Shown here: positions 1 through 64,000 of the stretch, in pieces | Numbering within the stretch: the stretch's first letter is position 1 | Layout of the letters: each line of letters opens with the position of its first letter | Source: Oerskovia paurometabola | GTDB taxonomy: Bacteria > Actinomycetota > Actinomycetes > Actinomycetales > Cellulomonadaceae | Direction: 5' to 3' | Assembly: GCF_016907365.1 (NCBI RefSeq) | Contig: NZ_JAFBBV010000001.1 | Location: 3,596,001-3,660,000 of the forward strand | DNA: 64,000 bases | Position numbers and translations under genes: made by a program | The notes under the pieces: model-generated | Database searches by the model: none | Seen by the model: the letters and a program-made list of their open reading frames with translations, nothing else | Told to the model about the DNA's origin: nothing

Positions 1-203
1 CGTACATCCCGTTCTGCTCGCCGCTGCTCATGCCGATCCGCATCGCGCTGGGCACGGTCGAGACGTGGGAGATCCTCCTCGCCGTCGGGCTCTCGCTCGC
101 GCTCGTGCCGGTCCTGGTGTGGCTCGCGGGCAAGATCTACTCGAACGCGGTGCTCCGCACGGGCGGTCGGGTCAGGCTCAAGGACGCCCTGCGCGCGAGC
201 TGA
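1..203 (+). CDS. ABC-2 type transporter permease, C-terminal end (partial)
   Basis: The gene enters from the left edge and only its last 66 residues are visible, read in the frame that starts at base 3 and ends at a TGA at 201-203. The visible part is one or two hydrophobic membrane segments followed by KIYSNAVLRTGGRVRLKDAL. This tail (a helix, then KIY and a Thr/Gly/Arg stretch) is characteristic of ABC-2 exporter permeases of the NatB/YhaP kind, which act in the cytoplasmic membrane with a separate ATPase, presumably encoded off the edge. The substrate cannot be told. The call rests on the tail only. Confidence 0.7.
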   Translation, partial: YIPFCSPLLMPIRIALGTVETWEILLAVGLSLALVPVLVWLAGKIYSNAVLRTGGRVRLKDALRAS

Positions 204-242
204 CGGCGGGTTCTCCGGGCCACGGAGGGCACGCCTCGGCCG

Positions 243-271
243 TCAAGACTCTTGATGTCGAGGAACATCGA
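243..271 (+). promoter_or_regulatory. Putative MarR autoregulatory operator
   Basis: Two overlapping inverted repeats lie 15-40 bases before the MarR start: TCAAG-N3-CTTGA at 243-255 and TTGATGT-N6-ACATCGA at 252-271 (one mismatch). MarR proteins commonly bind such palindromes in their own promoter. That this MarR binds here is inference. Confidence 0.4.
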
Positions 272-284
272 GTAGCCTCACGTC

Positions 285-785
285 ATGCAGCACCCGCACC
301 CGGACGAGGTCGACCGCATCGTCGACGCCTGGCAGCGCGAGCGTCCGGACCTGGACGTCGAGCCGCTCACCGTGTTCTCGCGCGTCAGCCGGCTGGCCCG
401 GCACCTGGACCTCGCGCGCCGCAGCGCGTTCGCGCGCGGGCACCTGGAGACGTGGGAGTTCGACGTCCTGTCGGCGCTGCGCCGCGCGGGCGAGCCGTAC
501 CGCCTGTCCCCCGGAGCGCTCATCACGCAGACGCTCGTCACGAGCGGCACCATGACGAACCGGATCGACCGCCTCGAGGCCCGCGGCCTGGTGCAGCGGC
601 ACCGCTCGCCCGACGACCGGCGAGGAGTGCTCGTCGAGCTCACCCCCGAGGGCCTGGAACGCGTCGACGCCGCCATGAGCGACCTCCTGGCCGTCGAGCG
701 CGAGGTCCTCGCAGCGCTCGACCCCGCTGACCGGCTCCACCTCGCGAACCTGCTCCGCACGGTCATCGGGCAGTTCGAGGCCTGA
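285..785 (+). CDS. MarR family transcriptional regulator
   Basis: A 166-residue winged-helix regulator of normal MarR length. Residues about 45-120 hold the DNA-binding core. SGTMTNRIDRLEARGLV (about 86-102) is the recognition-helix region, and HRSPDDRRGVLVELTPEG (about 106-123) is the wing with the family's conserved D-x-R. MarR proteins are dimeric repressors, usually relieved by small phenolic or lipophilic ligands; the ligand here is unknown. The gene follows the transporter permease tail by 81 bases on the same strand, and an inverted repeat sits directly upstream, so autoregulation is likely. It ends at a strong hairpin shared with the convergent ABC-F gene. Confidence 0.9.
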   Translation: MQHPHPDEVDRIVDAWQRERPDLDVEPLTVFSRVSRLARHLDLARRSAFARGHLETWEFDVLSALRRAGEPYRLSPGALITQTLVTSGTMTNRIDRLEARGLVQRHRSPDDRRGVLVELTPEGLERVDAAMSDLLAVEREVLAALDPADRLHLANLLRTVIGQFEA

Positions 786-791
786 TCGCGC

Positions 792-833
792 GACCGCACG
801 GGCAGGGCTCGTGCGAGCCCTGCCCGTGCGGTC
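792..833. terminator. Bidirectional terminator between marR and ABC-F
   Basis: A perfect 19-bp inverted repeat (792-810 and 815-833, loop GTGC) fills nearly all of the 50 bases between two convergent genes. There is no clear U tract, as is usual in high-GC actinobacteria. Confidence 0.85.
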
Positions 834-835
834 CG

Positions 836-2719
<1,884 letters not shown>

Positions 2720-2814
2720 GAAGTCCTTCGAGTTGCTCGGGGGCGTCGGCCCGCCGCGCTCACGCGGCTCCGCCGACGCACGGTGCTCCAGCGAGGATAC
2801 GCGCCGGGCCGAGG

Positions 2815-4197
2815 TCAGCGGGCGGACGGACCGTCGTCCTCGACGGTCGCCAGGGGCTCGCGCGCCGTCTTGGCCCAGCCCGTGCGGCCCGCGACCTGAC
2901 GGAACAGCGCACGCAGGACCACCGGGAACAGGATCCACGAGTACAGCACGTAGGGCACGACCGCCACGACCGCCACCAGGAGGCCGACCACGCCGTTCCC
3001 CCGCCTCGCGAGCCCGACGAACCCCGGCCCGAACGAGAGCCCGAGGAAGAACACGACGACCGGCCAGAAGAGCGAGTAGAACGGCACGTGCTCGACCCCC
3101 AGCAGGAGCAGGGACAGGAGGAGCCCGAAGCCCATCGCTGTCTGCAGGACCGGCGTCAAGAGGTAGTAGAGCTGATCCAGCCGCGCCCAGACCGACACCG
3201 GGGCGGTCAGCGCCGAACCGAGCAGGTCGAGCGCCTGCCAGCCGCCCTGTGCCCAGCGGGTCCGCTGTCGGACCAGGCGATGGAGCCCCGACACCCCCTG
3301 CTGCTCGATCTGCGTCTCGACCGTCTGCTCGCCGCGCCATCCCGCGTGGACCAGACGCACCCCCAGGTCCTGGTCCTCCGTCAGGCGGTCCCGCCACGGA
3401 CCGCGCACCACACCGGGCGGCATCCCGTCGTCGGTCACGACGTCGTCGAGGGCCGAGAGACGGTTGAACTGGCCGTTCCCGCCCATGTTCGCGGTCCCCC
3501 AGCGCCCCCTCGCGAGCTGGTACACGAGCCCGAAGACTCCGAACTCGACGTCCTGGGCCCAGGTGAGCACCGACCGCCGGTTGTAGATGCGCACCAGCAC
3601 CTGGACCCCGCCCACCCGTTCGTCGGCGAAGTGCCCGGCCAGGACCGCCGGGGCCGTGGCGGCAAGACGACCGTCCGCATCCACGATCCCGACGACGACC
3701 CTCGAGGAGTCCCAGCCGTCGAACGGGCGGCCCGGAGCGAGCAGGTCGCGGTGGAGGTACGACCACGCGTCGTCGAGCACCGCGGACTTGCCCCGGCGCG
3801 CGTTCGGCGGCACCCGGCGCAGCACGCGCAGGTCCTCGATCGCGAGGTCGGAGAGGATCTCCGCGGTCCGGTCGGTCGAGCCGTCGTCCACGACCACGAT
3901 CACCCGGTGCGTCGCGGTGACCGCCGCGAGCCGGGTCACGCTGTCCCGGATCGTGACCTCCTCGTCGAGCGCCGGCACGACGAAGACCCACAGGAAGTCA
4001 GACTCTCCGGCGTCCTGCCGCCGACCGGCCACCCTCGCACGCCTGGCCAGCGCACGCTCCTGGGCCCAGGCAGTCACCGCGAGGACCAGGACCCACACGA
4101 ACGAGGACACCGTGACGACGAGGAGCACCCAGAACACGACCTGGACGACCGCCGGCAGTCCCGCGTACGGGTCCCACCAACGGAGGTCGTCGGTCAC
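2815..4197 (-). CDS. Membrane glycosyltransferase family 2, processive type
   Basis: About 460 residues: an N-terminal membrane helix (about 14-45), a cytosolic GT2 domain and several C-terminal membrane helices (about 330-440). The GT2 catalytic signatures are in order: VVVDDGSTD (about 101-109), IVDADG (about 165), TEDQD (about 268) and QRTRW (about 300), the QxxRW motif of processive or polysaccharide-forming enzymes such as cellulose and hyaluronan synthases. The GTG start (4195-4197) overlaps the stop of the epimerase gene by four bases, so the two are co-translated. A UDP-GlcNAc epimerase partner suggests use of UDP-ManNAc or a derived sugar in a surface polymer; this is inference. Confidence 0.85.
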   Translation of the reverse strand: MTDDLRWWDPYAGLPAVVQVVFWVLLVVTVSSFVWVLVLAVTAWAQERALARRARVAGRRQDAGESDFLWVFVVPALDEEVTIRDSVTRLAAVTATHRVIVVVDDGSTDRTAEILSDLAIEDLRVLRRVPPNARRGKSAVLDDAWSYLHRDLLAPGRPFDGWDSSRVVVGIVDADGRLAATAPAVLAGHFADERVGGVQVLVRIYNRRSVLTWAQDVEFGVFGLVYQLARGRWGTANMGGNGQFNRLSALDDVVTDDGMPPGVVRGPWRDRLTEDQDLGVRLVHAGWRGEQTVETQIEQQGVSGLHRLVRQRTRWAQGGWQALDLLGSALTAPVSVWARLDQLYYLLTPVLQTAMGFGLLLSLLLLGVEHVPFYSLFWPVVVFFLGLSFGPGFVGLARRGNGVVGLLVAVVAVVPYVLYSWILFPVVLRALFRQVAGRTGWAKTAREPLATVEDDGPSAR

Positions 4198-5587
4198 CTG
4201 ACCACGTCCTCGGGGAGCGGGGTGTCGACGTCCGGGATGGGCGAGCCCGGCGACGGGTCGACGAGCCCACGGCCCGGACGCGACGCCTCCTGGGCCGTCG
4301 GCTCCCGCTCGTACCCCGCCCAGTCGAGGACGACGCCACGGGAGAAGCCCGCACCGTACGGGACGGGCGCCGGGTCGTCGAAGAGCAGGTGGTCCATCGC
4401 CTCGACGATCCGTCGGGCCGCGTGACCGTCCCCGTAGGGGTTCGTCCGGTGCGTCACCTCCAGGAAGTAGGCCCGGTCGTCGAGGAGGCGACGCGCGGCG
4501 GCCACGATGCGGTCCGGGTCCGTCCCGACGAGCTCGAGCGTCCCTGCGTCGACCCCCTCGGTCCGCTCGGTGCTCTCGCGCGTCACGAGGACGGCGGTCC
4601 CCAGCGCCGGTGCCTCCTCCTGGATACCTCCCGAGTCCGTGATCGCGATGTCTGCCCTGCCCAGCAGGCGGGCGAACGCGGAGTAGCCCATCGGCGCCAC
4701 GAGGTCGACGTTCGGGACGTCCTCGAGAAGGGGCCGCAAGGTCCCGGCGACCGCAGGGTTCGGATGGAGCGGGAGGACGAACCGCACGTCCGGATACTCC
4801 CCGGCCAGCCGCGCGATCGCCAGGCCGACGCGCTCGAGGCCCTCGCCCCAGCTCTCGCGCCGGTGGGCCGTGACGACGACCACGCGAGTGGTCGAGTCGT
4901 CCTCGAGGTCCGCGAGCTGGGGCACGCCGTAGGGCGGGCAGAGGCCCGCCGCGAGCTGGAGGGCGTCGATCGCGGTGTTGCCCGTGACGAAGACCCGCTG
5001 GATGTCGATCCCCTCCGCGACCAGGTTGCCCTTGGCCACGTCGGTCGGCGCGAGGTGGAACGACGCGATCCTGGCGATGAGCTGTCGGTTGAGCTCCTCG
5101 GGGAACGGCGAGAGGGTGGACGACGTCCGCATACCGGCTTCGACGTGCCCGACGGGGATCCGCAGGTGGAACGCCGCGAGCGCGGCCGCCGCGGCGGTCG
5201 TCGTGTCCCCGTGGACCAGGCACGCGAACGGGTAGCGGTCGATGTCGCGTCCGACGACGCTCGACGAGGGCGGACCGAAGCGCTCCGCGCAGAACCGTTC
5301 GAGCCGTTCGAGGACCTCGGCGAACAGCTCGTTGAGCGTGATGCCCGGGCGACCGATCGCCAGGTCCGCGTCGACCTCGACACCGGCCAGCCGCAGGACG
5401 TCGGCGACGAGCCCCGGATGCTGCCCGGTGGCGACGACGACCTGCTCGATCCGTTCGTGCTCGCGCAGCGCCTGGACGACAGGGAGCATCTTGATGGCCT
5501 CGGGCGCGTCCCGACGACCACCAGGACGCGTGGGGTGCTGAGCGGATCGTCGACGACCGGCGGGACGCCGTGGCGGGAGAGCGTCAT
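4194..5587 (-). pseudogene. wecB: UDP-N-acetylglucosamine 2-epimerase (WecB-like), frameshifted
   Basis: The product would convert UDP-GlcNAc to UDP-ManNAc. Reading from the ATG at 5585-5587, the first ~34 codons give the normal family start ending in VLVVVGTRP, but then run into nonsense. The rest of the enzyme, from EAIKMLPVVQAL onward, continues in another frame to the TGA at 4194. One missing base near 5500-5504 explains this: the family's GTRPEAIKM would need one more C/G there. Downstream the protein is intact, with HGDTTT, HVEAGMR, VTAHRRES and TDSGGIQEEA. It could be a true pseudogene, a sequencing error in a GC-rich run, or a protein started internally. The 4-base overlap with the glycosyltransferase gene is preserved. 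Confidence 0.8.
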
Positions 5588-5708
5588 GCCTCGAGACTAG
5601 GAAGTACCCGTCGATCCAGCGCGCCGAACGACAGGATCGTGGAGGAGGAGCGCAGTGGTTCGCGGCGCGAGGCCCGCACGCGGGCACGAGCGCCACCAGC
5701 ACCCGGGG

Positions 5709-6647
5709 TCAGGAGGACAGCACGCGCGCCCCCGACGCCGGGCCCGTGGCGCAGTGCACCGAGTCCGCGACGCCCGCCGCGGTCCACGAGGCCGCGATCG
5801 CGAGCGCGTGCTGCCTGCTGCGGGCGAGGGCCGCGATCGTCGGGCCCGAGCCGGAGACGATCGCACCGAGCGCACCGGCGTCGCGCGCGACCTCGAGGGT
5901 CCGGCCCAGCTCGGGGGCCAGGGCGAGCGTCGCGGCCTGGAGGTCGTTGTGCAGCGCGCGGCCGAGGCCCACGGGATCGCCGGCACGCAGCGCCTGCATG
6001 AGCTCGGTGTCGTCGGACAGCTCGACGTCCGCGCTCCCGCCCACGACCTCGTCGAACGTCCGGAAGACCTGGGCGGTCGACAGGCCCTCGTCGCGCACCG
6101 CGAACGCCCAGTGGAACTCGCCACGAGACATCGCGGGCGTCAGCAGGTGCCCCCTCCCGGTACCCACGGCGGTGTGCCCGACGAGCCCGAACGGCACGTC
6201 CGAGCCGAGCCCCGCCGCCAGGTCCGACAGCTCGGCCCGCGAGAGACCGGTCTCCCACAGCAGGTCGCACGCCACGAGAGCCGCCGCGGCGTCGGCCGAC
6301 CCGCCGGCCATGCCGCCCGCGACGGGCACCCCCTTGTGGAGGTGCAGACGGACGTCGGGGTCCACCCCCGTGTAGCGGGCCAACGACTCCGCGGCGCGCC
6401 ACGCGAGGTTGCTCTCGTCGACCGGGACCCGGTCGGCCTGGGCACCCGACACGGTCAAGGAGATGCCGGCGCCAGGCGTCGCGAGGGTGGCCTCGACCTC
6501 CTCGGCCAGCGAGACGGCCTGGAAGATGGTGACGAGCGGGTGGTAGCCGTCGTCCTGGCACGCGCCGACGCGGAGCGACAGGTTGACCTTCCCCGGGGCC
6601 CGCACCCGCACGGCCACCGGCGGAGCAGCGGACAGGTGGGAGCTCAC
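5709..6647 (-). CDS. ispE: 4-diphosphocytidyl-2-C-methyl-D-erythritol kinase
   Basis: Cytosolic GHMP-family kinase of the non-mevalonate isoprenoid pathway, phosphorylating CDP-methylerythritol at the 2-position with ATP. The 312-residue length is normal. The N-terminal APGKVNLSL motif (about 18-26) places the catalytic lysine and substrate loop. [17 protein letters not shown] (about 107-123) is the glycine-rich ATP loop, and a third GHMP motif is visible as [10 protein letters not shown] near the C-terminus. The ATG at 6645-6647 overlaps the stop of rsmA by four bases, so the two are co-translated. The rsmA-ispE order is conserved across many Gram-positive bacteria. Confidence 0.95.
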
Positions 6648-7564
6648 GCGTCCACTGTGCCAGGTCGGTCCGGGTGCTCGCCTGCGGAAGCGGCCGCCTC
6701 GGCCCGGACGAGCGGGAGCTGCTCGGCGATGCGGGCGAACTCCTCGACCGTGAGCCTCTCGCCGCGCGCGGTCGGGTCGACGCCCGCGCGCTCGAGCGCC
6801 TCGACCGCGGCCGCCGACGAGCCCGCGATCCCGGCGAGGGCCGAGCGGAGCATCTTGCGGCGCTGGGCGAAGGCCGCGTCCACGACCGCGAAGACCTCCT
6901 CGCGCGTGGCCGTCGTCGCCGGTGGCTCGCGGCGGTCGAGCGCGACGAGCGCCGAGTCGACGTTGGGCACCGGCCAGAACACGCTGCGCCCCACCGTCCC
7001 GGCCCGCGAGGCCGAGGCGTACCAGGCGGCCTTGACCGACGGCACGCCGTAGGTCCGGCTGCCGGGCGGCGCCGCGAGGCGGTCCGCGACCTCGGCCTGG
7101 ACCATGACCAGGACCCGCTGCAACGAGTCGAACCGCTCGAGGAACGTCAGGAGGACGGGGACGGCGACGTTGTACGGCAGGTTGGCGACGAGCGCCGTCG
7201 GCGCCTCGCCCGGGAGCTCGGTCACGTCGAGCGCGTCGGCGGCCACGACGGTCAGCCGGTCGGCGGCGTCGGGCTGGTGCACGGCGACGGTCGCAGCGAG
7301 CTGCTGCGCGAGCGGTGGGTCGATCTCGACCGCGACCACGCTCGCCCCGACCTCGAGCAGCCCCAGGGTCAGCGAACCGAGCCCGGGACCGACCTCGACC
7401 ACACGGTCCCCCGCCCCGATCCCGGCCGTCCGGACGATCTTGCGGACGGTCCCGCCGTCGTGCACGAAGTTCTGGCCGAGGGTCTTGGTGGGCCGCACGC
7501 CCAGACGCCCTGCCAGGTCGCGGATCTGTGCCGGACCGAGCAGGGCGTTGGGGGTGGCGTTCAT
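6644..7564 (-). CDS. rsmA: 16S rRNA (adenine1518-N6/adenine1519-N6)-dimethyltransferase
   Basis: KsgA/RsmA dimethylates two adjacent adenines in the helix 45 loop of 16S rRNA using S-adenosylmethionine, a late checkpoint of small-subunit assembly. The 306-residue protein shows [11 protein letters not shown] (about 27-37), the SAM-binding [11 protein letters not shown] (about 57-67) and the catalytic NLPYNVAVP (about 128-136). It lies downstream of the rpf-like genes and overlaps ispE by four bases. The ATG at 7562-7564 gives the usual short N-terminus. Nothing is odd about it. Confidence 0.95.
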
Positions 7565-7631
7565 GCAGGGAAGCCTACCGGGTGACCTGGTGCGGAACCC
7601 TCCGCCGAGAGGGCGTCACGACGTCCGTGGG

Positions 7632-8930
7632 TCAGTACCAGTTCTTCGCCTGGGAGTGGCCCCACGCGGCGCACGGGGTGCCGTAGCTGCCCGCGATGTA
7701 GTTCAGGCCCCAGGTGATCTGGGTCGCCGGGTTGGTCTTCCAGTCGGCTCCCGCGCTCGCCATCTTGGAGGCCGGCAGGGACTGCGGGATCCCGTACGCG
7801 CCCGACGACGAGTTCGTCGCCGAGGAGTTCCAGTTGCTCTCCTTGGTCCAGAGCCGGTCGAGGCACTGGAACTGGTCGCCGCCCCAGCCGCGGGCGGCGA
7901 CGAGCTGGCGTCCGATCTCGCGAGCGGACCCGGCGGCGGCCGGGCCGCTCGGGCGCTCCTTGGTGCCCTGCACCACGATCTTGGCGACCGGCTCGGCAGT
8001 GACTCCGTCGGAGACGACCTCGCGGGACTCCTCGACCCCGTCGACCACGGTGACCCGCTCGACGACGGTGTGCGTGCCCTCGACGCCCTCCTGGGCGACG
8101 GTCTGCGCCTCGTCCTTGTAGACGTTCGCGTCCTCCTGGACCGTCGTCTCGAACGGGAGGGCGGTCACGGTGGGGACGTCGGTCACGGTGACCCTGTGGA
8201 CGACGACCGAGACCGCGGGGTCCGCAGCCTCGTCGCGGGCGACCGAGACGCGGTCCTGCTCACCGAGCGTGATGCCCTGCTGCTCGAGCAGGGCGTCGAT
8301 GCCGATGGACCCGTCCGGCGCGACGACCGTCTGGCCGTCGACGACCACGTTGACGGGCCCGTTCGCGTCGAGCTTCACGCCGAGCTCGGGGCGCCCGTCT
8401 GCCGTGGAGCGGGAGGCGACGAGGCGCACGTCCGCGCCACGACCAGAGAGCGTGTCGAGCGCCTCGTCCGCGTCCAGAGCCGTGACCCACACGTCGCTCT
8501 GCTGACCATCGGTCTGCACGGTCACCTGACGCCCGTACCGCACGACGACGTCAGCACCGTTCTTCAGCGCCGCATCACCCGCAGGAGCGATCAGGTCCTT
8601 GTCAGTGACACGCACACCCTCCTCGGCGAGGAGACCCTCGACCGAGCCGGCGAACGTGCTCACCGTCGTGATCTCACCATCGACATCGAGCTCGACGGTC
8701 TTCTTCGCGGAACCATAGGCAACCGCACCCGTCGCCACGAGCGCGACAGCAGTCGCACCGGCGATCAAAGGCCAACGGCGACGCCGCGAAGCAGGAGTGG
8801 CGGAGGCCTCAGCCTCGACACCATCAGAAGTCGAAGAAACGGGGGCGGAGCGATGCGCCGGGCGCCGGGCGCTCACGGTGTCGCGGAAGGGGTTCTTCAC
8901 TCGGGTCCAGTCGTCGTGCTGTCCGGGCAC
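7632..8930 (-). CDS. G5/DUF348 secreted muralytic-type protein (Rpf paralogue 1)
   Basis: Order of parts: a short cytosolic Ser/Ala-rich tail, RRRRW and one membrane segment or signal anchor, DUF348-type beta-grasp repeats (for example VELDVDGEITTVSTFAG), a G5 domain, and a C-terminal lysozyme-like domain. The last has LWTKESNWNSSATNSSSGAYG, ending AAWGHSQAKNWY, as in aggregation-promoting-factor and Rpf-like transglycosylases; the Glu in TKES is the expected catalytic acid. It should act on peptidoglycan outside the cell. The start is uncertain. The frame is open to 9077, but similarity to the next paralogue begins exactly at the GTG at 8928-8930, so I used it. Another GTG lies at 8898-8900. 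Confidence 0.85.
   Translation of the reverse strand: MPGQHDDWTRVKNPFRDTVSARRPAHRSAPVSSTSDGVEAEASATPASRRRRWPLIAGATAVALVATGAVAYGSAKKTVELDVDGEITTVSTFAGSVEGLLAEEGVRVTDKDLIAPAGDAALKNGADVVVRYGRQVTVQTDGQQSDVWVTALDADEALDTLSGRGADVRLVASRSTADGRPELGVKLDANGPVNVVVDGQTVVAPDGSIGIDALLEQQGITLGEQDRVSVARDEAADPAVSVVVHRVTVTDVPTVTALPFETTVQEDANVYKDEAQTVAQEGVEGTHTVVERVTVVDGVEESREVVSDGVTAEPVAKIVVQGTKERPSGPAAAGSAREIGRQLVAARGWGGDQFQCLDRLWTKESNWNSSATNSSSGAYGIPQSLPASKMASAGADWKTNPATQITWGLNYIAGSYGTPCAAWGHSQAKNWY
8406..8846. repeat. 441-bp near-identical block, copy 1 (see 10132-10572)
   Basis: This stretch matches 10132-10572 at a constant offset of 1726 bases with only three mismatches by my reading (at 8421, 8604 and 8769). 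It encodes the N-terminal linker, the membrane anchor and the first DUF348 repeat of both Rpf paralogues. Confidence 0.9.
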
Positions 8931-9106
8931 GGGGGGTCGATGGGCTCCTGACGGGCTCTCCCCGGTCCGCGCGGGGCGCGAGGGCGACGACGTCGCTCCG
9001 GGTTCTCGACCAGCCGATCCGGCGGTCCGGGCGTCCCGGGACTTCTTCCCGGTCGACACCCCCCGCGGCTGCCACACTCTGGTGAGCTCTGCACGCGAGA
9101 CACTCG

Positions 9107-9135
9107 ACCGTAACCGATTCGTTATGGATCACCAA
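9107..9135 (-). promoter_or_regulatory. Promoter of Rpf paralogue 1
   Basis: On the minus strand, a TTGGTG -35 (9130-9135) and a TACGGT -10 (9107-9112) are separated by 17 bases. The same GGTTACGGT -10 region occurs before paralogue 2 and before the GH20 gene. It leaves a leader of about 170 bases to the chosen GTG. Confidence 0.6.
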
Positions 9136-9339
9136 GTCGATCGGGTAGCACGCGGGACACGTCACAGGACGAAGCGGGAACCTGACCGCAGACCTCGCAC
9201 ACCGCCCGCCCGCCCGCCCGCTCGGGGCGGGACCGGCCCGCCGCACCTCGGGGACGACGAAGGGTGCGGCCCGCAGCTCTCGCTGCCGACCGCACCCTCG
9301 TGCGCGACGGGCTCAGGGCCCGTCAGGCCGTCCTGCTGC

Positions 9340-10647
9340 TCAGCGCAGGCCCAGCTTCTTGGAGCAAGCGGGCCACTGGCCCCAGCCCGAGCGCGCCTGG
9401 AGCATCTGGGCGCGCATCGTCTGCTCCTCGGCGGACGCGTCCGACGGGAGACCGGAGCCGCCCATGGACTTCCAGGTGCCGGCCGAGAACTGGTACAGGC
9501 CGTAGTACCCGTTGCCGGTGTTCGTCGCGGGGTTTCCACCCGACTCGCACTTCGCGAGAGCGGCCCAGACGTCGCCGCCGACCGTGCTCGGAGCCGCCGC
9601 AGGAGCGGGGGCGGGGGCGGCGGGGGCGCTCGCCTTGGGGGCTGCCGCCGCGGTCTTGGGGGCCGGAGCGGGCTTCGGGCGCTCCTTGGTGCCCTGCACC
9701 ACGATCTTGGCGACCGGCTCGGCCGTCACGCCGTCGGAGACCAGGGCGCGGGACTCCTCGACGCCGTCGACCGTCGTGACGGTCTCGACCTTGGTCGAGG
9801 TGCCCTCGACACCCTCCTGCTTGACGACCGGGTCCAGGTCCGCGAAGCGGTTCGCGTCCTGCTCGGTGACCGTCTCGAAGGGGATCGGCGTGACGGTCGG
9901 GACGTCGCTCACGGCGACGCGCTGGACGACCAGGGAGACCGCGGGGTCCGCAGCCTCGTCGCGGGCGACCGAGACGCGGTCCTGCTCACCGAGCACGACC
10001 CCCTGCTGGTCGAGGATCGAGTTGACGCCGATGCTGCCGTCAGGGGCCGTCGTGGTCTGGCCGTCGGCCACGACGGTCACGGGCCCGTTCGCGTCGAGGC
10101 GCAGCGGCAGCGCCGCACGGCCGTCGGCGCCGGAGCGGGAGGCGACCAGGCGCACGTCCGCGCCACGACCAGAGAGCGTGTCGAGCGCCTCGTCCGCGTC
10201 CAGAGCCGTGACCCACACGTCGCTCTGCTGACCATCGGTCTGCACGGTCACCTGACGCCCGTACCGCACGACGACGTCAGCACCGTTCTTCAGCGCCGCA
10301 TCACCCGCAGGAGCGATCAGGTCCTTGTCGGTGACACGCACACCCTCCTCGGCGAGGAGACCCTCGACCGAGCCGGCGAACGTGCTCACCGTCGTGATCT
10401 CACCATCGACATCGAGCTCGACGGTCTTCTTCGCGGAACCATAGGCAACCGCACCCGTCGCCACGAGCGCGACAGCAGTCGCACCGGCGATCAAGGGCCA
10501 ACGGCGACGCCGCGAAGCAGGAGTGGCGGAGGCCTCAGCCTCGACACCATCAGAAGTCGAAGAAACGGGGGCAGTGGCGCTGGCCGCGTGTGCGGTCCGG
10601 TCTAGGGGGTTCTTCACTCGAGTCCAGTCGTCGAGCCTCCCGGGCAC
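9340..10647 (-). CDS. rpfB: Resuscitation-promoting factor, RpfB type (Rpf paralogue 2)
   Basis: About 435 residues: a short cytosolic tail, RRRRW and a membrane anchor (about 47-70), DUF348 repeats, a G5 domain, an Ala/Pro-rich linker and a C-terminal Rpf domain. The Rpf domain (last ~80 residues) runs from VWAALAKCESGGNPATNTG through YYGLYQFSAGTWKSMGG to WPACSKKLGL. It carries the catalytic Glu in CESGG and the paired cysteines of this c-type-lysozyme-like transglycosylase. This is the RpfB architecture; RpfB cleaves peptidoglycan during resuscitation and division. The GTG at 10645-10647 was chosen because similarity to paralogue 1 begins there; the frame is open to 10728. It is the only one of the three tandem copies with a classical Rpf domain. 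Confidence 0.9.
   Translation of the reverse strand: MPGRLDDWTRVKNPLDRTAHAASATAPVSSTSDGVEAEASATPASRRRRWPLIAGATAVALVATGAVAYGSAKKTVELDVDGEITTVSTFAGSVEGLLAEEGVRVTDKDLIAPAGDAALKNGADVVVRYGRQVTVQTDGQQSDVWVTALDADEALDTLSGRGADVRLVASRSGADGRAALPLRLDANGPVTVVADGQTTTAPDGSIGVNSILDQQGVVLGEQDRVSVARDEAADPAVSLVVQRVAVSDVPTVTPIPFETVTEQDANRFADLDPVVKQEGVEGTSTKVETVTTVDGVEESRALVSDGVTAEPVAKIVVQGTKERPKPAPAPKTAAAAPKASAPAAPAPAPAAAPSTVGGDVWAALAKCESGGNPATNTGNGYYGLYQFSAGTWKSMGGSGLPSDASAEEQTMRAQMLQARSGWGQWPACSKKLGLR
10132..10572. repeat. 441-bp near-identical block, copy 2 (see 8406-8846)
   Basis: Second copy of the shared block. Codons ending in A (GCA, TCA) are more frequent here than in neighbouring genes, and the synonymous choices are the same in both copies, which argues for recent duplication or gene conversion. 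Confidence 0.9.
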
Positions 10648-10896
10648 GGAGTTCGGGCGGCGCGGTGCGCCACCGGCGGTCCCGCCGCTCCGAGGAGCGT
10701 CGGGGCGGGTCGCCCGAGGGCGTCCCACCGCAGGGTCCGAAACGACCGATCCGGCTGTCGTTTTCCGCCGACGGCCCGGTGCTCAGGACCACAGCAGGAC
10801 GCGCACCCTCCGGTCCTGGGGCCCCCGGTGATGGGCGGGTTCCGCACCCGGCGATGAGCGGGTGACGACAGGACGGGCAGCAGCGCGCGACAGTTG

Positions 10897-10925
10897 ACCG
10901 TAACCGATCCGTTATCCGGTGCCAA
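10897..10925 (-). promoter_or_regulatory. Promoter of rpfB-type gene with long leader
   Basis: On the minus strand, TTGGCA (10920-10925) and TACGGT (10897-10902) have a 17-base spacer. The spacer shares GGATCGG with the promoter of paralogue 1. The leader to the chosen start is about 240 bases and contains several GC-rich inverted repeats. Confidence 0.65.
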
Positions 10926-11048
10926 CCCTGCGACACGCGTCCCGGGATGGTTCTGTCCGCTTTCCTCCACCTATGTCACGGGCGTGATACGCGGCTCGTG
11001 GGTGAAACCTTCACAGTTTCCCGAGAACGTCGGCGCCTCCGCGAGCGG

Positions 11049-12236
11049 TCAGTACCACCCCTTGGCCTGCGAGTGGCTCCACGCTCCGCAGGGCGTGCCG
11101 TACCGCCCCTCGATGTACCCCAGACCCCAGGTGATCTGGGTCGCGGGGTTGGTCCGCCAGTCGGCTCCTGCGCTGGCCATCTTGGACCCCGGGAGAGCCT
11201 GCGGGATGCCGTAGGCACCGCTCGACCGGTTCTCCGCGGTCGCGTTCCACTTGCTCTCCTTCGTCCAGAGCAGGTCGAGGCACGCGAACTGGTCGTCGCC
11301 CCAGCCGCGCTGGGCGGCGAGCGACTTGGCGATCGCCTTGGAGGAACCCGGGTCGACCTTGATCGTCGACGGGTCGAGCGTGCCGACCACGACGACCTCG
11401 GTGCGCGGCTCACGGACGACGGTCCGCTCGAGCACCGTCCGCGAGACCTCGGCCCCTCCGACCGTCTGGATCTCGTAGGTCGTGATCGCCTCGCCGACCT
11501 TGCCGGAGGTCCGGACGTTGCGCTGCCCCTGCGGGAGATAGGGGTCCTTGACCTCCTCCGTGGCGAAGGGCAGCGATTCCGTGACGGTTGCCGCGCCCTG
11601 CGCTGCGCGGGTGACCAGGATGAGCATGCCGTCGACCGCCGCGGCACCGAGGGGCACCGACACCGCATCCCCCGCGGCCAGGACGATCCCCGCGTGGTCC
11701 AGGACCCCCTGGACCGACGCCTCGGCCGTGGTGGCCGAGACGATCCCGCCGTCGACGGCGACGTGGACCGTCTTGAGCGTCGACACGCGGATCTGCTCAC
11801 GCCCGATCGACTGCGAGCGTGACGCCGACGTCTTGGCACCTTCGGCTCGCGGGCCGAGGGCGCTGATGAGCTCCCCCACGGTGCTCGCGGTCGTGACGAA
11901 GGTCTGTGGCTCCCCGTCGAGCTCGAGGGAGACCTCACGGCTCGTCCGGACGACGATCGTGCCTCCGTCGCTCGCCGCGACCGTGGTCGCCGGCTCGACG
12001 AGGTCACCGTCCTTGACCGCGATCTTCTGGAACGCCAGCAGCTCGCCGACCGTGGAACCGTAGGCGCTCACGGTGCGGACCTCGCCGTCGAGGTCGATCG
12101 TCACCGACTTGTGGGCGAGCGCGAAGACCCCGGTCGCACCGACCACGGTTGCGAGGACTGCCGCCTGCGCGACCAGGCGCCGCCTGCCCGTCAGGGAGTC
12201 CCTGAGGGCGCTCGCGCGACCGACCACGTGAACCAT
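11049..12236 (-). CDS. G5/DUF348 secreted muralytic-type protein (Rpf paralogue 3)
   Basis: About 395 residues with a basic N-terminus, one signal-anchor segment (about 20-40), DUF348 repeats, a G5 region and the same C-terminal lysozyme-like domain as paralogue 1 (LLWTKESKWNATAENRSSGA, ending GAWSHSQAKGWY). It is clearly diverged from the other two, so it is the older copy. It is the nearest to tatD, the position of the single yabE/rpfB gene in other Gram-positives. The ATG at 12234-12236 has GAGAAG five bases upstream. The frame is open to an ATG at 12284, but a TACGGT -10 lies only four bases before that one. Confidence 0.88.
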   Translation of the reverse strand: MVHVVGRASALRDSLTGRRRLVAQAAVLATVVGATGVFALAHKSVTIDLDGEVRTVSAYGSTVGELLAFQKIAVKDGDLVEPATTVAASDGGTIVVRTSREVSLELDGEPQTFVTTASTVGELISALGPRAEGAKTSASRSQSIGREQIRVSTLKTVHVAVDGGIVSATTAEASVQGVLDHAGIVLAAGDAVSVPLGAAAVDGMLILVTRAAQGAATVTESLPFATEEVKDPYLPQGQRNVRTSGKVGEAITTYEIQTVGGAEVSRTVLERTVVREPRTEVVVVGTLDPSTIKVDPGSSKAIAKSLAAQRGWGDDQFACLDLLWTKESKWNATAENRSSGAYGIPQALPGSKMASAGADWRTNPATQITWGLGYIEGRYGTPCGAWSHSQAKGWY

Positions 12237-12288
12237 CCGTTCTTCTCGCATCCCGGCCCGCGATGCACCGGGCATCACGGACATGCAG

Positions 12289-12294
12289 ACCGTA
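12289..12294 (-). promoter_or_regulatory. Putative -10 element of Rpf paralogue 3
   Basis: TACGGT on the minus strand, the same -10 hexamer as in the promoters of the two other paralogues. No good -35 is seen at 17 bases (GC-rich). Transcription would begin close to 12280. Confidence 0.4.
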
Positions 12295-12372
12295 ATGGAT
12301 ACGCGACCCCCGGGGGAAGCCCGTCCGGCGCGTCGTCGCCGACGACGCCCCGTCGCGTCGGTCAGGCCCGGG

Positions 12373-13302
12373 TCACCAGGGTCCGTAGACCTGCTCGGCG
12401 GTCGCGCTCAGCCGTTCGCAGACCTCGACGAGGGGCGACCCCGTGACAGCGGCGACGGTGCGCACGGTGTGCGGCAGGAGGTAGGGCGCGTTGGGCCGCC
12501 CGCGGTACGGGTGCGGCGTGAGGTAGGGCGCGTCGGTCTCGACGAGGACCTGTCCGAGCGGGACCGCCGCCAGGGCCGCCCGCAGCTCGTCGTTGGCCCC
12601 GAAGGTCACCGGACCGGCGAACGACAGGTACCAGCCCTGCGCGGCGCACAGCCGCGCCATCTCGGCGTCGCCCGAGAAGCAGTGGAAGACCGTCCGCTCG
12701 GGCGCACCGTCGGCGAGCAGGACCTCGATGACCTCGGCGTGCGCGTCCCGGTCGTGGATCTGGAGCGGGAGCCCGAGCTCCTTGGCGAGCGCGACGTGCG
12801 CGCGGAACGACCCGCGCTGGACCGCCGCGCCCTGAGCACCCGTGCGGAACAGGTCCATGCCCGTCTCGCCGATGGCGCGGATCCGGTCGTTGCCGCGAGC
12901 GATCGCGGCGATCTCCGCGATCGCGTCGTCGAGCCCGACGGCGTGACGTGCCTCGGGCGTCGGCGTCAGCCCGTCGGGCCCCACCTCCGTGACGCCTGCG
13001 TGCAGGGTCGCCTCGTTCGGGTGGATCGCGATCGCCCCGACCAGCGCCCGGTGCTCACGCACCAGGGTGTCCGTGAGGCGGGCCGAGGGCAGGTCGCAGC
13101 CGACCTGGACCATGCGGTCCACGCCGACCCGGGCCGCGTCCTCGAGATGCTGCGCGACCGTGGGGACGGGGACCGCTCGCCCCTCCTCGTCGACGTCGGG
13201 CAGGACGCCCGCGATCGACTCGAGGTGCGTGTGGTCGTCGACCACGGGCAGCGGCAACGCCTCGGGGGCGGGCGGCCACCCGCGCTCGCGCTTGCGGGCC
13301 AC
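12373..13302 (-). CDS. tatD: TatD family metal-dependent hydrolase
   Basis: A 309-residue TIM-barrel hydrolase (amidohydrolase fold). The metal-binding DDHTHLE is near residue 21, followed by AIHPNEA, AIGETGMDLF, IHDRDAH, FHCFSG and the C-terminal LVETDAPYLTP. These are the TatD motifs in order. Family members are 3'-5' DNases; some also act on D-amino-acyl-tRNA or peptides, so the in vivo substrate is left open. The GTG start lies two bases after the metG stop, so the pair is an operon as in Bacillus and other actinobacteria. A strong match in family and position. Confidence 0.93.
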   Translation of the reverse strand: MARKRERGWPPAPEALPLPVVDDHTHLESIAGVLPDVDEEGRAVPVPTVAQHLEDAARVGVDRMVQVGCDLPSARLTDTLVREHRALVGAIAIHPNEATLHAGVTEVGPDGLTPTPEARHAVGLDDAIAEIAAIARGNDRIRAIGETGMDLFRTGAQGAAVQRGSFRAHVALAKELGLPLQIHDRDAHAEVIEVLLADGAPERTVFHCFSGDAEMARLCAAQGWYLSFAGPVTFGANDELRAALAAVPLGQVLVETDAPYLTPHPYRGRPNAPYLLPHTVRTVAAVTGSPLVEVCERLSATAEQVYGPW

Positions 13303-13304
13303 GG

Positions 13305-14942
13305 TCAGGCGCCTTCGACGACCGGGTCCTCGAGCCGCGGGAACAGCGACGCGCCCTTGGTGACCGTGGTCCCCGCGGGGAACGCACCGAAGCGGGCGGC
13401 GCCGTCGACCGGCTGGACCGCGAGCGCACCGAGCGGCGCCTCGGCACCGAGCGAGGCCCAGAGCGCCTGGGCGGCCTTCGGGGTGATCGGGTGCAGCAGG
13501 ACCGCGAGCGAGCGCAGGGCCTCGGCGGCCGTGACGAGGATCGTGGCGAGACGACCCTCCTGCGCCGATCCGCCGTCGGGCAGCTTCTCCTCGTCGGCCT
13601 TGGCGACCTTCCACGGCTCCTGCTCCGTGAGGTACAGGTTCGTGGCGTCGACCAGCGTCCACACCGCGTTGATGGCCTCGTGGATCGCGAGCGCGTCGAT
13701 CGCCTTCTCGGCGGCTGCGACCGCCTGGGCGGCGACCTGCTCGAGCGCCTGCTCGGCCGGGCCCGCGGGGCCTGCGAGCGGCAGCACGCCGCCGTAGTAC
13801 TTGCCGACCATGGCCGCGACGCGCGAGGCCAGGTTGCCGAACCCGTTCGCGAGCTCCGCGTTGTAGCGGGCGGCGAGGTCCTCCCACGAGAACGACCCGT
13901 CCTGGCCGAACGCGATGGCGCGCATGAAGTAGTAGCGGAAGGCGTCGGACCCGAAGTGGTCGATGATCTGGCTCGGCGCGATGCCCGTGAGCTTCGACTT
14001 GCTCATCTTCTCGCCGCCGACCAGGAGCCAGCCGTGCGCGAACACGGTCTTGGGCAGGGGCAGGCCTGCGGCCATGAGCATCGCGGGCCAGATCACCGCG
14101 TGGAAGCGCAGGATGTCCTTGCCGACGAGGTGCACGCTCGCGGGCCACGTGGCCGCGAACTTGGCCTGCTGCTCGGGGTCGTCGCTGTCCAGCCCGACGG
14201 CGGTCGCGTAGTTGAGCAGCGCGTCGAACCACACGTAGAGCACGTGCGTGGTGTCCCACGGGATGGGGATGCCCCAGTCGAACGTGTTGCGCGAGATCGA
14301 CAGGTCCTGGAGCCCGCCCTTGACGAACGCGAGCACCTCGTTGCGGGCGCTGGCCGGCTGGACGAACTCGGGGTGCGCCTCGTAGAGCGCGAGCAGGCGG
14401 TCCTGGTACGCGCTCATCTTGAAGAAGTAGTTCTGCTCGGAGAGCATCTCCACGGGCTTGCCGTGGATGGGGCAGAGCTTCTGGCCCTCGTGCTCGCCCG
14501 TGCCGTCGACCAGGTCGCCCGGGAGCTTGTACTCCTCGCAGCCCACGCAGTACGGGCCCTCGTACGAGCCCGCGTAGATCTCGCCCTTGTTGTACAGGTC
14601 CTGGATGAACGCCTGTACACGCTCGGTGTGGCGCGGCTGGGTGGTGCGGATGAAGTCGTCGTTGAGCGCGTCGAGCGTGTGCAGGACCGGCTTCCACGAG
14701 CTCTCGACCAGGCGGTCCGCCCACTCCTGGGGGGTCACGCCGTTGGCCTCGGCCGTGCGCATGACCTTCTGCCCGTGCTCGTCCGTCCCCGTCAGGAACC
14801 ACACGGGCTCCTGGCGCTGGCGGTGCCAGCGGGTGACGACGTCGGCCGCGACCGTCGTGTACGCGTGCCCGATGTGCGGGGCGTCGTTCACGTAGTAGAT
14901 CGGGGTCGTGAGATAGAAGGTCTCCGAGGCTGCGTCAGGCAT
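13305..14942 (-). CDS. metG: Methionyl-tRNA synthetase
   Basis: A class I aminoacyl-tRNA synthetase charging tRNA-Met in the cytosol. The HIGH signature appears as PHIGHAYT near residue 18 and KMSKS as GEKMSKSKL near residue 300. An intervening zinc-knuckle region contains YCVGCEEYK and LCPIHGKP. The Anticodon-binding helical domain follows. There is no C-terminal tRNA-binding EMAP-like domain, so this is the shorter form (~545 residues). The ATG at 14940-14942 begins MPDAASETFYLTTPIYYVN; another ATG nine bases upstream is possible. It is the first gene of the metG-tatD unit. Confidence 0.95.
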   Translation of the reverse strand: MPDAASETFYLTTPIYYVNDAPHIGHAYTTVAADVVTRWHRQRQEPVWFLTGTDEHGQKVMRTAEANGVTPQEWADRLVESSWKPVLHTLDALNDDFIRTTQPRHTERVQAFIQDLYNKGEIYAGSYEGPYCVGCEEYKLPGDLVDGTGEHEGQKLCPIHGKPVEMLSEQNYFFKMSAYQDRLLALYEAHPEFVQPASARNEVLAFVKGGLQDLSISRNTFDWGIPIPWDTTHVLYVWFDALLNYATAVGLDSDDPEQQAKFAATWPASVHLVGKDILRFHAVIWPAMLMAAGLPLPKTVFAHGWLLVGGEKMSKSKLTGIAPSQIIDHFGSDAFRYYFMRAIAFGQDGSFSWEDLAARYNAELANGFGNLASRVAAMVGKYYGGVLPLAGPAGPAEQALEQVAAQAVAAAEKAIDALAIHEAINAVWTLVDATNLYLTEQEPWKVAKADEEKLPDGGSAQEGRLATILVTAAEALRSLAVLLHPITPKAAQALWASLGAEAPLGALAVQPVDGAARFGAFPAGTTVTKGASLFPRLEDPVVEGA

Positions 14943-15038
14943 GGTCCTCATCGTAGTTGGCCCGGCCCGGCTGCCGCGCCGCCGTCCCAGGACCATGCCG
15001 AGGGCGACGCCCCGGACCACCGAGGGCGACGCGTCCGC

Positions 15039-16304
15039 TCAGCCGGTCGTCAGGTCGACCCGCAGCAGGTGGTCGTCGCCCGCGGACGGGCTCCCGCGCC
15101 CGTCCGTCTCGTTCGTCAGCACGAGCAGCGACCACGGCCGGCCCGGTCCCGTGGCGGGGAACGGGACCACGGCCCGCAGCCGCCCCCACTCCCCCGCGAG
15201 CAGGGCCTGCGGTGCGCCGAACGCCGAGGGCGCGGCCGCGCCGTCGGGTGTCTGGTCCTCGCCCCACGCGAACGGGAGGCGCCACAGGCGCTCGCCGCGC
15301 AGCCCCGCGACGTACACGCCGTCGGGCAGGACCGCGAGACCGCTCGGGCTCGCCTCCGTCGTGGGCCAGGTCGCGACCGGGTCGACGAACACTGTGCCGT
15401 CCGCGGCCGCCGTCCCGCCGAGCGTCCCCTCGCGGTCCGGCCAGCCGTAGTTGCCGCCCGGGACGATCACGTTGACCTCGTCGAGCGTGCTCTGCCCGAA
15501 CTCGCTCGCGAACATCCGCCCCGTCGCGTCCCAGCCCAGGCCCTGCACGTTGCGGTGGCCCAGGCTCCACACGCGCGAGCCGTCCGGGTTGCCCGGCGCT
15601 GCCTCGCCGTCGAGCGTGAGCCGCAAGATCTTGCCCGCGAGCGAGCCCGGGTCCTGCGCGGCCCCCGGCTCGGCCGCGTCTCCCGTCGCGACGTACAGGA
15701 ACCCGTCGGGCCCGAACGCGACCTGCCCGCCGTTGTGGTTGCCCGCCTTCGGGATGCCGTCCACGACGGTCGTCAGCTCGCCGAGCACGGCCGCACCCGG
15801 GTCGAGGGTCCCGCGCAGCACCTCGTTGCCGTCCGCGCCGGTCCGGTAGACCACGACCGTGCCGTCGGCCGAGAAGGTCGGCGAGACCGCGACGCCCAGC
15901 AGTCCCCCCTCGCCTCCGTGGTCGGTCCCGGACGTGAGCGCCTCGGCGCCAGGACCCGAGACCACGGCGACCGTGCCCGCCGCCAGGTCCAGGAGGCTCA
16001 CGGTCCCCTCGTCGCGCGACGTCACGACCAGCCGCCCGTCCGGGAGGGCCGCCAGACCCCAGGGGGACGCGAGGTCGTCGACCAGTGCGATCGCCGTCGT
16101 GCCGACCGTCGGGACCACCGTCGTCCCCCCGCCGGGAGCGGGCGAGGAGGTGGGCGTCGGGACCGGCGGGGCCGTCGTCACCACGCTCGGCCCGGGGGCG
16201 GGGCCGCCCGAGCACGCGGCCGCGAGGCCGAGCACTGCCACGAGCAGCACGACGGACGGTCTCTGCCTCACGGGCGCCTCACCTCCGGGACGGGGTTCGC
16301 TCAT
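15039..16304 (-). CDS. PQQ-dependent sugar dehydrogenase family lipoprotein
   Basis: About 421 residues. An N-terminal signal with lipobox LAAACSG (Cys near residue 32) predicts a lipid-anchored extracytoplasmic protein. A Pro/Thr-rich linker follows, then a six-bladed beta-propeller of the glucose/sorbosone dehydrogenase family with its usual segments: LASPWGLAALPDGR, GEGGLLGVAVSPTF, GNHNGGQVAFGPDGFLYV, SLGHRNVQGLGWD and GGNYGWPDREG. The conserved His in GNHNGG fits the catalytic base. The family oxidises aldoses with PQQ; whether this host makes PQQ cannot be judged. The ATG at 16302-16304 was preferred over one 27 bases upstream. Confidence 0.85.
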   Translation of the reverse strand: MSEPRPGGEAPVRQRPSVVLLVAVLGLAAACSGGPAPGPSVVTTAPPVPTPTSSPAPGGGTTVVPTVGTTAIALVDDLASPWGLAALPDGRLVVTSRDEGTVSLLDLAAGTVAVVSGPGAEALTSGTDHGGEGGLLGVAVSPTFSADGTVVVYRTGADGNEVLRGTLDPGAAVLGELTTVVDGIPKAGNHNGGQVAFGPDGFLYVATGDAAEPGAAQDPGSLAGKILRLTLDGEAAPGNPDGSRVWSLGHRNVQGLGWDATGRMFASEFGQSTLDEVNVIVPGGNYGWPDREGTLGGTAAADGTVFVDPVATWPTTEASPSGLAVLPDGVYVAGLRGERLWRLPFAWGEDQTPDGAAAPSAFGAPQALLAGEWGRLRAVVPFPATGPGRPWSLLVLTNETDGRGSPSAGDDHLLRVDLTTG

Positions 16305-16351
16305 CGTCGCAGCGATCGTGCGCCGCAGCACGCGGCGCCCTCGCCCCTCGC

Positions 16352-16389
16352 CCGACGACGGAGCGCACCCGGGTGCGCTCCGCCGTCGG
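16352..16389. terminator. Terminator of alaC
   Basis: A 19-bp inverted repeat with one mismatch (16352-16370 and 16371-16389) begins nine bases after the alaC stop on its downstream side. It lies between alaC and the sugar dehydrogenase gene, both on the minus strand. Confidence 0.7.
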
Positions 16390-16397
16390 ACCGGCCG

Positions 16398-17594
16398 CTA
16401 CTGCAACCGCGTCAGGCCCTTCTTGAGGTTCCGGATCGCCTGCGCCGTGCGCTGCTCGTTCTCGATGAGCGCGAACCGCACGAACCCGTCGCCGCCCGGG
16501 CCGAACCCGACGCCGGGCGAGACCGCGACGTCGCACTCCTCGATCACGTGCGTCGCGAACTCGATCGACCCCATCTCGCGGTACGGCTCGGGGATGCGCG
16601 CCCACGCGAACATGGTGCCCTTCGGCCGGTGGATGTCCCACCCGATGCGGTCCAGGCCGTCGCACAGCGTGTTGCGGCGCGACTCGTAGACCGCCGAGAC
16701 CTCCGTGGGGAAGTCGAGGGCCTCGTTGAGGGTGACGGTCGCCGCGATCTGGATGGGCTGGAACGTGCCGTAGTCCAGGTACGACTTGAGCTTGGCGAGC
16801 GCGCCCACGACGTCCGGGCGGCCCACGAGGAACGCCACGCGCCAGCCCGCCATCGAGTACGACTTGGTCATCGAGTAGAGCTCGACCGCGACCTCCTTGG
16901 CCCCGTCGCACTCCATGATCGAGGGCGGACGCCAGCCGTCGAACGTCATGTCGGCGTATGCGAGGTCGTGCACCAGGACCACGTCGCGCTCGCGGGCCCA
17001 GTCGACCAGGCGCTGCAGGTCCTCCTTGGTCGCGATCGTCGTGGTCGGGTTGTGCGGGAAGGACAGCACGACGACCCGCGCCTTGGGCCACCCGTACTCC
17101 CACGACTCCATCACGCGGTCGATGTACCCGGCCGCGTCCGTGCCGTCACCGATCGCGACCTGCCGGGCGTCGGCCCCCGCGAAGTACGGGCCCCAGATGT
17201 GGATGGGGTAGCTGGGAGTCGGCACGATCGCGGCGTCGCCCGGCTGCAGCAGCACCCACATGAGGTGGCTGAACCCCTCCTTGGCGCCGATGGTCGAGAT
17301 GATCTCGGTGTCGGGGTCGAGCGTCACGCCGAACCTGCGCTGGTACATGTCCGCCGCCGCCTGGCGCAGCTTGGGGATGCCGCGCGACGCCGAGTAGCGG
17401 TGGTTGCGCGTGTTGTGGACCGCCTCCGCGAGCTTGTCGACCGCGATCTGCGGGCTCGGCAGGTCGGGGTTGCCGAAGCCCAGGTCGATCACGTCGCGCC
17501 CGGCGCGGCGTGCCTCGAGCTTGAGCGAGTCGATGATCGTGAAGACGTAGGGGGGCAGGCCGGGGATCCGGCGGAACTCCATCTCGCGTGGCAT
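16398..17594 (-). CDS. alaC: Alanine-type aminotransferase, class I (AlaC-like)
   Basis: A 398-residue fold-type I PLP enzyme. The N-terminus MEFRRIPGLPPYVFTIIDSL and GFGNPDLPSP are hallmarks of the AlaC/YfdZ group. SFPHNPTTT and DLAYADMTFDG contain the cofactor-contacting Asn, Asp and Tyr, and SMTKSYSMAGWR supplies the Schiff-base lysine. AlaC interconverts alanine and pyruvate with glutamate/2-oxoglutarate; close relatives include LL-diaminopimelate aminotransferases, so the exact substrate is not certain. The ATG at 17592-17594 is the first in-frame start and gives the expected N-terminus. It stands alone, with its own terminator. Confidence 0.88.
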   Translation of the reverse strand: MPREMEFRRIPGLPPYVFTIIDSLKLEARRAGRDVIDLGFGNPDLPSPQIAVDKLAEAVHNTRNHRYSASRGIPKLRQAAADMYQRRFGVTLDPDTEIISTIGAKEGFSHLMWVLLQPGDAAIVPTPSYPIHIWGPYFAGADARQVAIGDGTDAAGYIDRVMESWEYGWPKARVVVLSFPHNPTTTIATKEDLQRLVDWARERDVVLVHDLAYADMTFDGWRPPSIMECDGAKEVAVELYSMTKSYSMAGWRVAFLVGRPDVVGALAKLKSYLDYGTFQPIQIAATVTLNEALDFPTEVSAVYESRRNTLCDGLDRIGWDIHRPKGTMFAWARIPEPYREMGSIEFATHVIEECDVAVSPGVGFGPGGDGFVRFALIENEQRTAQAIRNLKKGLTRLQ

Positions 17595-17658
17595 GCATGG
17601 CAGGGTACGCCTGCCCCGCGCCGGGGCGTCGGCCGGTCCGCGGGGTCGGACGACGGGC

Positions 17659-18825
17659 TCAGACGGACTCGCCCTCGACCGCTTGCGTGAGCGCCTGCGG
17701 GTCGGTCCAGTCCCCTTCCCAGCGCTCGCCGTCGATCACGATGGTCGGCGTGCCGAAGCCTCGCGGGCCCGCGAGGGCCGGGTCGCCCGTCGCGGTGCCG
17801 GTGGCCGCGGCGACCCAGCTCGCGAACTGGGACGCGCTGCCGTCGGCGATCTCGGCGACGACATCCTCGGGCACTCCCGCCGCACGGGCGACGTCCGCGA
17901 TCTGCCCGTCGCTCAGTCCTGCCGTCCCCTCCTCCGGCTGTCCCGCGAGGAGACCGGCGTGGAAGTCCTGGAACGCGTCAGGGGCCCGGTCGGCGACCAA
18001 GGCGGCCGATGCGGCCGCGCGCGTCGAGTACCGCGAGCCCTGCGAGTAGCGGTCGAGGATCGCGACGGGATGGACGACCACGCGGGCGCTCCCTCCCTCC
18101 CGCAGGGCAGTGAGACCCGGGCCGTTGATCTCCTCGAACTGGCCGCAGATGGGACACATGTAGTCGACGTAGACCTCGATCGTCACGGGGGCAGCCGGGT
18201 CGCCGGCCCCGGCGAGGAGGCCGTGGTCGGGCGTCGCGTTCGCGGGCGCGTCCGACGCCGAGCCCTGGTCATCGGGCGCCGGCGAGGTGCCGGGCGAGGC
18301 GCTCCGGCCTGGCTCTGCCGGGGCCGCGGGCGCGGCGGACGGGGTTCCGCCGGTCGTGGCCAGGAACACGACGAGCGCCACGAGGAGCACCAGGACCAGG
18401 CCTGCGAGCACGGCGAGCAGGGTGACGCGGGCCCGCCGCTGGGCCGAGGGCTGCGGCCCGTGGGCTGCGGCGACCTGCGGCCCGACGGCGTAGGGCGCCC
18501 CGCCCGGGTACGTCGCGGCGGGGTGGGTCGCCGTCGGGTACGTCGCAGCGGGACGTGGTGCGGTCGGGTACGCCGTCGCGGCGGGGCGGGGTGCGTAGGG
18601 CGAGGCGAACCGGGGCGCGTCGGCCCCCTCCTGCGCACGGGCCGCGAGCGCGGCGTCGACGGCCGGGTCGCCCCAGGCCGCGAGCCAGGAGAGCAGGTCG
18701 GGGTAGGCGCCGGGGTGCGCGGCGACGCGCGGGCGCAGGTCGGGGTGCTCGGCCGCGACCTGGGCGAGCACGCTCGCCGGGGCTGCCGGGTCCTGGACGG
18801 CGCGAAGGGCCTCGTCGTGAAGCAT
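17659..18825 (-). CDS. DsbA-like thioredoxin-fold protein with N-terminal LRV domain
   Basis: A 388-residue single-pass membrane protein. Residues 1-65 (EALRAVQDPAAPASVLAQVA, LRPRVAAHPGAYPDLLSWL) look like the short leucine-rich-variant domain of actinobacterial envelope proteins. Residues 70-130 are a Tyr/Pro/Ala-rich linker with a repeated PRPAATYPTA unit, and 132-158 are a membrane helix. The C-terminal DsbA-type domain begins at about 200, with the redox motif CPIC at about 224-227 and a cis-Pro loop GTPTIVIDG. The catalytic domain should face outside and form or repair disulfides; VKOR at 43826 could reoxidise it. Fusion to an LRV domain is uncommon among DsbA proteins. Confidence 0.85.
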   Translation of the reverse strand: MLHDEALRAVQDPAAPASVLAQVAAEHPDLRPRVAAHPGAYPDLLSWLAAWGDPAVDAALAARAQEGADAPRFASPYAPRPAATAYPTAPRPAATYPTATHPAATYPGGAPYAVGPQVAAAHGPQPSAQRRARVTLLAVLAGLVLVLLVALVVFLATTGGTPSAAPAAPAEPGRSASPGTSPAPDDQGSASDAPANATPDHGLLAGAGDPAAPVTIEVYVDYMCPICGQFEEINGPGLTALREGGSARVVVHPVAILDRYSQGSRYSTRAAASAALVADRAPDAFQDFHAGLLAGQPEEGTAGLSDGQIADVARAAGVPEDVVAEIADGSASQFASWVAAATGTATGDPALAGPRGFGTPTIVIDGERWEGDWTDPQALTQAVEGESV

Positions 18826-19026
18826 GGTCGGTCCTCGGTGTCTCGTCGGGCGGCGGTGTCTCGTGAGCGGCGGGCGCGGGCGGCGACCGTGGACGGCGGG
18901 CGTGCGCGGCGCCGTCGGGCAGGACCGTTCCCCTGACCGGTGCGGCTCGCGCCGTCAGGGTACGCGGTCCGGGTCCCCTCGGCGGCGTGATCCACAGGCG
19001 CGCGCCCGCGCCCGCCGTCCTTAGGC

Positions 19027-19554
19027 TCAGGTCCCCGGTGCCCACCCGAGGTTGCGGGCCATCTGCTCGAGGGTCGCGATCGTCTGGTCGTACTGCTCGC
19101 GCGTGATGCCCTCGGCGAGCCGCTCGCGCGAGATCGAGACGGCGTCGAGCAGGTCGTGGTAGGCGTGCTGGCCCGCGACCGTCACCTCCCAACCCGATCC
19201 TCCCTGAGCGACCCAGCCTCGGGTCCGCAGGTCGGAGATCTCGGCGGTGACCCCGGCCGCCTGGCCCGTGGCCACCCCGGTACCGCCGGGCGTCGCGAAC
19301 GGCGACAGGACGCTGTCGACCGTCGTGGCGTCCGAGACGCCGTCGCGGATCATGTTGAGGACCTGCCAGTGGCGGCGGGTGAGGCCGGTGCGCAGGAAGA
19401 CGTCGTCGAAGCTCTGGTCGATCAGCCGGTCGACGAGCTTGAGCCAGTACCCGACGGGCCGCTCCCCCGGCGCGGGTCCCGCGGACGGCGCCGGCGCAGG
19501 CTCGGTCGCCTGCTCGGTCGGGCTCGGGCGGTCGGTCGCGCCTGTGGTGCTCAT
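19027..19554 (-). CDS. MarR-like winged-helix transcriptional regulator
   Basis: A 175-residue protein whose first ~30 residues are a Pro/Ala/Thr-rich tail. The winged-helix region contains LTRRHWQVLNMI (about 60-71), VTAEISDLRTRGWV as the recognition-helix/wing region, and a C-terminal dimerisation helix with TREQYDQTIATLEQMARNLG. It resembles MarR proteins but lacks the usual D-x-R wing. The ATG at 19552-19554 was chosen; frame-open sequence upstream looks non-coding. It is divergent from pncA with about 110 bases between them, so it may control that gene; this is inference only. Confidence 0.75.
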   Translation of the reverse strand: MSTTGATDRPSPTEQATEPAPAPSAGPAPGERPVGYWLKLVDRLIDQSFDDVFLRTGLTRRHWQVLNMIRDGVSDATTVDSVLSPFATPGGTGVATGQAAGVTAEISDLRTRGWVAQGGSGWEVTVAGQHAYHDLLDAVSISRERLAEGITREQYDQTIATLEQMARNLGWAPGT

Positions 19555-19663
19555 CGTCGGGCTCCTTCGCTCGGACCGTCCGACGAGGTCCGCCGGCGGA
19601 TCTCGACCCAGCCTACGAACCACGAGCGTTCCCCGCCCCACCAGGCGGTGGCAGAGTGGTGCC

Positions 19664-20269
19664 ATGACCAGCACCGACACCCCGGCCACGGGCCGCGCCC
19701 TGATCGTCGTCGACGTCCAGCCCACGTTCTGCGAGGGTGGTGAGCTCGCGGTCGAGGGCGGCGACGCGGTCGCCGAGGCCATCGCGGTCTTCGCCGCCGA
19801 GCACCGCGCGGGCTACGACCTCGTGGTGACGACCCAGGACTGGCACGTCGACCCGGGCCACCACTTCGCGACGGCCCCCGAGGTTCCCGACTTCGTCGAC
19901 ACGTGGCCGCCGCACGGCCTCGCGGGCACGCCGAACGCCGAGCTGCACCCGGCCCTCGCGGACCTCGCTCCCGATGCGAGCGTCAGGAAGGGCGAGTACC
20001 AGGCGGCGTACTCGGGCTTCGAGGGGGTCGACGGCGCGGGCCGCTCCCTCGCGCAGATCCTCCAGGAGGCGGGCGTCGCGTCGGCCGACGTCGTCGGGAT
20101 CGCGGAGTCGCACTGCGTCCGGGCGACCGCGCTCGACGCGCACGCGCTGGGGCTCGCGACCCGGGTCCTGACGGACCTCACGGTGCCGGTGTCGGCCGAG
20201 CTCGGCGAGGCGGCCCGGGTCGAGCTCGCGGCGGCCGGCGTCGAGCTGGTGCGCTCGACCGAGGCGTGA
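19664..20269 (+). CDS. pncA: Nicotinamidase/pyrazinamidase (isochorismatase superfamily)
   Basis: A 201-residue cysteine hydrolase converting nicotinamide to nicotinate in NAD salvage. The catalytic triad is visible: Asp in LIVVDVQPTF (about residue 16), Lys in VRKGEYQAAYSGF (about 109) and Cys in GIAESHCVRATALDA (about 148). TTQDWHVDPGHHF carries the metal-binding Asp-His-His. The family consensus before the catalytic Cys is usually GxATDYCV; here it is ESHCV, a variation seen in several actinobacterial homologues. The ATG at 19664 gives the normal N-terminus. The gene ends at a strong palindrome shared with the convergent rsmI. Confidence 0.9.
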   Translation: MTSTDTPATGRALIVVDVQPTFCEGGELAVEGGDAVAEAIAVFAAEHRAGYDLVVTTQDWHVDPGHHFATAPEVPDFVDTWPPHGLAGTPNAELHPALADLAPDASVRKGEYQAAYSGFEGVDGAGRSLAQILQEAGVASADVVGIAESHCVRATALDAHALGLATRVLTDLTVPVSAELGEAARVELAAAGVELVRSTEA

Positions 20270-20274
20270 GGGTT

Positions 20275-20314
20275 GTCAGAACGAGCGTGGCCCCGGGGTC
20301 ACGCTCGTTCTGAC
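20275..20314. terminator. Bidirectional terminator, repeated palindrome family A
   Basis: Fifteen-base perfect arms (20275-20289 and 20300-20314; left arm GTCAGAACGAGCGTG) flank a GC loop, between convergent pncA and rsmI. The same arms recur at 47795-47834, which marks this as a dispersed palindrome and not only a local hairpin. Confidence 0.85.
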
Positions 20315-20326
20315 ACACGGCTCCCG

Positions 20327-21391
20327 TCAGGCCTTGCGCGCTGCGAGCGCCGCCGCGTACAGGTCGCGCTTGGGCACTCCCGCGGCGGTCGCGACCTCGG
20401 CGACGGCCTCCTTGAGACGCTCCCCTGCGGCGACCCTGGCCAGGACCTCGGCGACGAGCTCCTCGACGGACACGGCCTCGCGCGCCGGTGCCCCGGCCAC
20501 GACGACGCAGATCTCTCCACGGAGCTGGCGGTCGGCGGCCTCGGCCGCGAGCTCGCCGAGCGTGCCGCGCAGGACCTCCTCGTACGTCTTGGTCAGCTCG
20601 CGGCACACCGCCGCGGGCCGGTCTGCGCCGAAGCCCTCGGCCATCGCGGCGAGCGTGTCGTCGATCCGGTGCGGGGCCTCGAAGAAGACCATGGTCCGGG
20701 GCTCGCGCGCGAGCGCCTCGAACGTGCGCGCCCGCTCGCCGGGCTTGCGCGGCGGGAAGCCCTCGAAGCAGAAGCGGTCGGTCGGCAGCCCCGACAGCGC
20801 GAGCGCGGTGAGGACCGCGCTGGGGCCGGGGGCCGAGGTGATGGGCAGGCCGCGTTCGACGGCCCGCGTCACGACGCGGTAACCGGGGTCCGAGACGGAG
20901 GGCATGCCGGCGTCGGTCACGATCACGACCGTGCCACCGCCCTCGACGACGTCGAGCAGCTCGTCGGCCCGCTCGACCTCGTTGTGCTCGTGATAGCTCA
21001 CGACGCGCCCGCCGATCGACACGCCCATGCGCGTGGCGAGGGCGTGCAGCCGGCGCGTGTCCTCGGCCGCGACGACCGCGGACTCCGCCAGGAGGCGTCG
21101 CAGCCGCGGGCTCGCGTCCTCGACGTTGCCGATGGGTGTCGCGGCCAGGACGAGATGCCCGTCGTCCTTGGCACCGCGCCCGACCGGCTCCTGCTCGTCC
21201 GGGGTCTCGTCGTCCCTCGCCGTGGAGGTCTCGTCCTCCGGCCCGACGCCGTCGCGCGCCTCGGGCGCGTCGCCTCCCACGTGCTCGCCCACCTCGGCGG
21301 GGTGCGCTGCGGCCCGGACCGGTGCGGCGCCGTCGGGCAGGGGGGCGGGCGACTCGGGGGTGGACGCGGGCGTGGGGCGGGCGTTGCTCAT
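20327..21391 (-). CDS. rsmI: 16S rRNA (cytidine1402-2'-O)-methyltransferase
   Basis: A tetrapyrrole-methylase-fold enzyme that 2'-O-methylates C1402 in the decoding centre of 16S rRNA. Diagnostic segments: LVLAATPIGNVEDAS, the AEDTRR motif, SYHEHNE, VTDAGMPSVSDPGYRVV, SAPGPSAVLTALALSG, FEGFPPRKPGERA and ECRELTK-like CRELTKTYEEV. The C-terminal tail has KEAVAEVATAAGVPKRDLY. At 354 residues it is about 70 longer than usual, because of an acidic, Pro/Ala-rich, probably disordered N-terminal extension before LVLAATPIG. The ATG at 21389-21391 was used. It is divergent from the mannosyltransferase gene with only 25 bases between start codons, the usual actinobacterial arrangement. Confidence 0.93.
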   Translation of the reverse strand: MSNARPTPASTPESPAPLPDGAAPVRAAAHPAEVGEHVGGDAPEARDGVGPEDETSTARDDETPDEQEPVGRGAKDDGHLVLAATPIGNVEDASPRLRRLLAESAVVAAEDTRRLHALATRMGVSIGGRVVSYHEHNEVERADELLDVVEGGGTVVIVTDAGMPSVSDPGYRVVTRAVERGLPITSAPGPSAVLTALALSGLPTDRFCFEGFPPRKPGERARTFEALAREPRTMVFFEAPHRIDDTLAAMAEGFGADRPAAVCRELTKTYEEVLRGTLGELAAEAADRQLRGEICVVVAGAPAREAVSVEELVAEVLARVAAGERLKEAVAEVATAAGVPKRDLYAAALAARKA

Positions 21392-21416
21392 ACCCCCTAG
21401 CGTTCCACGTCCTACG

Positions 21417-23114
21417 ATGGCCGACGTGCCCCAGCCTTCCTCGGACCCGATGCCGGCCGTCCCCGCCCCCGCGACCGACGACCCGTTCCCGGCACCCCGG
21501 GCCGAGGCGGTCGAGGCGACCGACGCACCGGACCCGGCCCTGCCCGCCCGCGACCGCCTGCTGCTCACGCTGCTCGGCGCGCGCCGCCTCGCGCTCGGGG
21601 CGACGTCGAAGGACCGGCTGTGGGGCTGGCTCGGCCCCGGGCTCGTCGCGCTGCTCGCCGGTGTGCTGCGCCTGTGGGACCTGGGGCGCCCCGGCACCCT
21701 CGTCTTCGACGAGACGTACTACGTCAAGCAGGCGTACACCCTGCTGCGGGTGGGGTTCGAGGCAAAGTGGCCGGACGAGCCCAACCCGGCGTTCGAGGCC
21801 GGGAACGTCGACACCTTCCTGAGCGTGCCCGACTACGTGGTCCACCCTCCCCTGGGCAAGTGGATGATCGCAGGCGGCATGCAGCTCTTCGGGGGCGCCG
21901 AGAACCCGTGGTCGTGGCGCATCTCGACCGCGCTGGTCGGCGTGCTCGCGGTGTTCCTCCTGGCCCGGATCGCGCGCCGCCTGTTCGCGTCGACCGCGAT
22001 GGGCATCCTCGCGGGTGGGCTGCTCGCGATCGACGGCATGGCGATCGTGCACTCGCGCACGGGGCTCCTCGACAACTTCCTCATGTTCTGGGTGCTCGTC
22101 GCGTTCGGCTTCCTGCTGCTGGACCGCGAGCAGGCGAGGCGGCGGCTCGCCGACAAGGTGGCGGCGATCCTCGATGCGGGCCAGGAGATCGGCCGCTACG
22201 GGCCGTGGCTCGGGTGGCGGTGGTGGCGCTTCGCGGCGGCGGTCTCGCTCGGCCTCGCGTGCGGGGTCAAGTGGTCCGGGCTGTACTTCCTCGCGGTCTT
22301 CGCCCTGCTGTCGGTGCTGTGGGACGCGAGCGCGCGCCGCGCCGTCGGGATCAAGCGGTGGTGGGAGGACGCGCTCCTGCTCGACGCCGTCCCCGCCGCG
22401 CTGATCATGCTGCCCACCGCGGCGCTCACCTACCTGGCCACGTGGTTCTCCTGGTTCCGCTCGCCGAGCGCGTACCTGCGGGACTGGGCCGCGGAGCACC
22501 CGGGCGAGGGCGTGCAGTGGCTCCCCGAGTCGTTGCGGTCGCTGTGGGCGTACCACCAGAAGATGATGGACTTCCACACCGGGCTCAGCGCCGAGCACGC
22601 GTACGCCTCCAAGCCCATCGGCTGGCTGGTCCAGTGGCGCCCGACGTCGTTCTACTACCGCGACGGGTCCGACGGTGTGACGGGCTGCGGCTACGACGAG
22701 TGCGCGCGCGTCGTCACGTCGCTCGGGAACCCGGTCCTGTGGTGGTCGGCGGCCCTCGCGGTCGTCGCGACCGTGGTGCTCCTGGTGTGGCGCAAGGACT
22801 GGCGGGCCACGGCCGTCCTCAGCGGCCTCGTCGCGGGCTGGCTCCCCTGGTTCGCGTACCCGGACCGCACGATCTTCACGTTCTACGCGATCGTGTTCAC
22901 GCCGTGGGTGGTCCTCGCGCTCGTCTACGTCGTGACGGTCCTGCTCGAACGCACCGAGCGGCTCCCCTCGGCCAGGGGCTGGGTGATCTGGGGGGTGACC
23001 GCACTCATGACCGTGATCGTGGTGATGAGCATCTTCTTCTACCCGATCTGGACGGCCATGAACGTCCCCGAGTGGTTCTGGCGCCTGCACATGTGGCTGC
23101 CGAGCTGGATCTAG
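21417..23114 (+). CDS. pmt: Dolichyl-phosphate-mannose--protein mannosyltransferase (GT39)
   Basis: About 565 residues with roughly ten membrane helices. After a cytosolic Pro/Ala-rich N-terminus (about 60 residues) comes the GT39 start LRLWDLGRPGTLVFDETYYV, with the catalytic Asp-Glu of the first extracellular loop. HPPLGKWMIAGG, WSWRISTALVGV, MAIVHSRTGLLDNFL and WSGLYFLAVFALL follow. Actinobacterial Pmt transfers mannose from polyprenyl-phosphate-mannose to Ser/Thr of exported proteins, so lipoproteins and secreted enzymes here are plausible targets. It is convergent with the GH20 gene. The ATG at 21417 gives MADVPQPSSD. Confidence 0.93.
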   Translation: MADVPQPSSDPMPAVPAPATDDPFPAPRAEAVEATDAPDPALPARDRLLLTLLGARRLALGATSKDRLWGWLGPGLVALLAGVLRLWDLGRPGTLVFDETYYVKQAYTLLRVGFEAKWPDEPNPAFEAGNVDTFLSVPDYVVHPPLGKWMIAGGMQLFGGAENPWSWRISTALVGVLAVFLLARIARRLFASTAMGILAGGLLAIDGMAIVHSRTGLLDNFLMFWVLVAFGFLLLDREQARRRLADKVAAILDAGQEIGRYGPWLGWRWWRFAAAVSLGLACGVKWSGLYFLAVFALLSVLWDASARRAVGIKRWWEDALLLDAVPAALIMLPTAALTYLATWFSWFRSPSAYLRDWAAEHPGEGVQWLPESLRSLWAYHQKMMDFHTGLSAEHAYASKPIGWLVQWRPTSFYYRDGSDGVTGCGYDECARVVTSLGNPVLWWSAALAVVATVVLLVWRKDWRATAVLSGLVAGWLPWFAYPDRTIFTFYAIVFTPWVVLALVYVVTVLLERTERLPSARGWVIWGVTALMTVIVVMSIFFYPIWTAMNVPEWFWRLHMWLPSWI

Positions 23115-23154
23115 CCGGCCCCGGGGCCGGACGCGGACCCGGGGCCGGGGCCGG

Positions 23155-23174
23155 GCATGCGGTCGACCGCATGC
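23155..23174. terminator. Terminator between pmt and GH20 gene (palindrome family B)
   Basis: A perfect 20-base palindrome, GCATGCGGTC followed by its reverse complement, sits between two convergent genes after a GGCC-rich stretch. It is followed by TCGGCACC, as is the hairpin at 58971-59030, to which it appears related. Confidence 0.7.
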
Positions 23175-23192
23175 TCGGCACCGAGCGGTCCG

Positions 23193-24656
23193 CTAGGACC
23201 AGTCGACCTGCGGGGTCTCGTGGAACGGGAGCCCTTCACGGCGCCACGTCGCGGCCTCGCTCACGACGCGGCGACGGTAGTCCTCCCAGTCCTTGCGCTC
23301 GGGAGCGGTCCAGGCGACCTCGGCGGCGGCGGACAGCCTGGGCAGCAGCATGTGGAACAGCTCGTCCTGGGTCGACAGCGTCTCGGTCCAGATCGCGGCC
23401 TCGACCCCCTCGACCTGGTCGGCGGGCAGCCCCGGGATGATCTCGGCGGGGTCCCAGTCGTACGCGGTGCGCAGCTCGATCAGCCCGGCCCAGTCCTGCC
23501 CCAGGGGGTACTCGGCGGTGTACTTCATGTCGAGGTACGCGTGGTTGCCGGGGGACATGATGAAGCGCGAGCCACGCTCGGCAGCGGCCAGGAAGGGGGC
23601 GACGTCGGTGCGGGTGTCCCAGTACTGGACCAGGGTCTCGGGCCGGGTGTCGGCCTGCGCGGCCTCCTGCCAGGTGATGACCTTCTTGCCGGTCTCGAGC
23701 ACGATCTCCTCGAGCAGCGCGATGAACTTCGCGTACTCCTCCGCCCCGAGCGTCAGGGCCTCGTCGCCACCGACGTGGATGTAGTCGCCGTCCGTGATCG
23801 CGGCGATGTCTCCGAGGACGTCGCGCAGGAAGGGCTCGGTCGCGGGCAGGTCGTAGGTGAGCTGCGAGAACCCGACCTCGATGCCCTCGTACCTGGCGGT
23901 GCGCTGCCCGTCGGCGCGCAGCTCGCCGTAGACCGCCGTCGCGGCGTTGGTGTGCCCGGGCAGGTCGATCTCGGGGACGACGGTCACGAAGCGGTCTGCG
24001 GCGTAGTCCTGCAGGCGGCGGAAGTCCGCGAGGCTCAGGTGGCCCCCGGCCTTGCCGCTCGTCGAGGTGTCGGACGAGAGCTTCGCGAGCTCGGGGCGCG
24101 ACGGCGTCTCGATGCGCCACCCCTGGTCGTCCGTGAGGTGCAGGTGCAGGACGTTGAGCTTGTACGACGCGAGGACGTCGATCACGAGCTCGAGCTGCTC
24201 GAGCGGGAAGAAGTTGCGGGCGATGTCGAGCGAGAGGCCGCGCCAGGCGTAGCGGGGGGCGTCCCGCACGACGACGGCGCCCACCTCGGCGCCGTGCTCC
24301 CCCTCGGTCACGAGCTGGCGGAGGGTCTGCACGGCGTCGAACAGACCGACCGGCAGGGCAGCCGTCAGCACGGCCCTCGACCCGCTCACCTCGATCGTGT
24401 GGCGCTCCGGGCTGACCGACCCCGCTGGGCCCGCGTCCTCGGCGAGACGCAGCTCGACGGCGGGGGCGCCGTCGGGCAGGGCGTCCGCCACGGTGACCGG
24501 TGTGCCTGCCGCACGCGTCAGGAGCTCGGCCGCGTACGCGGCGACGTGCTGCTCGGCCGCGGAGGGACCGGCGACGACGACGGCCCCTTCGAGCCGGAGC
24601 GCGTCGTCTCCCGCCCGGGAGTCGACCTGCAGGGGCTGGGGAATGATGGCGACCAT
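23193..24656 (-). CDS. Beta-N-acetylhexosaminidase, glycoside hydrolase family 20
   Basis: About 487 residues, no signal peptide, so probably cytosolic. An N-terminal GH20b-like alpha/beta domain (about 1-125) precedes the catalytic TIM barrel, with YAWRGLSLDIARNFFP, LHLHLTDDQGWR, VPEIDLPGHT and YIHVGGDEAL. The Asp-Glu pair in the last is the catalytic acid and the residue polarising the substrate acetamido group. WQEA and YWDTRT lie in later strands. It should remove terminal GlcNAc or GalNAc from chitin-derived or other oligosaccharides. The ATG at 24654-24656 has GAGG seven bases upstream. The frame is open further upstream, but a promoter and an operator lie in that stretch. Confidence 0.92.
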   Translation of the reverse strand: MVAIIPQPLQVDSRAGDDALRLEGAVVVAGPSAAEQHVAAYAAELLTRAAGTPVTVADALPDGAPAVELRLAEDAGPAGSVSPERHTIEVSGSRAVLTAALPVGLFDAVQTLRQLVTEGEHGAEVGAVVVRDAPRYAWRGLSLDIARNFFPLEQLELVIDVLASYKLNVLHLHLTDDQGWRIETPSRPELAKLSSDTSTSGKAGGHLSLADFRRLQDYAADRFVTVVPEIDLPGHTNAATAVYGELRADGQRTARYEGIEVGFSQLTYDLPATEPFLRDVLGDIAAITDGDYIHVGGDEALTLGAEEYAKFIALLEEIVLETGKKVITWQEAAQADTRPETLVQYWDTRTDVAPFLAAAERGSRFIMSPGNHAYLDMKYTAEYPLGQDWAGLIELRTAYDWDPAEIIPGLPADQVEGVEAAIWTETLSTQDELFHMLLPRLSAAAEVAWTAPERKDWEDYRRRVVSEAATWRREGLPFHETPQVDWS

Positions 24657-24696
24657 CGGGGACCTCGTCGTCGTGGTTGTCTCGAAGCGACCGAAT

Positions 24697-24754
24697 CGAA
24701 TCGATTCGTCTGTACTGGCCGACATACCGTAACCGGCCCGGCTGAGGGAGACAA
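24697..24754 (-). promoter_or_regulatory. Promoter and palindromic operator of the GH20 gene
   Basis: On the minus strand, TTGTCT (24749-24754) and TACGGT (24726-24731) have a 17-base spacer. Just downstream of the expected transcription start is a perfect 12-base palindrome CGAATCGATTCG (24697-24708), a position typical of a repressor operator. The regulator is not encoded nearby. Confidence 0.6.
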
Positions 24755-24780
24755 GAACGCGACGGTGCGGCGAGCCCGAC

Positions 24781-26442
24781 CTACTCGACGACGACGACGA
24801 GAGGATCCGGCGTGACGGGCTCCGTGGTCGCGGCCCGCTCGGGCGTCACCTCGCCCACGAGGTCGGTCCGACCCCAGCGCAACGCTCCCGGCGCCCCGGC
24901 CGTGAGCGTGTCCCAGGCCTTGGTCCGGGCGGCGTAGGACCCCGCGACGTCGGAGTGCACCACGACGACGACCGAGTCGCTCGTCGTGACGAGAGCCCCC
25001 ATGTTCGTCACCGACCTCGGCGTCGAGGCGTGCACGACCAGCAGCTTCTGCGGCAGCGCCTTGGCCTTCACGAGGCTCTCCAGGGAGGAGACGACCTCGT
25101 TGATCTCCTCGGCGGGAACCTCGCCGTCCTTCTTCACGGTCCCGCCCGCGCGTCGTGCGTCGAGGTCGAGCGAGACGCCCACGCCGGGCAGCGCGAGCAG
25201 GTCGGCGTACCGTTCGACCTGGTCGGCGAACGTCGCCCGGCCGGGCTGGATCTCGAGGAGCACCTGCTGCCCCGCGTCCAGCGCGGCCTGCACCGCAGGA
25301 CGGACCGCCTCGACCGCGAGCTCGGTCGAGTAGTTGCCGTCCTTGCCCGCGGCCCCGGACGACTCCGTCACGACGAGCTCGACCGTCGGGACCGTCACCG
25401 TCTGGTCACCCTCCGCGGTCGCGACCGCGACGTACGGCTCAGCGCGGGCCGCCGCCTTCTCGACCATCTCCGCGGTCCTGGCAGGCGTCGACGGGACCGT
25501 GGTCGAGGGCAGCACCACGTAGCGCTTGCCCGCGGACACGAGCTGCCCGCCCCCGGCGAGCTCCACGCCCGTCTCCGCGGCGCGCACGCGCGCCGTGAGG
25601 TCCTCGACGGTGCCGAACGACTCACCGATCCCGACGACGGCCAGCGCCTTGGCCTTGGCCATGGCCTGGACCGATGCGCTCGTCGCCCGCGGGTCCCCGC
25701 CGGCGACCGCGAACGGAACCACCCCGGCGGCCCGCGCGGTCGCGAGGGCCGCCGTCTGACCCGGCGCCTCGTCGACGAGCGCGAGGACCTCCGTCAGGAG
25801 GCGGGGTGACGCGGTGTCGGGGAGCTGGGCGCGCACCTCTGCCAGGTCGTTCTCGTCGATCTCGGCCCCACCGTCCACGGTCTCGACGAGAGCACCTGCG
25901 TCGAGCGCGACCGCGTCGAGGGAAGGGGCGATGGCCTTGACCGAGCCCTTCGCGTCCTGCTCGAGATCCTCGCTCGACGCCACGGGCACGGCGGCCGCTC
26001 CCGCCGTCACGACCCCGGCCGCATCCACGTTCGGCGCCCGGTCCGGCGTCACGACGACAGCGGTGACGGCGCCGAGGCGCTCGATCTCCTTCGCGAGCCC
26101 GCTGTCGGCGATCGCCCCGCCCATGAGCAGGACCGGAGCGTGCAGCTCGAGCGCAGCGGCTGCGGCCGCGTCCTGCGCGGTCTCGTCGTCCGCGTCGGCC
26201 AGGACCACGACGGGGGCCCGCGAGAAGAACGACTGGCTCGCCGTGAGCGCCAGCTCGGCGGGGTCGGTCGAGGTCAGGACGAGCACGGGCGCGATCTGGT
26301 CGACCGCCGCGGCACGCAGGTCCTCGGTCTGGACCTCGGGCCGCTCACCCGTCACGTCGCCGTCGCCGCAGGCGGCCAGCAGGGACGTGGTCAGGGCGAG
26401 GGTCGAGGCGACCAGGACAAATCGGGCCTTCCGTGAATTCAC
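24781..26442 (-). CDS. Lipoprotein with cell-wall-binding-type repeats and a barrel-like domain
   Basis: About 553 residues. The lipobox LLAACGD predicts lipid anchoring outside the membrane. The first half has repeated segments such as FFSRAPVVVLADADDETAQD and HAPVLLMGGAIADSGLAKEI, which follow the pattern of cell-wall-binding repeat 2 domains. The second half (QQVLLEIQPGRATFADQVER, LPGVGVSLDLDAR, PAEEINEVVSSLESLV, LPQKLLVVHA) looks like a TIM-barrel-type domain that I recognise as recurring in actinobacterial envelope proteins, but with no known activity. GTG at 26440-26442 gives MNSRKARFVLVASTLALTTS. No function is assigned. It stands 56 bases from the GH20 promoter on the same strand. Confidence 0.75.
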   Translation of the reverse strand: MNSRKARFVLVASTLALTTSLLAACGDGDVTGERPEVQTEDLRAAAVDQIAPVLVLTSTDPAELALTASQSFFSRAPVVVLADADDETAQDAAAAAALELHAPVLLMGGAIADSGLAKEIERLGAVTAVVVTPDRAPNVDAAGVVTAGAAAVPVASSEDLEQDAKGSVKAIAPSLDAVALDAGALVETVDGGAEIDENDLAEVRAQLPDTASPRLLTEVLALVDEAPGQTAALATARAAGVVPFAVAGGDPRATSASVQAMAKAKALAVVGIGESFGTVEDLTARVRAAETGVELAGGGQLVSAGKRYVVLPSTTVPSTPARTAEMVEKAAARAEPYVAVATAEGDQTVTVPTVELVVTESSGAAGKDGNYSTELAVEAVRPAVQAALDAGQQVLLEIQPGRATFADQVERYADLLALPGVGVSLDLDARRAGGTVKKDGEVPAEEINEVVSSLESLVKAKALPQKLLVVHASTPRSVTNMGALVTTSDSVVVVVHSDVAGSYAARTKAWDTLTAGAPGALRWGRTDLVGEVTPERAATTEPVTPDPLVVVVE

Positions 26443-26549
26443 GTCTCTATCATCCCCTACTGCGTGTGCCGCGCCGAGTCGCGGCGCGTCGCCGTGGGGC
26501 TCCGTCGCCCGATGTCGCGCGAGCCAGCCGGAGTCGACAGCCCGCAGGC

Positions 26550-27638
26550 TCAGCGTACCGAACGGTACTGAGCCGTGAGGGGGCACTGGAACGGGTCGCG
26601 GGCCGCGAGGCCCACCCGGTTCAGGTACCGGACGACGATCCGGTACGAGTCCACGAGGGTCGTCTCGGTGTAGAGGATGCCCCGCTCGGCGCAGAACTCC
26701 TTGACGATCGGACGGACCTTGCGCAGCGAGGGACGCGGCATGCTCGGGAAGAGGTGGTGCTCGATCTGGAAGTTCAGGCCGCCCATCGCGACGTCGACCC
26801 AGCGCCCGCCCGTGATGTTGCGGGACATGAGAACCTGACGACGCAGGAAGTCGATCTTGACGTCGGGTGCGACGGTCGGCATGCCCTTGTGATTGGGCGC
26901 GAAGGACGCCCCCATGAGCACCCCGAACAGGCCGAGCTGGACGCCGAGGAACGCGAAGGCCATCCCCACCGGCAGGACCAGGAACACCGCCGCGAGGTAC
27001 CCGCCGAGGCGGGCTACGACGAAGACGATCTCCACGGTGCGGCGCTTGACGGGCCCGCGGCCGAAGATGGTCTTGATCCCCGCGACGTGCAGGTTGAGGC
27101 CTTCGAGCAGCAGCAGGGGGAAGAACAGGTACCCCTGGCGTGCCGCGAACCAGGCGCGCAGCCCGCTCTTGGTCTCGGTGAGCGTCTCGGTCTCCCACAC
27201 GAGCACGCCGTTGATCATGTCCGGGTCGCCGCCACGCGTGTTGGGCTTGGCGTGGTGACGCGAGTGCTTGTGCTGCCACCAGCCGTAGGACAGCCCGCCC
27301 AGCAGGTTGGCGACGACCAGGCTCGCCCAGTCGTTCCAGCCGCCCGACCGGAAGATCTGGCGGTGCGCGGCGTCGTGGCCGAGGAAGGCGGTCTGCGTGA
27401 GGAGCACCGCGAGCAGCGCGGCGATACCCATCTGCCACCAGGACTCGCCGATGAGCACGAAGGCGACCCCGGTCGCGGCGAGCAGCGTGAGCAGGACGGC
27501 GAACTTGGTCCAGTAGTAGCCGTAGCGGCGGCGCATGAGGCCGAGCTCCTGGACGGTGCGGGTGAGGGCGGTGAACTCGCTGACCTGGCGTTCACGCGGA
27601 GACTGCGTACGGCCAGGAGCGGTGGCGTCGAGCGTCAA
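26550..27638 (-). CDS. Membrane fatty acid desaturase (acyl-lipid/acyl-CoA type)
   Basis: About 362 residues with four or more membrane helices. The three histidine clusters that bind the di-iron centre are all present: HDAAH (in TAFLGHDAAHRQIF), HKHSRHH (WWQHKHSRHHAKPN) and QIEHHLFP. A further conserved NHK occurs in FAPNHKGMP. The enzyme inserts a cis double bond into membrane fatty acyl chains with O2 and an electron donor, adjusting fluidity. I chose the TTG at 27636-27638 because AGAGG lies seven bases upstream; a GTG (VSEFTALT) is an alternative. A perfect palindrome about 90 bases upstream suggests repression by a TetR-type regulator. Confidence 0.92.
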   Translation of the reverse strand: MTLDATAPGRTQSPRERQVSEFTALTRTVQELGLMRRRYGYYWTKFAVLLTLLAATGVAFVLIGESWWQMGIAALLAVLLTQTAFLGHDAAHRQIFRSGGWNDWASLVVANLLGGLSYGWWQHKHSRHHAKPNTRGGDPDMINGVLVWETETLTETKSGLRAWFAARQGYLFFPLLLLEGLNLHVAGIKTIFGRGPVKRRTVEIVFVVARLGGYLAAVFLVLPVGMAFAFLGVQLGLFGVLMGASFAPNHKGMPTVAPDVKIDFLRRQVLMSRNITGGRWVDVAMGGLNFQIEHHLFPSMPRPSLRKVRPIVKEFCAERGILYTETTLVDSYRIVVRYLNRVGLAARDPFQCPLTAQYRSVR

Positions 27639-27729
27639 GGGATGGCCTCTCGTGGTCGCAGACGCGGCGCCCGGAGGCAGCACATCCGACGGGTGGTTTC
27701 GTCGCGAACGTGACCGACAGTACCCGCAC

Positions 27730-27749
27730 AACCTACGCAAGCGTAGGTT
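27730..27749 (-). promoter_or_regulatory. Palindromic operator upstream of the desaturase
   Basis: A perfect inverted repeat with 9-base arms (AACCTACGC, AA, then its complement) lies 92-111 bases before the TTG start. Size and spacing are typical of TetR-family operators. It lies between the divergent desaturase and the DUF4190 gene, nearer the former. Confidence 0.6.
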
Positions 27750-27909
27750 TGTCCGCCACGAGATCGTCGACGCCACGAGACCTTCACATCCGGTCGGCTC
27801 GTCACAGGCCCGACGACGTCACGCCCGACACGGCGTGAGCACCCGTTGTCCAGGGTCACCGGGCACGCCATACTGGGCCGCGAACCCTGCCCGCACCACG
27901 AGGAGCGAC

Positions 27910-28410
27910 ATGTCCAACCCCGAGCAGAACCCGTCCGGCACGCCCGACCCCTACGGCGCCCCCCAGGACCCGGCTGCCGGCCAGGCACCCCAGGCGCCCC
28001 AGTACGGCGCACCGGCTTCCGGCGCGCCGCAGGCGCCCCAGTACGGTGCACCGCAGGCGCCCCAGTACGGTGCACCGCAGGCACCCGCCCCCCAGGGGTA
28101 CGGCGCGACCGCCCCCGCGACCGACCCCGGCAAGACGCTGGGCATCGTGGGCCTCGTGCTGTCCATCCTCACCTGCACGTCGCTGATCGGTGTGGTCCTG
28201 AGCATCGTCGCGCTGGTCAAGTCGAAGAAGGCCGGCTACAAGAACGGCTTCGCCCTCGCCGGGATCATCGTCGGCGCGGTCCTGCTCATCGCCTCGATCG
28301 TCGTCGGGATCTTCTTCCTCGTGGCGGGCAACGCCCTCCTCGAGGCCTGCGAGGGCGTCCCCTCGGGCGAGACCATCGTGTGGCAGGGCGAGACCGTCCC
28401 CTGCCCGTGA
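27910..28410 (+). CDS. DUF4190-type membrane protein with repeated N-terminus
   Basis: A 166-residue protein. The cytosolic N-terminal half is Pro/Gln/Ala/Tyr-rich with a repeated QAPQYGAP unit (the underlying 24-base repeat is nearly exact at about 27985-28075). It is followed by GKTLGIVGLVLSI and two membrane helices around a short VKSKKAGYKNGFALAG loop, the DUF4190 pattern. A short extracytoplasmic tail carries two Cys (LLEACEGVPSG and TVPCP) that could form a disulfide. The ATG at 27910 follows GAGGAGCG. A similar smaller protein is encoded just downstream. The function of DUF4190 proteins is unknown. Confidence 0.85.
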   Translation: MSNPEQNPSGTPDPYGAPQDPAAGQAPQAPQYGAPASGAPQAPQYGAPQAPQYGAPQAPAPQGYGATAPATDPGKTLGIVGLVLSILTCTSLIGVVLSIVALVKSKKAGYKNGFALAGIIVGAVLLIASIVVGIFFLVAGNALLEACEGVPSGETIVWQGETVPCP

Positions 28411-28492
28411 CACCTGTCACCGCACCGCACCCCGTGGGCCTCGACCGATCTCCGGTCGGGGCCCACGGCCGCTCGTGCGCCGAACACCCGCC

Positions 28493-28534
28493 GCACCCGC
28501 ACCCGCACCCGCACCCGCACCCGCACCCGCACAA
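28493..28534. repeat. Hexanucleotide tandem repeat (GCACCC)n
   Basis: Six exact copies of GCACCC followed by a partial copy lie 28-70 bases upstream of the second DUF4190-like start. A unit of six does not shift the frame, so length changes would alter spacing or an N-terminal Pro-Ala run, not switch a gene off. Confidence 0.9.
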
Positions 28535-28561
28535 CCGCACCGCAGACACCGAGGAAGCACC

Positions 28562-28864
28562 GTGACCCACCCCGAGCCCGTCGTCCACAACCCCGGCAAG
28601 GCCCTCGGCATCGTCGGGCTCGTCCTCTCGATCCCCCTGTCGCTGGTCGGGCTCGTCCTCGGCATCGTCGGGCTCGTGAAGTCGCGCCGAGCCAGGCTCA
28701 ACAACTGGTGGGCCGTGGCCGCGATCACGATCTCCTTCCTCGTGATCGTGGCGATCGTGATCTGGGCCGCGACCCTCGTGTGGCTCATGGGCGAGTGCGC
28801 CGAGCTCGGCCCGGGAGTCCACGACGTGAACGGCCGCCCGATCGAGTGCGTGTCCGGCGCCTGA
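28562..28864 (+). CDS. Small DUF4190-like membrane protein
   Basis: A 100-residue paralogue of the preceding gene without the repeated N-terminus: GKALGIVGLVLSIPLSL, a VKSRRARLNNWWAVAA loop and a second helix, then a short outer tail with two Cys (MGECAEL and PIECVSG). The GTG at 28562 was chosen. Upstream the frame is open through the hexanucleotide repeat and would add a Pro/Ala run, which is less likely. Adjacent paralogues on one strand suggest tandem duplication. No function is known. Confidence 0.75.
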   Translation: MTHPEPVVHNPGKALGIVGLVLSIPLSLVGLVLGIVGLVKSRRARLNNWWAVAAITISFLVIVAIVIWAATLVWLMGECAELGPGVHDVNGRPIECVSGA

Positions 28865-28931
28865 CCTTCTCCTCGCGGGCAGCGGCCCGCGACGTCACCG
28901 GCCCCCGGCGCCCCGCCCGCGGCGCCGTCGC

Positions 28932-29792
28932 TCAGCCGAGCGGCGCCAGGTCCGGGCTCTGCACGCACAGCGCGCCACGACGGGCACCTTCGCCCAGCGC
29001 CTCGGCGACCCCCGCGCCTCGCAGGTGGGCGTCGAGGTAGCCCGCGAAGAACGCGTCGCCCGCGCCGTTGGTGTCCACGACGCGCTCGACGGCGACGGCC
29101 GGCACCTCGACCCACCCACCGTCGGCGGTCAGGGCGCTCGCGCCCCGCGCGCCGTGCGTGCACACCACGAGCCGCGCACCGGCTGCCACCCGGGCCTCCA
29201 TGAAGGCCCGGTACCCCGGGAGCCGGTCCGAGCTGAGGAACAGGAACGACGCCGCCTCGACGAACTCGCGGTGGAACTCGGCCTCGCCGTCGTAGTCGTG
29301 CACGTCGCACCACACGTCCTTGCCCAGACGGCGCGCCTCGCGCAGCAGCGGCAAGGCGGGCAGCGCGAGGTCGACCACGACGGCCGGGGCCGCGGTCAGC
29401 GCCGCGACGGCGGCGTCCCACGTCGACCCCGGGGCTACCTCGCCGGGAGCCTGGAGGTAGATGGACAACCGTTCCCCCGCCCCACCCATGAGGTTGAGGT
29501 GGCGCTCCGTCCGGCCGTCCGGCGACGGCTCCACGAGGAGCGTGACCCCCGCCCGCCGCAGGACGTCCTCCACGCGGGGAGCGGCGTCGTCGGACCCCAG
29601 GACCGTGCGCAGCACGACCTCGCGGCCCACAGCGCGCAGGTTGAGGGCCTTGCCCGCCGACGTGCCACCGACCGTGGCCCGGTGACGCTCCGCGAACAAC
29701 GTCTGCGAACGCGGCTCGGGCAGGGCGTCGAGGTAGACGAGCTCGTTCCACGAGGCGGGGCCGGCGACGAAGACGGGCGCAGAGGTGTCCAT
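28932..29792 (-). CDS. PfkB family carbohydrate kinase
   Basis: A 286-residue ribokinase-fold sugar kinase. The N-terminal substrate region contains GGTSAGKALNLRAVG. The C-terminal PfkB signature DTNGAGDAFFAGYLDAHLRG (about 240-259) has the catalytic Asp and the anion hole. The protein is slightly shorter than ribokinase, and the substrate cannot be told. PfkB members phosphorylate sugars or nucleosides with ATP in the cytosol. It lies next to a carbon-nitrogen hydrolase on the same strand, 33 bases apart, so an operon is likely; a joint role in nucleoside or amide salvage would be inference. Confidence 0.88.
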   Translation of the reverse strand: MDTSAPVFVAGPASWNELVYLDALPEPRSQTLFAERHRATVGGTSAGKALNLRAVGREVVLRTVLGSDDAAPRVEDVLRRAGVTLLVEPSPDGRTERHLNLMGGAGERLSIYLQAPGEVAPGSTWDAAVAALTAAPAVVVDLALPALPLLREARRLGKDVWCDVHDYDGEAEFHREFVEAASFLFLSSDRLPGYRAFMEARVAAGARLVVCTHGARGASALTADGGWVEVPAVAVERVVDTNGAGDAFFAGYLDAHLRGAGVAEALGEGARRGALCVQSPDLAPLG

Positions 29793-29825
29793 GGACGCCG
29801 ACGCTACCCGCGCACCAGGCGCGGG

Positions 29826-30626
29826 TCAGCCCGGCAAGACCGTCTCGCGGGCTCGCTCGCCGAGCGCCGGGCGCCTGTCCGTCCACATGCGCTGCGCGTC
29901 GCGGGCCGCCGCGAGCACCGCCGGATCGACGTCGGCGATCGCCAGCCCCTCGCGGGACTCGACGTGCGCGACACGACGCCCGACCGGGTCGAAGACCGCC
30001 GACCCGCCGATGAAGTCGCTCGGGGCCCCGACGAGACCGGCGAAGACGACGTACATCCCGTTGTCGAGCGCCCTGGCCGCGTAGTGCAGGTCCCGCCGGT
30101 GGGCGCCGCCGGAGAAGTACGCGCCGCTGTTGACGTAGACGCTCGCCCCGTCGGCTGCGGCGGCGGCGGCGTGCTCGGGAAAGTTCGCGTCGTAGCAGAC
30201 GGAGAGGGCGACCTCGACCCCGTCGACGGTCAGGCTCGCGCCGCCGGGCCCCGCGGAGAAGGTATCGCGCTCGCTCGCGTGCAGGTGCTGCTTGTCGTAG
30301 GCGACCCATGGAGCGCGCCCCGGGGCGAGCACCAGGTTCGTCAGCGCGCGACGGTCCCCGTGGTCGAGCGCCGTGTTCAGCACGACGACGGCTCCGGTGG
30401 CGTCGACCGTACGCTGCAGCGGCGACGCCCAGGACAGGTCGTCGGCACGAGGCAGCGGTCGCGCGAAGACGGCGTCGTCGTAACCCGTCACGAACGCCTC
30501 GGGGAGGACGACGAGGCGCGCACCCGCCGCGGCCGCCTCGGCCGTGAGACGTGCGGCCTTCTCGACGTTGGCGACCGTGTCGCCCGGGATCGCCTCCGCC
30601 TGTACCGCGGCCACTCTCAGCTTCAC
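29826..30626 (-). CDS. Carbon-nitrogen hydrolase (nitrilase superfamily)
   Basis: About 266 residues. The nitrilase Glu-Lys-Cys triad is seen in order: Glu in LVVLPEAFVTGY (about residue 43), Lys in VAYDKQHLHASE (about 112) and Cys in VALSVCYDANFPE (about 145). YFSGGAHRRDLHYAARALDN follows as expected. Members hydrolyse amides or nitriles; the substrate is open. GTG at 30624-30626 gives VKLRVAAVQAEAIPGD, the standard family start; the frame is open further upstream, but this start fits best. It probably forms an operon with the PfkB kinase downstream. Confidence 0.88.
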   Translation of the reverse strand: MKLRVAAVQAEAIPGDTVANVEKAARLTAEAAAAGARLVVLPEAFVTGYDDAVFARPLPRADDLSWASPLQRTVDATGAVVVLNTALDHGDRRALTNLVLAPGRAPWVAYDKQHLHASERDTFSAGPGGASLTVDGVEVALSVCYDANFPEHAAAAAADGASVYVNSGAYFSGGAHRRDLHYAARALDNGMYVVFAGLVGAPSDFIGGSAVFDPVGRRVAHVESREGLAIADVDPAVLAAARDAQRMWTDRRPALGERARETVLPG

Positions 30627-30910
30627 GGGATCACGGTAGCGGTTCCGAGAAGCCGGTTCGGGTGACGGACTCAGCGTGTGGACGGCCCCGGTGACCGGCA
30701 GCGCGCCGGCGGTACGACCAGCGAGACCCACCCCGCGGCCGAGTGGCTCACCGTCATGGCCTACCGCATCACCGACCTCGTGCCCTCGGCCGCCGACGAC
30801 TTCGCCCAGGCCGTGCTCGAGGGCCTCACGACACGCCTGAACGCCTGGCCCGGGCATGACGAACGATCCCCCCACTTGGCCCCCAGCCTGTACAGGGTGA
30901 CGGAACGACG
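30627..30910. other. Intergenic stretch with a possible gene remnant
   Basis: No convincing gene is seen. On the plus strand, 30757-30850 reads with almost pure G/C third positions (MAYRITDLVPSAADDFAQA), then the codon bias is lost and the frame ends at 30926 inside the tRNA terminator. This could be a truncated remnant of a gene. I do not recognise the peptide. Confidence 0.3.
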
Positions 30911-30940
30911 AAGGCCCGGAACCTGACGGTTCCGGGCCTT
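30911..30940 (-). terminator. Terminator downstream of tRNA-Ala
   Basis: Perfect 13-bp arms (30911-30923 and 30928-30940) with a TGAC loop start six bases after the 3' end of the tRNA on its strand. Confidence 0.75.
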
Positions 30941-30945
30941 GTGCC

Positions 30946-31021
30946 TGGTGGAGCTAGGGGGATTCGAACCCCCGACCTTCTCATTGCGAACGAGACGCGC
31001 TACCAACTGCGCCATAGCCCC
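30946..31021 (-). tRNA. tRNA-Ala (anticodon CGC)
   Basis: The minus strand folds as a full cloverleaf: acceptor GGGGCTA pairing with TAGCTCC, a D-arm beginning GGCGCAGTTGGTAGCGC, the anticodon stem-loop CTCGTTCGCAATGAG with anticodon CGC, and a T-arm GGGGGTTCGAATCCCCC. The discriminator A is followed by an encoded CCA. The total is 76 bases including CCA. CGC reads GCG, a major Ala codon in this genome. Confidence 0.97.
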
Positions 31022-31106
31022 AGAGCGAGGTCAACATTAGCACCTGATTCGAGTGCTTCGACAATCCGTCGCCCTCGCGGCCCCGCCAGGCCCCCGCGCG
31101 GGGGAC

Positions 31107-32513
31107 CTACCCGCCCGAGACGCGCCTGCGGGCCAGGATCTCGTTGAGGTCCAGGCCCAGCGTCTCGGTCTTGGGCTTCTTGTCGTCGCCCGCCGCGGGG
31201 ACGGCAGGACGGGTCGACACCGGCACGGCCGGCACCACCGGCGAGCCGGTCACCCCCGCGCCCGGCCCCTCGGGGGCGGGACGCGGCGTGGCAGCCGGTG
31301 CGACGGGCACGGCCACCTGGACCGGTGCGACGCCGGTCTCGGAGGCCGTGGGCTTCATGGTGTACGTCGGGCGTGGGACCGGCACGGGCTCCCAGGCGTC
31401 GCCGGCCTCGCCGTCGGTCGACGGTGCCGTCCGCTCGGGGCGAGGCGCCTGGTGGCGTGCCTCGGCAGGCGCGACCTCAGCGACCTCCGCCTCGACCACG
31501 ACGACGACCGGCTTCTCGCGCTGCCGGTCGTCGAACAGCTCGCCGCCGCTGGCCCCGGTCCGGGGTCGGGGTAGGTCGGGCTCCGGTTCGACGCGTGCGG
31601 TCGATCCGGTCGCCGGACGCCGGTCCCGGCTGCGCGCGGCACCACGTTCGAGGTCGGCGGGCGTGACGCGCGGGATCATCTGGGTGCTCGTCTGCGAGGG
31701 CCGCACGGCGTGCCCCGTGACGCGCGAGGGGTGGACGTTGCGCGGAGCCACCGGGCTGCCCTGCACGGGCCCTCGCGAGGCGCGTGCGGCCTCCCTGGCG
31801 GCGGCTCGACGGTCCGCGAGCCACGCGGCGTCGGCCCGGCGCGCGGCGAGCACCGCCTGACGCCCCAGGACGAGGACCAGGACCAGCGCCGCCGTCGGGC
31901 CCGCGGCCGCGTACCAGGACACCAGGCCGAAGCCGACGGCGACCCACGCGCCCGCGGTCGCGAGCAGCAGCAGGACCGTCAGCGCCAGGCGGCGCCGCGC
32001 CGCCTTGGCGCGGCGCTCGAGCAGGGCGATGCGCGACGACGAGGGCGCCTTGCGGGGCACGGACGTGTCGGCGGTGCCGCCCTCGGCGCGCCGCCCGGGC
32101 GCGATGGACGGGCGAGGGTCTCCCGTGCGGACGTCGTTCTCCATGGTCTGCGGCCCCTCCTTCGACGACGGCCGGTGGCCGGTGCCACCGGTCGTGACCT
32201 GCTGGACTTCTCTCGGTGCGTCCGTGCCTGCGTCCGAGACCCGCAGCAGGAGCCCGACGTCGGGTTCGGTCGCGAGGGCCGGCCCCAGGAGCAGCGATCG
32301 CCCCTCGGCAGCCCCCAGGTGGCCCGGGGACGCACGGCGCTCACGCTTGCCCGACGCGACCCCCAGGACCCGCAGCGAGCCGGAGAACCGGTCCTCGACC
32401 CGCGAGTCCAGGAACTGCTGGCGCTGCTTGACACGGTGCGGCACGTAGTAGGCGAACCAGATCACGAACAGGGCAAGGACCGCCACGCCTGCCGAGCCCG
32501 TCGTCGATTCCAC
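31107..32513 (-). CDS. sepX: SepX/GlpR-like division membrane protein
   Basis: About 468 residues. It starts with an N-terminal helix (SAGVAVLALFVIWFAYYVP) followed by the conserved HRVKQRQQFLDSRVEDRFSGSLR. Two helices lie in the middle (LALTVLLLLATAGAWVAVG and YAAAGPTAALVLVLVLG), then a long disordered Pro/Ala/Arg-rich tail and a conserved end, LGLDLNEILARRR. This architecture and position match Streptomyces SepX and corynebacterial GlpR, which stabilise FtsZ rings and bind the MoeA-like protein Glp. GTG at 32511-32513 was chosen. The upstream neighbour is a RimJ-like acetyltransferase, the usual partner in this locus. Confidence 0.8.
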   Translation of the reverse strand: MESTTGSAGVAVLALFVIWFAYYVPHRVKQRQQFLDSRVEDRFSGSLRVLGVASGKRERRASPGHLGAAEGRSLLLGPALATEPDVGLLLRVSDAGTDAPREVQQVTTGGTGHRPSSKEGPQTMENDVRTGDPRPSIAPGRRAEGGTADTSVPRKAPSSSRIALLERRAKAARRRLALTVLLLLATAGAWVAVGFGLVSWYAAAGPTAALVLVLVLGRQAVLAARRADAAWLADRRAAAREAARASRGPVQGSPVAPRNVHPSRVTGHAVRPSQTSTQMIPRVTPADLERGAARSRDRRPATGSTARVEPEPDLPRPRTGASGGELFDDRQREKPVVVVVEAEVAEVAPAEARHQAPRPERTAPSTDGEAGDAWEPVPVPRPTYTMKPTASETGVAPVQVAVPVAPAATPRPAPEGPGAGVTGSPVVPAVPVSTRPAVPAAGDDKKPKTETLGLDLNEILARRRVSGG

Positions 32514-32594
32514 ATGCCGACCGTAGGCGAGCCGCCAGGTGGGCTCCCGGACGCCGCACGGCGTGTCGGTCCTTTTCCCTGACCGGACCATGCA

Positions 32595-33260
32595 CTATGG
32601 GGCGTCGCGGCGCCGCTCCTGCCAGCGGGTCAGCAGGCCGTCAGGGACCTCCTCGGTCGTGATCGCGAAGGTCCGGTGGTCGCACCACTGGCCCTGGATG
32701 TGGAGGTAGCGCTCGCGCACGCCCTCGTCCCGCAGGCCCAGCTTCTCCACGACGCGCAGGCTCGGACCGTTCTCCGGGCGGATGTTGATCTCGATGCGGT
32801 GCAGGCCCAGGACCTGGAAGCAGTAGTCGACCGACATCGCGACCGCGGTGGGGGTCACACCGCGTCCTGCGACGTGCTCCCCCACCCAGTACCCGACGCT
32901 CGCCGAGCACAACGACCCGTACGTGATGCTCGACACCGTGAGCTGCCCGACGAGCTCGCCGTCCAGCTCGACCGCGAACGGCAACGTCGTGCCCGCGCGC
33001 GCCTGGGCGGACAGGATGCGCACGTACTCCCCGAAGGTCGGCGGTCCGCCGCCCGCGCCGGGCCGGGGCGACGTCGCCTCCCAGCGTTCGAGCCACGACG
33101 CGTTGCGGGCACGCAACGTCATCCACGCGTGCCCGTCCTTGCGGCGCAACGGTCGCAGCACCACGCTGCCGTCGGTGGCGTCCTCGCGGAGCGTCACCGG
33201 CCACGGCTTCGACACGCTCCACGTCCGCGCGAGCTTGCTCGTCATAGTTCCCGTGCCCAT
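32595..33260 (-). CDS. GNAT acetyltransferase, RimJ/RimL type
   Basis: A 221-residue acetyltransferase. TVSSITYGSLCSASVGYWVG is the typical RimJ strand-turn, HVAGRGVTPTAVAMSVDYCF holds the acetyl-CoA loop (family Q/RxxGxG/A), and GLHRIEINIRPENGPSLRVVEKLG follows. The homologue in the same locus of other actinobacteria is annotated as an alanine N-acetyltransferase of ribosomal or other proteins; the target is unproven. An ATG at 33245 is an alternative start. It is 81 bases from sepX on the same strand and divergent from the 5-formyl-THF cyclo-ligase gene. Confidence 0.88.
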   Translation of the reverse strand: MGTGTMTSKLARTWSVSKPWPVTLREDATDGSVVLRPLRRKDGHAWMTLRARNASWLERWEATSPRPGAGGGPPTFGEYVRILSAQARAGTTLPFAVELDGELVGQLTVSSITYGSLCSASVGYWVGEHVAGRGVTPTAVAMSVDYCFQVLGLHRIEINIRPENGPSLRVVEKLGLRDEGVRERYLHIQGQWCDHRTFAITTEEVPDGLLTRWQERRRDAP

Positions 33261-33500
33261 CGATCGTCCGTCCTCGGCTGCAGAGCCCGAGACGTCGTGC
33301 CTTCGAGCACCAGGATCACCGACGCGACGCCTGGTGGACAGGGTGTATCACGACCTGACACACCGACACCAGCAGCAGCATGCACCCGGGCGGACGGCAC
33401 GGCATCCGTTGCGCACCCTCGACCCTCCGCGATCCGGACCTTTCCGTCCGACGACGGCACCACGGACACTTCTTGCCCGAACCTTTGCGACAATAGGCGC

Positions 33501-34139
33501 ATGAGTGGCCCGGTTCAGCCGTATCCCCTGCATGGAAGCATCGAACCCGAGGACGCGAAGGAGATCCTCCGAAAAGCCATCCGCACTGCTCGATCCGCAC
33601 GCACCGAGCGCCGCCGCGACGAAGCGGCCCAGGCGATCGCCGACGTGATCGAGACCATCCCCGAAGTCCTGTCCGCGCGGTGCGTCGCGACGTACGCGGC
33701 GCGCCCCACCGAGCCCGGCACCACGGCGATGCTCGAGCGGCTCTCCGCCCGGGGCGTCCGCGTCCTCCTGCCCGTCCTGGGCGCCGGCCTCCAGCGTGAC
33801 TGGGCCGAGTTCGACGGGGCGCACGACCTCCAGGTCCGCGCCCCGGGCAGGCCGCCCGAGCCGAGCGGCCCCACGCTCGGGGCGGCCGCGCTCGCCGACG
33901 CCGACGTCGTCATCGCGCCCGCGCTCGCGGTCGACTCGAACGGGGTCCGCCTCGGGCAGGGCGGCGGCTGGTACGACCGCGCTCTCGAGCACGTGCGCCC
34001 CGGCACCAAGGTGATCGCGGTCGTCTTCCCCGAGGAGGTCTACGACGCGACCGACCGTCCGCTGCCCCTCGAGAAGCACGACCGCACCGTGGACGCTGTC
34101 GCGACGCCCCTCGGGTGGCGCTGGATCGGTCAGGACTGA
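33501..34139 (+). CDS. 5-formyltetrahydrofolate cyclo-ligase
   Basis: A 212-residue enzyme that uses ATP to turn 5-formyl-THF into 5,10-methenyl-THF in folate recycling. RKAIRTARSARTERRRDEA is the N-terminal phosphate/folate-binding helix, VLLPVL lies in the core, and the diagnostic VDSNGVRLGQGGGWYDRAL (family RLGxGGGYYDR) is near residue 150, followed by VFPEEVYDA and DRTVDAVATP. The ATG at 33501 is the normal start. It is divergent from the GNAT gene, and a strong terminator follows. The conserved gene order around it is discussed in the findings. Confidence 0.93.
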   Translation: MSGPVQPYPLHGSIEPEDAKEILRKAIRTARSARTERRRDEAAQAIADVIETIPEVLSARCVATYAARPTEPGTTAMLERLSARGVRVLLPVLGAGLQRDWAEFDGAHDLQVRAPGRPPEPSGPTLGAAALADADVVIAPALAVDSNGVRLGQGGGWYDRALEHVRPGTKVIAVVFPEEVYDATDRPLPLEKHDRTVDAVATPLGWRWIGQD

Positions 34140-34162
34140 CCGGCTCCGCCGTCCCTCGCGCA

Positions 34163-34209
34163 CGACGAAGGGCCCGCCCGGGCAGCTCGCCCGGGCGGGC
34201 CCTTCGTCG
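34163..34209. terminator. Bidirectional terminator between cyclo-ligase and penicillin acylase genes
   Basis: A perfect 21-bp GC-rich stem (34163-34183 and 34189-34209) with a 5-base loop lies between two convergent genes. Confidence 0.85.
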
Positions 34210-34296
34210 CTCTCCCCCGGCCACCCAGGCGGGTGGGCCGGTCGGGCGGGGTGTGCGGCGTCGTCGGGCAGGCGATGCCCGACGACGCCGCACCCG

Positions 34297-36993
34297 TCAG
34301 GGGACCAGCGTGAGCGTGTCCTTGGTGCCGGAGCGCACGGCCTCGGCCGTGAACGGCCACGCGTAGGTCTCGCCCGCGGCCCACGTGCCGAGCTGGTCCT
34401 CGTAGTGCTTGGACGCCGGGTGCCCGGAGGTGCCCGTGACGGTGACCCAGGTCGAGGCGTCCAGGTCGGCGAGGTCGACGACCATGCGCATCGACGGACC
34501 CGACGTGACCTCGAAGCTGCCCGAGGCCGCGTCCCACGACGTCGCGTTGACGATCGACGAGCCTCCCGGCATGGCCACCGTGCGGGGGTTCACGTAGGCC
34601 CGGACGAAGCCCGGGACGGCGTCGTTGTCGAGGACCACGTGACCGAGCGAGAGCGTGTGGAGCTTGCCCCACTCCCAGTCGGTCGTCTTCTTCGACAGCT
34701 CGGTCGTCAGGTCGAGGCGGGCCGAGGTGATCGCCCGGTTGAGGACCTCGTCGCGGGTCTCGACGACGCTCACGGTCTGGCGGTCGTCCCAGAACGCGTT
34801 GGTCTCGTCGGCGAGCATGTTCTGCACGACGGCGAGCCAGCGGCTGCCGCCCGCGGGACGGATGCTCTCCGGCAGGTCGTCCCAGAACGTGATCTCGAGC
34901 AGGTTGCGCCACACCGCGGCGAAGTACGCGGCCGCGGCCGAGTCCTTGTCCATGTGCTGGTCCCAGTCGGCGAGGAGGTCCTGCCCCTCGGCCGCGAAGT
35001 CGTTGCGCACCCCCTTGCTGTTCTCGATGTCCTGCTCGAGCAGGAGGGGCACGAGGGCCGCGGCGTACGGGCTCCAGTCGTCGTTCTGGATCTCGTTCAT
35101 GGTCTGGACGTCGACCTTGCGGCCCGAGTCGATCTCCTCCTGCAGGAGGGTCCGGATGCGCTGCGAGCGGTAGCCGTAGTCCCAGTCCGTCGTGAGGAAC
35201 GGGGTGGTCCCTGCCGGGAGCACCGCCTGGTTCGCCGCGACGACGAACCCCTCCTCGGGGTCGACCACGCCCGGCATCTGCGCGGCGGGCACGTAGCCGG
35301 TCCAGTCGTAGCGCTCGTCCCACCCGGGTCGCGGCCACGTGCCGTCCGACGGCACGGGCCCCTCGACGTTCGCGCGCACCGGGATCCGGCCCGGCGCCTG
35401 GTAGCCGATGTGCCCGTCCGTGGTCGCGAAGACGATGTTCTGGGCGGGGACCTCGAACAGGGCCGCGGCGGCCTTCATGTCCTCGGCGTCCGCCGCGAGG
35501 TTGAACGCGAAGACGGCGTCGGCGGTGCGGCCGGGCTCGAGCGCGGTCCACCGGAGCGAGACCTCGTAGTCGCCGAGAGGGGTGCCCTCGGTCGGTGAGG
35601 CCGCGACCTTGTCCATGGGCAGGACCGTCGAGACGATCGGTCCGTGGACCGTCGAGGCGACCTTGAGCTCGACGTCCTCGCCGCCGTTGACCTTGATGGT
35701 CTCGGTGCGGGTCTCGAGAGGCTCCCAGTCGTCGCCCCGCAGGTACGTGTCGTCACGCACGCGCTCGATGAAGAAGTCGGTGACGTCGGCGCCCATGTTC
35801 GTCAGGCCCCAGGCCAGGTCGGCGTTGTGCCCGATGATCACGCCGGGGAAGCCCGCGAACGAGAACCCCGAGACGTCGAACCCGCAGGCCGGGCTCACCT
35901 CGTTGCAGTGGAGGCCGACCTGGGCCCACACGCTGGGGGCCTGGAGGGACAGGTGGGGGTCGTTGGCGAGCAGCGGCTTGCCGCTGGCCGTGTGCTCGCC
36001 CGAGACGACCCACGAGTTGGACCCGGTGCCCTCGCCGCGTCCGACGAGCACGGGCACGGCCGCGAGCGCGGCGTCGGCCGCGGCGACGGCCGACTGGAGC
36101 TCGCTGCCCGCGAGGGTCGGCGCGTACGCGGTCTGTTCCGCGCCCTCGACCTGGACGGGTTCGCTCGTGGTCGGCACCTCGGACGGGTCGAGGATGGGGA
36201 GGTTCGCCTGGGCCGGGTACGCGGGGAAGAGGGTGCCCACACGGGCCACGTCCTGCGCGACCTTGGCGGGGTCCTGGGCTCCGCTCGAGGCTCCCGCGAA
36301 GCCGCCGTACGCGATGGCGCGCTCGAGCTCGTCGTCGTAGTTTCCGCGCAGGTCCCAGGCCATGGCCTTGAGCCACGCGAGCGAGTCGATCGGGTCCCAG
36401 GGCTCGGGGTCCGGCACCGAGACGCTCGTGCCGAGCACCGTGTACTCGAGCGCGATCTCGCTCGGGTCGCGGTCATCGAGGTAGGCGTTGACGCCGTCCG
36501 CGTAGGCCTGGAGGTAGGCCTTGGTCTCGGGGGCGAGGATCTTCCACTCCTCCTCGGCGACCAGGCGCCAGCCGAACGTGCGCGTGACCTTGTCCGCGTC
36601 GATCGCGACCTGGGAGTCGCCCACGAGCTCGGCCAGACGACCCGCGGTCACGTGGCGGCGGTAGTCCATCTCGAAGAAGCGGTCCTGCGCCTGGACGTAG
36701 CCCTGGGCGCGGAAGAGGTCCTCGGGCGTGTCGGCGTAGATCTGCGGTACGCCCTGCGCGTCGCGGAGCACGCTGACCTCTGCGTCGAGGCCCGTCAGGG
36801 TGAGGGTGCCGTCGGTCTGCGGGAGCGGTCGGCGGACGGTGACGACCGTGAACACCGACGCCGCGACCAGGAGCACGACGACGAGCGCGGCGATCGCGAT
36901 GATGCCGCGACGGGCGCGAGAACCTCCCCGGCGGGCAGCAGGGACGGGCGGCGGGGGGTCGCCGTGGACTCCGGCGGGGACATCAGCAGACAC
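34297..36993 (-). CDS. Penicillin acylase family protein
   Basis: An 898-residue member of the N-terminal-nucleophile hydrolases. An uncleaved-looking N-terminal helix (about 28-50) would anchor or export it. The alpha chain contains DAQGVPQIYADTPEDLFRAQG and the RFFEMDYRRHVTAGRLAELVG stretch. The predicted autocatalytic cleavage site is EGTGSNSWVVSG, so Ser in SNSWVV becomes the N-terminal nucleophile of the beta chain. LLANDPHLSLQAPSVWAQVGL and GFSFAGFPGVIIGHN follow. The family hydrolyses amides of beta-lactams or acyl-homoserine lactones; the natural substrate is unknown here. ATG at 36991-36993. Confidence 0.9.
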   Translation of the reverse strand: MSADVPAGVHGDPPPPVPAARRGGSRARRGIIAIAALVVVLLVAASVFTVVTVRRPLPQTDGTLTLTGLDAEVSVLRDAQGVPQIYADTPEDLFRAQGYVQAQDRFFEMDYRRHVTAGRLAELVGDSQVAIDADKVTRTFGWRLVAEEEWKILAPETKAYLQAYADGVNAYLDDRDPSEIALEYTVLGTSVSVPDPEPWDPIDSLAWLKAMAWDLRGNYDDELERAIAYGGFAGASSGAQDPAKVAQDVARVGTLFPAYPAQANLPILDPSEVPTTSEPVQVEGAEQTAYAPTLAGSELQSAVAAADAALAAVPVLVGRGEGTGSNSWVVSGEHTASGKPLLANDPHLSLQAPSVWAQVGLHCNEVSPACGFDVSGFSFAGFPGVIIGHNADLAWGLTNMGADVTDFFIERVRDDTYLRGDDWEPLETRTETIKVNGGEDVELKVASTVHGPIVSTVLPMDKVAASPTEGTPLGDYEVSLRWTALEPGRTADAVFAFNLAADAEDMKAAAALFEVPAQNIVFATTDGHIGYQAPGRIPVRANVEGPVPSDGTWPRPGWDERYDWTGYVPAAQMPGVVDPEEGFVVAANQAVLPAGTTPFLTTDWDYGYRSQRIRTLLQEEIDSGRKVDVQTMNEIQNDDWSPYAAALVPLLLEQDIENSKGVRNDFAAEGQDLLADWDQHMDKDSAAAAYFAAVWRNLLEITFWDDLPESIRPAGGSRWLAVVQNMLADETNAFWDDRQTVSVVETRDEVLNRAITSARLDLTTELSKKTTDWEWGKLHTLSLGHVVLDNDAVPGFVRAYVNPRTVAMPGGSSIVNATSWDAASGSFEVTSGPSMRMVVDLADLDASTWVTVTGTSGHPASKHYEDQLGTWAAGETYAWPFTAEAVRSGTKDTLTLVP

Positions 36994-37023
36994 GGTGCGA
37001 GACTACCCCGGGCGGGCCAGGCG

Positions 37024-37055
37024 TATGATTAGCACTCAGAAGACCCGAGTGCCAG
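37024..37055 (+). promoter_or_regulatory. CIRCE-like HrcA operator and -10 upstream of ruc
   Basis: TTAGCACTC (37029-37037), nine bases, then GAGTGCCAG (37047-37055). The CIRCE consensus is TTAGCACTC-N9-GAGTGCTAA, so only two positions of the right arm differ. A TATGAT -10 (37024-37029) overlaps its left end, the usual geometry for HrcA repression. It is 110 bases upstream of the GTG at 37165. Confidence 0.8.
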
Positions 37056-37164
37056 TCCGGCTGTGTCCTGCCGTCGACCCGACGCGCACGCCGGACGCCG
37101 CGGAGCAGGCTCGCACCCGCCCCGTGACGACCGCACCCACCCCCGCGACCTCTGAGGAGAGACC

Positions 37165-37497
37165 GTGCCCACCTACGCGTACACGTGCACTGCCTGCGGC
37201 CACGCCTTCGACATCCACCAGGCGTTCACCGACGACGCGCTCACCGTGTGCCCCGAGTGCGGCGGTCGCCTGCGCAAGGTCTTCTCGTCGGTCGGCGTGA
37301 CCTTCAAGGGCTCGGGCTTCTACCGCACCGACTCGCGCTCCTCGAAGTCGTCGAGCACGGGCTCGACCACGCCCGCGACGCCCGCGAAGTCGTCCGACTC
37401 GTCGAGCAGCTCGTCCTCGGGGTCGTCGAGCACCGGGTCGTCGTCGAGCGGTTCGTCGTCGAGCTCGTCGGGCTCCTCGACGCCGTCCGCGAGCTGA
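37165..37497 (+). CDS. ruc: FmdB-family zinc-ribbon chaperone (Ruc-like)
   Basis: A 110-residue protein with an N-terminal FmdB zinc ribbon: YTCTACGHAFD and LTVCPECGGRLRKVFSSVGV give two Cys-x2-Cys knuckles. VTFKGSGFYRTDSR follows, then a disordered tail made almost entirely of Ser with Gly and Thr. M. tuberculosis Rv0991c (Ruc), with the same zinc ribbon plus disordered tail, is an oxidation-activated holdase controlled by HrcA. The CIRCE-like operator upstream and the location near the cyclo-ligase gene support orthology. GTG at 37165 has a GAGGAGA ribosome site. Other FmdB proteins were once linked to formamidase regulation; I favour Ruc. Confidence 0.85.
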   Translation: MPTYAYTCTACGHAFDIHQAFTDDALTVCPECGGRLRKVFSSVGVTFKGSGFYRTDSRSSKSSSTGSTTPATPAKSSDSSSSSSSGSSSTGSSSSGSSSSSSGSSTPSAS

Positions 37498-37596
37498 CCG
37501 CACTCCGGACCGTGCACAGGTAGGCCCCCGAGGCGCCTGTCCACAGGCCGCCGCGCCGCGCCGCGGGCCGCCCCGGCGGGCACCTAGCGTCGCCGC

Positions 37597-38283
37597 ATGG
37601 CTCCTCCTGCATCGACCGCGACCGGCCCGTCGGGCCGCCGTGCATCCACTGCCCGACGGCGCCTGCGCGCCCTCGTCTGGCGCGCACGTCTCGTGGCGCT
37701 CGCCCTGGGCTGCGGACTGGTCGCCGCCGTCGTGGTCGACCGCCTGAGCCCTCCCCCGCCGGACACCCGGCCCGTGGTCGCGACGGCACGTGCGGTCGAG
37801 GCCGGCACGGTGCTCGTCGAGGAGGACGTCACGGTCGTGCACGTCGCGGCCGCGCTCGCCCCCCAGACCTCGCTGACCAGGGTGAGCGACGCCGTCGGGC
37901 GAACCACCTCGGTCGCCCTGCCGCCCGGCCAGACGCTCTCCCCCTCGCTCGTCGCCGCGGGCGACCTCGCCGCCATGGCCCCCACCGGGACCGTCGTGGC
38001 GCCCGTGCGGCTCTCCGACCCCGACGTGGCGGCGCTCCTGCATCCCGGCGACCGGGTCGACCTGCTCGCGGCCACGGCCAGCGGCGAGACCGGGACCGGC
38101 AGCCACCTCGCGCGGCGCGCCCTCGTGGTGGCGGGGACCCCGGCGCCAGCCTCGCCCGGTGGTCTGCTCGGTGGCGGGACGCCCGAGGGCGGCGTCACGC
38201 TCGTCGCCGTGCTCCCGCAGGAGGCCGCCGCGCTCGCCGGGGTCGGCGACTGGGGCGGCCTGTCGGTGGTCCTGGTGCCCTGA
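37597..38283 (+). CDS. SAF domain protein (RcpC/CpaB-like)
   Basis: A 228-residue protein with an N-terminal basic stretch, one membrane helix (about 29-49) and a SAF domain beginning ARAVEAGTVLVEEDVTVVHV, then VGRTTSVALPPGQTLSPSLV. The pattern matches CpaB/RcpC proteins of Flp-pilus systems, but no other pilus gene is seen nearby. In actinobacteria this SAF gene commonly stands alone between the FmdB and MscL genes. The ATG at 37597 was used. The domain should face the periphery of the cell; its role is unknown. Confidence 0.8.
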   Translation: MAPPASTATGPSGRRASTARRRLRALVWRARLVALALGCGLVAAVVVDRLSPPPPDTRPVVATARAVEAGTVLVEEDVTVVHVAAALAPQTSLTRVSDAVGRTTSVALPPGQTLSPSLVAAGDLAAMAPTGTVVAPVRLSDPDVAALLHPGDRVDLLAATASGETGTGSHLARRALVVAGTPAPASPGGLLGGGTPEGGVTLVAVLPQEAAALAGVGDWGGLSVVLVP

Positions 38284-38424
38284 GCCGGACCGTCCCCTCC
38301 GAGACGTGCGGAGTCGCGCCGCAACGAGCATGGAAGGATCACGTCCGGACCTCGCTCGTGCCACGGGCGCCGCCGCGAGACCGCCGCGCGCACCCGGTCC
38401 GCGCCCTCTCGAAAGGAACCCCGT

Positions 38425-38898
38425 ATGCAGAACGTGTTCAACGGCTTCAAGGACTTCGTGCTCCGCGGCAACGCGATCGACCTCGCGGTCGGTGTCGTGA
38501 TCGGTGCGGCCTTCACCCAGGTCGTCACGGCGATCGTCGACGGCCTCATCAACCCGCTCGTCGCGGCGATCTTCGGCAAGCAGGACCTGAGCAAGGTCTG
38601 GACGTTCGAGGTCAACGAGGCGATCTTCAGCTTCGGCCTCGTCCTCGACGCGCTCTTCAAGTTCCTCTGCGTGGCAGCGGCGCTCTACTTCGTCATCGTG
38701 CTGCCCATGAACCACCTGGCGGCCCGGCGCAAGAAGGGCGAGGAGGCCGCCCCCGCGGCCCCCGCAGAGGACGTCCTGGTGCTCCAGGAGATCCGCGACC
38801 TGCTGGCCGCGCAGAACGCGCGCGGCGCTGGTCCCGCCGGTCCTGCGACGGGCACCGGCCCGTTCGGCGGCCCGACCGACGGTCCTGGCGGCCGCTGA
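38425..38898 (+). CDS. mscL: Large-conductance mechanosensitive channel
   Basis: A 157-residue homopentameric channel that opens under membrane tension to release solutes on osmotic downshock. MQNVFNGFKDFVLRGNAIDL is the amphipathic N-terminus and first part of TM1. AVGVVIGAAFTQVVTAIVDGLINP lines the pore, the periplasmic loop is short, and TM2 runs FGLVLDALFKFLCVAAALYF. A C-terminal bundle with VLVLQEIRDLLAAQ is followed by a Gly/Pro tail longer than usual. A ribosome site (AAAGGAAC) lies upstream of the ATG at 38425. A clear terminator follows. Confidence 0.95.
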   Translation: MQNVFNGFKDFVLRGNAIDLAVGVVIGAAFTQVVTAIVDGLINPLVAAIFGKQDLSKVWTFEVNEAIFSFGLVLDALFKFLCVAAALYFVIVLPMNHLAARRKKGEEAAPAAPAEDVLVLQEIRDLLAAQNARGAGPAGPATGTGPFGGPTDGPGGR

Positions 38899-38916
38899 CC
38901 GCTCACGCGCCGTCCA

Positions 38917-38950
38917 CGAACGCCCCGCCGGTCTTCCGGCGGGGCGTTCG
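38917..38950. terminator. Terminator after mscL
   Basis: Perfect 15-bp arms (38917-38931 and 38936-38950) with a TCTT loop lie 18 bases after the mscL stop. Confidence 0.85.
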
Positions 38951-39024
38951 TACTCGGGCCACGCCACACCTGCAGCGGGCGTCGAGCGGGACCGGCAGAG
39001 CAGGCAGAGCAGGCCGAGCGACCC

Positions 39025-39255
39025 TCAGGACCAGTGCGGCGGCACGTCGCGCAAGAGCTCGGCGTCGTGGCTGTCGGTCGACGCGCCCGGTCGGACGTCG
39101 CCCCAGACCGCGGCGTCGTCGTCGGACCCCAGGCCCGCGACGCCCGCCTGCTCGGTGCCCGGGCGCACGACGCGGCGCGACCGACGGCGCGGCGCGGTGG
39201 GCGCTGCCGGGTCGGCCGGGGCGTCGGGGGCAGGGGCAGGATCGACGGGGGTCAC
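39025..39255 (-). CDS. Small conserved-type hypothetical protein
   Basis: A 76-residue protein, Pro/Ala-rich at the N-terminus, then basic (RRRSRRVVRPG), then acidic, ending ELLRDVPPHWS. I recognise the LLRxxPPHW ending as recurring in small actinobacterial proteins but know no function. Third-position G/C is high throughout. It lies 89 bases downstream of the helicase-like gene on the same strand, so the two may be co-transcribed. Confidence 0.6.
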   Translation of the reverse strand: MTPVDPAPAPDAPADPAAPTAPRRRSRRVVRPGTEQAGVAGLGSDDDAAVWGDVRPGASTDSHDAELLRDVPPHWS

Positions 39256-39344
39256 GACCCCATTGTCTCAGCGCCCCGGCCGGCCCCGACGCGTCCCCTG
39301 GCCCCCGCCAGCCACGATGCGAACGGCCGACCCCGGCCGACCCG

Positions 39345-42300
39345 TCAGTCCGTCCCGAACTCGTCGTCCGCGACCGTCGGCACGACGACGATGCGGTCGC
39401 GCCCACCCGTCTGCGCGATCCCGCCGATCTCCGGCAGCCGCGCGTCGCGCACCGCCTGGACGACCCGGCGGATACGCTCGGCCTCCTTCGCGGGGTCGAG
39501 GAACGCCGCAGCGGACCACACCTGCGCGACGACCCAGCCCGTACGCTCGAGACGCTCGGCGAGCTGGCGGTCGCGCACCCGCACGCTGCGTTCGGCGACG
39601 TAGGCGTCGTCGTCGGTCAGGACCGCGACCAGCAGCTCGCCCGGGATGTCGGGGTGACCGACGACCAGCGGGATCCGGTCGCCGCCGACCACGCCGTAGT
39701 CCGTCTCGACCACGAGCCCCGCACGCCACAGGCGCTCCGCGAGGTCGATCACGAGCCGGTCGGGGTTGCCGCCCACGTCCACGCCGTTGCCGAGCGTGAC
39801 CTGGTCGGCGCGGCCGCTGCGCTGCTCGGCGAGGTCGAGGACCTCCGCGAGGAGCTTGGCCCCGCGCCCGCGCAGACGCTCGGGGTCGAGGTCGGACGCC
39901 GTGAAGCACGTGACGACGTGCAGGCGCCGACGGGTCGAGCCCAGGGTGTCGAGGAGCATGGCGTCGCCGCCCGGTGCGTTGAGCACGCCGAAGCGGTGCA
40001 GCACGCGACCGTGCGGGGTCCGCCCGTACCCGATGGACAGGACGATCGCGTCCCGGGTGAGCCCCGCGACGCCCGAGACCTCGGCGACCACGACGGGCTC
40101 GGCGCGAGCGCCCGAGAAGAACACGGCCAGGGCCGGGTTCTGCCGGACCTCGCCGAGGAGCGCGTCACGGATCCGGTCGGCGTGCACCGAGCTCACCGTG
40201 ACGATCGCGAGCGACTCCTCGGGTCGGGTCATGGCGTGCTCGATCGCGATCTCGACGACGCGGTCGACCTCGGCCTGCGTGCTCTCGACCGCCCCGGACG
40301 CCGGGTCCGGCATGCCGGCACCGTCGACCAGGTCGAGGTGGACGAGCGGCTCGGCCCGGGGCAGCGGGCTCGGGCGCAGGACGCCCTCGTAGCCGTGCGC
40401 GGCGAGGAAGGCCGTGAGGTAGGGGTCGCGGCGGGTCCCGCCCGCGGACAGGGCGACGGTCGGCAGGATCTCCGCGAGCTCGCCCACGGTCGTGCCCGAG
40501 GCGGCCCGCGGGTCGCCGAACACGACGACCTGACGACCGCGCGCGAGCGAGGACAGGACCAGCTCGACCGGGATGTGCTGCGCGGCGTCGAGGATGACGA
40601 GGTCGACGGTGCGCGTCGGGGTGAACAGGTGCGGCACCAGGGTCGGGGACGCGACGACGCACGGCCGCAGGCGCCGCAGCACCTCGGGGTAGCGCTCGTG
40701 GGCGTCGCGCAGGCTCGTCATCCGGCCTTCGAGGAGCTCGGTGAACAGCGCCTCGGCCTCGGCCCGGTGGTCGCGCATCGCGGCGCCGAGGTGCTCGCGC
40801 ACCGCGAGCCGGACCGGAGCGGACAGTGCGGCGACGTGCGTGCGGTCGAGGTCGCGGAACCGGCGTGCCAGCGCTTCGAGGCCCGCGCCGTCCTGGCCCG
40901 CGAGCGCCGGGTCCTGCGCGAGGATCTGCTCGAACACCGAGCTCCACCAGGCGAGGTCGAGCTCGGGTCCCACGAGCTCGGGCTCGACGCGGCGGGCCGA
41001 GAGGTCGTCGAGCAGGTCGCCGAGGCCCTCGTCGCGCAGGGTCCGCAGCGCGGAGGTCCGCGCGGGCAGGTTGTCGAGGGCCTCCTGGTCCTCGCCGAGG
41101 CTCGCGAGGCGCACGGCCAGCTCGCTGATGGGCAGGTCGAGCAGGTCGGACCCGACGGGGGTCGTGGCGAGGACGGGGTCGAGGTACTCGAGGTCGATCC
41201 GGACGGCTTCGTACGTGTCCTCGATCGCGGCGAGCCCCTCGGGGAGGGTCGGCCACCCGCCGCGCGGGCACTGCGCCTGCCAGACCGCGCGCTGCGCCTG
41301 GACCTGGATGAGCGCGGCGTGCAGGTCGGGGACGCGGACGCCTGGGCGGAGCATGTCCTTGGCCTGCCGGCGCAGGCGTCGGCGAAGCCCCCAGCCCATG
41401 TCGATGCCGTTCTCCGCGCGCCACTCGCGCGTGCCCGTCGCCTCGACGAGGTCGGTCGCGGTGCGCTCGAAGATCATGGGTTGGAACGCGTCGAGCGTCC
41501 CGCGCATCCCGCCGAGCATGCGGAGCTGGTCGCCCCACTGCCGGACGGTCGTGGCGGTGGTCAGCCCCGTCGTCGTCGCGACGGAGGCCACCTGCTCGCG
41601 GAGCTGGGGCAGCGTCTGCCCCGACAGCCGCTGGACCCGCAGCAGGGCGTCCTGCGCGTTCTCGGCGCTCGTGATGTCCGCGCCGAACCAGGGCGTCGAC
41701 GTCGAGCGGAGCGTGAAGGCCCCGACCTCGGCGGCGCGCACGAGGCGGGCCGAGAGCTCGGCCCGGCGCTCGGCGCCGATGCGGACCGTGACCTCGGGGC
41801 CCAGGCGGACGGTCGTGCCGGGGGCGGGGCGCTGCGCGGTGAGCCGGGCGAGGGCCTGCAGTGCCGCGTAGGCGGACACGCCCCAGGGCTCGCGGACCAG
41901 GTGCAGGGACTCGATGTAGCCCGAGAGCTGTGCGCGCGCACCCAGCAGTCCGTCGCGGACGCGCGCGACGGCGTCGGTGTCGACCGTCTCCCCCTCGGCG
42001 GCCATGGCCCCCAGGAGGCGCTGCGAGGCCGTGGTCCGCCACGTGGGTTCGGGGGCGATGTCGAGCAGCAGCCCGTCGAGGCCGAGCGCGGCGAGCCGGG
42101 TCGAGAGGGTCTCCGCGGAGCGTCGGTGGCCCGGGACGTAGAGGATGCTGCGGCCGCTCGCCGCGGCCTCGGCGACGACGGCTGCGATGGTTCCTGCGGT
42201 GTCGGCCCCGGGGGGCGCGTCGACGAACAGGTGGCTGCCGGTCGCGAGCGCGTCGATGACGTGCCGCTGCGCGGGGTCGAGGTCGCCCACGCCCCGCTCC

Positions 42301-43454
42301 TGGGTCGGGTCGGCGTCGCCGACGCGCGGGGCCGGGAGCTCGCGCGCGAGCGCGGTCGCGGCCTCCTCGGAGCCGGCGAGGGCCGCGACGACCTCGTGCC
42401 GTTCGAGGCCCGACGCCAGCTCGTCGAGGTCGTCGACGAGGACCTGGCCGGGGTGGACGAAGGTCCCGACGAGGACGCGCTGCGCGAGCTCGAAGTCCCC
42501 CAGCACGGCCTTGCCCACGGCGGTGATGCGGGCCAGCGCGTCGGAGGGGTCGAAGCCTGCGGGCGTGAACGCGCTGCGCGCGAGGGTCACGGGGTCGATC
42601 AGGCCGCCGTGGGCGCGCAGCGTGCGGGCCAGGACGGGGTTGATCTCGACGGTCGGCTCGAGCGTGAGGTCGTAGTCGGTCTCGCTGTCGCCGCGCGGGG
42701 TGAGCGTGAGGGGGCGCAGGAGGACGGGGGCGCGCACGGTCCGCGGGAGGGTGGGCTCGGCGTCGGGTCCTTCGGCGCCGTCGCGCGCGGGCCCTTCCCC
42801 CTGCCCGACGGCGCCGCTCCCCGTGGGCGGGGTGGTCGCGGTCTGCGCCGGGTCGGCCGGGTCCTCGGCGGCGGGTCCTGCGGGCAGGCCCGTCGCGCCG
42901 TCGATGGTCCGGCTGTACGTGGTGCCCGCGACGTGCGCGAGGGCGGCGACGTCGTCGGTCGCGAGGCGCGAGGGTTCGCCCTCGGTCCAGGTCGTGACGC
43001 CGATCGCGAGGTAGGTGGGCGCGACGCCGTACCGCTGGGCGTGCTCCTGCGAACGGACGACGACCGCGCGCGCCCGGCGTCGGGCGGCAGGCAACGACGC
43101 GCCCTCGCGGAACAGGTTGGACAGACGGGTCGGGCGCCCGGCGAAGAGCTGCGCCACCCCCGAGGGGTGGGCTGCCGTGAGGTCGACGACCGCGTCGCCC
43201 AGCAGGCCGATGTCGGCGAGCGACGACCCGCCCGCGAGCTCGACGAGCGAGGCCCGCCACGACCGGACGGCGTCCTCGACGAGCTCGGCCGTGGTCGGCG
43301 CCTCGACGAGGGTGGGCCTCGCGAGCGTGGTGGGGCCGTCGACGTCCGGGGCCGCACCGCGGGCGGCACGCTCGTGCGCGTCCTGGTCGGTGAGCGGCCG
43401 GGCGGGATCGGCCACGGTCTCGCGGGCTGATGGGTTGCGGGCGGCTGCGTTCAC
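39345..43454 (-). CDS. Degenerate superfamily 1 helicase-like protein with nuclease-like C-terminus
   Basis: A 1369-residue protein. The N-terminal ~380 residues contain an unrecognised domain, an Ala/Pro linker and a second domain. The helicase-like core begins at DPAQRHVIDAL (about 393). The Walker A site reads DAPPGADTAGT (about 411), without GK[S/T]. The Walker B position reads LVILDAAQHIP (about 950) where DEA(S)Q is expected, and motif III is GDPRAAS. The late region has LLDTLGSTRRRLHVVTCF, resembling the TRAR motif VI. The C-terminus (DRLVIDLAERLWRAGLVVET, ERLERTGWVVAQVWS) follows restriction-endonuclease-like domains of the MTES_1575 kind. It is probably unable to hydrolyse ATP. High GC3 and intact length argue that it is maintained. 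Confidence 0.8.
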   Translation of the reverse strand: MNAAARNPSARETVADPARPLTDQDAHERAARGAAPDVDGPTTLARPTLVEAPTTAELVEDAVRSWRASLVELAGGSSLADIGLLGDAVVDLTAAHPSGVAQLFAGRPTRLSNLFREGASLPAARRRARAVVVRSQEHAQRYGVAPTYLAIGVTTWTEGEPSRLATDDVAALAHVAGTTYSRTIDGATGLPAGPAAEDPADPAQTATTPPTGSGAVGQGEGPARDGAEGPDAEPTLPRTVRAPVLLRPLTLTPRGDSETDYDLTLEPTVEINPVLARTLRAHGGLIDPVTLARSAFTPAGFDPSDALARITAVGKAVLGDFELAQRVLVGTFVHPGQVLVDDLDELASGLERHEVVAALAGSEEAATALARELPAPRVGDADPTQERGVGDLDPAQRHVIDALATGSHLFVDAPPGADTAGTIAAVVAEAAASGRSILYVPGHRRSAETLSTRLAALGLDGLLLDIAPEPTWRTTASQRLLGAMAAEGETVDTDAVARVRDGLLGARAQLSGYIESLHLVREPWGVSAYAALQALARLTAQRPAPGTTVRLGPEVTVRIGAERRAELSARLVRAAEVGAFTLRSTSTPWFGADITSAENAQDALLRVQRLSGQTLPQLREQVASVATTTGLTTATTVRQWGDQLRMLGGMRGTLDAFQPMIFERTATDLVEATGTREWRAENGIDMGWGLRRRLRRQAKDMLRPGVRVPDLHAALIQVQAQRAVWQAQCPRGGWPTLPEGLAAIEDTYEAVRIDLEYLDPVLATTPVGSDLLDLPISELAVRLASLGEDQEALDNLPARTSALRTLRDEGLGDLLDDLSARRVEPELVGPELDLAWWSSVFEQILAQDPALAGQDGAGLEALARRFRDLDRTHVAALSAPVRLAVREHLGAAMRDHRAEAEALFTELLEGRMTSLRDAHERYPEVLRRLRPCVVASPTLVPHLFTPTRTVDLVILDAAQHIPVELVLSSLARGRQVVVFGDPRAASGTTVGELAEILPTVALSAGGTRRDPYLTAFLAAHGYEGVLRPSPLPRAEPLVHLDLVDGAGMPDPASGAVESTQAEVDRVVEIAIEHAMTRPEESLAIVTVSSVHADRIRDALLGEVRQNPALAVFFSGARAEPVVVAEVSGVAGLTRDAIVLSIGYGRTPHGRVLHRFGVLNAPGGDAMLLDTLGSTRRRLHVVTCFTASDLDPERLRGRGAKLLAEVLDLAEQRSGRADQVTLGNGVDVGGNPDRLVIDLAERLWRAGLVVETDYGVVGGDRIPLVVGHPDIPGELLVAVLTDDDAYVAERSVRVRDRQLAERLERTGWVVAQVWSAAAFLDPAKEAERIRRVVQAVRDARLPEIGGIAQTGGRDRIVVVPTVADDEFGTD

Positions 43455-43825
43455 TCTCGCACGCTAACCGCCCGGTCGGCAGGATCGGGGACCGGCACGC
43501 CGTGGGCGGTGACTTCTGGTCGGTCACGGGGCCGAGGGCCGCGGACCGGGAGCTCTGAGGGGGGACGGCGCCTGCTACCTCGCGTGCGTCGTCGCACGGG
43601 GGGAGGGCCGGGAAGAGTATGAGGACGGTGCGCACCGCGCAGGGGGCAGGCGATACGCACCGTCAGAGATGATTCTGCAAGGTCTTCGCGCATTCGTCAA
43701 ATGTGAGGACGACCACGGTGACGCAGAGATGGACAAGCGTCCAGTTAGATGCGGCGGATTGTTCCTGGACGACCGAGCGGCGCCGTCGGGCCGAGGACCT
43801 CCCCCGGCCCGACCGCTCGCGGTGC
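43455..43825. other. Intergenic region upstream of the helicase-like gene
   Basis: No convincing gene. It holds a probable promoter for the helicase-like gene at 43672-43700 on the minus strand, with a ~210-base leader that is purine-rich near 43600. Local GC is somewhat lower around 43660-43740. Short open frames here lack codon bias. Confidence 0.6.
43672..43700 (-). promoter_or_regulatory. Putative promoter of the helicase-like gene
   Basis: TTGACG (43695-43700) and CAGAAT (43672-43677) on the minus strand, with a 17-base spacer, give a good sigma-70-type match about 220 bases upstream of the start codon. Confidence 0.45.
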
Positions 43826-44470
43826 TCAGCCGAAGAGCTTGGACCCGTGCTTGAGCAGGACGCCCGCGATCATCAGGACGACCCACGTCGCCGTCAGGAA
43901 CACGTCCGCGTCCGAGCGGACGAAGGACAGCGCACGCTCCTGCGCCCTGGCCGGCAGGTACAGGTTGCCCTCGATGATGTTCCAGTGCAGCAGCGTCATG
44001 AAGACGAGCGTCGTCGAGAGCGTGACCAGCAGGCACCAGGGGCACAGCGCGCCGATCACGAACATCGACTGGTAGAAGAGCCAGTAGGCGAAGATCAGGC
44101 CCAGCGCGTACACGACCTGTGCGGAGAACATGAACCAGCGCGGGAACCGCACCCCTCCCAGGCTCGCGACCGCGATCGTGATCACCACGGGCTCCGCGAT
44201 CAGCCCCAGGAACGCGTTGGGGAAGCCGAACAGCGACGACTGCCACGCGACCCCGACGGCACCGCAGGACAGGACCTCGTTGACGTTGCACGAGAGCTCG
44301 GCCGCGGGGTTCGCTGCGAGCAGGACCGCGTCGTAGGACAGGACGAACGAGGCGGTCAGGCTGATCAGCGCGGAGACCAGCATGGTGCCGAACACCCACT
44401 GCCTGCTGTGCCGGAACCCCTCGATGCCCGGCGGGTCGGTCCTACGGTCGTCGTGCAGAACGTCGCTCAT
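43826..44470 (-). CDS. Vitamin K epoxide reductase (VKOR) family protein
   Basis: A 214-residue integral membrane protein with about five helices. The loop cysteines are in LSCNVNEVLSCGAVG and the active-site CPWC is in VIGALCPWCLLVTL. Ser/Asn-rich FGFPNAFLGL, the quinone-side motif, is present. Bacterial VKOR reoxidises a DsbA-like partner and passes electrons to menaquinone, replacing DsbB. No DsbA gene is adjacent; the closest candidate in the window is the LRV-DsbA protein at 17659. ATG at 44468-44470 follows a GAAGGGC ribosome site. Confidence 0.93.
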   Translation of the reverse strand: MSDVLHDDRRTDPPGIEGFRHSRQWVFGTMLVSALISLTASFVLSYDAVLLAANPAAELSCNVNEVLSCGAVGVAWQSSLFGFPNAFLGLIAEPVVITIAVASLGGVRFPRWFMFSAQVVYALGLIFAYWLFYQSMFVIGALCPWCLLVTLSTTLVFMTLLHWNIIEGNLYLPARAQERALSFVRSDADVFLTATWVVLMIAGVLLKHGSKLFG

Positions 44471-45179
44471 GCGTGATGCCCTTCCGGCGATGGCCCCCGG
44501 CCATCCCCGGAAGCCCCTCCAGCCTAGAGGGGGCCGCCGCGCTGAACCCGCTGGTGGGGCGTCTCGCGGACGGGTCGCGATCAGCAGATGGACGAAGGTT
44601 TGTCGAAGGCCGAGAGCGGACGTGCGGTCCGACCGAGCGGGTCTTTGTCATCGGCCCCGTAAATGTGCATGGAGAACGGCTCATCAATGCGCGCGGCGAC
44701 AGCCAGAAATAGCACCCGGGGAACCGCGAGGCCGATGCACGGCGCCGTGGACATCGATTCCGGAAAGGTGCGACGAATCGTCTGCCCGCGATCGTGGAGG
44801 ATCCGTCGCCCCAGCCACGCCTCACCCTGGCGACCTTGGTGACACGTCGGCCCGGGCACGCCCCCAGGTCGGGGACATGAGGTCCGGTGATCGTTGCCCG
44901 TCCCGCCGGGGCTGCTCGGGGAATCGCCCACAAAAGTGGGCGCTGCCGAAAACTCGCACCCGGTCCGAGCCGTCCCGGATCTCCTACCGATCCGGCACCC
45001 GCCAGGAATTCGGTTCGCCTTTCAACTACTTTGAGCCGGTGCGGCGCGAGCCGCATTCGCCCGCCGCGCTGAAACCAGGCCGCCGCTGCGACCGGACGGC
45101 CCGGCGCGCACCTCCGTGCGCGCCGGTGTAGACCGGGAACCAGGGGTGCGCCGCACCCACCGGCAGCGAAGGAGCCGCC
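44471..45179. other. Low-GC intergenic island without a confident gene
   Basis: About 700 bases with clearly lower GC than its surroundings. A minus-strand frame (stop at 44581) ends in ARIDEPFSMHIYGADDKD and then DPLGRTARPLSAFDKPSS. It has mixed codon usage (third positions about two-thirds G/C) and no recognisable family. It may be a fragment of acquired DNA or a regulatory region. I do not call a gene. Confidence 0.4.
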
Positions 45180-46415
45180 ATGCCCATCGGGTACCTCGTG
45201 CCCGTCCTGCTCGTCGCCTGCTGCACGACGGCGTCGCTCACCCCCGCCCGCCGACCTCCTCGGCTGGGACGCCTCGCCTTCCGGATGAGCGTCCTCGTCA
45301 ACGAGCAGCCGTTCGCCCTGCTCCTCGCCCTCGGTGCGATCACGGCGGTCGCGGTCGCCGACGGCGACCTCGGGGCGCCGGGAGGACGCGTCACGCTCGT
45401 CCTGGCCGTGCTGACGGCGCTCGGCCTGCTCCTGGTCGCCCGACGCGGCCTGCGGGCGGCACCCGTGCTCGACCACGCCCTGGTCGACGACCTCCACGTG
45501 GGGCCGGGCACGGTCACGAACCGCCGCCTGCCCTGGACGCAGATCCTCCTGGCGCCGTTCGCGGTGCGCCGGCGCGACGTCGAGCGGCTGGCCGACCTCG
45601 CCTATGGCGAGGAAGTCGAGGGTGGGGTCGGCGGGGGCAGCGACGTCGGGGACGGCGGGGAGCCAGGTCGCCGGGAGCGCCGGCTCGACGTCTACCGCCC
45701 CCGGTCGCGTCCGGCCGACGGCCCGACTCTCGTCTACTTCCACGGCGGCGGCTACGTGAGCGGACGCAAGGAGCTCGAGGCCCGCGCGATGCTGTCGCGG
45801 CTCGCGAGCCGCGGGTGGGTGTGCGTGAGCGCGAACTACGGCCTGCGCCCGACGACGAACTTCCCCGGGCACCTGATCGACGCCAAGCGAGTGCTCGCCT
45901 GGGTCCGGGCCCACGGCGCCGAGCACGGGGCCGACACCTCCCGCGTCCTCGTCGCGGGCAGCTCCGCGGGCGCGCACCTCGCGTCCCTCGCGGCCCTCAC
46001 TCCCCGCGACCCTCGGTTCCAGCCCGGCTTCGAGGATGCCGACACCACCGTGGTCGGGGCCGTGTGCCTCTACGGCTACTTCGGCGAGTACTACGGCAGC
46101 GGCCGCGACCCGGGTGTCGAGTCGGCGCCGGGCGACTACCTGCGACCCGACGCGCCCCCGTTCCTCGTGGTGCACGGCGACCAGGACACCCTGGTCCCCG
46201 TCGAGGGGGCGCGGCACTTCGTCGCGGGACTGCGCGGAACCTCGACGAGCCCGGTCGTGTACGCCGAGCTACCCGGGGCGCAGCACGGGTTCGACCTGTT
46301 CCACTCGATGCGGTTCGACGCGGTCGTCACGGCGGTCGAGGAGTTCGCGGAGCAGGTGGTGGCGGCGCGGGACCGGGCGCCCGAGGTGCCGGTCGAGCGG
46401 CACGAGGAGCGGTGA
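45180..46415 (+). CDS. Alpha/beta hydrolase with N-terminal membrane segments
   Basis: A 411-residue protein. Three hydrophobic stretches in the first ~100 residues anchor it. The hydrolase domain follows, with YFHGGGYVSGRKELEARAML (oxyanion hole HGGG, about 181-200), VAGSSAGAHLASLAAL (nucleophile Ser in GSSAGA), FLVVHGDQDTLVP (Asp) and PGAQHGFDLFHS (His). This is the hormone-sensitive-lipase/BD-FAE type of esterase. The substrate is unknown; the active site could face either side of the membrane. ATG at 45180 has AAGGAG seven bases upstream. It has no operon partner and runs toward tRNA-Arg on the opposite strand. Confidence 0.88.
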   Translation: MPIGYLVPVLLVACCTTASLTPARRPPRLGRLAFRMSVLVNEQPFALLLALGAITAVAVADGDLGAPGGRVTLVLAVLTALGLLLVARRGLRAAPVLDHALVDDLHVGPGTVTNRRLPWTQILLAPFAVRRRDVERLADLAYGEEVEGGVGGGSDVGDGGEPGRRERRLDVYRPRSRPADGPTLVYFHGGGYVSGRKELEARAMLSRLASRGWVCVSANYGLRPTTNFPGHLIDAKRVLAWVRAHGAEHGADTSRVLVAGSSAGAHLASLAALTPRDPRFQPGFEDADTTVVGAVCLYGYFGEYYGSGRDPGVESAPGDYLRPDAPPFLVVHGDQDTLVPVEGARHFVAGLRGTSTSPVVYAELPGAQHGFDLFHSMRFDAVVTAVEEFAEQVVAARDRAPEVPVERHEER

Positions 46416-46450
46416 GACGGGCGATCCCGACCTGATGCCGCGGGGTGTGG

Positions 46451-46526
46451 TGGTGCGCCTGGCCAGATTCGAACTGGCGACACCCGCTTTAGGAGAGCGG
46501 TGCTCTATCCCCTGAGCTACAGGCGC
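46451..46526 (-). tRNA. tRNA-Arg (anticodon CCT)
   Basis: A complete cloverleaf on the minus strand: acceptor GCGCCTG with CAGGCGC, a D-arm GCTCAGGGGATAGAGC, anticodon stem-loop CCGCTCTCCTAAAGCGG with anticodon CCT, and a T-arm TGGCCAGTTCGAATCTGGCCA-like stem. A73 is followed by encoded CCA. It reads the rare AGG codon. Confidence 0.96.
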
Positions 46527-46572
46527 GTGGGCGCGAACACGGCGGATCGGGCCCGGTGGGACGCCCGACAGC

Positions 46573-47643
46573 CTAGCGTCCCGGCCCGGCAGTGTCCCAA
46601 CCCGCGCGCTCCACGAGCCCGATCGCGTACTCGGGCCAGAACGTGCCGGCGGCCGGGTCGCCGCGGTCGCACTCGCCGTCGGACTCGCCGGGGACCTTGA
46701 TCCAGAGGTACGCGTCGAGGGCGCTGCCGTCGTCGACCGCACCGGGCTTCTCTCCGAGCGCCCGACCTGCGGGGTTGCACCAGTCGAGCGGCCCGTCGCC
46801 CAGGGGCCCGAGCCCGTTGCGCGACGTGTCGACGACGTAGTGCGTCCCGAGGAGCGCGGCGAGCCGGTCGGCGTAGGCGCGCTCGTCGGCCGTGGTGCGG
46901 TAGTTGGAGACGTTGGTCGCGAAGCCGCGGGCGTCGTCGATCCCGGCCTGCCGCAGCCGGTCGGCCATGGTCGGTGCGTCGACCCACGCCGAGTTCCCGG
47001 CGTCGAGGTACACGCTCGCGCCCGCGTCCGCGAGCGCGGCGGTGGCCTGGCGCAGGAGCCCGGCGCGGTCGCCCTGCTCAGGGCACGCACCGAGGTCGGG
47101 CAGGGCGTCGGGTTCGAGCACGACGGCGGTGCGTGTGCCGCGCAGCCCGTCGGCGACCGCCTGGACGAACGCCGGGTACTCCTCGGGGGTCAGGCCGCCC
47201 GCGGAGAAGGACCCGCAGTCGCGGGCCGGGATCGCGTAGAGCGTGACGATGCCGGTGCGTCCGGCCTGGTTGGCGGCGGTCGCGTAGTCGCGCACGAGGG
47301 TCTCGGCCTCCGCCGGCGCGAACCAGTCCCCGACCCACAGGGACGCGCCCGCCTCGCTGATGACGTCGAGCGCCGCGGCGGCGTCGGGGTCGCTCGTCCG
47401 GAGCGCCTCGGCGGCGCGCACGGACTGCATGTCCGGGTGGGCGTAGGGCGCGCCTGCCAGGAAGGGGTTCGCGTCGGCGCCGACGGGCTCGACGGGGTCC
47501 GCCGGGGGGGCCTCGACCGCGGTGGCCTCGGGCTGCGTCTCGGCGGGCTCGGACACCCCGGGAGAGCACGCCCCGAGCCCGACGGCGAGGATCGCCGCCC
47601 CGAGCGTGGTCGCGGTCAGGTGCCGGTCGGCTCGCGCGCGCAT
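46573..47643 (-). CDS. Glycoside hydrolase family 6 lipoprotein (cellulase type)
   Basis: About 356 residues. The lipobox VGLGACSP (Cys near residue 25) predicts surface anchoring. After an acidic Pro/Glu-rich linker the GH6 barrel shows SLWVGDWF, TLYAIPARDCGSFSAGG, VVLEPDALPDL (catalytic acid Asp in the family's xEPD), VYLDAGNSAWV, ATNVSNYRTT, HYVVDTSRNGLGP and LWIKVPGESDGECD. It has no separate cellulose-binding module, so this is a compact enzyme. GH6 members cleave beta-1,4-glucan with inversion. ATG at 47641-47643. It lies upstream of tRNA-Arg on the same strand. Confidence 0.93.
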   Translation of the reverse strand: MRARADRHLTATTLGAAILAVGLGACSPGVSEPAETQPEATAVEAPPADPVEPVGADANPFLAGAPYAHPDMQSVRAAEALRTSDPDAAAALDVISEAGASLWVGDWFAPAEAETLVRDYATAANQAGRTGIVTLYAIPARDCGSFSAGGLTPEEYPAFVQAVADGLRGTRTAVVLEPDALPDLGACPEQGDRAGLLRQATAALADAGASVYLDAGNSAWVDAPTMADRLRQAGIDDARGFATNVSNYRTTADERAYADRLAALLGTHYVVDTSRNGLGPLGDGPLDWCNPAGRALGEKPGAVDDGSALDAYLWIKVPGESDGECDRGDPAAGTFWPEYAIGLVERAGWDTAGPGR

Positions 47644-47790
47644 GTGTCCCCTGTCGTGGTGCGGAGCGCGGCATGCCGGGCGAGGCAGGCCGCGGTCGGT
47701 GGGGTCGACCCTGCTCCTTCGGGTGCCACCGGCTGCAGGCACGCTACGTCGTCGGGGGCGACGCTGCGCCGTCGTCCCACCGTGGTGCCC

Positions 47791-47838
47791 GGTCGTCAGA
47801 ACGAGCGTGAGCCCTGGCTCACGCTCGTTCTGACGACC
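47791..47838. terminator. Terminator of the efflux operon, repeated palindrome family A
   Basis: A perfect inverted repeat of about 20 bp. Its core arms (GTCAGAACGAGCGTG at 47795-47809 and its complement at 47820-47834) are identical to those at 20275-20314. It lies 12 bases after the stop of the permease gene. Confidence 0.85.
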
Positions 47839-47849
47839 CGCCGGGCGGG

Positions 47850-49049
47850 TCAGACCGCCGTGAGCGCCTCCGTGGGGGACATCCGTGCTGCCCTGACCGC
47901 GGGGTAGAGGCCCGCGACCGCGCCGATCCCGAGCGTCGCGACGAGCCCGCCCACCACGACCACGGGCGGGACGGAGACCGGCCACTCCTGGGACGTGGCG
48001 TACCCGGCCGTGATACCGATCCCGATCAGGACCCCGGCGGCCCCGCCCATGAGCGAGAGCACCAGCGACTCCACGAGGAACTGCCCGCGGATCTGACCCC
48101 GGGTCGCGCCGAGCGAGCGGCGCAGGCCGATCTCGGCGCGTCGTTCGAGGACCGAGATGACCATGGTGTTCGCGACCCCGATCCCGCCCACGAGCAGCGC
48201 GACCGCCCCGAGCCCGACGAGCAGTCCCGTGAACGCCTCGTCGGTGGCCTGCTGGGCCGCGAGCGCGTCGGACGGGCGTGAGACGTCGACCTCGTTGGGC
48301 GCCTGCGGGTTGGCCGTGGCGCCGAGGACACCGCGGACCTGCTCGACGGCGTCCTCGCGGGTGCGCGTGTAGATCATGGTCGGCAGCTCGTCCCAGTCCA
48401 GGTAGGTCACCGCGGCCTCGCGACCCACGAGCGCACCCAGGTCCATCTCCGCGGCGAGCGGCACGGGGTCGAGGATGCCCACGACCGTGAACCACTCGCC
48501 GCCGATCCACACCTTGACGGCCGGGTCCGGCGTCGTGATCCCCAGGCGCTTCGCGGTCGTGTGCCCCAGGACGACGGCCGGGTACCGCGCCGTCGCCTCC
48601 GAGAGCCAGGCGCCGTCCGCGACCGTGCCACCGACGGACTCGAGCAGGTCGAGGTCCGCCGCGTAGACGCCGATACCTCCCGACTCCCCCGTCGGGACCA
48701 GGTCCGAGCGGTACGCCTTGGCGTCGAGCTGGGCTACCGACGTCGCGTTCTCGACCGGGGCGATCCGCCGCACCATCTCGACGGACTCGGGCGGCAGGGT
48801 CGCGGCCTCCCCGAACAGGTCGGTCCCGGGCGCGACGCGCAGGAGGTTCGTCCCGAGGGCCGTGAGCGTCCGGTCGAGCTCTGCCCTCGACGAGCTCGAG
48901 ATCCCGACGACCGCGACCATCGCCGCGATGCCGATCGCGATGCCCAGGGCCGAGAGCACGGCCCGCAGCGGGCGGGTGCGCAGCCCGGTCGCGCCGACGC
49001 GCAGGACGTCGGGCGGGCCGAGGCGCGCGGGGCGCAGCGTGGTCAGCAC
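47850..49049 (-). CDS. MacB/FtsX-type ABC transporter permease
   Basis: A 399-residue permease. The first helix is preceded by [20 protein letters not shown], then a large extracytoplasmic MacB-like domain (about 50-250). Three C-terminal helices include [41 protein letters not shown] (the family's coupling-helix region) and [16 protein letters not shown]. Members are mechanotransmitters or exporters of peptides, macrolides or lipoproteins. The GTG start overlaps the ATPase gene by seven bases, so it is the last gene of the lipoprotein-adaptor-ATPase-permease operon. Confidence 0.93.
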
Positions 49050-49885
49050 GGTGCCTCCTCGTCGGTCGCCGTCGCCGGGACGTTCGCGAGGACGGTTCCC
49101 GCACCGCTCGGGGGCAGGGTGCCGTCCGCGACGATCTCGCCGTCGCGCATCGCGACCTGCCGGGGCAGGGAGGCTGCGAGCTCGCGGTCGTGCGTGATGA
49201 TGACGACCGTCGTCCCGGCCGCGTTGAGACCCTGCAGCACGCCCATGACGCCGGCCCCGGCGGCCGTGTCGAGCGCGCCCGTGGGTTCGTCGGCGAGCAG
49301 CAGGGGCGGGTCCCCGACGACGGCGCGCGCGATCGCGACGCGCTGCTTCTCGCCGCCCGACAGCTCGTGCGGGCGGTGCGTCGACCGGTGTCCGAGCCCC
49401 ACGCGCTCGAGCGCCTCGGCGGCCCGACGGCGTCGCTCGCGTCGCCCGACGCCCCGGTACAGCAGCCCGTCGGCGACGTTGTCGAGGGCCGAGACCCCGA
49501 CCGCCAGGTGGAACTGCTGGAAGACGAACCCGATGCGGCTCGCGCGCAGCGCGGACACCTCGCGGTCGTCGAGGTCCTCGACGAGGAAGTCGTCGATCAG
49601 GACCCGGCCCGAGGTGGGCCGGTCGAGCGTCCCGATGACGTTGAGCATGGTCGACTTCCCCGAGCCCGACGGCCCCACGATCGCGAGCAGCTCGCCGCGG
49701 TGGACGTCCAGGTGGACGTCGCGCAGCGCGGCGACCCCGCCCGGGAAGACCCGGGAGACCTCGTGCAGGGTCACGACGGGCCCGCCGCCCGCGCCGGGGT
49801 CGGTGCCCGGCGAGCCCGCGCCCGTGGCGGTGCCCCAGGTCTGCGGGTGGGCGACGGCGTCGCGCGCCACGGCGAGCGCGCTCAC
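49043..49885 (-). CDS. MacB-type ABC transporter ATP-binding protein
   Basis: About 280 residues. An N-terminal stretch of ~35 residues is Gly/Pro-rich. The cassette has Walker [15 protein letters not shown]-loop FVFQQFHL, signature [18 protein letters not shown], Walker [13 protein letters not shown] and the switch IITHDRELA. This is the LolD/MacB subfamily that works with FtsX-like permeases. GTG at 49883-49885 overlaps the adaptor stop by four bases (GTGA), and the 3' end overlaps the permease start. Cytosolic, energising the permease. Confidence 0.94.
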
Positions 49886-50988
49886 GACGGCATCCCGACG
49901 ACGTCGCCCTCGACCACGTCGCCCGTGATCTCGACGCTCCCGTCGGCGAACATCCCGGTCTCCACGGCCACGATCCGGCTCGTGCCGTCCTCGACGACCT
50001 CGACCCCGTACCCGCCCTCGGCGAGCGCGAGGAGCGCCGCGACGGGCACGGTGAGGACGTCGGGGCGCTCGGCCGCGACGAACGTGACCTTGACCGAGCC
50101 GGGGTCGGCGTCGGTCCCGTCGGGGAGCGTCACGGTCACGGGGACCGTGGTCTTGTCGGAGGCGCCGGGCATGCCGCTCTCGTCCTCGACGACCTCGGGA
50201 CTCCCGACGGCGGAGACCACCGCTTCCGTCGTCGCACCTCCCGGCAGCTCGACCGTCACGGTGCCGCCCTCGACGGCCCGGTCGCGGTCGCTGATGTCGA
50301 GGTCGACCGAGATCGCCCGGTCGACACCCGTCGTCGTGAGGATCTCCGCGGCAGCGGCGTCCCCGACGCGCACCTTCAGGGCGTCGACCCGCACCGGTCC
50401 CTCGGCCACGAGGACGTCGGACGGACCGACCGTGCCCGTCTTCTCGACGCCGCGGTCCTTCTGCCACTTCGTGACCGCCTGGGCGGTCGAGCCCGTGAAC
50501 TTCGTGTCCACGGTGAAGCCCGTGTAGCCGAGGGCCTTGAGGTTCTCCTCGAGCTGGCGCACGTCCTCGCCCTCGGCGCCCGTGCCCAGCTCGCGGTACA
50601 CGGGCAGCGTGCCGAGCAGGAGCACGGTCGGGCGTTCGTCGACCTTGAAGAGCACTCCCCCACGGTCGACGACGTCGCCCACGCCCGGCAGCCACGTCAC
50701 CGTCCCCCCACCGTCGGCTCCGCCGGCCCCCTGGTACCCGCGAGCGACGGCCTCGCCGTGGCCGAGCGTGCCCTTGACCGTCGAGCGCTGCACGAGGGTC
50801 TGCCGGGTCACGGTCGCGGTCTCCTCGGGACCGGTCGCGGCGGGTGCCGGGACGTCCCCGCGGCCGAACCCCGTCAGTGCCAGCACGATGCCCGCGCCGA
50901 TCACCACGGTGCCCACGATCCCACCGACCACCAGCCCGCGGCGGCGCTTCGGAGCGGGCGCCCCGGGCACCGCGCTCCGGCGGCTCAC
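49882..50988 (-). CDS. Efflux adaptor with peptidoglycan-binding domain
   Basis: About 368 residues. A short N-terminal tail and one membrane helix (about 20-42) are followed by a periplasmic-adaptor-like beta domain split by a PG_binding_1 module ([20 protein letters not shown] and [20 protein letters not shown]). Further beta-barrel segments follow ([39 protein letters not shown]). This build is common in Gram-positive MacA-like partners of MacB permeases. GTG at 50986-50988 has a strong GGAGGTG site and overlaps the lipoprotein stop by four bases. Confidence 0.9.
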
Positions 50989-51599
50989 TCGCCACCTCCG
51001 GGCACGCTCTCGAAGACACCGAGCCCGGCGGACCCAGGCTCGTTGCACGCTTCGAGCGCGGCCTCGAAGGCCGCGATGTCGTCACCCACCTCGCCGGCCG
51101 CGGTCATCCCGCCGTTCGGGTCCGGGTCGGGCATGTCCATGCCGTGCTCGCGCATGCACTTGGCGAACTCACGCTGGGCCTCGAGGTCCTCGGGGGTCAT
51201 CTTCAGGGGCTCCCCGCCGTTCGGCATGAACTCCCTGCAGGCGTCGAAGGCCGCGTCCATCTCGTCCATGCTGCCCGCCTCGGCGGTGCCCGACGTGACC
51301 GACAGCCCCCCGTCGGTGTCCGGGTCGGGCATGTCGATGCCGTTGTCGCGCATGCAGCTCGCGAACTGTCGTGCCATGTCGTCGCGCTCGGCGTCGGTCA
51401 TGTCCTCGAACGACTTCTTGTCCTCCGCCTGGCCGGTCTCGCCCTTCCCGCCGCCGGCGCTCGCGACGTCCGGGGCGTCGTCGGGCGCGCAGGCCGAGAG
51501 CGTGACCGTGAGCAGGGCGACGACGAAGGCCGCGGCGGCCGAGCGACGGCGCGCCACGGGGCGGGCCGTCCCACCAGGGCGGGTCTGGGAGCTGTTCAT
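50985..51599 (-). CDS. Lipoprotein with duplicated CMR-DMPDPD motif
   Basis: A 204-residue protein. The lipobox VTLSACAP (Cys near residue 37) predicts lipid anchoring. Two repeats follow: [20 protein letters not shown] and [20 protein letters not shown], each with a downstream Cys ([14 protein letters not shown] and [10 protein letters not shown]). The four Cys could pair as two disulfides, and the acidic MPDPD loops could bind metal. I recognise the motif from actinobacterial efflux loci, but no function is known to me. It is the first gene of the operon, and ATG at 51597-51599 is followed by a signal sequence. It may sense or buffer the exported compound. Confidence 0.85.
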
Positions 51600-51647
51600 G
51601 ATGATCCTCACGTCGGGAACGGGTTCAGGAGCAGTCCACCCGACTCC

Positions 51648-51690
51648 CTGTGAGGCCCTCGTGAGCCGCGACCTCACAGAGATCTCACAG
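51648..51690. promoter_or_regulatory. Paired direct repeats between the efflux operon and its two-component genes
   Basis: CTCACAG occurs at 51673-51679 and 51684-51690, an 11-base period typical of OmpR/PhoB-type regulators. In the opposite orientation, CTGTGAG (51648-51654) is followed 11 bases later by a partial copy TCGTGAG (51659-51665). The sites sit between divergent starts, so the response regulator probably controls both directions. Confidence 0.6.
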
Positions 51691-51712
51691 TGCTCACCGT
51701 CATGCTCCTGGT

Positions 51713-52369
51713 GTGCGAGTACTGGTGGTGGAGGACGAGGAGCTCATCGCGCAGGCCGTCGCGACGGGCCTGCGACGCCTCGCGATGGCGGTCGACGTCG
51801 CGCTCGACGGGCACGAGGCCCTGGCCCGGATCGACGCGAACGCGTACGACGTCGTCGTGCTCGACCGGGACCTGCCGGGCGTCCACGGCGACGACGTGTG
51901 CCGGGCGATCGTGGCCTCGGACGGGGACTCGCGCGTCCTCATGCTCACGGCGTCGGGCGGCGTGCTGGACAGGGTGACCGGGCTCGACCTCGGCGCCGAC
52001 GACTACCTCGTCAAGCCGTTCGCGTTTGCCGAGCTGAGCGCCCGCGTCCGCGCCCTGGGACGCCGCGCCCGGCCGGCCGCCCCACCCGTGCTCGAACGCT
52101 CGGGACTGCGCCTCGACACGAGCCGGCACGAGGTCTACCGCGAGGGCACGTTCGTGCACCTGTCGCGCAAGGAGTTCGGCGTCCTCGAGGAGCTGCTGCG
52201 CGCCGACGGACGGCCGGTGTCGGCCGAGCACCTCCTCGAGAAGGTGTGGGACGAGAACATCGACCCCTTCACGGGCGTCGTGCGCTTCACCATCAAGCAG
52301 CTGCGCCGCAAGCTCGGGGAGGCGTCGCTCGTCGAGACCGTCACGGGCGTCGGGTACCGGGTCCCGTGA
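51713..52369 (+). CDS. OmpR-family response regulator
   Basis: A 218-residue DNA-binding regulator. The receiver domain (1-115) has the acidic EDEE cluster, the phospho-acceptor Asp in VVVLDRDLPG (about residue 51), LTASGG and LVKPFAF with the conserved Lys. The winged helix-turn-helix (about 125-216) includes LSRKEFGVLEELLRADGRPV, WDENIDPFTGVVRFTIKQLR and VTGVGYRVP. GTG at 51713 is the normal family start. Its stop overlaps the kinase start by four bases. Divergent from the MacB-type operon and preceded by its probable binding sites. Confidence 0.95.
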   Translation: MRVLVVEDEELIAQAVATGLRRLAMAVDVALDGHEALARIDANAYDVVVLDRDLPGVHGDDVCRAIVASDGDSRVLMLTASGGVLDRVTGLDLGADDYLVKPFAFAELSARVRALGRRARPAAPPVLERSGLRLDTSRHEVYREGTFVHLSRKEFGVLEELLRADGRPVSAEHLLEKVWDENIDPFTGVVRFTIKQLRRKLGEASLVETVTGVGYRVP

Positions 52370-53736
52370 GGCTCCCCCGCCTCGCGCTTCGCCCGACCCT
52401 GCGGGCCCGGCTCACGGCCGTCTACGCCGTGGCGTTCGTCGTCGCGGGTGCCGTGCTCATCGCGGTCCTGTACGTCCTGCTCGCGACGGCGATCGACCGG
52501 CAGCCCGTCGACTCGGTCGGCCTCGCGGTGGGCGCGGTCGAGGCGTCCGACCTCGGTACGTACTCGACCCTCGACCCGTCGCTGACTGCCGAGCTGACCG
52601 CGGGGCAGACCTTCCCGCTGCACGCCGCGGAGACGGTCGACCCCGCGATGCCCCTCACGTCCGCGGCCGACCCGTTCGCGGACCTGCGCCGGGTCGTCGA
52701 GCTCAACAACCAGGAGGCCCGCGACGCCACGCTGCGCAACGTGCTCACGTGGTCGATCCTCGCGCTGCTCGGGATCGGGGTCCTCGCGGTCGGCTTCGGG
52801 TGGGTCATGTCGTCGCGCGCGCTCGCCCCGCTGCACCGGATCACGGCCACGGCCCGCCGCGTCGCGGACGACAACCTGCACGAGCGCATCGCGCACACGG
52901 GCCCCGACGACGAGCTCAAGGACCTCGCGGACACGTTCGACCAGATGCTCGAACGCCTCGACCGGGCGTTCGACGGCCAGCGACGGTTCGTCTCGAACGC
53001 GTCGCACGAGCTGCGCACCCCGCTGACGATCACCCGTACCGTCCTCGAGGTCGCGCTCGACGACCCCGGCACGCACGACGACGCGCGCCACCTGGGGACG
53101 ACGCTGCTCGCCGTGAACGCACGCCAGGAGCGCCTCATCGAAGGCCTCCTGACGCTCGCCGCCGTGGACCAGGCGCCGCTCGTCCCCGAGCCCGTCGACC
53201 TCGCCGAGGTCGCCGCCCAGGCCCTCGCGACCGCCGGGACCGCGGCCCGGGACGGCGGCGTCGACCTGCACCTCGACGCCGAGACGACCCCGACGCAGGG
53301 CGACGCGGTCCTGCTCGAACGCCTCGTCCAGAACCTCGTCGACAACGCCGTGCGCTACAACGAGCCGGGCGGCCGCGTGGCCGTCGCGACGCGCCCCGGA
53401 CCGGCCGGCTCGGTCGAGGTCGCGGTGTCCAACACGGGCCCCGTCGTGCCGTCCTACGAGGTCGAAGCACTGTTCGAGCCGTTCCGGCGGCTCGGCCGCG
53501 ACGGCGCCGTGGCCGACCGCCGCGGGGGCTACGTGCGCGGCGGCGTCGGGCTGGGGCTGTCGATCGTCCGCTCGGTCGCGGCCGCCCACGGCGGCCAGGT
53601 CACGGCCGAGCCGCGCGAGGGTGGCGGCCTCACGGTGGTCGCACGCCTGCCGGGCACGCGGGGACCCGTCAGCCCGGCATCGGCACCGGCACGTCCGAGC
53701 CGCCCTCGACCGTTCGCCGCGCTCCCATCTGGATGA
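52366..53736 (+). CDS. Sensor histidine kinase
   Basis: About 456 residues. TM1 (about 14-38), an extracytoplasmic sensor of ~85 residues, TM2 (about 126-150), a HAMP linker (SRALAPLHRITATARRVADD), a HisKA domain with phospho-acceptor His in SNASHELRTPLTITRTV, then HATPase_c with NLVDNAVRYNEPGG (N box) and GVGLGLSIVRSVAAAHGG (G2 box). It should autophosphorylate and pass the phosphate to the adjacent regulator. GTG at 52366 overlaps the regulator stop. The Pro/Ser-rich C-terminal tail overlaps the convergent HerA-like gene by 68 bases. Confidence 0.94.
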   Translation: MRLPRLALRPTLRARLTAVYAVAFVVAGAVLIAVLYVLLATAIDRQPVDSVGLAVGAVEASDLGTYSTLDPSLTAELTAGQTFPLHAAETVDPAMPLTSAADPFADLRRVVELNNQEARDATLRNVLTWSILALLGIGVLAVGFGWVMSSRALAPLHRITATARRVADDNLHERIAHTGPDDELKDLADTFDQMLERLDRAFDGQRRFVSNASHELRTPLTITRTVLEVALDDPGTHDDARHLGTTLLAVNARQERLIEGLLTLAAVDQAPLVPEPVDLAEVAAQALATAGTAARDGGVDLHLDAETTPTQGDAVLLERLVQNLVDNAVRYNEPGGRVAVATRPGPAGSVEVAVSNTGPVVPSYEVEALFEPFRRLGRDGAVADRRGGYVRGGVGLGLSIVRSVAAAHGGQVTAEPREGGGLTVVARLPGTRGPVSPASAPARPSRPRPFAALPSG

Positions 53737-55147
53737 TCGCCGGGGCGGGCACGAACCCTCCCGCGACGAGCGCCTCGCCCTGCCGGAAGAAGGGCGTGGC
53801 CGCGAGGAGCTCGGGCGGCGCGAAGCCGAAGACGGCCTCGAGCTCAGCCAGGTCGGCGGGCGAGCTCATGCGCATGACGATCACGTTGTCGCACTGCGAG
53901 AGCACGTTGGGGTGGATCTTGGAGGGCCGCTGGGTCGAGAGCAGCAGCCACAGCCCGAACTTGCGCCCCTCGGCCGCGATCTGGATCACGCGCTCGGTCG
54001 TGAGGCGCTGGAGCTGGGTCGCGGGCTCGGCCGAGACCACGTTGTGCGCCTCGTCGATCACGACGAGGCGCGGCTTGCGCTCGGCCCGGCCCGCCCACAG
54101 GTCGTCGAGCAGCGCGAGCGAGACCGCGAGCTGCTCCTCGTGCGTGTGCAGGCTGCCGAGGTCGACCACCACCGCGCGCGGCCCCTCGTCGAGCACCTCG
54201 CTGACCGACTGCCCGACGCCCGCCCACACGTCCCAGTCCAGGATCCCCAGGTTCTCGACCCGCTGGGCGAGGCGCAGCGCGTCGGGCTCCCCCGTCGCGC
54301 GCAGGGCCGAGGGGATCGAGTGGGGGTTGAGCATGCCCTCGGCCGCGATGCTCCGGTGACCTGCCGCGGCCGCGCCGACCGCGCCCGCGAGGTCCCCCGG
54401 CCCCTCGGCGCTCTCGAGCATCCGCAGGAACGTGTTGTACTCGCCGCGGTCGGTCAGCGGGTCGAGCTGCAGGACGGCGGCCTGGCTCGCGGCCTCCATG
54501 GCGGTCAGCCGGGCGGTCACGGGGTGGTGGTCGCCGTCGTTGCGCAGGACGCGCACGTCGAGCTCGCCAAGACGCGCGGCGTCGTCGGGCGACGCGGACT
54601 CGAGCAGCTCGCCGATCCGCACGAAGTCGGAGTTCGGGTCGAGTATGACCATGGGCAGGTCGGTGTCGATGAGGAGCTGTTCGAGGAGCACCCCGAGCGC
54701 GTACGTCTTGCCCGACCCCGACTGCCCGCACAGGAACGTGTGCCGGTTGAAGCGGTGCGGCTGGAGCAGGGCGTCGACGTTCCCGCGGCTGTGGTGCAGC
54801 TCGCCGATGCGCAGGGTCGCGCGCTCGCGCGCCTGGAGCGCCTCGAGCACCCCGGCGCCGGCAGGCGCGAGGTCGTGCGACGTGAACGGGTCGCCCCCGG
54901 ACCCGGCCACCGTGCCGTCCGGGCGCAGCTCCCCGAGGACCCGCCCGTGCCCGACGGCGTCACCCGCCTTGGTCGCACGCGTCAGGACCTGCCCCATCAC
55001 CAGGGCGTCGCCGGGGTGCTCGGCCGCCTCCGGGAACGTGACGCCGATCGTCACGAAGTCCCCCGGCCCGATGCTCGACTCCCTCGGCAGGCGGTACGTG
55101 AACCGGCGTCCGTCGAAGGACTCGGCGAGCGTGGTCTCGGTCGTCAT
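53669..55147 (-). CDS. HerA-like ATPase (HAS-barrel, DUF87)
   Basis: About 492 residues. The N-terminal beta domain resembles the HAS barrel. The RecA/FtsK-like motor has Walker A LCGQSGSGKTYALGVLLEQL (about 140), VILDPNSDF, Walker B LVVIDEAHNVVSAE (about 365) and the sensor LLLSTQRPSKIHPNVLSQCD. HerA proteins form hexameric translocases, usually with NurA in DNA end resection; no NurA gene is seen here. Related ATPases also occur in defence systems, but the context here is housekeeping. ATG at 55145-55147. The last 68 bases overlap the kinase gene in antisense. Confidence 0.85.
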   Translation of the reverse strand: MTTETTLAESFDGRRFTYRLPRESSIGPGDFVTIGVTFPEAAEHPGDALVMGQVLTRATKAGDAVGHGRVLGELRPDGTVAGSGGDPFTSHDLAPAGAGVLEALQARERATLRIGELHHSRGNVDALLQPHRFNRHTFLCGQSGSGKTYALGVLLEQLLIDTDLPMVILDPNSDFVRIGELLESASPDDAARLGELDVRVLRNDGDHHPVTARLTAMEAASQAAVLQLDPLTDRGEYNTFLRMLESAEGPGDLAGAVGAAAAGHRSIAAEGMLNPHSIPSALRATGEPDALRLAQRVENLGILDWDVWAGVGQSVSEVLDEGPRAVVVDLGSLHTHEEQLAVSLALLDDLWAGRAERKPRLVVIDEAHNVVSAEPATQLQRLTTERVIQIAAEGRKFGLWLLLSTQRPSKIHPNVLSQCDNVIVMRMSSPADLAELEAVFGFAPPELLAATPFFRQGEALVAGGFVPAPAIIQMGARRTVEGGSDVPVPMPG

Positions 55148-55255
55148 GCGGGGCCTCCGGGGTCGCAGGTCGCGGTGCACGACAAGGATCGACCCGCACG
55201 CCCGGAAGCGCACCCGCAGACGAGGACGCGGCCGGGTTGGTCCGGCCCTGCCCGG

Positions 55256-56664
<1,409 letters not shown>

Positions 56665-56772
56665 GTTGCGAGTGTAGGCAACCCGATCACCGCAGCGCGC
56701 TCCGGACCACCGGGCGTCCTGCGGTCCGAGCACCCGGATCGGCACGGCCCCGAGGATGGGAAGATCAGCAGC

Positions 56773-57249
56773 ATGACGAACCCCACAGCCGCCGAAGAGA
56801 TCCCCGCGTCGTCCCCGTCACCGACGGACGCCCTGTGGGTCGAGCGCACCGGCACCCGCACCTACACCGGCTTCTCGGCGCGCGGCGCGAGCGTGTCGAT
56901 CGGCCCCGCGAGCGCGGGCGCGGTCTTCACCCCGGGCGAGCTCCTCAAGATCGCGCTGGCCGCGTGTGCGGGCATGAGCAGCGACGCTCCCTTCGCCCGC
57001 CGCCTCGGTGACGACTACGAGGTGACGATCCGCGTCGACGGCGCCAAGGACATGGCCGAGGACCGCTACACGGCCATCACGGAGCACTTCGAGATCGACC
57101 TGACGGGCCTCGAGGACGACGCGCGCGAGCGTCTCCTCAAGGTCGCGGACCGCGCGATCGAGACCACGTGCACCGTGGGGCGAACGGTCAAGAACGGTGC
57201 GACAGTGGAGCACACCTTCGGCCCGGTCGTGGGTGCGGTCGGCGAGTGA
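56773..57249 (+). CDS. OsmC family peroxiredoxin-like protein
   Basis: A 158-residue OsmC/Ohr-fold protein. The swapped-dimer N-terminal strands ([19 protein letters not shown]) precede [20 protein letters not shown], with the first active-site Cys in ALAACAGM (family AxxxC). The second Cys is in [17 protein letters not shown]. Two Cys and the central Glu/Arg context fit thiol-based reduction of organic hydroperoxides. An Ala/Ser/Pro-rich N-terminal extension of ~20 residues is present. ATG at 56773 is preceded by GGGAAGATC. Probably cytosolic. Confidence 0.92.
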
Positions 57250-57313
57250 TCGCCGCCTGACCCCGCGGCCACGGGTCGTGGGGTCACCAGGAGCCACAGG
57301 AGGGAGTCGTCCG

Positions 57314-58336
57314 ATGGGTCGCAAGAAGAAGGACACCGACGCCCAGATGGCCGTCTGGGGAACGTCGGACAGCGTACGACCCGTGCCGCAGCCGCACACG
57401 CGCCTGACGGCCGTCCAGGACGTCCCCGAGGGGGCGCCGACCGACGACTGGGGAGACCTGCGCGGCACGCCCCTGCTCGACGCCGCCCTGGACAAGGCGG
57501 TCACCATCCCGTCGTCGGCCATCCATGCGCACGTCGACGGCCTGCGCCGCCGCAACCCGCACGCGACCCCCGCGCAGATCATCGGCATCCTCGAGCGCGA
57601 GTACCTCATGGTCATCGGGACGGCCGGCGGCGCGGTGGGGGCGGCCGCGGCCTTCCCGGCCGTCGGCACGGGCGTGGGCATCGCGCTGACCGCGAGCGAC
57701 GTCGCGACGTACTTCGGGTCCTCGGCGGCGTTCTCGCTCGCGGTCGCGGACGTGTACGGCTTCGAGGTCGACGACGCCGCGCGCCGCCGCGCCCTCCTCC
57801 TCGCGTCGGTCCTCGGGGACAAGGGGTCGCAGCAGGTCGAGAAGGCTGTGGGCGGGTCCGCCATGGCCTGGGGCAAGGTCCTCATGACGAGCATGCCGTC
57901 GAGCACGATCAAGCAGGTCAACAAGGCCCTGACGAACAAGTTCCTGCGCACGCAGATGGTCAAGCACGGCGGCCTCGCGATCGGGCGGCTCGTGCCGTTC
58001 GGCGTGGGTGCGGTCGTGGGGGTCGCGGGATCGCGGGCCCTCGGCAAGACCGTGATCAGCCAGACGAGGCGGGCCTTCGGTCCGCCGCCCCTGGGGTTCC
58101 GGCCCGTGCTGGAGGTCGTCGAGGTGCCTGACGGCTCCGCTCCCCCGCTGCTCGTCCCCGCACCTGCCGACCGGCTCGGCGTCGTCGACGCCCCGGTGCC
58201 GGGTGCGGGACCGGGAGTGGTCGACGAGGCCGCCGAGCGAGCCGCCGCACGACGGGCCGGTGGCAGGACCGGGGCGGACGGCCCGCCACGGGGCATCCGG
58301 TCGGTGCGGTGGCGCCGCCCCAAGAAGTCCTCGTGA
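57314..58336 (+). CDS. EcsC-like protein of unknown function
   Basis: A 340-residue protein. The N-terminus MGRKKKDTD is basic. Helical segments follow: LDAALDKAVTIPSSAIHAHV, a glycine-rich hydrophobic stretch VIGTAGGAVGAAAAFPAVGT, then DVATYFGSSAAFSLAVADVY. A second hydrophobic part, GGLAIGRLVPFGVGAVVGVA, is followed by GSRALGKTVISQTRRAFG. This succession resembles EcsC-family proteins, whose biochemical role is not established. The C-terminal ~70 residues are Pro/Ala/Arg-rich and likely disordered. ATG at 57314 has GGGAG upstream. Its stop overlaps the next start by four bases, so it forms an operon with the SRPBCC gene. Confidence 0.7.
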   Translation: MGRKKKDTDAQMAVWGTSDSVRPVPQPHTRLTAVQDVPEGAPTDDWGDLRGTPLLDAALDKAVTIPSSAIHAHVDGLRRRNPHATPAQIIGILEREYLMVIGTAGGAVGAAAAFPAVGTGVGIALTASDVATYFGSSAAFSLAVADVYGFEVDDAARRRALLLASVLGDKGSQQVEKAVGGSAMAWGKVLMTSMPSSTIKQVNKALTNKFLRTQMVKHGGLAIGRLVPFGVGAVVGVAGSRALGKTVISQTRRAFGPPPLGFRPVLEVVEVPDGSAPPLLVPAPADRLGVVDAPVPGAGPGVVDEAAERAAARRAGGRTGADGPPRGIRSVRWRRPKKSS

Positions 58337-58899
58337 CACCTGGGGACCAGGCGGAGGTTCGCACGCCCGGACGGGTCGAGCTCACGCACGTGCTCCCGAT
58401 CAGCGCCGAGCGCGCGTTCGCGCTCGTCGCGGACGTACGGACGCACCCGCGGTGGGTGCCGCTCAGCCGCGGTGTGTTCCACGGGGCCGGTGGCTCACCG
58501 GTGCCTGCGACGACCTGGCGGCCCGGGGTCGGGGCTGAGTTCACGATGGTCTCGGGACCGTTCGCCCCGCAGGGTGCGCCGGGCTTCCCCGACCGGATGC
58601 GGATCACGCGGTGGGAGCCGCCAGGGGCCGAGGGACAGGCAGGTCGCGCGACCTACCTGAAGCTCGGGCCGGCGCTGCTCGGGGAGGCGGGGATCGTCGT
58701 CGTGCCCCTCGCCGGCCATCACCTGCCCGCCGCGTCGCCGCACGAGCCGGTCGCCCGGTGCGCCGTGACCTGGTGGGAGGACGTGTACCTCGCCGGCCCG
58801 CTGCCCAAGGCCGTGACGGCCCCGTTCGCCGCGCGCGTGCTGGACCTCATGATCCGGCTGTCGCTGCGCCGTCTGGACCGGATCGTGGCCCGGGGCTGA
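58333..58899 (+). CDS. SRPBCC (START-like) family protein
   Basis: About 188 residues. The fold pattern of a polyketide-cyclase/START-like lipid-binding cup is seen: VELTHVLPISAERAFALVAD (first strand and helix), WVPLSRGVFHG, GAEFTMVSGPF, MRITRWEPPG, RCAVTWWEDVYL and a long C-terminal helix DLMIRLSLRRLDRIVA. The ligand is unknown. GTG at 58333 overlaps the stop of the EcsC-like gene by four bases and is preferred over a GTG 24 bases earlier. It converges on padR. Confidence 0.85.
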   Translation: MTPGDQAEVRTPGRVELTHVLPISAERAFALVADVRTHPRWVPLSRGVFHGAGGSPVPATTWRPGVGAEFTMVSGPFAPQGAPGFPDRMRITRWEPPGAEGQAGRATYLKLGPALLGEAGIVVVPLAGHHLPAASPHEPVARCAVTWWEDVYLAGPLPKAVTAPFAARVLDLMIRLSLRRLDRIVARG

Positions 58900-58920
58900 G
58901 GCTGAGGCCGAGCCCCTCCA

Positions 58921-58950
58921 CGGTGCCGGTGCCGGTGCCGGTGCCGGTGC
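58921..58950. repeat. Hexanucleotide tandem repeat (CGGTGC)5
   Basis: Five exact copies of CGGTGC begin 22 bases after the SRPBCC stop, directly before the palindromic terminator. Confidence 0.9.
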
Positions 58951-58953
58951 CCA

Positions 58954-59030
58954 GCATGCGGTTGGCGTCGGCCGAACATGCGGTTGGCGTCGAAATCCGA
59001 CTGGATTCCGACGCCAACCGCATGTTCGGC
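58954..59030. terminator. Bidirectional terminator with a direct half-repeat (palindrome family B)
   Basis: Perfect 22-bp arms (58971-58992 and 59009-59030) plus an inner 5-bp stem with a GACT loop lie between convergent genes. An additional copy of the arm segment GCATGCGGTTGGCGTCG stands at 58954-58970. It resembles the palindrome at 23155. Confidence 0.85.
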
Positions 59031-59040
59031 ACCGTGGGGG

Positions 59041-59961
59041 TCAGGCCTCCGGGGTCGGGGACTCCGGGGTCGGCGGCGTCTCGGCCGCCGGTGCCTGCGG
59101 CTCGGGCGTCTCGGCCGGGCCCGCGAGGATCAGGTAGAGCTCGCGGCGCGTGCGCTCGAGGAGCGCCACGGCCTGGGCCGTCTGCTCGTCCGAACCGGAC
59201 CGCGCGACCTGCCGGAGCGCCTCGGCGACCTGCTGGAGCGCGCCGCGGAGCTGACGGGCCGGGCGGACGCCGCCGTCGGCGGCATCCTGCCACGGCGTGC
59301 CGAGCTCGTCGGCGTGCTCGGTGACGTAGGTGCGACCGTCGTCGGTGAGGCTCGCGAGCTTGCGCCCGCCCTCGGCCGTGATGGTCACGAGGCCCTCGTC
59401 CTCGAGCAGGCTCAGCGCCGGGTAGATCGCCCCGGGGCTCGGCCGCCACGCACCCGAGGTGCGCTCGCCGATCTCCTGGATGACCTGGTAGCCGTGCATG
59501 GGCTGCTCAGCGAGGAGGAGCAGGACAGCGGCACGGATGTCGCCGCGTCCGGCACGACCGCCCGGTCCACGACCGCCGGGGCCACGGTGTCCGCGACCGC
59601 GCGGGCCGCCACCGGGGCCGCCTCCCGGACCGCCGCGGTGCCCGCGGGGGCCGCGGCCCTCGAAGCGGTCGTCGAACCGCTCGTCGTGGCCGTGGTGACC
59701 TGGGTGGTCGTGATGACCGTCGTGGTGCCCGTCGGGACGACCGGAACCGTCGGGACGACCGGTGCCGTCAGGACGACCGCCTCGACGACCGCGCGGGCCG
59801 CCGGGGAAGTCGCCCCCGACGTCGGGTCCGAAGCCCTCGGGCCGGGGGAAGTCGTCGCGTCGGCGACGGGGTCGGCCCTCGGAGGGGTCGAAGGTGCCTG
59901 CGCGGCCGGAGCGGTCGCGGGGCGGGCGGGAAGCATCTGGGTGCTGGTGGGGGGTACGCAT
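59041..59961 (-). CDS. PadR family regulator with long Gly/Arg/His-rich N-terminus
   Basis: A 306-residue regulator. The PadR winged helix (about 139-215) has GDIRAAVLLLLAEQPMHGYQ, RPSPGAIYPALSLLEDEGLV and the wing TITAEGGRKLASLTDDGRTY. A C-terminal dimerisation region with LQQVAEALRQVARSGSDEQT and a Pro/Glu tail follow. The first ~138 residues are disordered, with many RGG, GGP and RPDG units and a His cluster HHDGHHDHPGHHGHDE (about 79-94) that could bind metal ions. Usual PadR proteins start at the helix. ATG at 59959-59961 has a GGAG site. Its promoter overlaps an inverted repeat, so autorepression is likely. Confidence 0.88.
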   Translation of the reverse strand: MRTPHQHPDASRPPRDRSGRAGTFDPSEGRPRRRRDDFPRPEGFGPDVGGDFPGGPRGRRGGRPDGTGRPDGSGRPDGHHDGHHDHPGHHGHDERFDDRFEGRGPRGHRGGPGGGPGGGPRGRGHRGPGGRGPGGRAGRGDIRAAVLLLLAEQPMHGYQVIQEIGERTSGAWRPSPGAIYPALSLLEDEGLVTITAEGGRKLASLTDDGRTYVTEHADELGTPWQDAADGGVRPARQLRGALQQVAEALRQVARSGSDEQTAQAVALLERTRRELYLILAGPAETPEPQAPAAETPPTPESPTPEA

Positions 59962-60140
59962 GGGGTGTCTCCTGACGAGTCCGTGTGTGTCTGTGGGTGC
60001 CCCTCCGCAGGGGCGTGCCGAGCGATGGCTCGGGGGCGGGTGCGGGCGGGTTCTCGTCGGTGTCTCCGACGGGCCCTCGGCCTGGCATCCGGGTCCTCGA
60101 CGCCGTGCGGTCTGTCCGCACTCTCCGCGTCGATGAGTTA

Positions 60141-60170
60141 AAGATATATCGTTGACGTATCGATAGTCAA
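60141..60170 (-). promoter_or_regulatory. padR promoter with overlapping operator-like repeat
   Basis: TTGACT (60165-60170) and ATATCT (60142-60147) on the minus strand, with a 17-base spacer. The spacer and -10 form an imperfect inverted repeat, ATATCGTTGACGTAT read on the plus strand (60146-60160). It is an AT-rich patch in an otherwise GC-rich region, typical of PadR operators. Confidence 0.6.
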
Positions 60171-60350
60171 CCCCGGATCTCGATCAGGTTGCGGAGCCCG
60201 CGCGAGATACCGTCCAGGTCGTACAGTGACGGGAAGGCCCGGCGGCGCTCGCACCCCGGGACCGGCAGTCGCTCAGCAGTCACCGTGCAACGACGCACAC
60301 CCCGCACCGTCGCACGTCCCACGCCCGCACCGGACCAGACAGAGGCGCAG

Positions 60351-61301
60351 ATGACGACCAGCACCCCGGGACCCACGCAGGTCCCCCGGCACTACCTGAT
60401 GTGCCGCCCCACGTACTTCACGGTCAGCTACGAGATCAACCCGTGGATGGACCGCGCGCTGCCGGTCGACACCGCGCTCGCCGTCTCCCAGTGGGAGCGC
60501 CTGCGCGACGTCTTCCTCGACCTCGGGCACCGCGTCGAGCAGATCGACCCCGAGCCCGGCCTGCCCGACATGGTCTACGCGGCCAACGGCGCGACCGTCG
60601 TCGACGGCCTCGTCTACTCGGCGCTGTTCCGCCACCCCGAGCGCGCCCCCGAGGGGCCGGCCTACCTCAAGTGGTTCGCCGACCGCGGGTACGTGACCCA
60701 CTCGGCCGACCACGTCAACGAGGGCGAGGGCGACCTCCTCGTCGCGGGCGACGTCGTCCTGGCCGGTACGGGGTTCCGCACCGAGCGCAGCGCGCACCAG
60801 GAGGCCGCGAGCCTCTGGGACCGCGAGGTCGTCACGCTCGAGCTCGTCGACCCGCGCTTCTACCACCTCGACACCGCGCTCGTCGTCCTGCGCGGCAGCG
60901 AGGGCGCTCCACGCGTCGCGCCGGGCGGTACGCCGCCGCCGTTCCTCGCGCCCCAGCCCGACGGCGCCGCTCACCCCGCCGACCCACCGCGCCCCGGTGC
61001 GCCCCGCCCCGCAGCCGACGTGACCGTGGACCTCGCGTACTACCCGCCGGCCTTCTCGCCCGCGTCCCAGGAGCTCCTGGCCGAGCGGTTCCCCGACGCG
61101 CACCACGCGACCGAGGCCGACGCGCTGGTGCTCGGGCTCAACGCCGTGAGCGACGGTCTCCACGTGGTCCACACCCCCGCCGCGACCCACTTCGCCGGAG
61201 CGCTCTCGGAGCGCGGCTACGAGACGATCGCCGTGGACACCTCCGAGCTCCTGCGCGGCGGCGGCGGCGCCAAGTGCTGCACGCTGGAGATCCGCTCATG
61301 A
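60351..61301 (+). CDS. ddaH: Dimethylarginine dimethylaminohydrolase (DDAH)
   Basis: A 316-residue amidinotransferase-fold enzyme that would hydrolyse N-methylated arginines to citrulline and methylamines. HYLMCRPTYFTVSYEINPWM, VYAANGATVVDGLV and ADHVNEGEGDLLVAG hold substrate-binding acids. DPRFYHLDTALVVL carries the catalytic His, and GGGGAKCCTLEIRS carries the catalytic Cys near the C-terminus. A ~45-residue Pro/Gly/Ala-rich insertion after VVLRGSEG interrupts the fold between strands and is unlikely to be structured. The stop overlaps the rocD start (ATGA). Relatives also act on arginine or agmatine, so the substrate is probable, not proven. Confidence 0.88.
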   Translation: MTTSTPGPTQVPRHYLMCRPTYFTVSYEINPWMDRALPVDTALAVSQWERLRDVFLDLGHRVEQIDPEPGLPDMVYAANGATVVDGLVYSALFRHPERAPEGPAYLKWFADRGYVTHSADHVNEGEGDLLVAGDVVLAGTGFRTERSAHQEAASLWDREVVTLELVDPRFYHLDTALVVLRGSEGAPRVAPGGTPPPFLAPQPDGAAHPADPPRPGAPRPAADVTVDLAYYPPAFSPASQELLAERFPDAHHATEADALVLGLNAVSDGLHVVHTPAATHFAGALSERGYETIAVDTSELLRGGGGAKCCTLEIRS

Positions 61302-62560
61302 GCACGGTCCAGCCGATCGACGTGGAGGCCTCGTCCCGCGCGACCGACCACCTCGCGCACAACTACCACCCGTTGCCCGTGACGATCGCGACGGGCGAGG
61401 GCGCCTGGGTCACCGACGTCGACGGTCGGCGCTACCTCGACCTGCTCGCCGGGTACTCGGCGCTGAACTTCGGGCACCGCCACCCCGCGCTGATCGAGGC
61501 GGCGACCGAGCAGCTCGGACGCGTGACCCTGACCTCGCGTGCTTTCGACCACGACCTGCTGCACCCGTTCGCGGACCGTCTGACGCGACTCGTCGGTCCG
61601 CTGGTCAAGGGCGGCGGCCCGGGCGCGACCCCGATGATGGTCCCCATGAACACCGGCGCCGAGGCCGTCGAGACCGCGATCAAGATCGCCCGCAAGTGGG
61701 GCTACGAGGTCAAGGGCGTGCCGGCCGGGCGGGCGAGCATCGTCGTCGGGCACGGGAACTTCCACGGGCGCACCACGACGATCGTGTCATTCTCCGACGA
61801 CCCCGACGCGCGGGACGGCTACGACCCGTTCACGCCCGGGTTCCGCCTCGTGCCCTACGGCGACGCGCAAGCCGTGGCCGACGCGATCGACGAGACCACC
61901 GTGGCCGTCCTCATGGAGCCGATCCAGGGAGAGTCCGGCGTCGTCGTGCCCCCGGACGACTACTGGCCGACCCTGCGCCGCGTGTGCGACGAGCGTGGCG
62001 TCCTGCTGATCGCGGACGAGATCCAGTCCGGGCTCGGCCGGACCGGGACCACGCTCGCGTGCGAGCTCTGGGACGTGAAACCGGACCTCGTGACGCTCGG
62101 CAAGGCGCTCGGCGGGGGCGTCGTGCCCGTGTCGGCGGTCGTCGGCAGCAGCGACGTCCTGGGCGTCCTGACACCCGGGACCCACGGGTCGACGTTCGGC
62201 GGCAACCCGCTCGCGTGCGCGGTGGGCCTCGCGGTCGTCGGCCTCCTCGAGACGGGCGAGCACCAGGCGCGCGCCCGCGACCTGGGGGCGCACCTGCACG
62301 TTCGGCTCGCGAGCCTGGTCGACGACGGGCTGCTGACCGGTGTCCGAGGCGTCGGGCTGTGGGCGGGGATCGACCTCGACCCGGCCCGTGGGACGGGCCG
62401 GGACCTGTGCGAAGCACTGCTCGCGCGGGGCGTCCTGGCCAAGGACACGCACGGCTCGACCATCCGCCTCGCACCCCCGCTCGTGATCGACCGTCCAGAC
62501 CTCGACCTCGGGATGGCCGCTCTGCGTGACGCACTGACGCAGCTCGCCGCAGATCGGTAG
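61298..62560 (+). CDS. rocD: Ornithine--oxo-acid transaminase
   Basis: A 420-residue class III PLP aminotransferase converting ornithine and 2-oxoglutarate to glutamate semialdehyde and glutamate. HNYHPLPVTIATGEGAWVTD and DLLAGYSALNFGHRHPALI are diagnostic for this enzyme. MVPMNTGAEAVETAIKIARK, GNFHGRTTTIVSFS, LMEPIQGESGVVVP, LLIADEIQSGLGRTG and LVTLGKALGGG (Schiff-base Lys) follow, then THGSTFGGNPLACAV. ATG at 61298 overlaps ddaH by four bases, so the pair forms an arginine/ornithine utilisation operon. Confidence 0.95.
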   Translation: MSTVQPIDVEASSRATDHLAHNYHPLPVTIATGEGAWVTDVDGRRYLDLLAGYSALNFGHRHPALIEAATEQLGRVTLTSRAFDHDLLHPFADRLTRLVGPLVKGGGPGATPMMVPMNTGAEAVETAIKIARKWGYEVKGVPAGRASIVVGHGNFHGRTTTIVSFSDDPDARDGYDPFTPGFRLVPYGDAQAVADAIDETTVAVLMEPIQGESGVVVPPDDYWPTLRRVCDERGVLLIADEIQSGLGRTGTTLACELWDVKPDLVTLGKALGGGVVPVSAVVGSSDVLGVLTPGTHGSTFGGNPLACAVGLAVVGLLETGEHQARARDLGAHLHVRLASLVDDGLLTGVRGVGLWAGIDLDPARGTGRDLCEALLARGVLAKDTHGSTIRLAPPLVIDRPDLDLGMAALRDALTQLAADR

Positions 62561-62570
62561 AGTCCGGAGG

Positions 62571-63836
62571 GTGACCACTCCTGCCTCTGACACCTCCACC
62601 CGCCTCGCCGAGTGGCAGCAGGCCTACACCGACCTGCAGTCCCTCGGCCTGAAGCTCGACCTGACGCGCGGCAAGCCCTCCGCCGAGCAGCTCGACCTCT
62701 CCGACGCCCTCCTGGCACTGCCGGGCGCAGGAACGGTCACGGACGCCGACGGCACCGACGTGCGCAACTACGGCGGGCTCGACGGCCTGCCGCAGATCCG
62801 CCGGATCTTCGCCGAGCTCCTCGACGTGCCCGTCGCCCAGCTCCTCGCGGGCGGCAACGCGAGCCTCACGCTCATGCACGACACGCTCGCGTTCGCGATG
62901 CTGTTCGGCCTGCCCGGCTCGCCGCGTCCCTGGTCGCGCGAGGAGAAGGTGCGTTTCGTGTGCCCCGTGCCGGGCTACGACCGCCACTTCGCGCTGTGCG
63001 AGGCGTTCGGCATCGAGATGGTCACGGTCCCCATGACGGCCGACGGTCCCGACGCCGAGGCCGTCGCCGCGCTCGTCGCGGACGACCCGAGCATCAAGGG
63101 CATGTGGGTCGTGCCGACCTACGCGAACCCGGACGGGTCCGTGGTCTCGCGCGAGGTCGCCGAGCGCCTCGTCTCGATGCCCGCCGCAGCCCCCGACTTC
63201 CGCATCATGTGGGACAACGCCTACGCGGTGCACCACCTCACGGACGTCGAGACCGAGTCCGCGCCCGCCCTGGCCCTGGCCGCCGAGGCCGGGAACCCGG
63301 ACCGCGTGCTGCTCTACGCCTCGACCTCCAAGATCACGTTCCCCGGAGCGGGCGTCGCGTTCATGGGCGCCTCCCCGGCCAACATCACCTGGTACAAGAA
63401 GCACCTCGCGGCCCAGTCGATCGGCCCGGACAAGATCAACCAGCTCCGCCACGCCCAGTTCTTCGGCGACGCCGAGGGCGTGCGCGCCCACATGCGCAAG
63501 CACCGGGACGTGATCGCGCCCAAGTTCGAGGCCGTCGACACGATCCTGCGCGAGCGCCTGGGGACGAGCTCCGGCGCGTCCTGGACCGCGCCGCTCGGCG
63601 GCTACTTCGTGTCGCTCGACGTCGTGCCCGGGACCGCGGCGCGCGTCGTCCAGCTCGCCAAGAAGGCGGGGATCGCCCTGACCCCCGCGGGCGCGACCTT
63701 CCCGTACGGCAAGGACCCCCACGACGCCAACATCCGCCTCGCCCCGACCCTGCCCCCGCTCGACGAGGTCCGGGTCGCGATCGACGGCGTGGCGACGTGC
63801 GTGCTGCTCGCAGCGGCTGAGAAGGCTGCGGCCTGA
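62571..63836 (+). CDS. Aspartate-type aminotransferase, subgroup Ic
   Basis: A 421-residue PLP-dependent aminotransferase. LTRGKPSAEQLDLSDALLAL and RNYGGLDGLPQIRRIFAELL are the signature of the atypical aspartate aminotransferase subgroup (Ic). VPTYANPDGSVVS carries the cofactor Asn, MWDNAYAVHHL the Asp/Tyr, and LLYASTSKITFPGAGVAFMG the Schiff-base Lys. It should transfer the amino group between aspartate or another acidic amino acid and 2-oxoglutarate. GTG at 62571 lies ten bases after the rocD stop, so it is probably part of the ddaH-rocD operon. A terminator follows. Confidence 0.92.
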   Translation: MTTPASDTSTRLAEWQQAYTDLQSLGLKLDLTRGKPSAEQLDLSDALLALPGAGTVTDADGTDVRNYGGLDGLPQIRRIFAELLDVPVAQLLAGGNASLTLMHDTLAFAMLFGLPGSPRPWSREEKVRFVCPVPGYDRHFALCEAFGIEMVTVPMTADGPDAEAVAALVADDPSIKGMWVVPTYANPDGSVVSREVAERLVSMPAAAPDFRIMWDNAYAVHHLTDVETESAPALALAAEAGNPDRVLLYASTSKITFPGAGVAFMGASPANITWYKKHLAAQSIGPDKINQLRHAQFFGDAEGVRAHMRKHRDVIAPKFEAVDTILRERLGTSSGASWTAPLGGYFVSLDVVPGTAARVVQLAKKAGIALTPAGATFPYGKDPHDANIRLAPTLPPLDEVRVAIDGVATCVLLAAAEKAAA

Positions 63837-64000
63837 CGCTCGTCTGACACGTCCTCACCGCATGGCTCCCGACGGGCGGCCCCGGACCCCTGGTCCGCGG
63901 CCGCCCGTCGTCGCATGATGGAGGTCTCGCCCGGCCGCCCACGGCACCGATGAGTTCCCACGCCCCGAGCGGTCGAACACTGGACAGACCCGTGCACCAC
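63837..64000 (+). other. Intergenic end of window
   Basis: After the terminator no gene can be supported. A plus-strand frame from the ATG at 63951 (MSSHAPSGRTLDRPV) stays open to the edge but has no ribosome site at a suitable distance, so a gene start is only possible, not shown. Confidence 0.3.
63870..63910. terminator. Terminator after the aminotransferase gene
   Basis: Perfect 12-bp arms (63870-63881 and 63899-63910) enclose a second stem (CGGACC with GGTCCG), 34 bases after the stop. Confidence 0.8.

Follow-up and report, generated by a model that had tools for sequence, protein, structure and literature searches.

A conserved helicase–nuclease orthologue with lost ATPase and nuclease motifs beside mscL in Oerskovia paurometabola and most of its order

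The window, the whole stretch of 64,000 nucleotides of Oerskovia paurometabola DNA that was analysed, carries on its minus strand a gene (39345..43454) whose 1369-residue product is, on sequence grounds, orthologous to a DUF4011 / SF1B helicase / MTES_1575 nuclease; across most of the order, the gene for this protein has a PPHW small gene and mscL beside it. Comparison with its relatives indicates that the ATPase has been lost in place, here together with the nuclease site, in a protein whose fold and sequence are under purifying selection. The initial annotation had inferred a scaffold or DNA sensor; by analogy with the logic of PriA and RecC, we consider an ATP-independent scaffold that binds nucleic acid to be the most likely function.

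The coordinates and length of the open reading frame agree with those given in the initial annotation, which left the strand unstated, and its view of the frame as intact and non-decaying holds. The GC content at the three codon positions is 79.5, 52.7 and 95.8 %, the pattern expected of a coding strand; the frame is common to 7/7 genomes of the genus, the window's own counted; and dN/dS within the genus is 0.08–0.16. Against other genera the ratio is higher (0.346, 0.322 and 0.410 for L063, L067 and L072, respectively), with synonymous sites there probably saturated. A pseudogene or sequencing error is ruled out by the open frame, its presence throughout the genus and the low dN/dS. Two overlapping frames were rejected as genes. 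One of 1690 residues (38358-43430, plus strand), antisense to the pseudohelicase gene, is broken over that gene in six of ten relatives and is taken for a by-product of high GC; it is open in the remaining four, so this evidence against it is partial. The other, of 643 residues (37036-38967, minus strand), lies on the strand opposite mscL and the SAF-domain gene.

The ATPase motifs read as first described. The degenerate Walker A (residues 412-423, DAPPGADTAGTI; 42186..42221, minus strand), for which residues 411-422 read VDAPPGADTAGT, has Thr at the Lys position, 419; the degenerate Walker B, VILDAAQHI (residues 953-961; 40572..40598, minus strand), has Ala at the Glu position, 957; and motif III is FGDPRAAS (residues 979-986; 40497..40520, minus strand). 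In an alignment of 121 proteins, the window's and the best 120 of 637 matches, the Walker A Lys is missing from all 121, Ala (103 proteins) or Ser (18) stands at position 957, and D412, P414, D418, D951, D981 and R983 are invariant. The loss of this Lys together with these invariant residues in 121 aligned proteins is beyond chance. The two RecA-like domains of the SF1B fold are present, whilst other features of an active SF1B helicase (GK[ST], the Walker B Asp-Glu, the motif III Gln and the motif V QGDERD) are absent; motifs III and V read GDPRAAS and SGVAGLTRD here against GDERQLPP and QGDERD in the intact orthologue L051. The pattern [AG]x4GK[ST] was sought across the whole window protein and none was found, so there is no displaced P-loop, which the initial annotation had named as evidence that would count against it. 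Such a string occurs elsewhere, off the Walker A column, in seven dead orthologues of the order.

The layout first proposed, an SF1 helicase with a C-terminal nuclease-like domain, is borne out by the SF1B fold and a PF18741 match, and the protein is of the DUF4011-like, UPF1-Dna2-like SF1B helicase, MTES_1575 nuclease-fold type. Its N-terminal DUF4011-like region (residues about 50-165; 42960..43307, minus strand) is below the profile cut-off (PF13195, 12.6 bits against 22.2, with the match at residues 238-276 only) and passes it in L051 (29 bits, residues 33-167); L058 scores 51.2 bits, and dN/dS for the region is 0.027–0.053 in three pairs. The MTES_1575 (Vsr-like) domain (residues 1238-1330; 39465..39743, minus strand; PF18741, 47 bits against a cut-off of 38.2) is modelled as alpha-beta3-alpha-beta-alpha with a pLDDT of 89.5. 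Both of its catalytic acids, whose positions were assigned via the rIDlav...AIECDG of intact relatives, are lost, which adds to the initial annotation: in the window's protein and the best 120 of 637 matches, position 1262 (Asp) is Pro in 120/121 and Ala in 1/121, and position 1279 (Glu) is Leu in 121/121. Both acids are retained in 12 of 100 ATPase-dead orthologues, so in some lineages the protein may still cut. An additional C-terminal domain, which we take to be winged-helix-like, is carried by 35 of the 107 orthologues from the order and by 8 of 9 outside rows tested, and is absent from the window's genus. A PDB sequence search gave no significant relative (best E 0.36); VIA-align gave ~ 13–17 % identity to Dna2/UPF1-like SF1B helicases over the aligned part. 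RecC and AddB are not among the VIA-align matches listed, which is evidence neither way.

A match was found in 118 of the 119 genomes of an order-wide sample, a few of them weak or partial: one genome had none, one matched at E 5.7e-4 only, and several matches were partial or to longer paralogue-like frames. Not every match is an orthologue; the sequences read were 107 and the window's own, with 11 of the 119 left out. Used alone as a query, the window protein matches in only 26 of 296 phylum genomes. The Walker A Lys is absent from 100 of the 107 orthologues, kept in six and unreadable in one, and the six are exactly those in which Asp-Glu is kept. The orthologue comparison suggested in the initial annotation found no Lys at any of the 79 named loci that could be read; Cellulomonas and Cellulosimicrobium are among them, and none was identified by name as Microbacterium. 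Some of these proteins carry the names 'AAA family ATPase' or 'DNA helicase'.

The intact copies, of the Dermatophilaceae type and from one more family, lie at the mscL–SAF–fmdB locus, as do most dead copies, which points to one inherited gene whose ATPase was lost in place. Part of what the initial annotation had named as evidence against its own claim does exist: orthologues with GK[ST] and Asp-Glu intact share this locus, six among the 106 of the order that could be read, the others being dead. A conserved ATPase-dead SF1 helicase–nuclease stands, in that the protein is intact, selected and dead, but not as an always-dead family; it belongs to a line of descent from an ordinary helicase in which inactivation has occurred repeatedly. 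There were at least two such losses and probably three. With 41 rows, an AU test did not reject a single dead clade (p 0.208), and with the rows of families f102 and f90 added, it did (p 0.00016). The count of three depends on branches starred by SH-aLRT in quick trees that had intact outgroups at the root, and replacement of a dead copy in place by an intact one would also fit.

Downstream of the large gene lies a frame of 76 residues (39025..39255, minus strand), ending in ...WGDVRPGASTDSHDAELLRDVPPHWS, whose window copy was found at G000:C1:3635028-3635141. It is real, as the initial annotation had supposed: its C-terminal WG...PPHW peptide recurs across the loci of the order. A profile made from 51 tails, 49 of them out of the same 107 loci, and admitting weak matches to about E 0.02, places the peptide in an adjoining gene in 69 loci, fused in 20, distal in 2 and nowhere in 16 (two of these contig ends). 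A strict pattern finds it in 52 of the 107 (20 fused and 32 separate, two of these more than 1 kb off) and in 49 of 80 named loci; as controls, the antisense strand gave 0 of 104 and the upstream stretches gave none. One match is distant from the large gene (L192), and in f90 the two are on separate contigs of the same genome. The peptide is also matched in 70 of 98 class genomes (down to E 0.01; the profile missed 3 of 20 loci of this type). Class genomes without the large gene carry it too, often beside mscL, so the adjacency is partly old synteny.

The convergent neighbours are mscL (38425..38898, plus strand; PF01741, 120 bits), conserved in much of the order, and a conserved gene for a SAF-domain (CpaB-like) protein (37597..38283, plus strand; PF08666). 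Beyond them are a frequent neighbour, penicillin acylase (34297..36993, minus strand; PF01804, 778 bits), and 5-formyltetrahydrofolate cyclo-ligase (32676..34139, plus strand; PF01812, domain residues 295-478), the 5' end of whose frame is probably over-long; synteny supports all four. Upstream on the same strand is a VKOR-family protein (43826..44470, minus strand; PF07884, 109 bits). Across the order the locus mates are mscL, fmdB, galU and moeA. Fewer than two downstream markers, counted irrespective of orientation, were found in 12 of the 96 dead loci with enough sequence, 8 of these in the rearranged family f79; 5 of the 107 loci were too short for this test.

A motor-like protein without its ATPase, and in this lineage without its nuclease, that is kept at one place in most sampled genomes of the order suggests reuse as a non-enzymatic part of a pathway. 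The explanation that best covers the whole, to which we would give an even chance, is that the dead orthologue has been reused as an ATP-independent, non-cutting nucleic-acid scaffold with a PPHW docking tail. The pseudohelicase would bind nucleic acid without using ATP or cutting it, its two RecA-like domains and nuclease-like domain may form a static clamp or hoop, as in the logic of Deinococcus radiodurans PriA and RecC, and the C-terminal PPHW peptide, fused or in trans, would be the docking tail for some partner. The process served could be DNA repair or replication, or one involving RNA. A partner enzyme was sought and none was found, and the gap in retention between motif and other columns, though real, is modest.

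For a scaffold on the RNA side, UPF1, Aquarius, Senataxin and HelD would be the models, and the protein would bind RNA, the ribosome or RNA polymerase. We think this unlikely, as VIA-align ranks Dna2, a DNA helicase–nuclease, first among single matches and the nuclease-fold domain points to DNA, although the fold by itself cannot decide. Rather improbable is a retired defence helicase–nuclease that senses phage interference or serves as a guard or decoy against it, binding phage DNA or anti-defence proteins and signalling without unwinding. Its relatives include the NCBIfam anti-phage proteins ProA (NF058533) and Hhe (NF042953) and PADLOC PDC-S37, which the window protein matches with 337.6, 170.1 and 327.1 bits, but the first two scores are far below the cut-offs of 1500 and 2000. 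Defence genes are usually patchy in their spread, whereas this one, under purifying selection, is matched in 118 of the 119 order genomes sampled, for the most part at a single locus with the housekeeping mates named above. The defence role raised in the initial annotation is not supported for this copy, and neither locus nor score favours a defence-island gene. DUF4011 genes elsewhere may be core, as with the one that, according to PMC10250203, borders a defence hotspot in all P. aeruginosa isolates. Neither Hhe nor DUF4011 is mentioned in PMC10952713.

That the ATPase still works through a rearranged P-loop is highly improbable. Among 88 dead rows, Gly416 of the P-loop is kept in 94 %, the Gly and Asp of motif III in 90 and 93 %, and the Thr after the lost Lys position in 45 %, but Lys is found in 0/88 and the Walker B Glu in 2 %; the acidic D412 and D418 are invariant within the loop in the window's protein and the best 120 of 637 matches, and the window protein has no other P-loop. 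A functionless, decaying relic has a negligible chance: the drift of the catalytic motifs takes different forms in different families, but the frames are long and open in the 107 orthologues read, barring contig-end cuts, 45 columns are at least 93 % conserved across the 88 dead rows, and the match in 118/119 genomes and the dN/dS already contradict it.

More tentatively than the scaffold reading itself, we suggest that a DUF4011 helicase–nuclease was captured at the mscL–PPHW locus (in the order and in one more family of the class), shed its motor on several independent occasions, and may now act as a hub without enzymatic activity in a new core complex, with the widespread, single-copy PPHW peptide docking either in trans or as a tail fused to it. 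If so, nearly every genome of the order would hold a nucleic-acid machine with a housekeeping task, built from a helicase–nuclease that is dead in both respects. An apparent core gene of a whole order has been inactivated in place more than once, with intact orthologues surviving at the same locus, and related culturable bacteria thus offer a natural experiment in which copies that have the motor can be set against copies that lack it. The enzyme names that some of these proteins carry probably mislead in most of the order, and attention is drawn to an uncharacterised PPHW small protein with class-wide spread. To our knowledge, few bacterial pseudohelicases are known; a literature search (titles and abstract openings, among the matches listed) found neither the pseudohelicase nor the PPHW peptide described.

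Eukaryotic Dna2 and the UPF1-like SF1B helicases have the fold of the helicase core in common with the window protein and are active ATPases. PriA is of a different helicase superfamily and has no nuclease domain, and RecC has inactive helicase-like domains of RecB type, not UPF1/Dna2 type. In the family of the window protein, Walker A and B are lost throughout a clade while the protein is otherwise conserved, which is what marks a pseudohelicase. The same loss in a conserved core helicase is found in D. radiodurans PriA which, as reported in PMC4504706, has no ATPase or unwinding activity, retains DNA binding and shows evidence of interaction with DnaB; unlike the window protein, it has a known role. 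RecC of RecBCD, as reported in PMC1185551, has a nuclease-like domain without catalytic features that acts as a hoop for single-stranded DNA. RecC has active partners. The window's genome has a PDDEXK_1 pair of its own elsewhere (open frames of 1164 and 1571 residues near 1.49 Mb), so that replacement of RecC is less favoured. The matches to ProA, Hhe and PDC-S37 are partial and best across the C-terminal third, and the window protein differs from all three in lacking active-site residues and in being core, syntenic and vertical. Among the closest known counterparts is the intact Dermatophilaceae-type protein (matches named Pedococcus, Phycicoccus and Oryzihumus; 'AAA domain-containing protein'), an orthologue which shares the order DUF4011, AAA_11, AAA_12, MTES_1575 and the mscL locus. 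In 120/120 matches listed, chosen by closeness to the intact query, Walker A has its Lys and Walker B its Asp-Glu, and L051 also keeps the nuclease acids that the window protein has lost; in L051, L154, P0122 and P0125 the PPHW tail is fused.

The pseudohelicase gene (39345-43454, minus strand; GC by codon position 79.5/52.7/95.8 %) encodes 1369 residues, and on re-examination its ATPase motifs read as degenerate, just as the initial annotation had them. An antisense frame of 1690 aa runs across it (38358-43430, plus strand); over this gene it is uninterrupted in four of ten relatives and broken in six, and it is probably a by-product of high GC. The sole Pfam domain above cut-off in the protein is the C-terminal MTES_1575 nuclease (residues 1238-1330, 47 versus 38.2 bits), reported as a novel Vsr-type nuclease domain of a Microbacterium protein (PMC3710099). 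Two adjoining large PDDEXK_1 proteins are encoded in the same genome (G000:C1:1487457 and 1491233; open frames of 1164 and 1571 aa), probably its AdnAB/AddAB-type break-resection enzyme, although the name is our own reading.

Alignment with the 120 best listed of 637 matches (121 rows) shows no Lys at position 419, the Walker A Lys site (Val 98, Ala 11, Ser 6, Thr 2, Ile 2, Glu 2), and only Ala (103) or Ser (18) at position 957, the Walker B Glu site. D412, P414 and D418 are unchanging in all 121 rows, so that the degenerate Walker A loop is not random. To judge from its residues, the nuclease domain is likewise dead in this family: the Asp of intact relatives is replaced by Pro in 120 rows and by Ala in one and the Glu by Leu in all 121, and D1281, R1292, R1294 and R1296 are invariant. 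The predicted model of the domain has the element order alpha-beta3-alpha-beta-alpha, and from this list the lost Asp and Glu would lie on the second and third strands. Both acids are kept in 12 ATPase-dead orthologues (L052, L158, L161, L168, L170, L171, L172, L182, L183, L216, L244 and L245), possibly ATP-independent nucleases.

The protein partially matches three anti-phage profiles of NCBIfam/PADLOC, ProA (337.6 bits, cut-off 1500), Hhe (170.1 bits, cut-off 2000) and PDC-S37 (327.1 bits), and its descent leaves room for a guard role in phage defence; the distribution of the gene, however, speaks against it. The top matches carry the genus name Oerskovia, and the gene is found in all seven genus genomes examined, the window's own counted. 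Within the order, which we take to be Actinomycetales (group codes are as assigned by the search tool), 118 of 119 genomes, and all 114 of those at least 90 % complete, were matched when searched with an alignment of 12 rows, one of the 114 at E 5.7e-4 only and several partially. Named relatives among the best 80 of 571 include Cellulosimicrobium, Isoptericola, Promicromonospora, Cellulomonas, Luteimicrobium, Actinotalea, Rarobacter and Ruania; Arthrobacter, Psychromicrobium and Georgenia are further ones.

Orthologues were read in 107 genomes of the order, one per genome, the window's own not counted. The loss of the Walker A Lys, which the initial annotation had proposed to follow through the orthologues, holds for 100 of them; six keep both the Lys and the Walker B Asp-Glu, no others keep the Asp-Glu, and one is unreadable for the Lys. 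Of 80 named loci, 79 are readable, and none of these has the Lys either. The substitutes vary with family (GTGQT, GTGGT, GTGAT, GSGLT, GSD); one family has a barely discernible loop (DEQTGRHSADD).

All six intact orthologues fall in families f4 and f74, the f4 type being, from matches to one intact member, that of Dermatophilaceae. Lys and Asp-Glu are kept in 120/120 listed matches to the intact query versus 0/82 further matches from other families, a split that indicates consistency rather than frequency, the two sets having been chosen by closeness to intact and to dead queries, respectively. Downstream, mscL, a SAF-domain gene, an fmdB-type zinc ribbon and 5-formyltetrahydrofolate cyclo-ligase are kept, with galU and moeA further out. 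Where 3 kb or more of downstream sequence is available, at least two of these six are found at 6/6 intact and 84/96 dead loci, so that the intact and the dead copies mostly represent a single gene inherited in place. The rearranged family f79 (L175, L189, L191, L199, L200, L203, L241 and L242) is missing the mscL-fmdB neighbours, yet at each of these eight loci the gene for a small protein, PPHW, still adjoins that of the pseudohelicase.

Within the genus, dN/dS for five pairs is 0.079, 0.084, 0.109, 0.131 and 0.159; by region, over three pairs, constraint is relaxed in the linker (166-237; 0.40-0.60) and strong in the DUF4011-like region (0.027-0.053), the second RecA-like domain (0.016-0.066) and the nuclease domain (0.033-0.061). 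Of the columns that never vary among 35 intact rows, those in the ATPase motifs (41 columns) are retained across 88 dead rows to 0.40 on average and the others (187 columns) to 0.59 (p = 6e-4). In the dead rows, Lys is at 0 and Walker B Glu at 2 %, with the P-loop Gly at 94 %, motif III Gly and Asp at 90 % and 93 %, and G1163 at 100 %. The fold of residues 229-1340 is predicted confidently (pLDDT 89.7, pTM 0.75), its best structural matches being Dna2, IGHMBP2, UPF1, Senataxin and Aquarius. Thus, the frame of the motor has been kept and its fuel site has not. A conserved extra C-terminal domain, presumably winged-helix-like (GLPI.AYS..L..LV.WL.SD...RT; P0119, P0087, L149, L156, L058 and others), occurs in 35/107 order orthologues and 8/9 outside rows and was not found in the window's genus.

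Trees were computed with the motif columns removed and rooted on intact outgroups. Three dead f4 rows (L055, L222, L215) branch within the intact rows, separate from the large dead group; on this nesting alone, a single dead clade is not rejected (p = 0.208). Beyond the order, 7/92 genomes have full-length orthologues. Five, of family f102, are also at the mscL locus and read GTGRT with an altered Walker B; the f90 orthologue reads GTGRS and one f9 orthologue is intact, and none of the locus markers was seen near these two. Adding the outside rows leads to rejection of a single dead clade (p = 0.00016), and the starred branches then require three changes. Arg in place of Lys is also the Deinococcus-Thermus PriA change, and in E. 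coli PriA it was "shown to be sufficient to abolish", where the quoted passage ends (PMC4504706).

The PPHW protein (76 aa; 39025-39255, minus strand) has a C-terminus reading WGDVRPGASTDSHDAELLRDVPPHWS; it has no match in Pfam or PADLOC and none over cut-off in NCBIfam, and the matches listed for the motif include no relevant publication title. By a tail profile that is not independent of 49 of the 107 order loci, these having also given seeds, PPHW lies next to the large gene, on its downstream side, in 69 (66 of them ending no more than 400 bp away), forms a C-terminal fusion with the large protein in 20, is distal in two and was not found in 16. The strict pattern is found at 52/107 loci versus 0/104 antisense. 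Single copies occur in 70/98 class genomes (E 0.01), 58 of them without a full-length large-protein match; in genomes of this kind, mscL or fmdB is close by in 10 of 17 placed loci and neither in seven, the profile having missed 3/20 loci. In most of the order and in f102, PPHW has the large gene immediately upstream. Since PPHW occurs, often beside the same neighbours, where a full-length large gene was not matched, it seems to be the older resident. Adjacency by itself could be old synteny; the stronger case for a functional link is repeated fusion, with nine changes between fused and separate states needed on the FastTree tree.

The dead helicase-nuclease is real and broader than initially claimed: the ATP site and, in the window's lineage, the nuclease site are dead, and fold, gene and place are kept. 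It belongs to an already known kind, the pseudohelicases; what is notable is how widely it occurs, that it arose repeatedly at one locus, that a second domain is dead and that a small neighbour doubles as fusion partner. We suggest that it would bind nucleic acid, either DNA or RNA, without translocation or cleavage, in the manner of a clamp, a hoop or a landing platform. Such binding does occur: D. radiodurans PriA is reported to have no ATPase, yet to bind DNA, with evidence of DnaB interaction (PMC4504706), and in RecC the nuclease domain, also dead, is reported to form a hoop for single-stranded DNA (PMC1185551).
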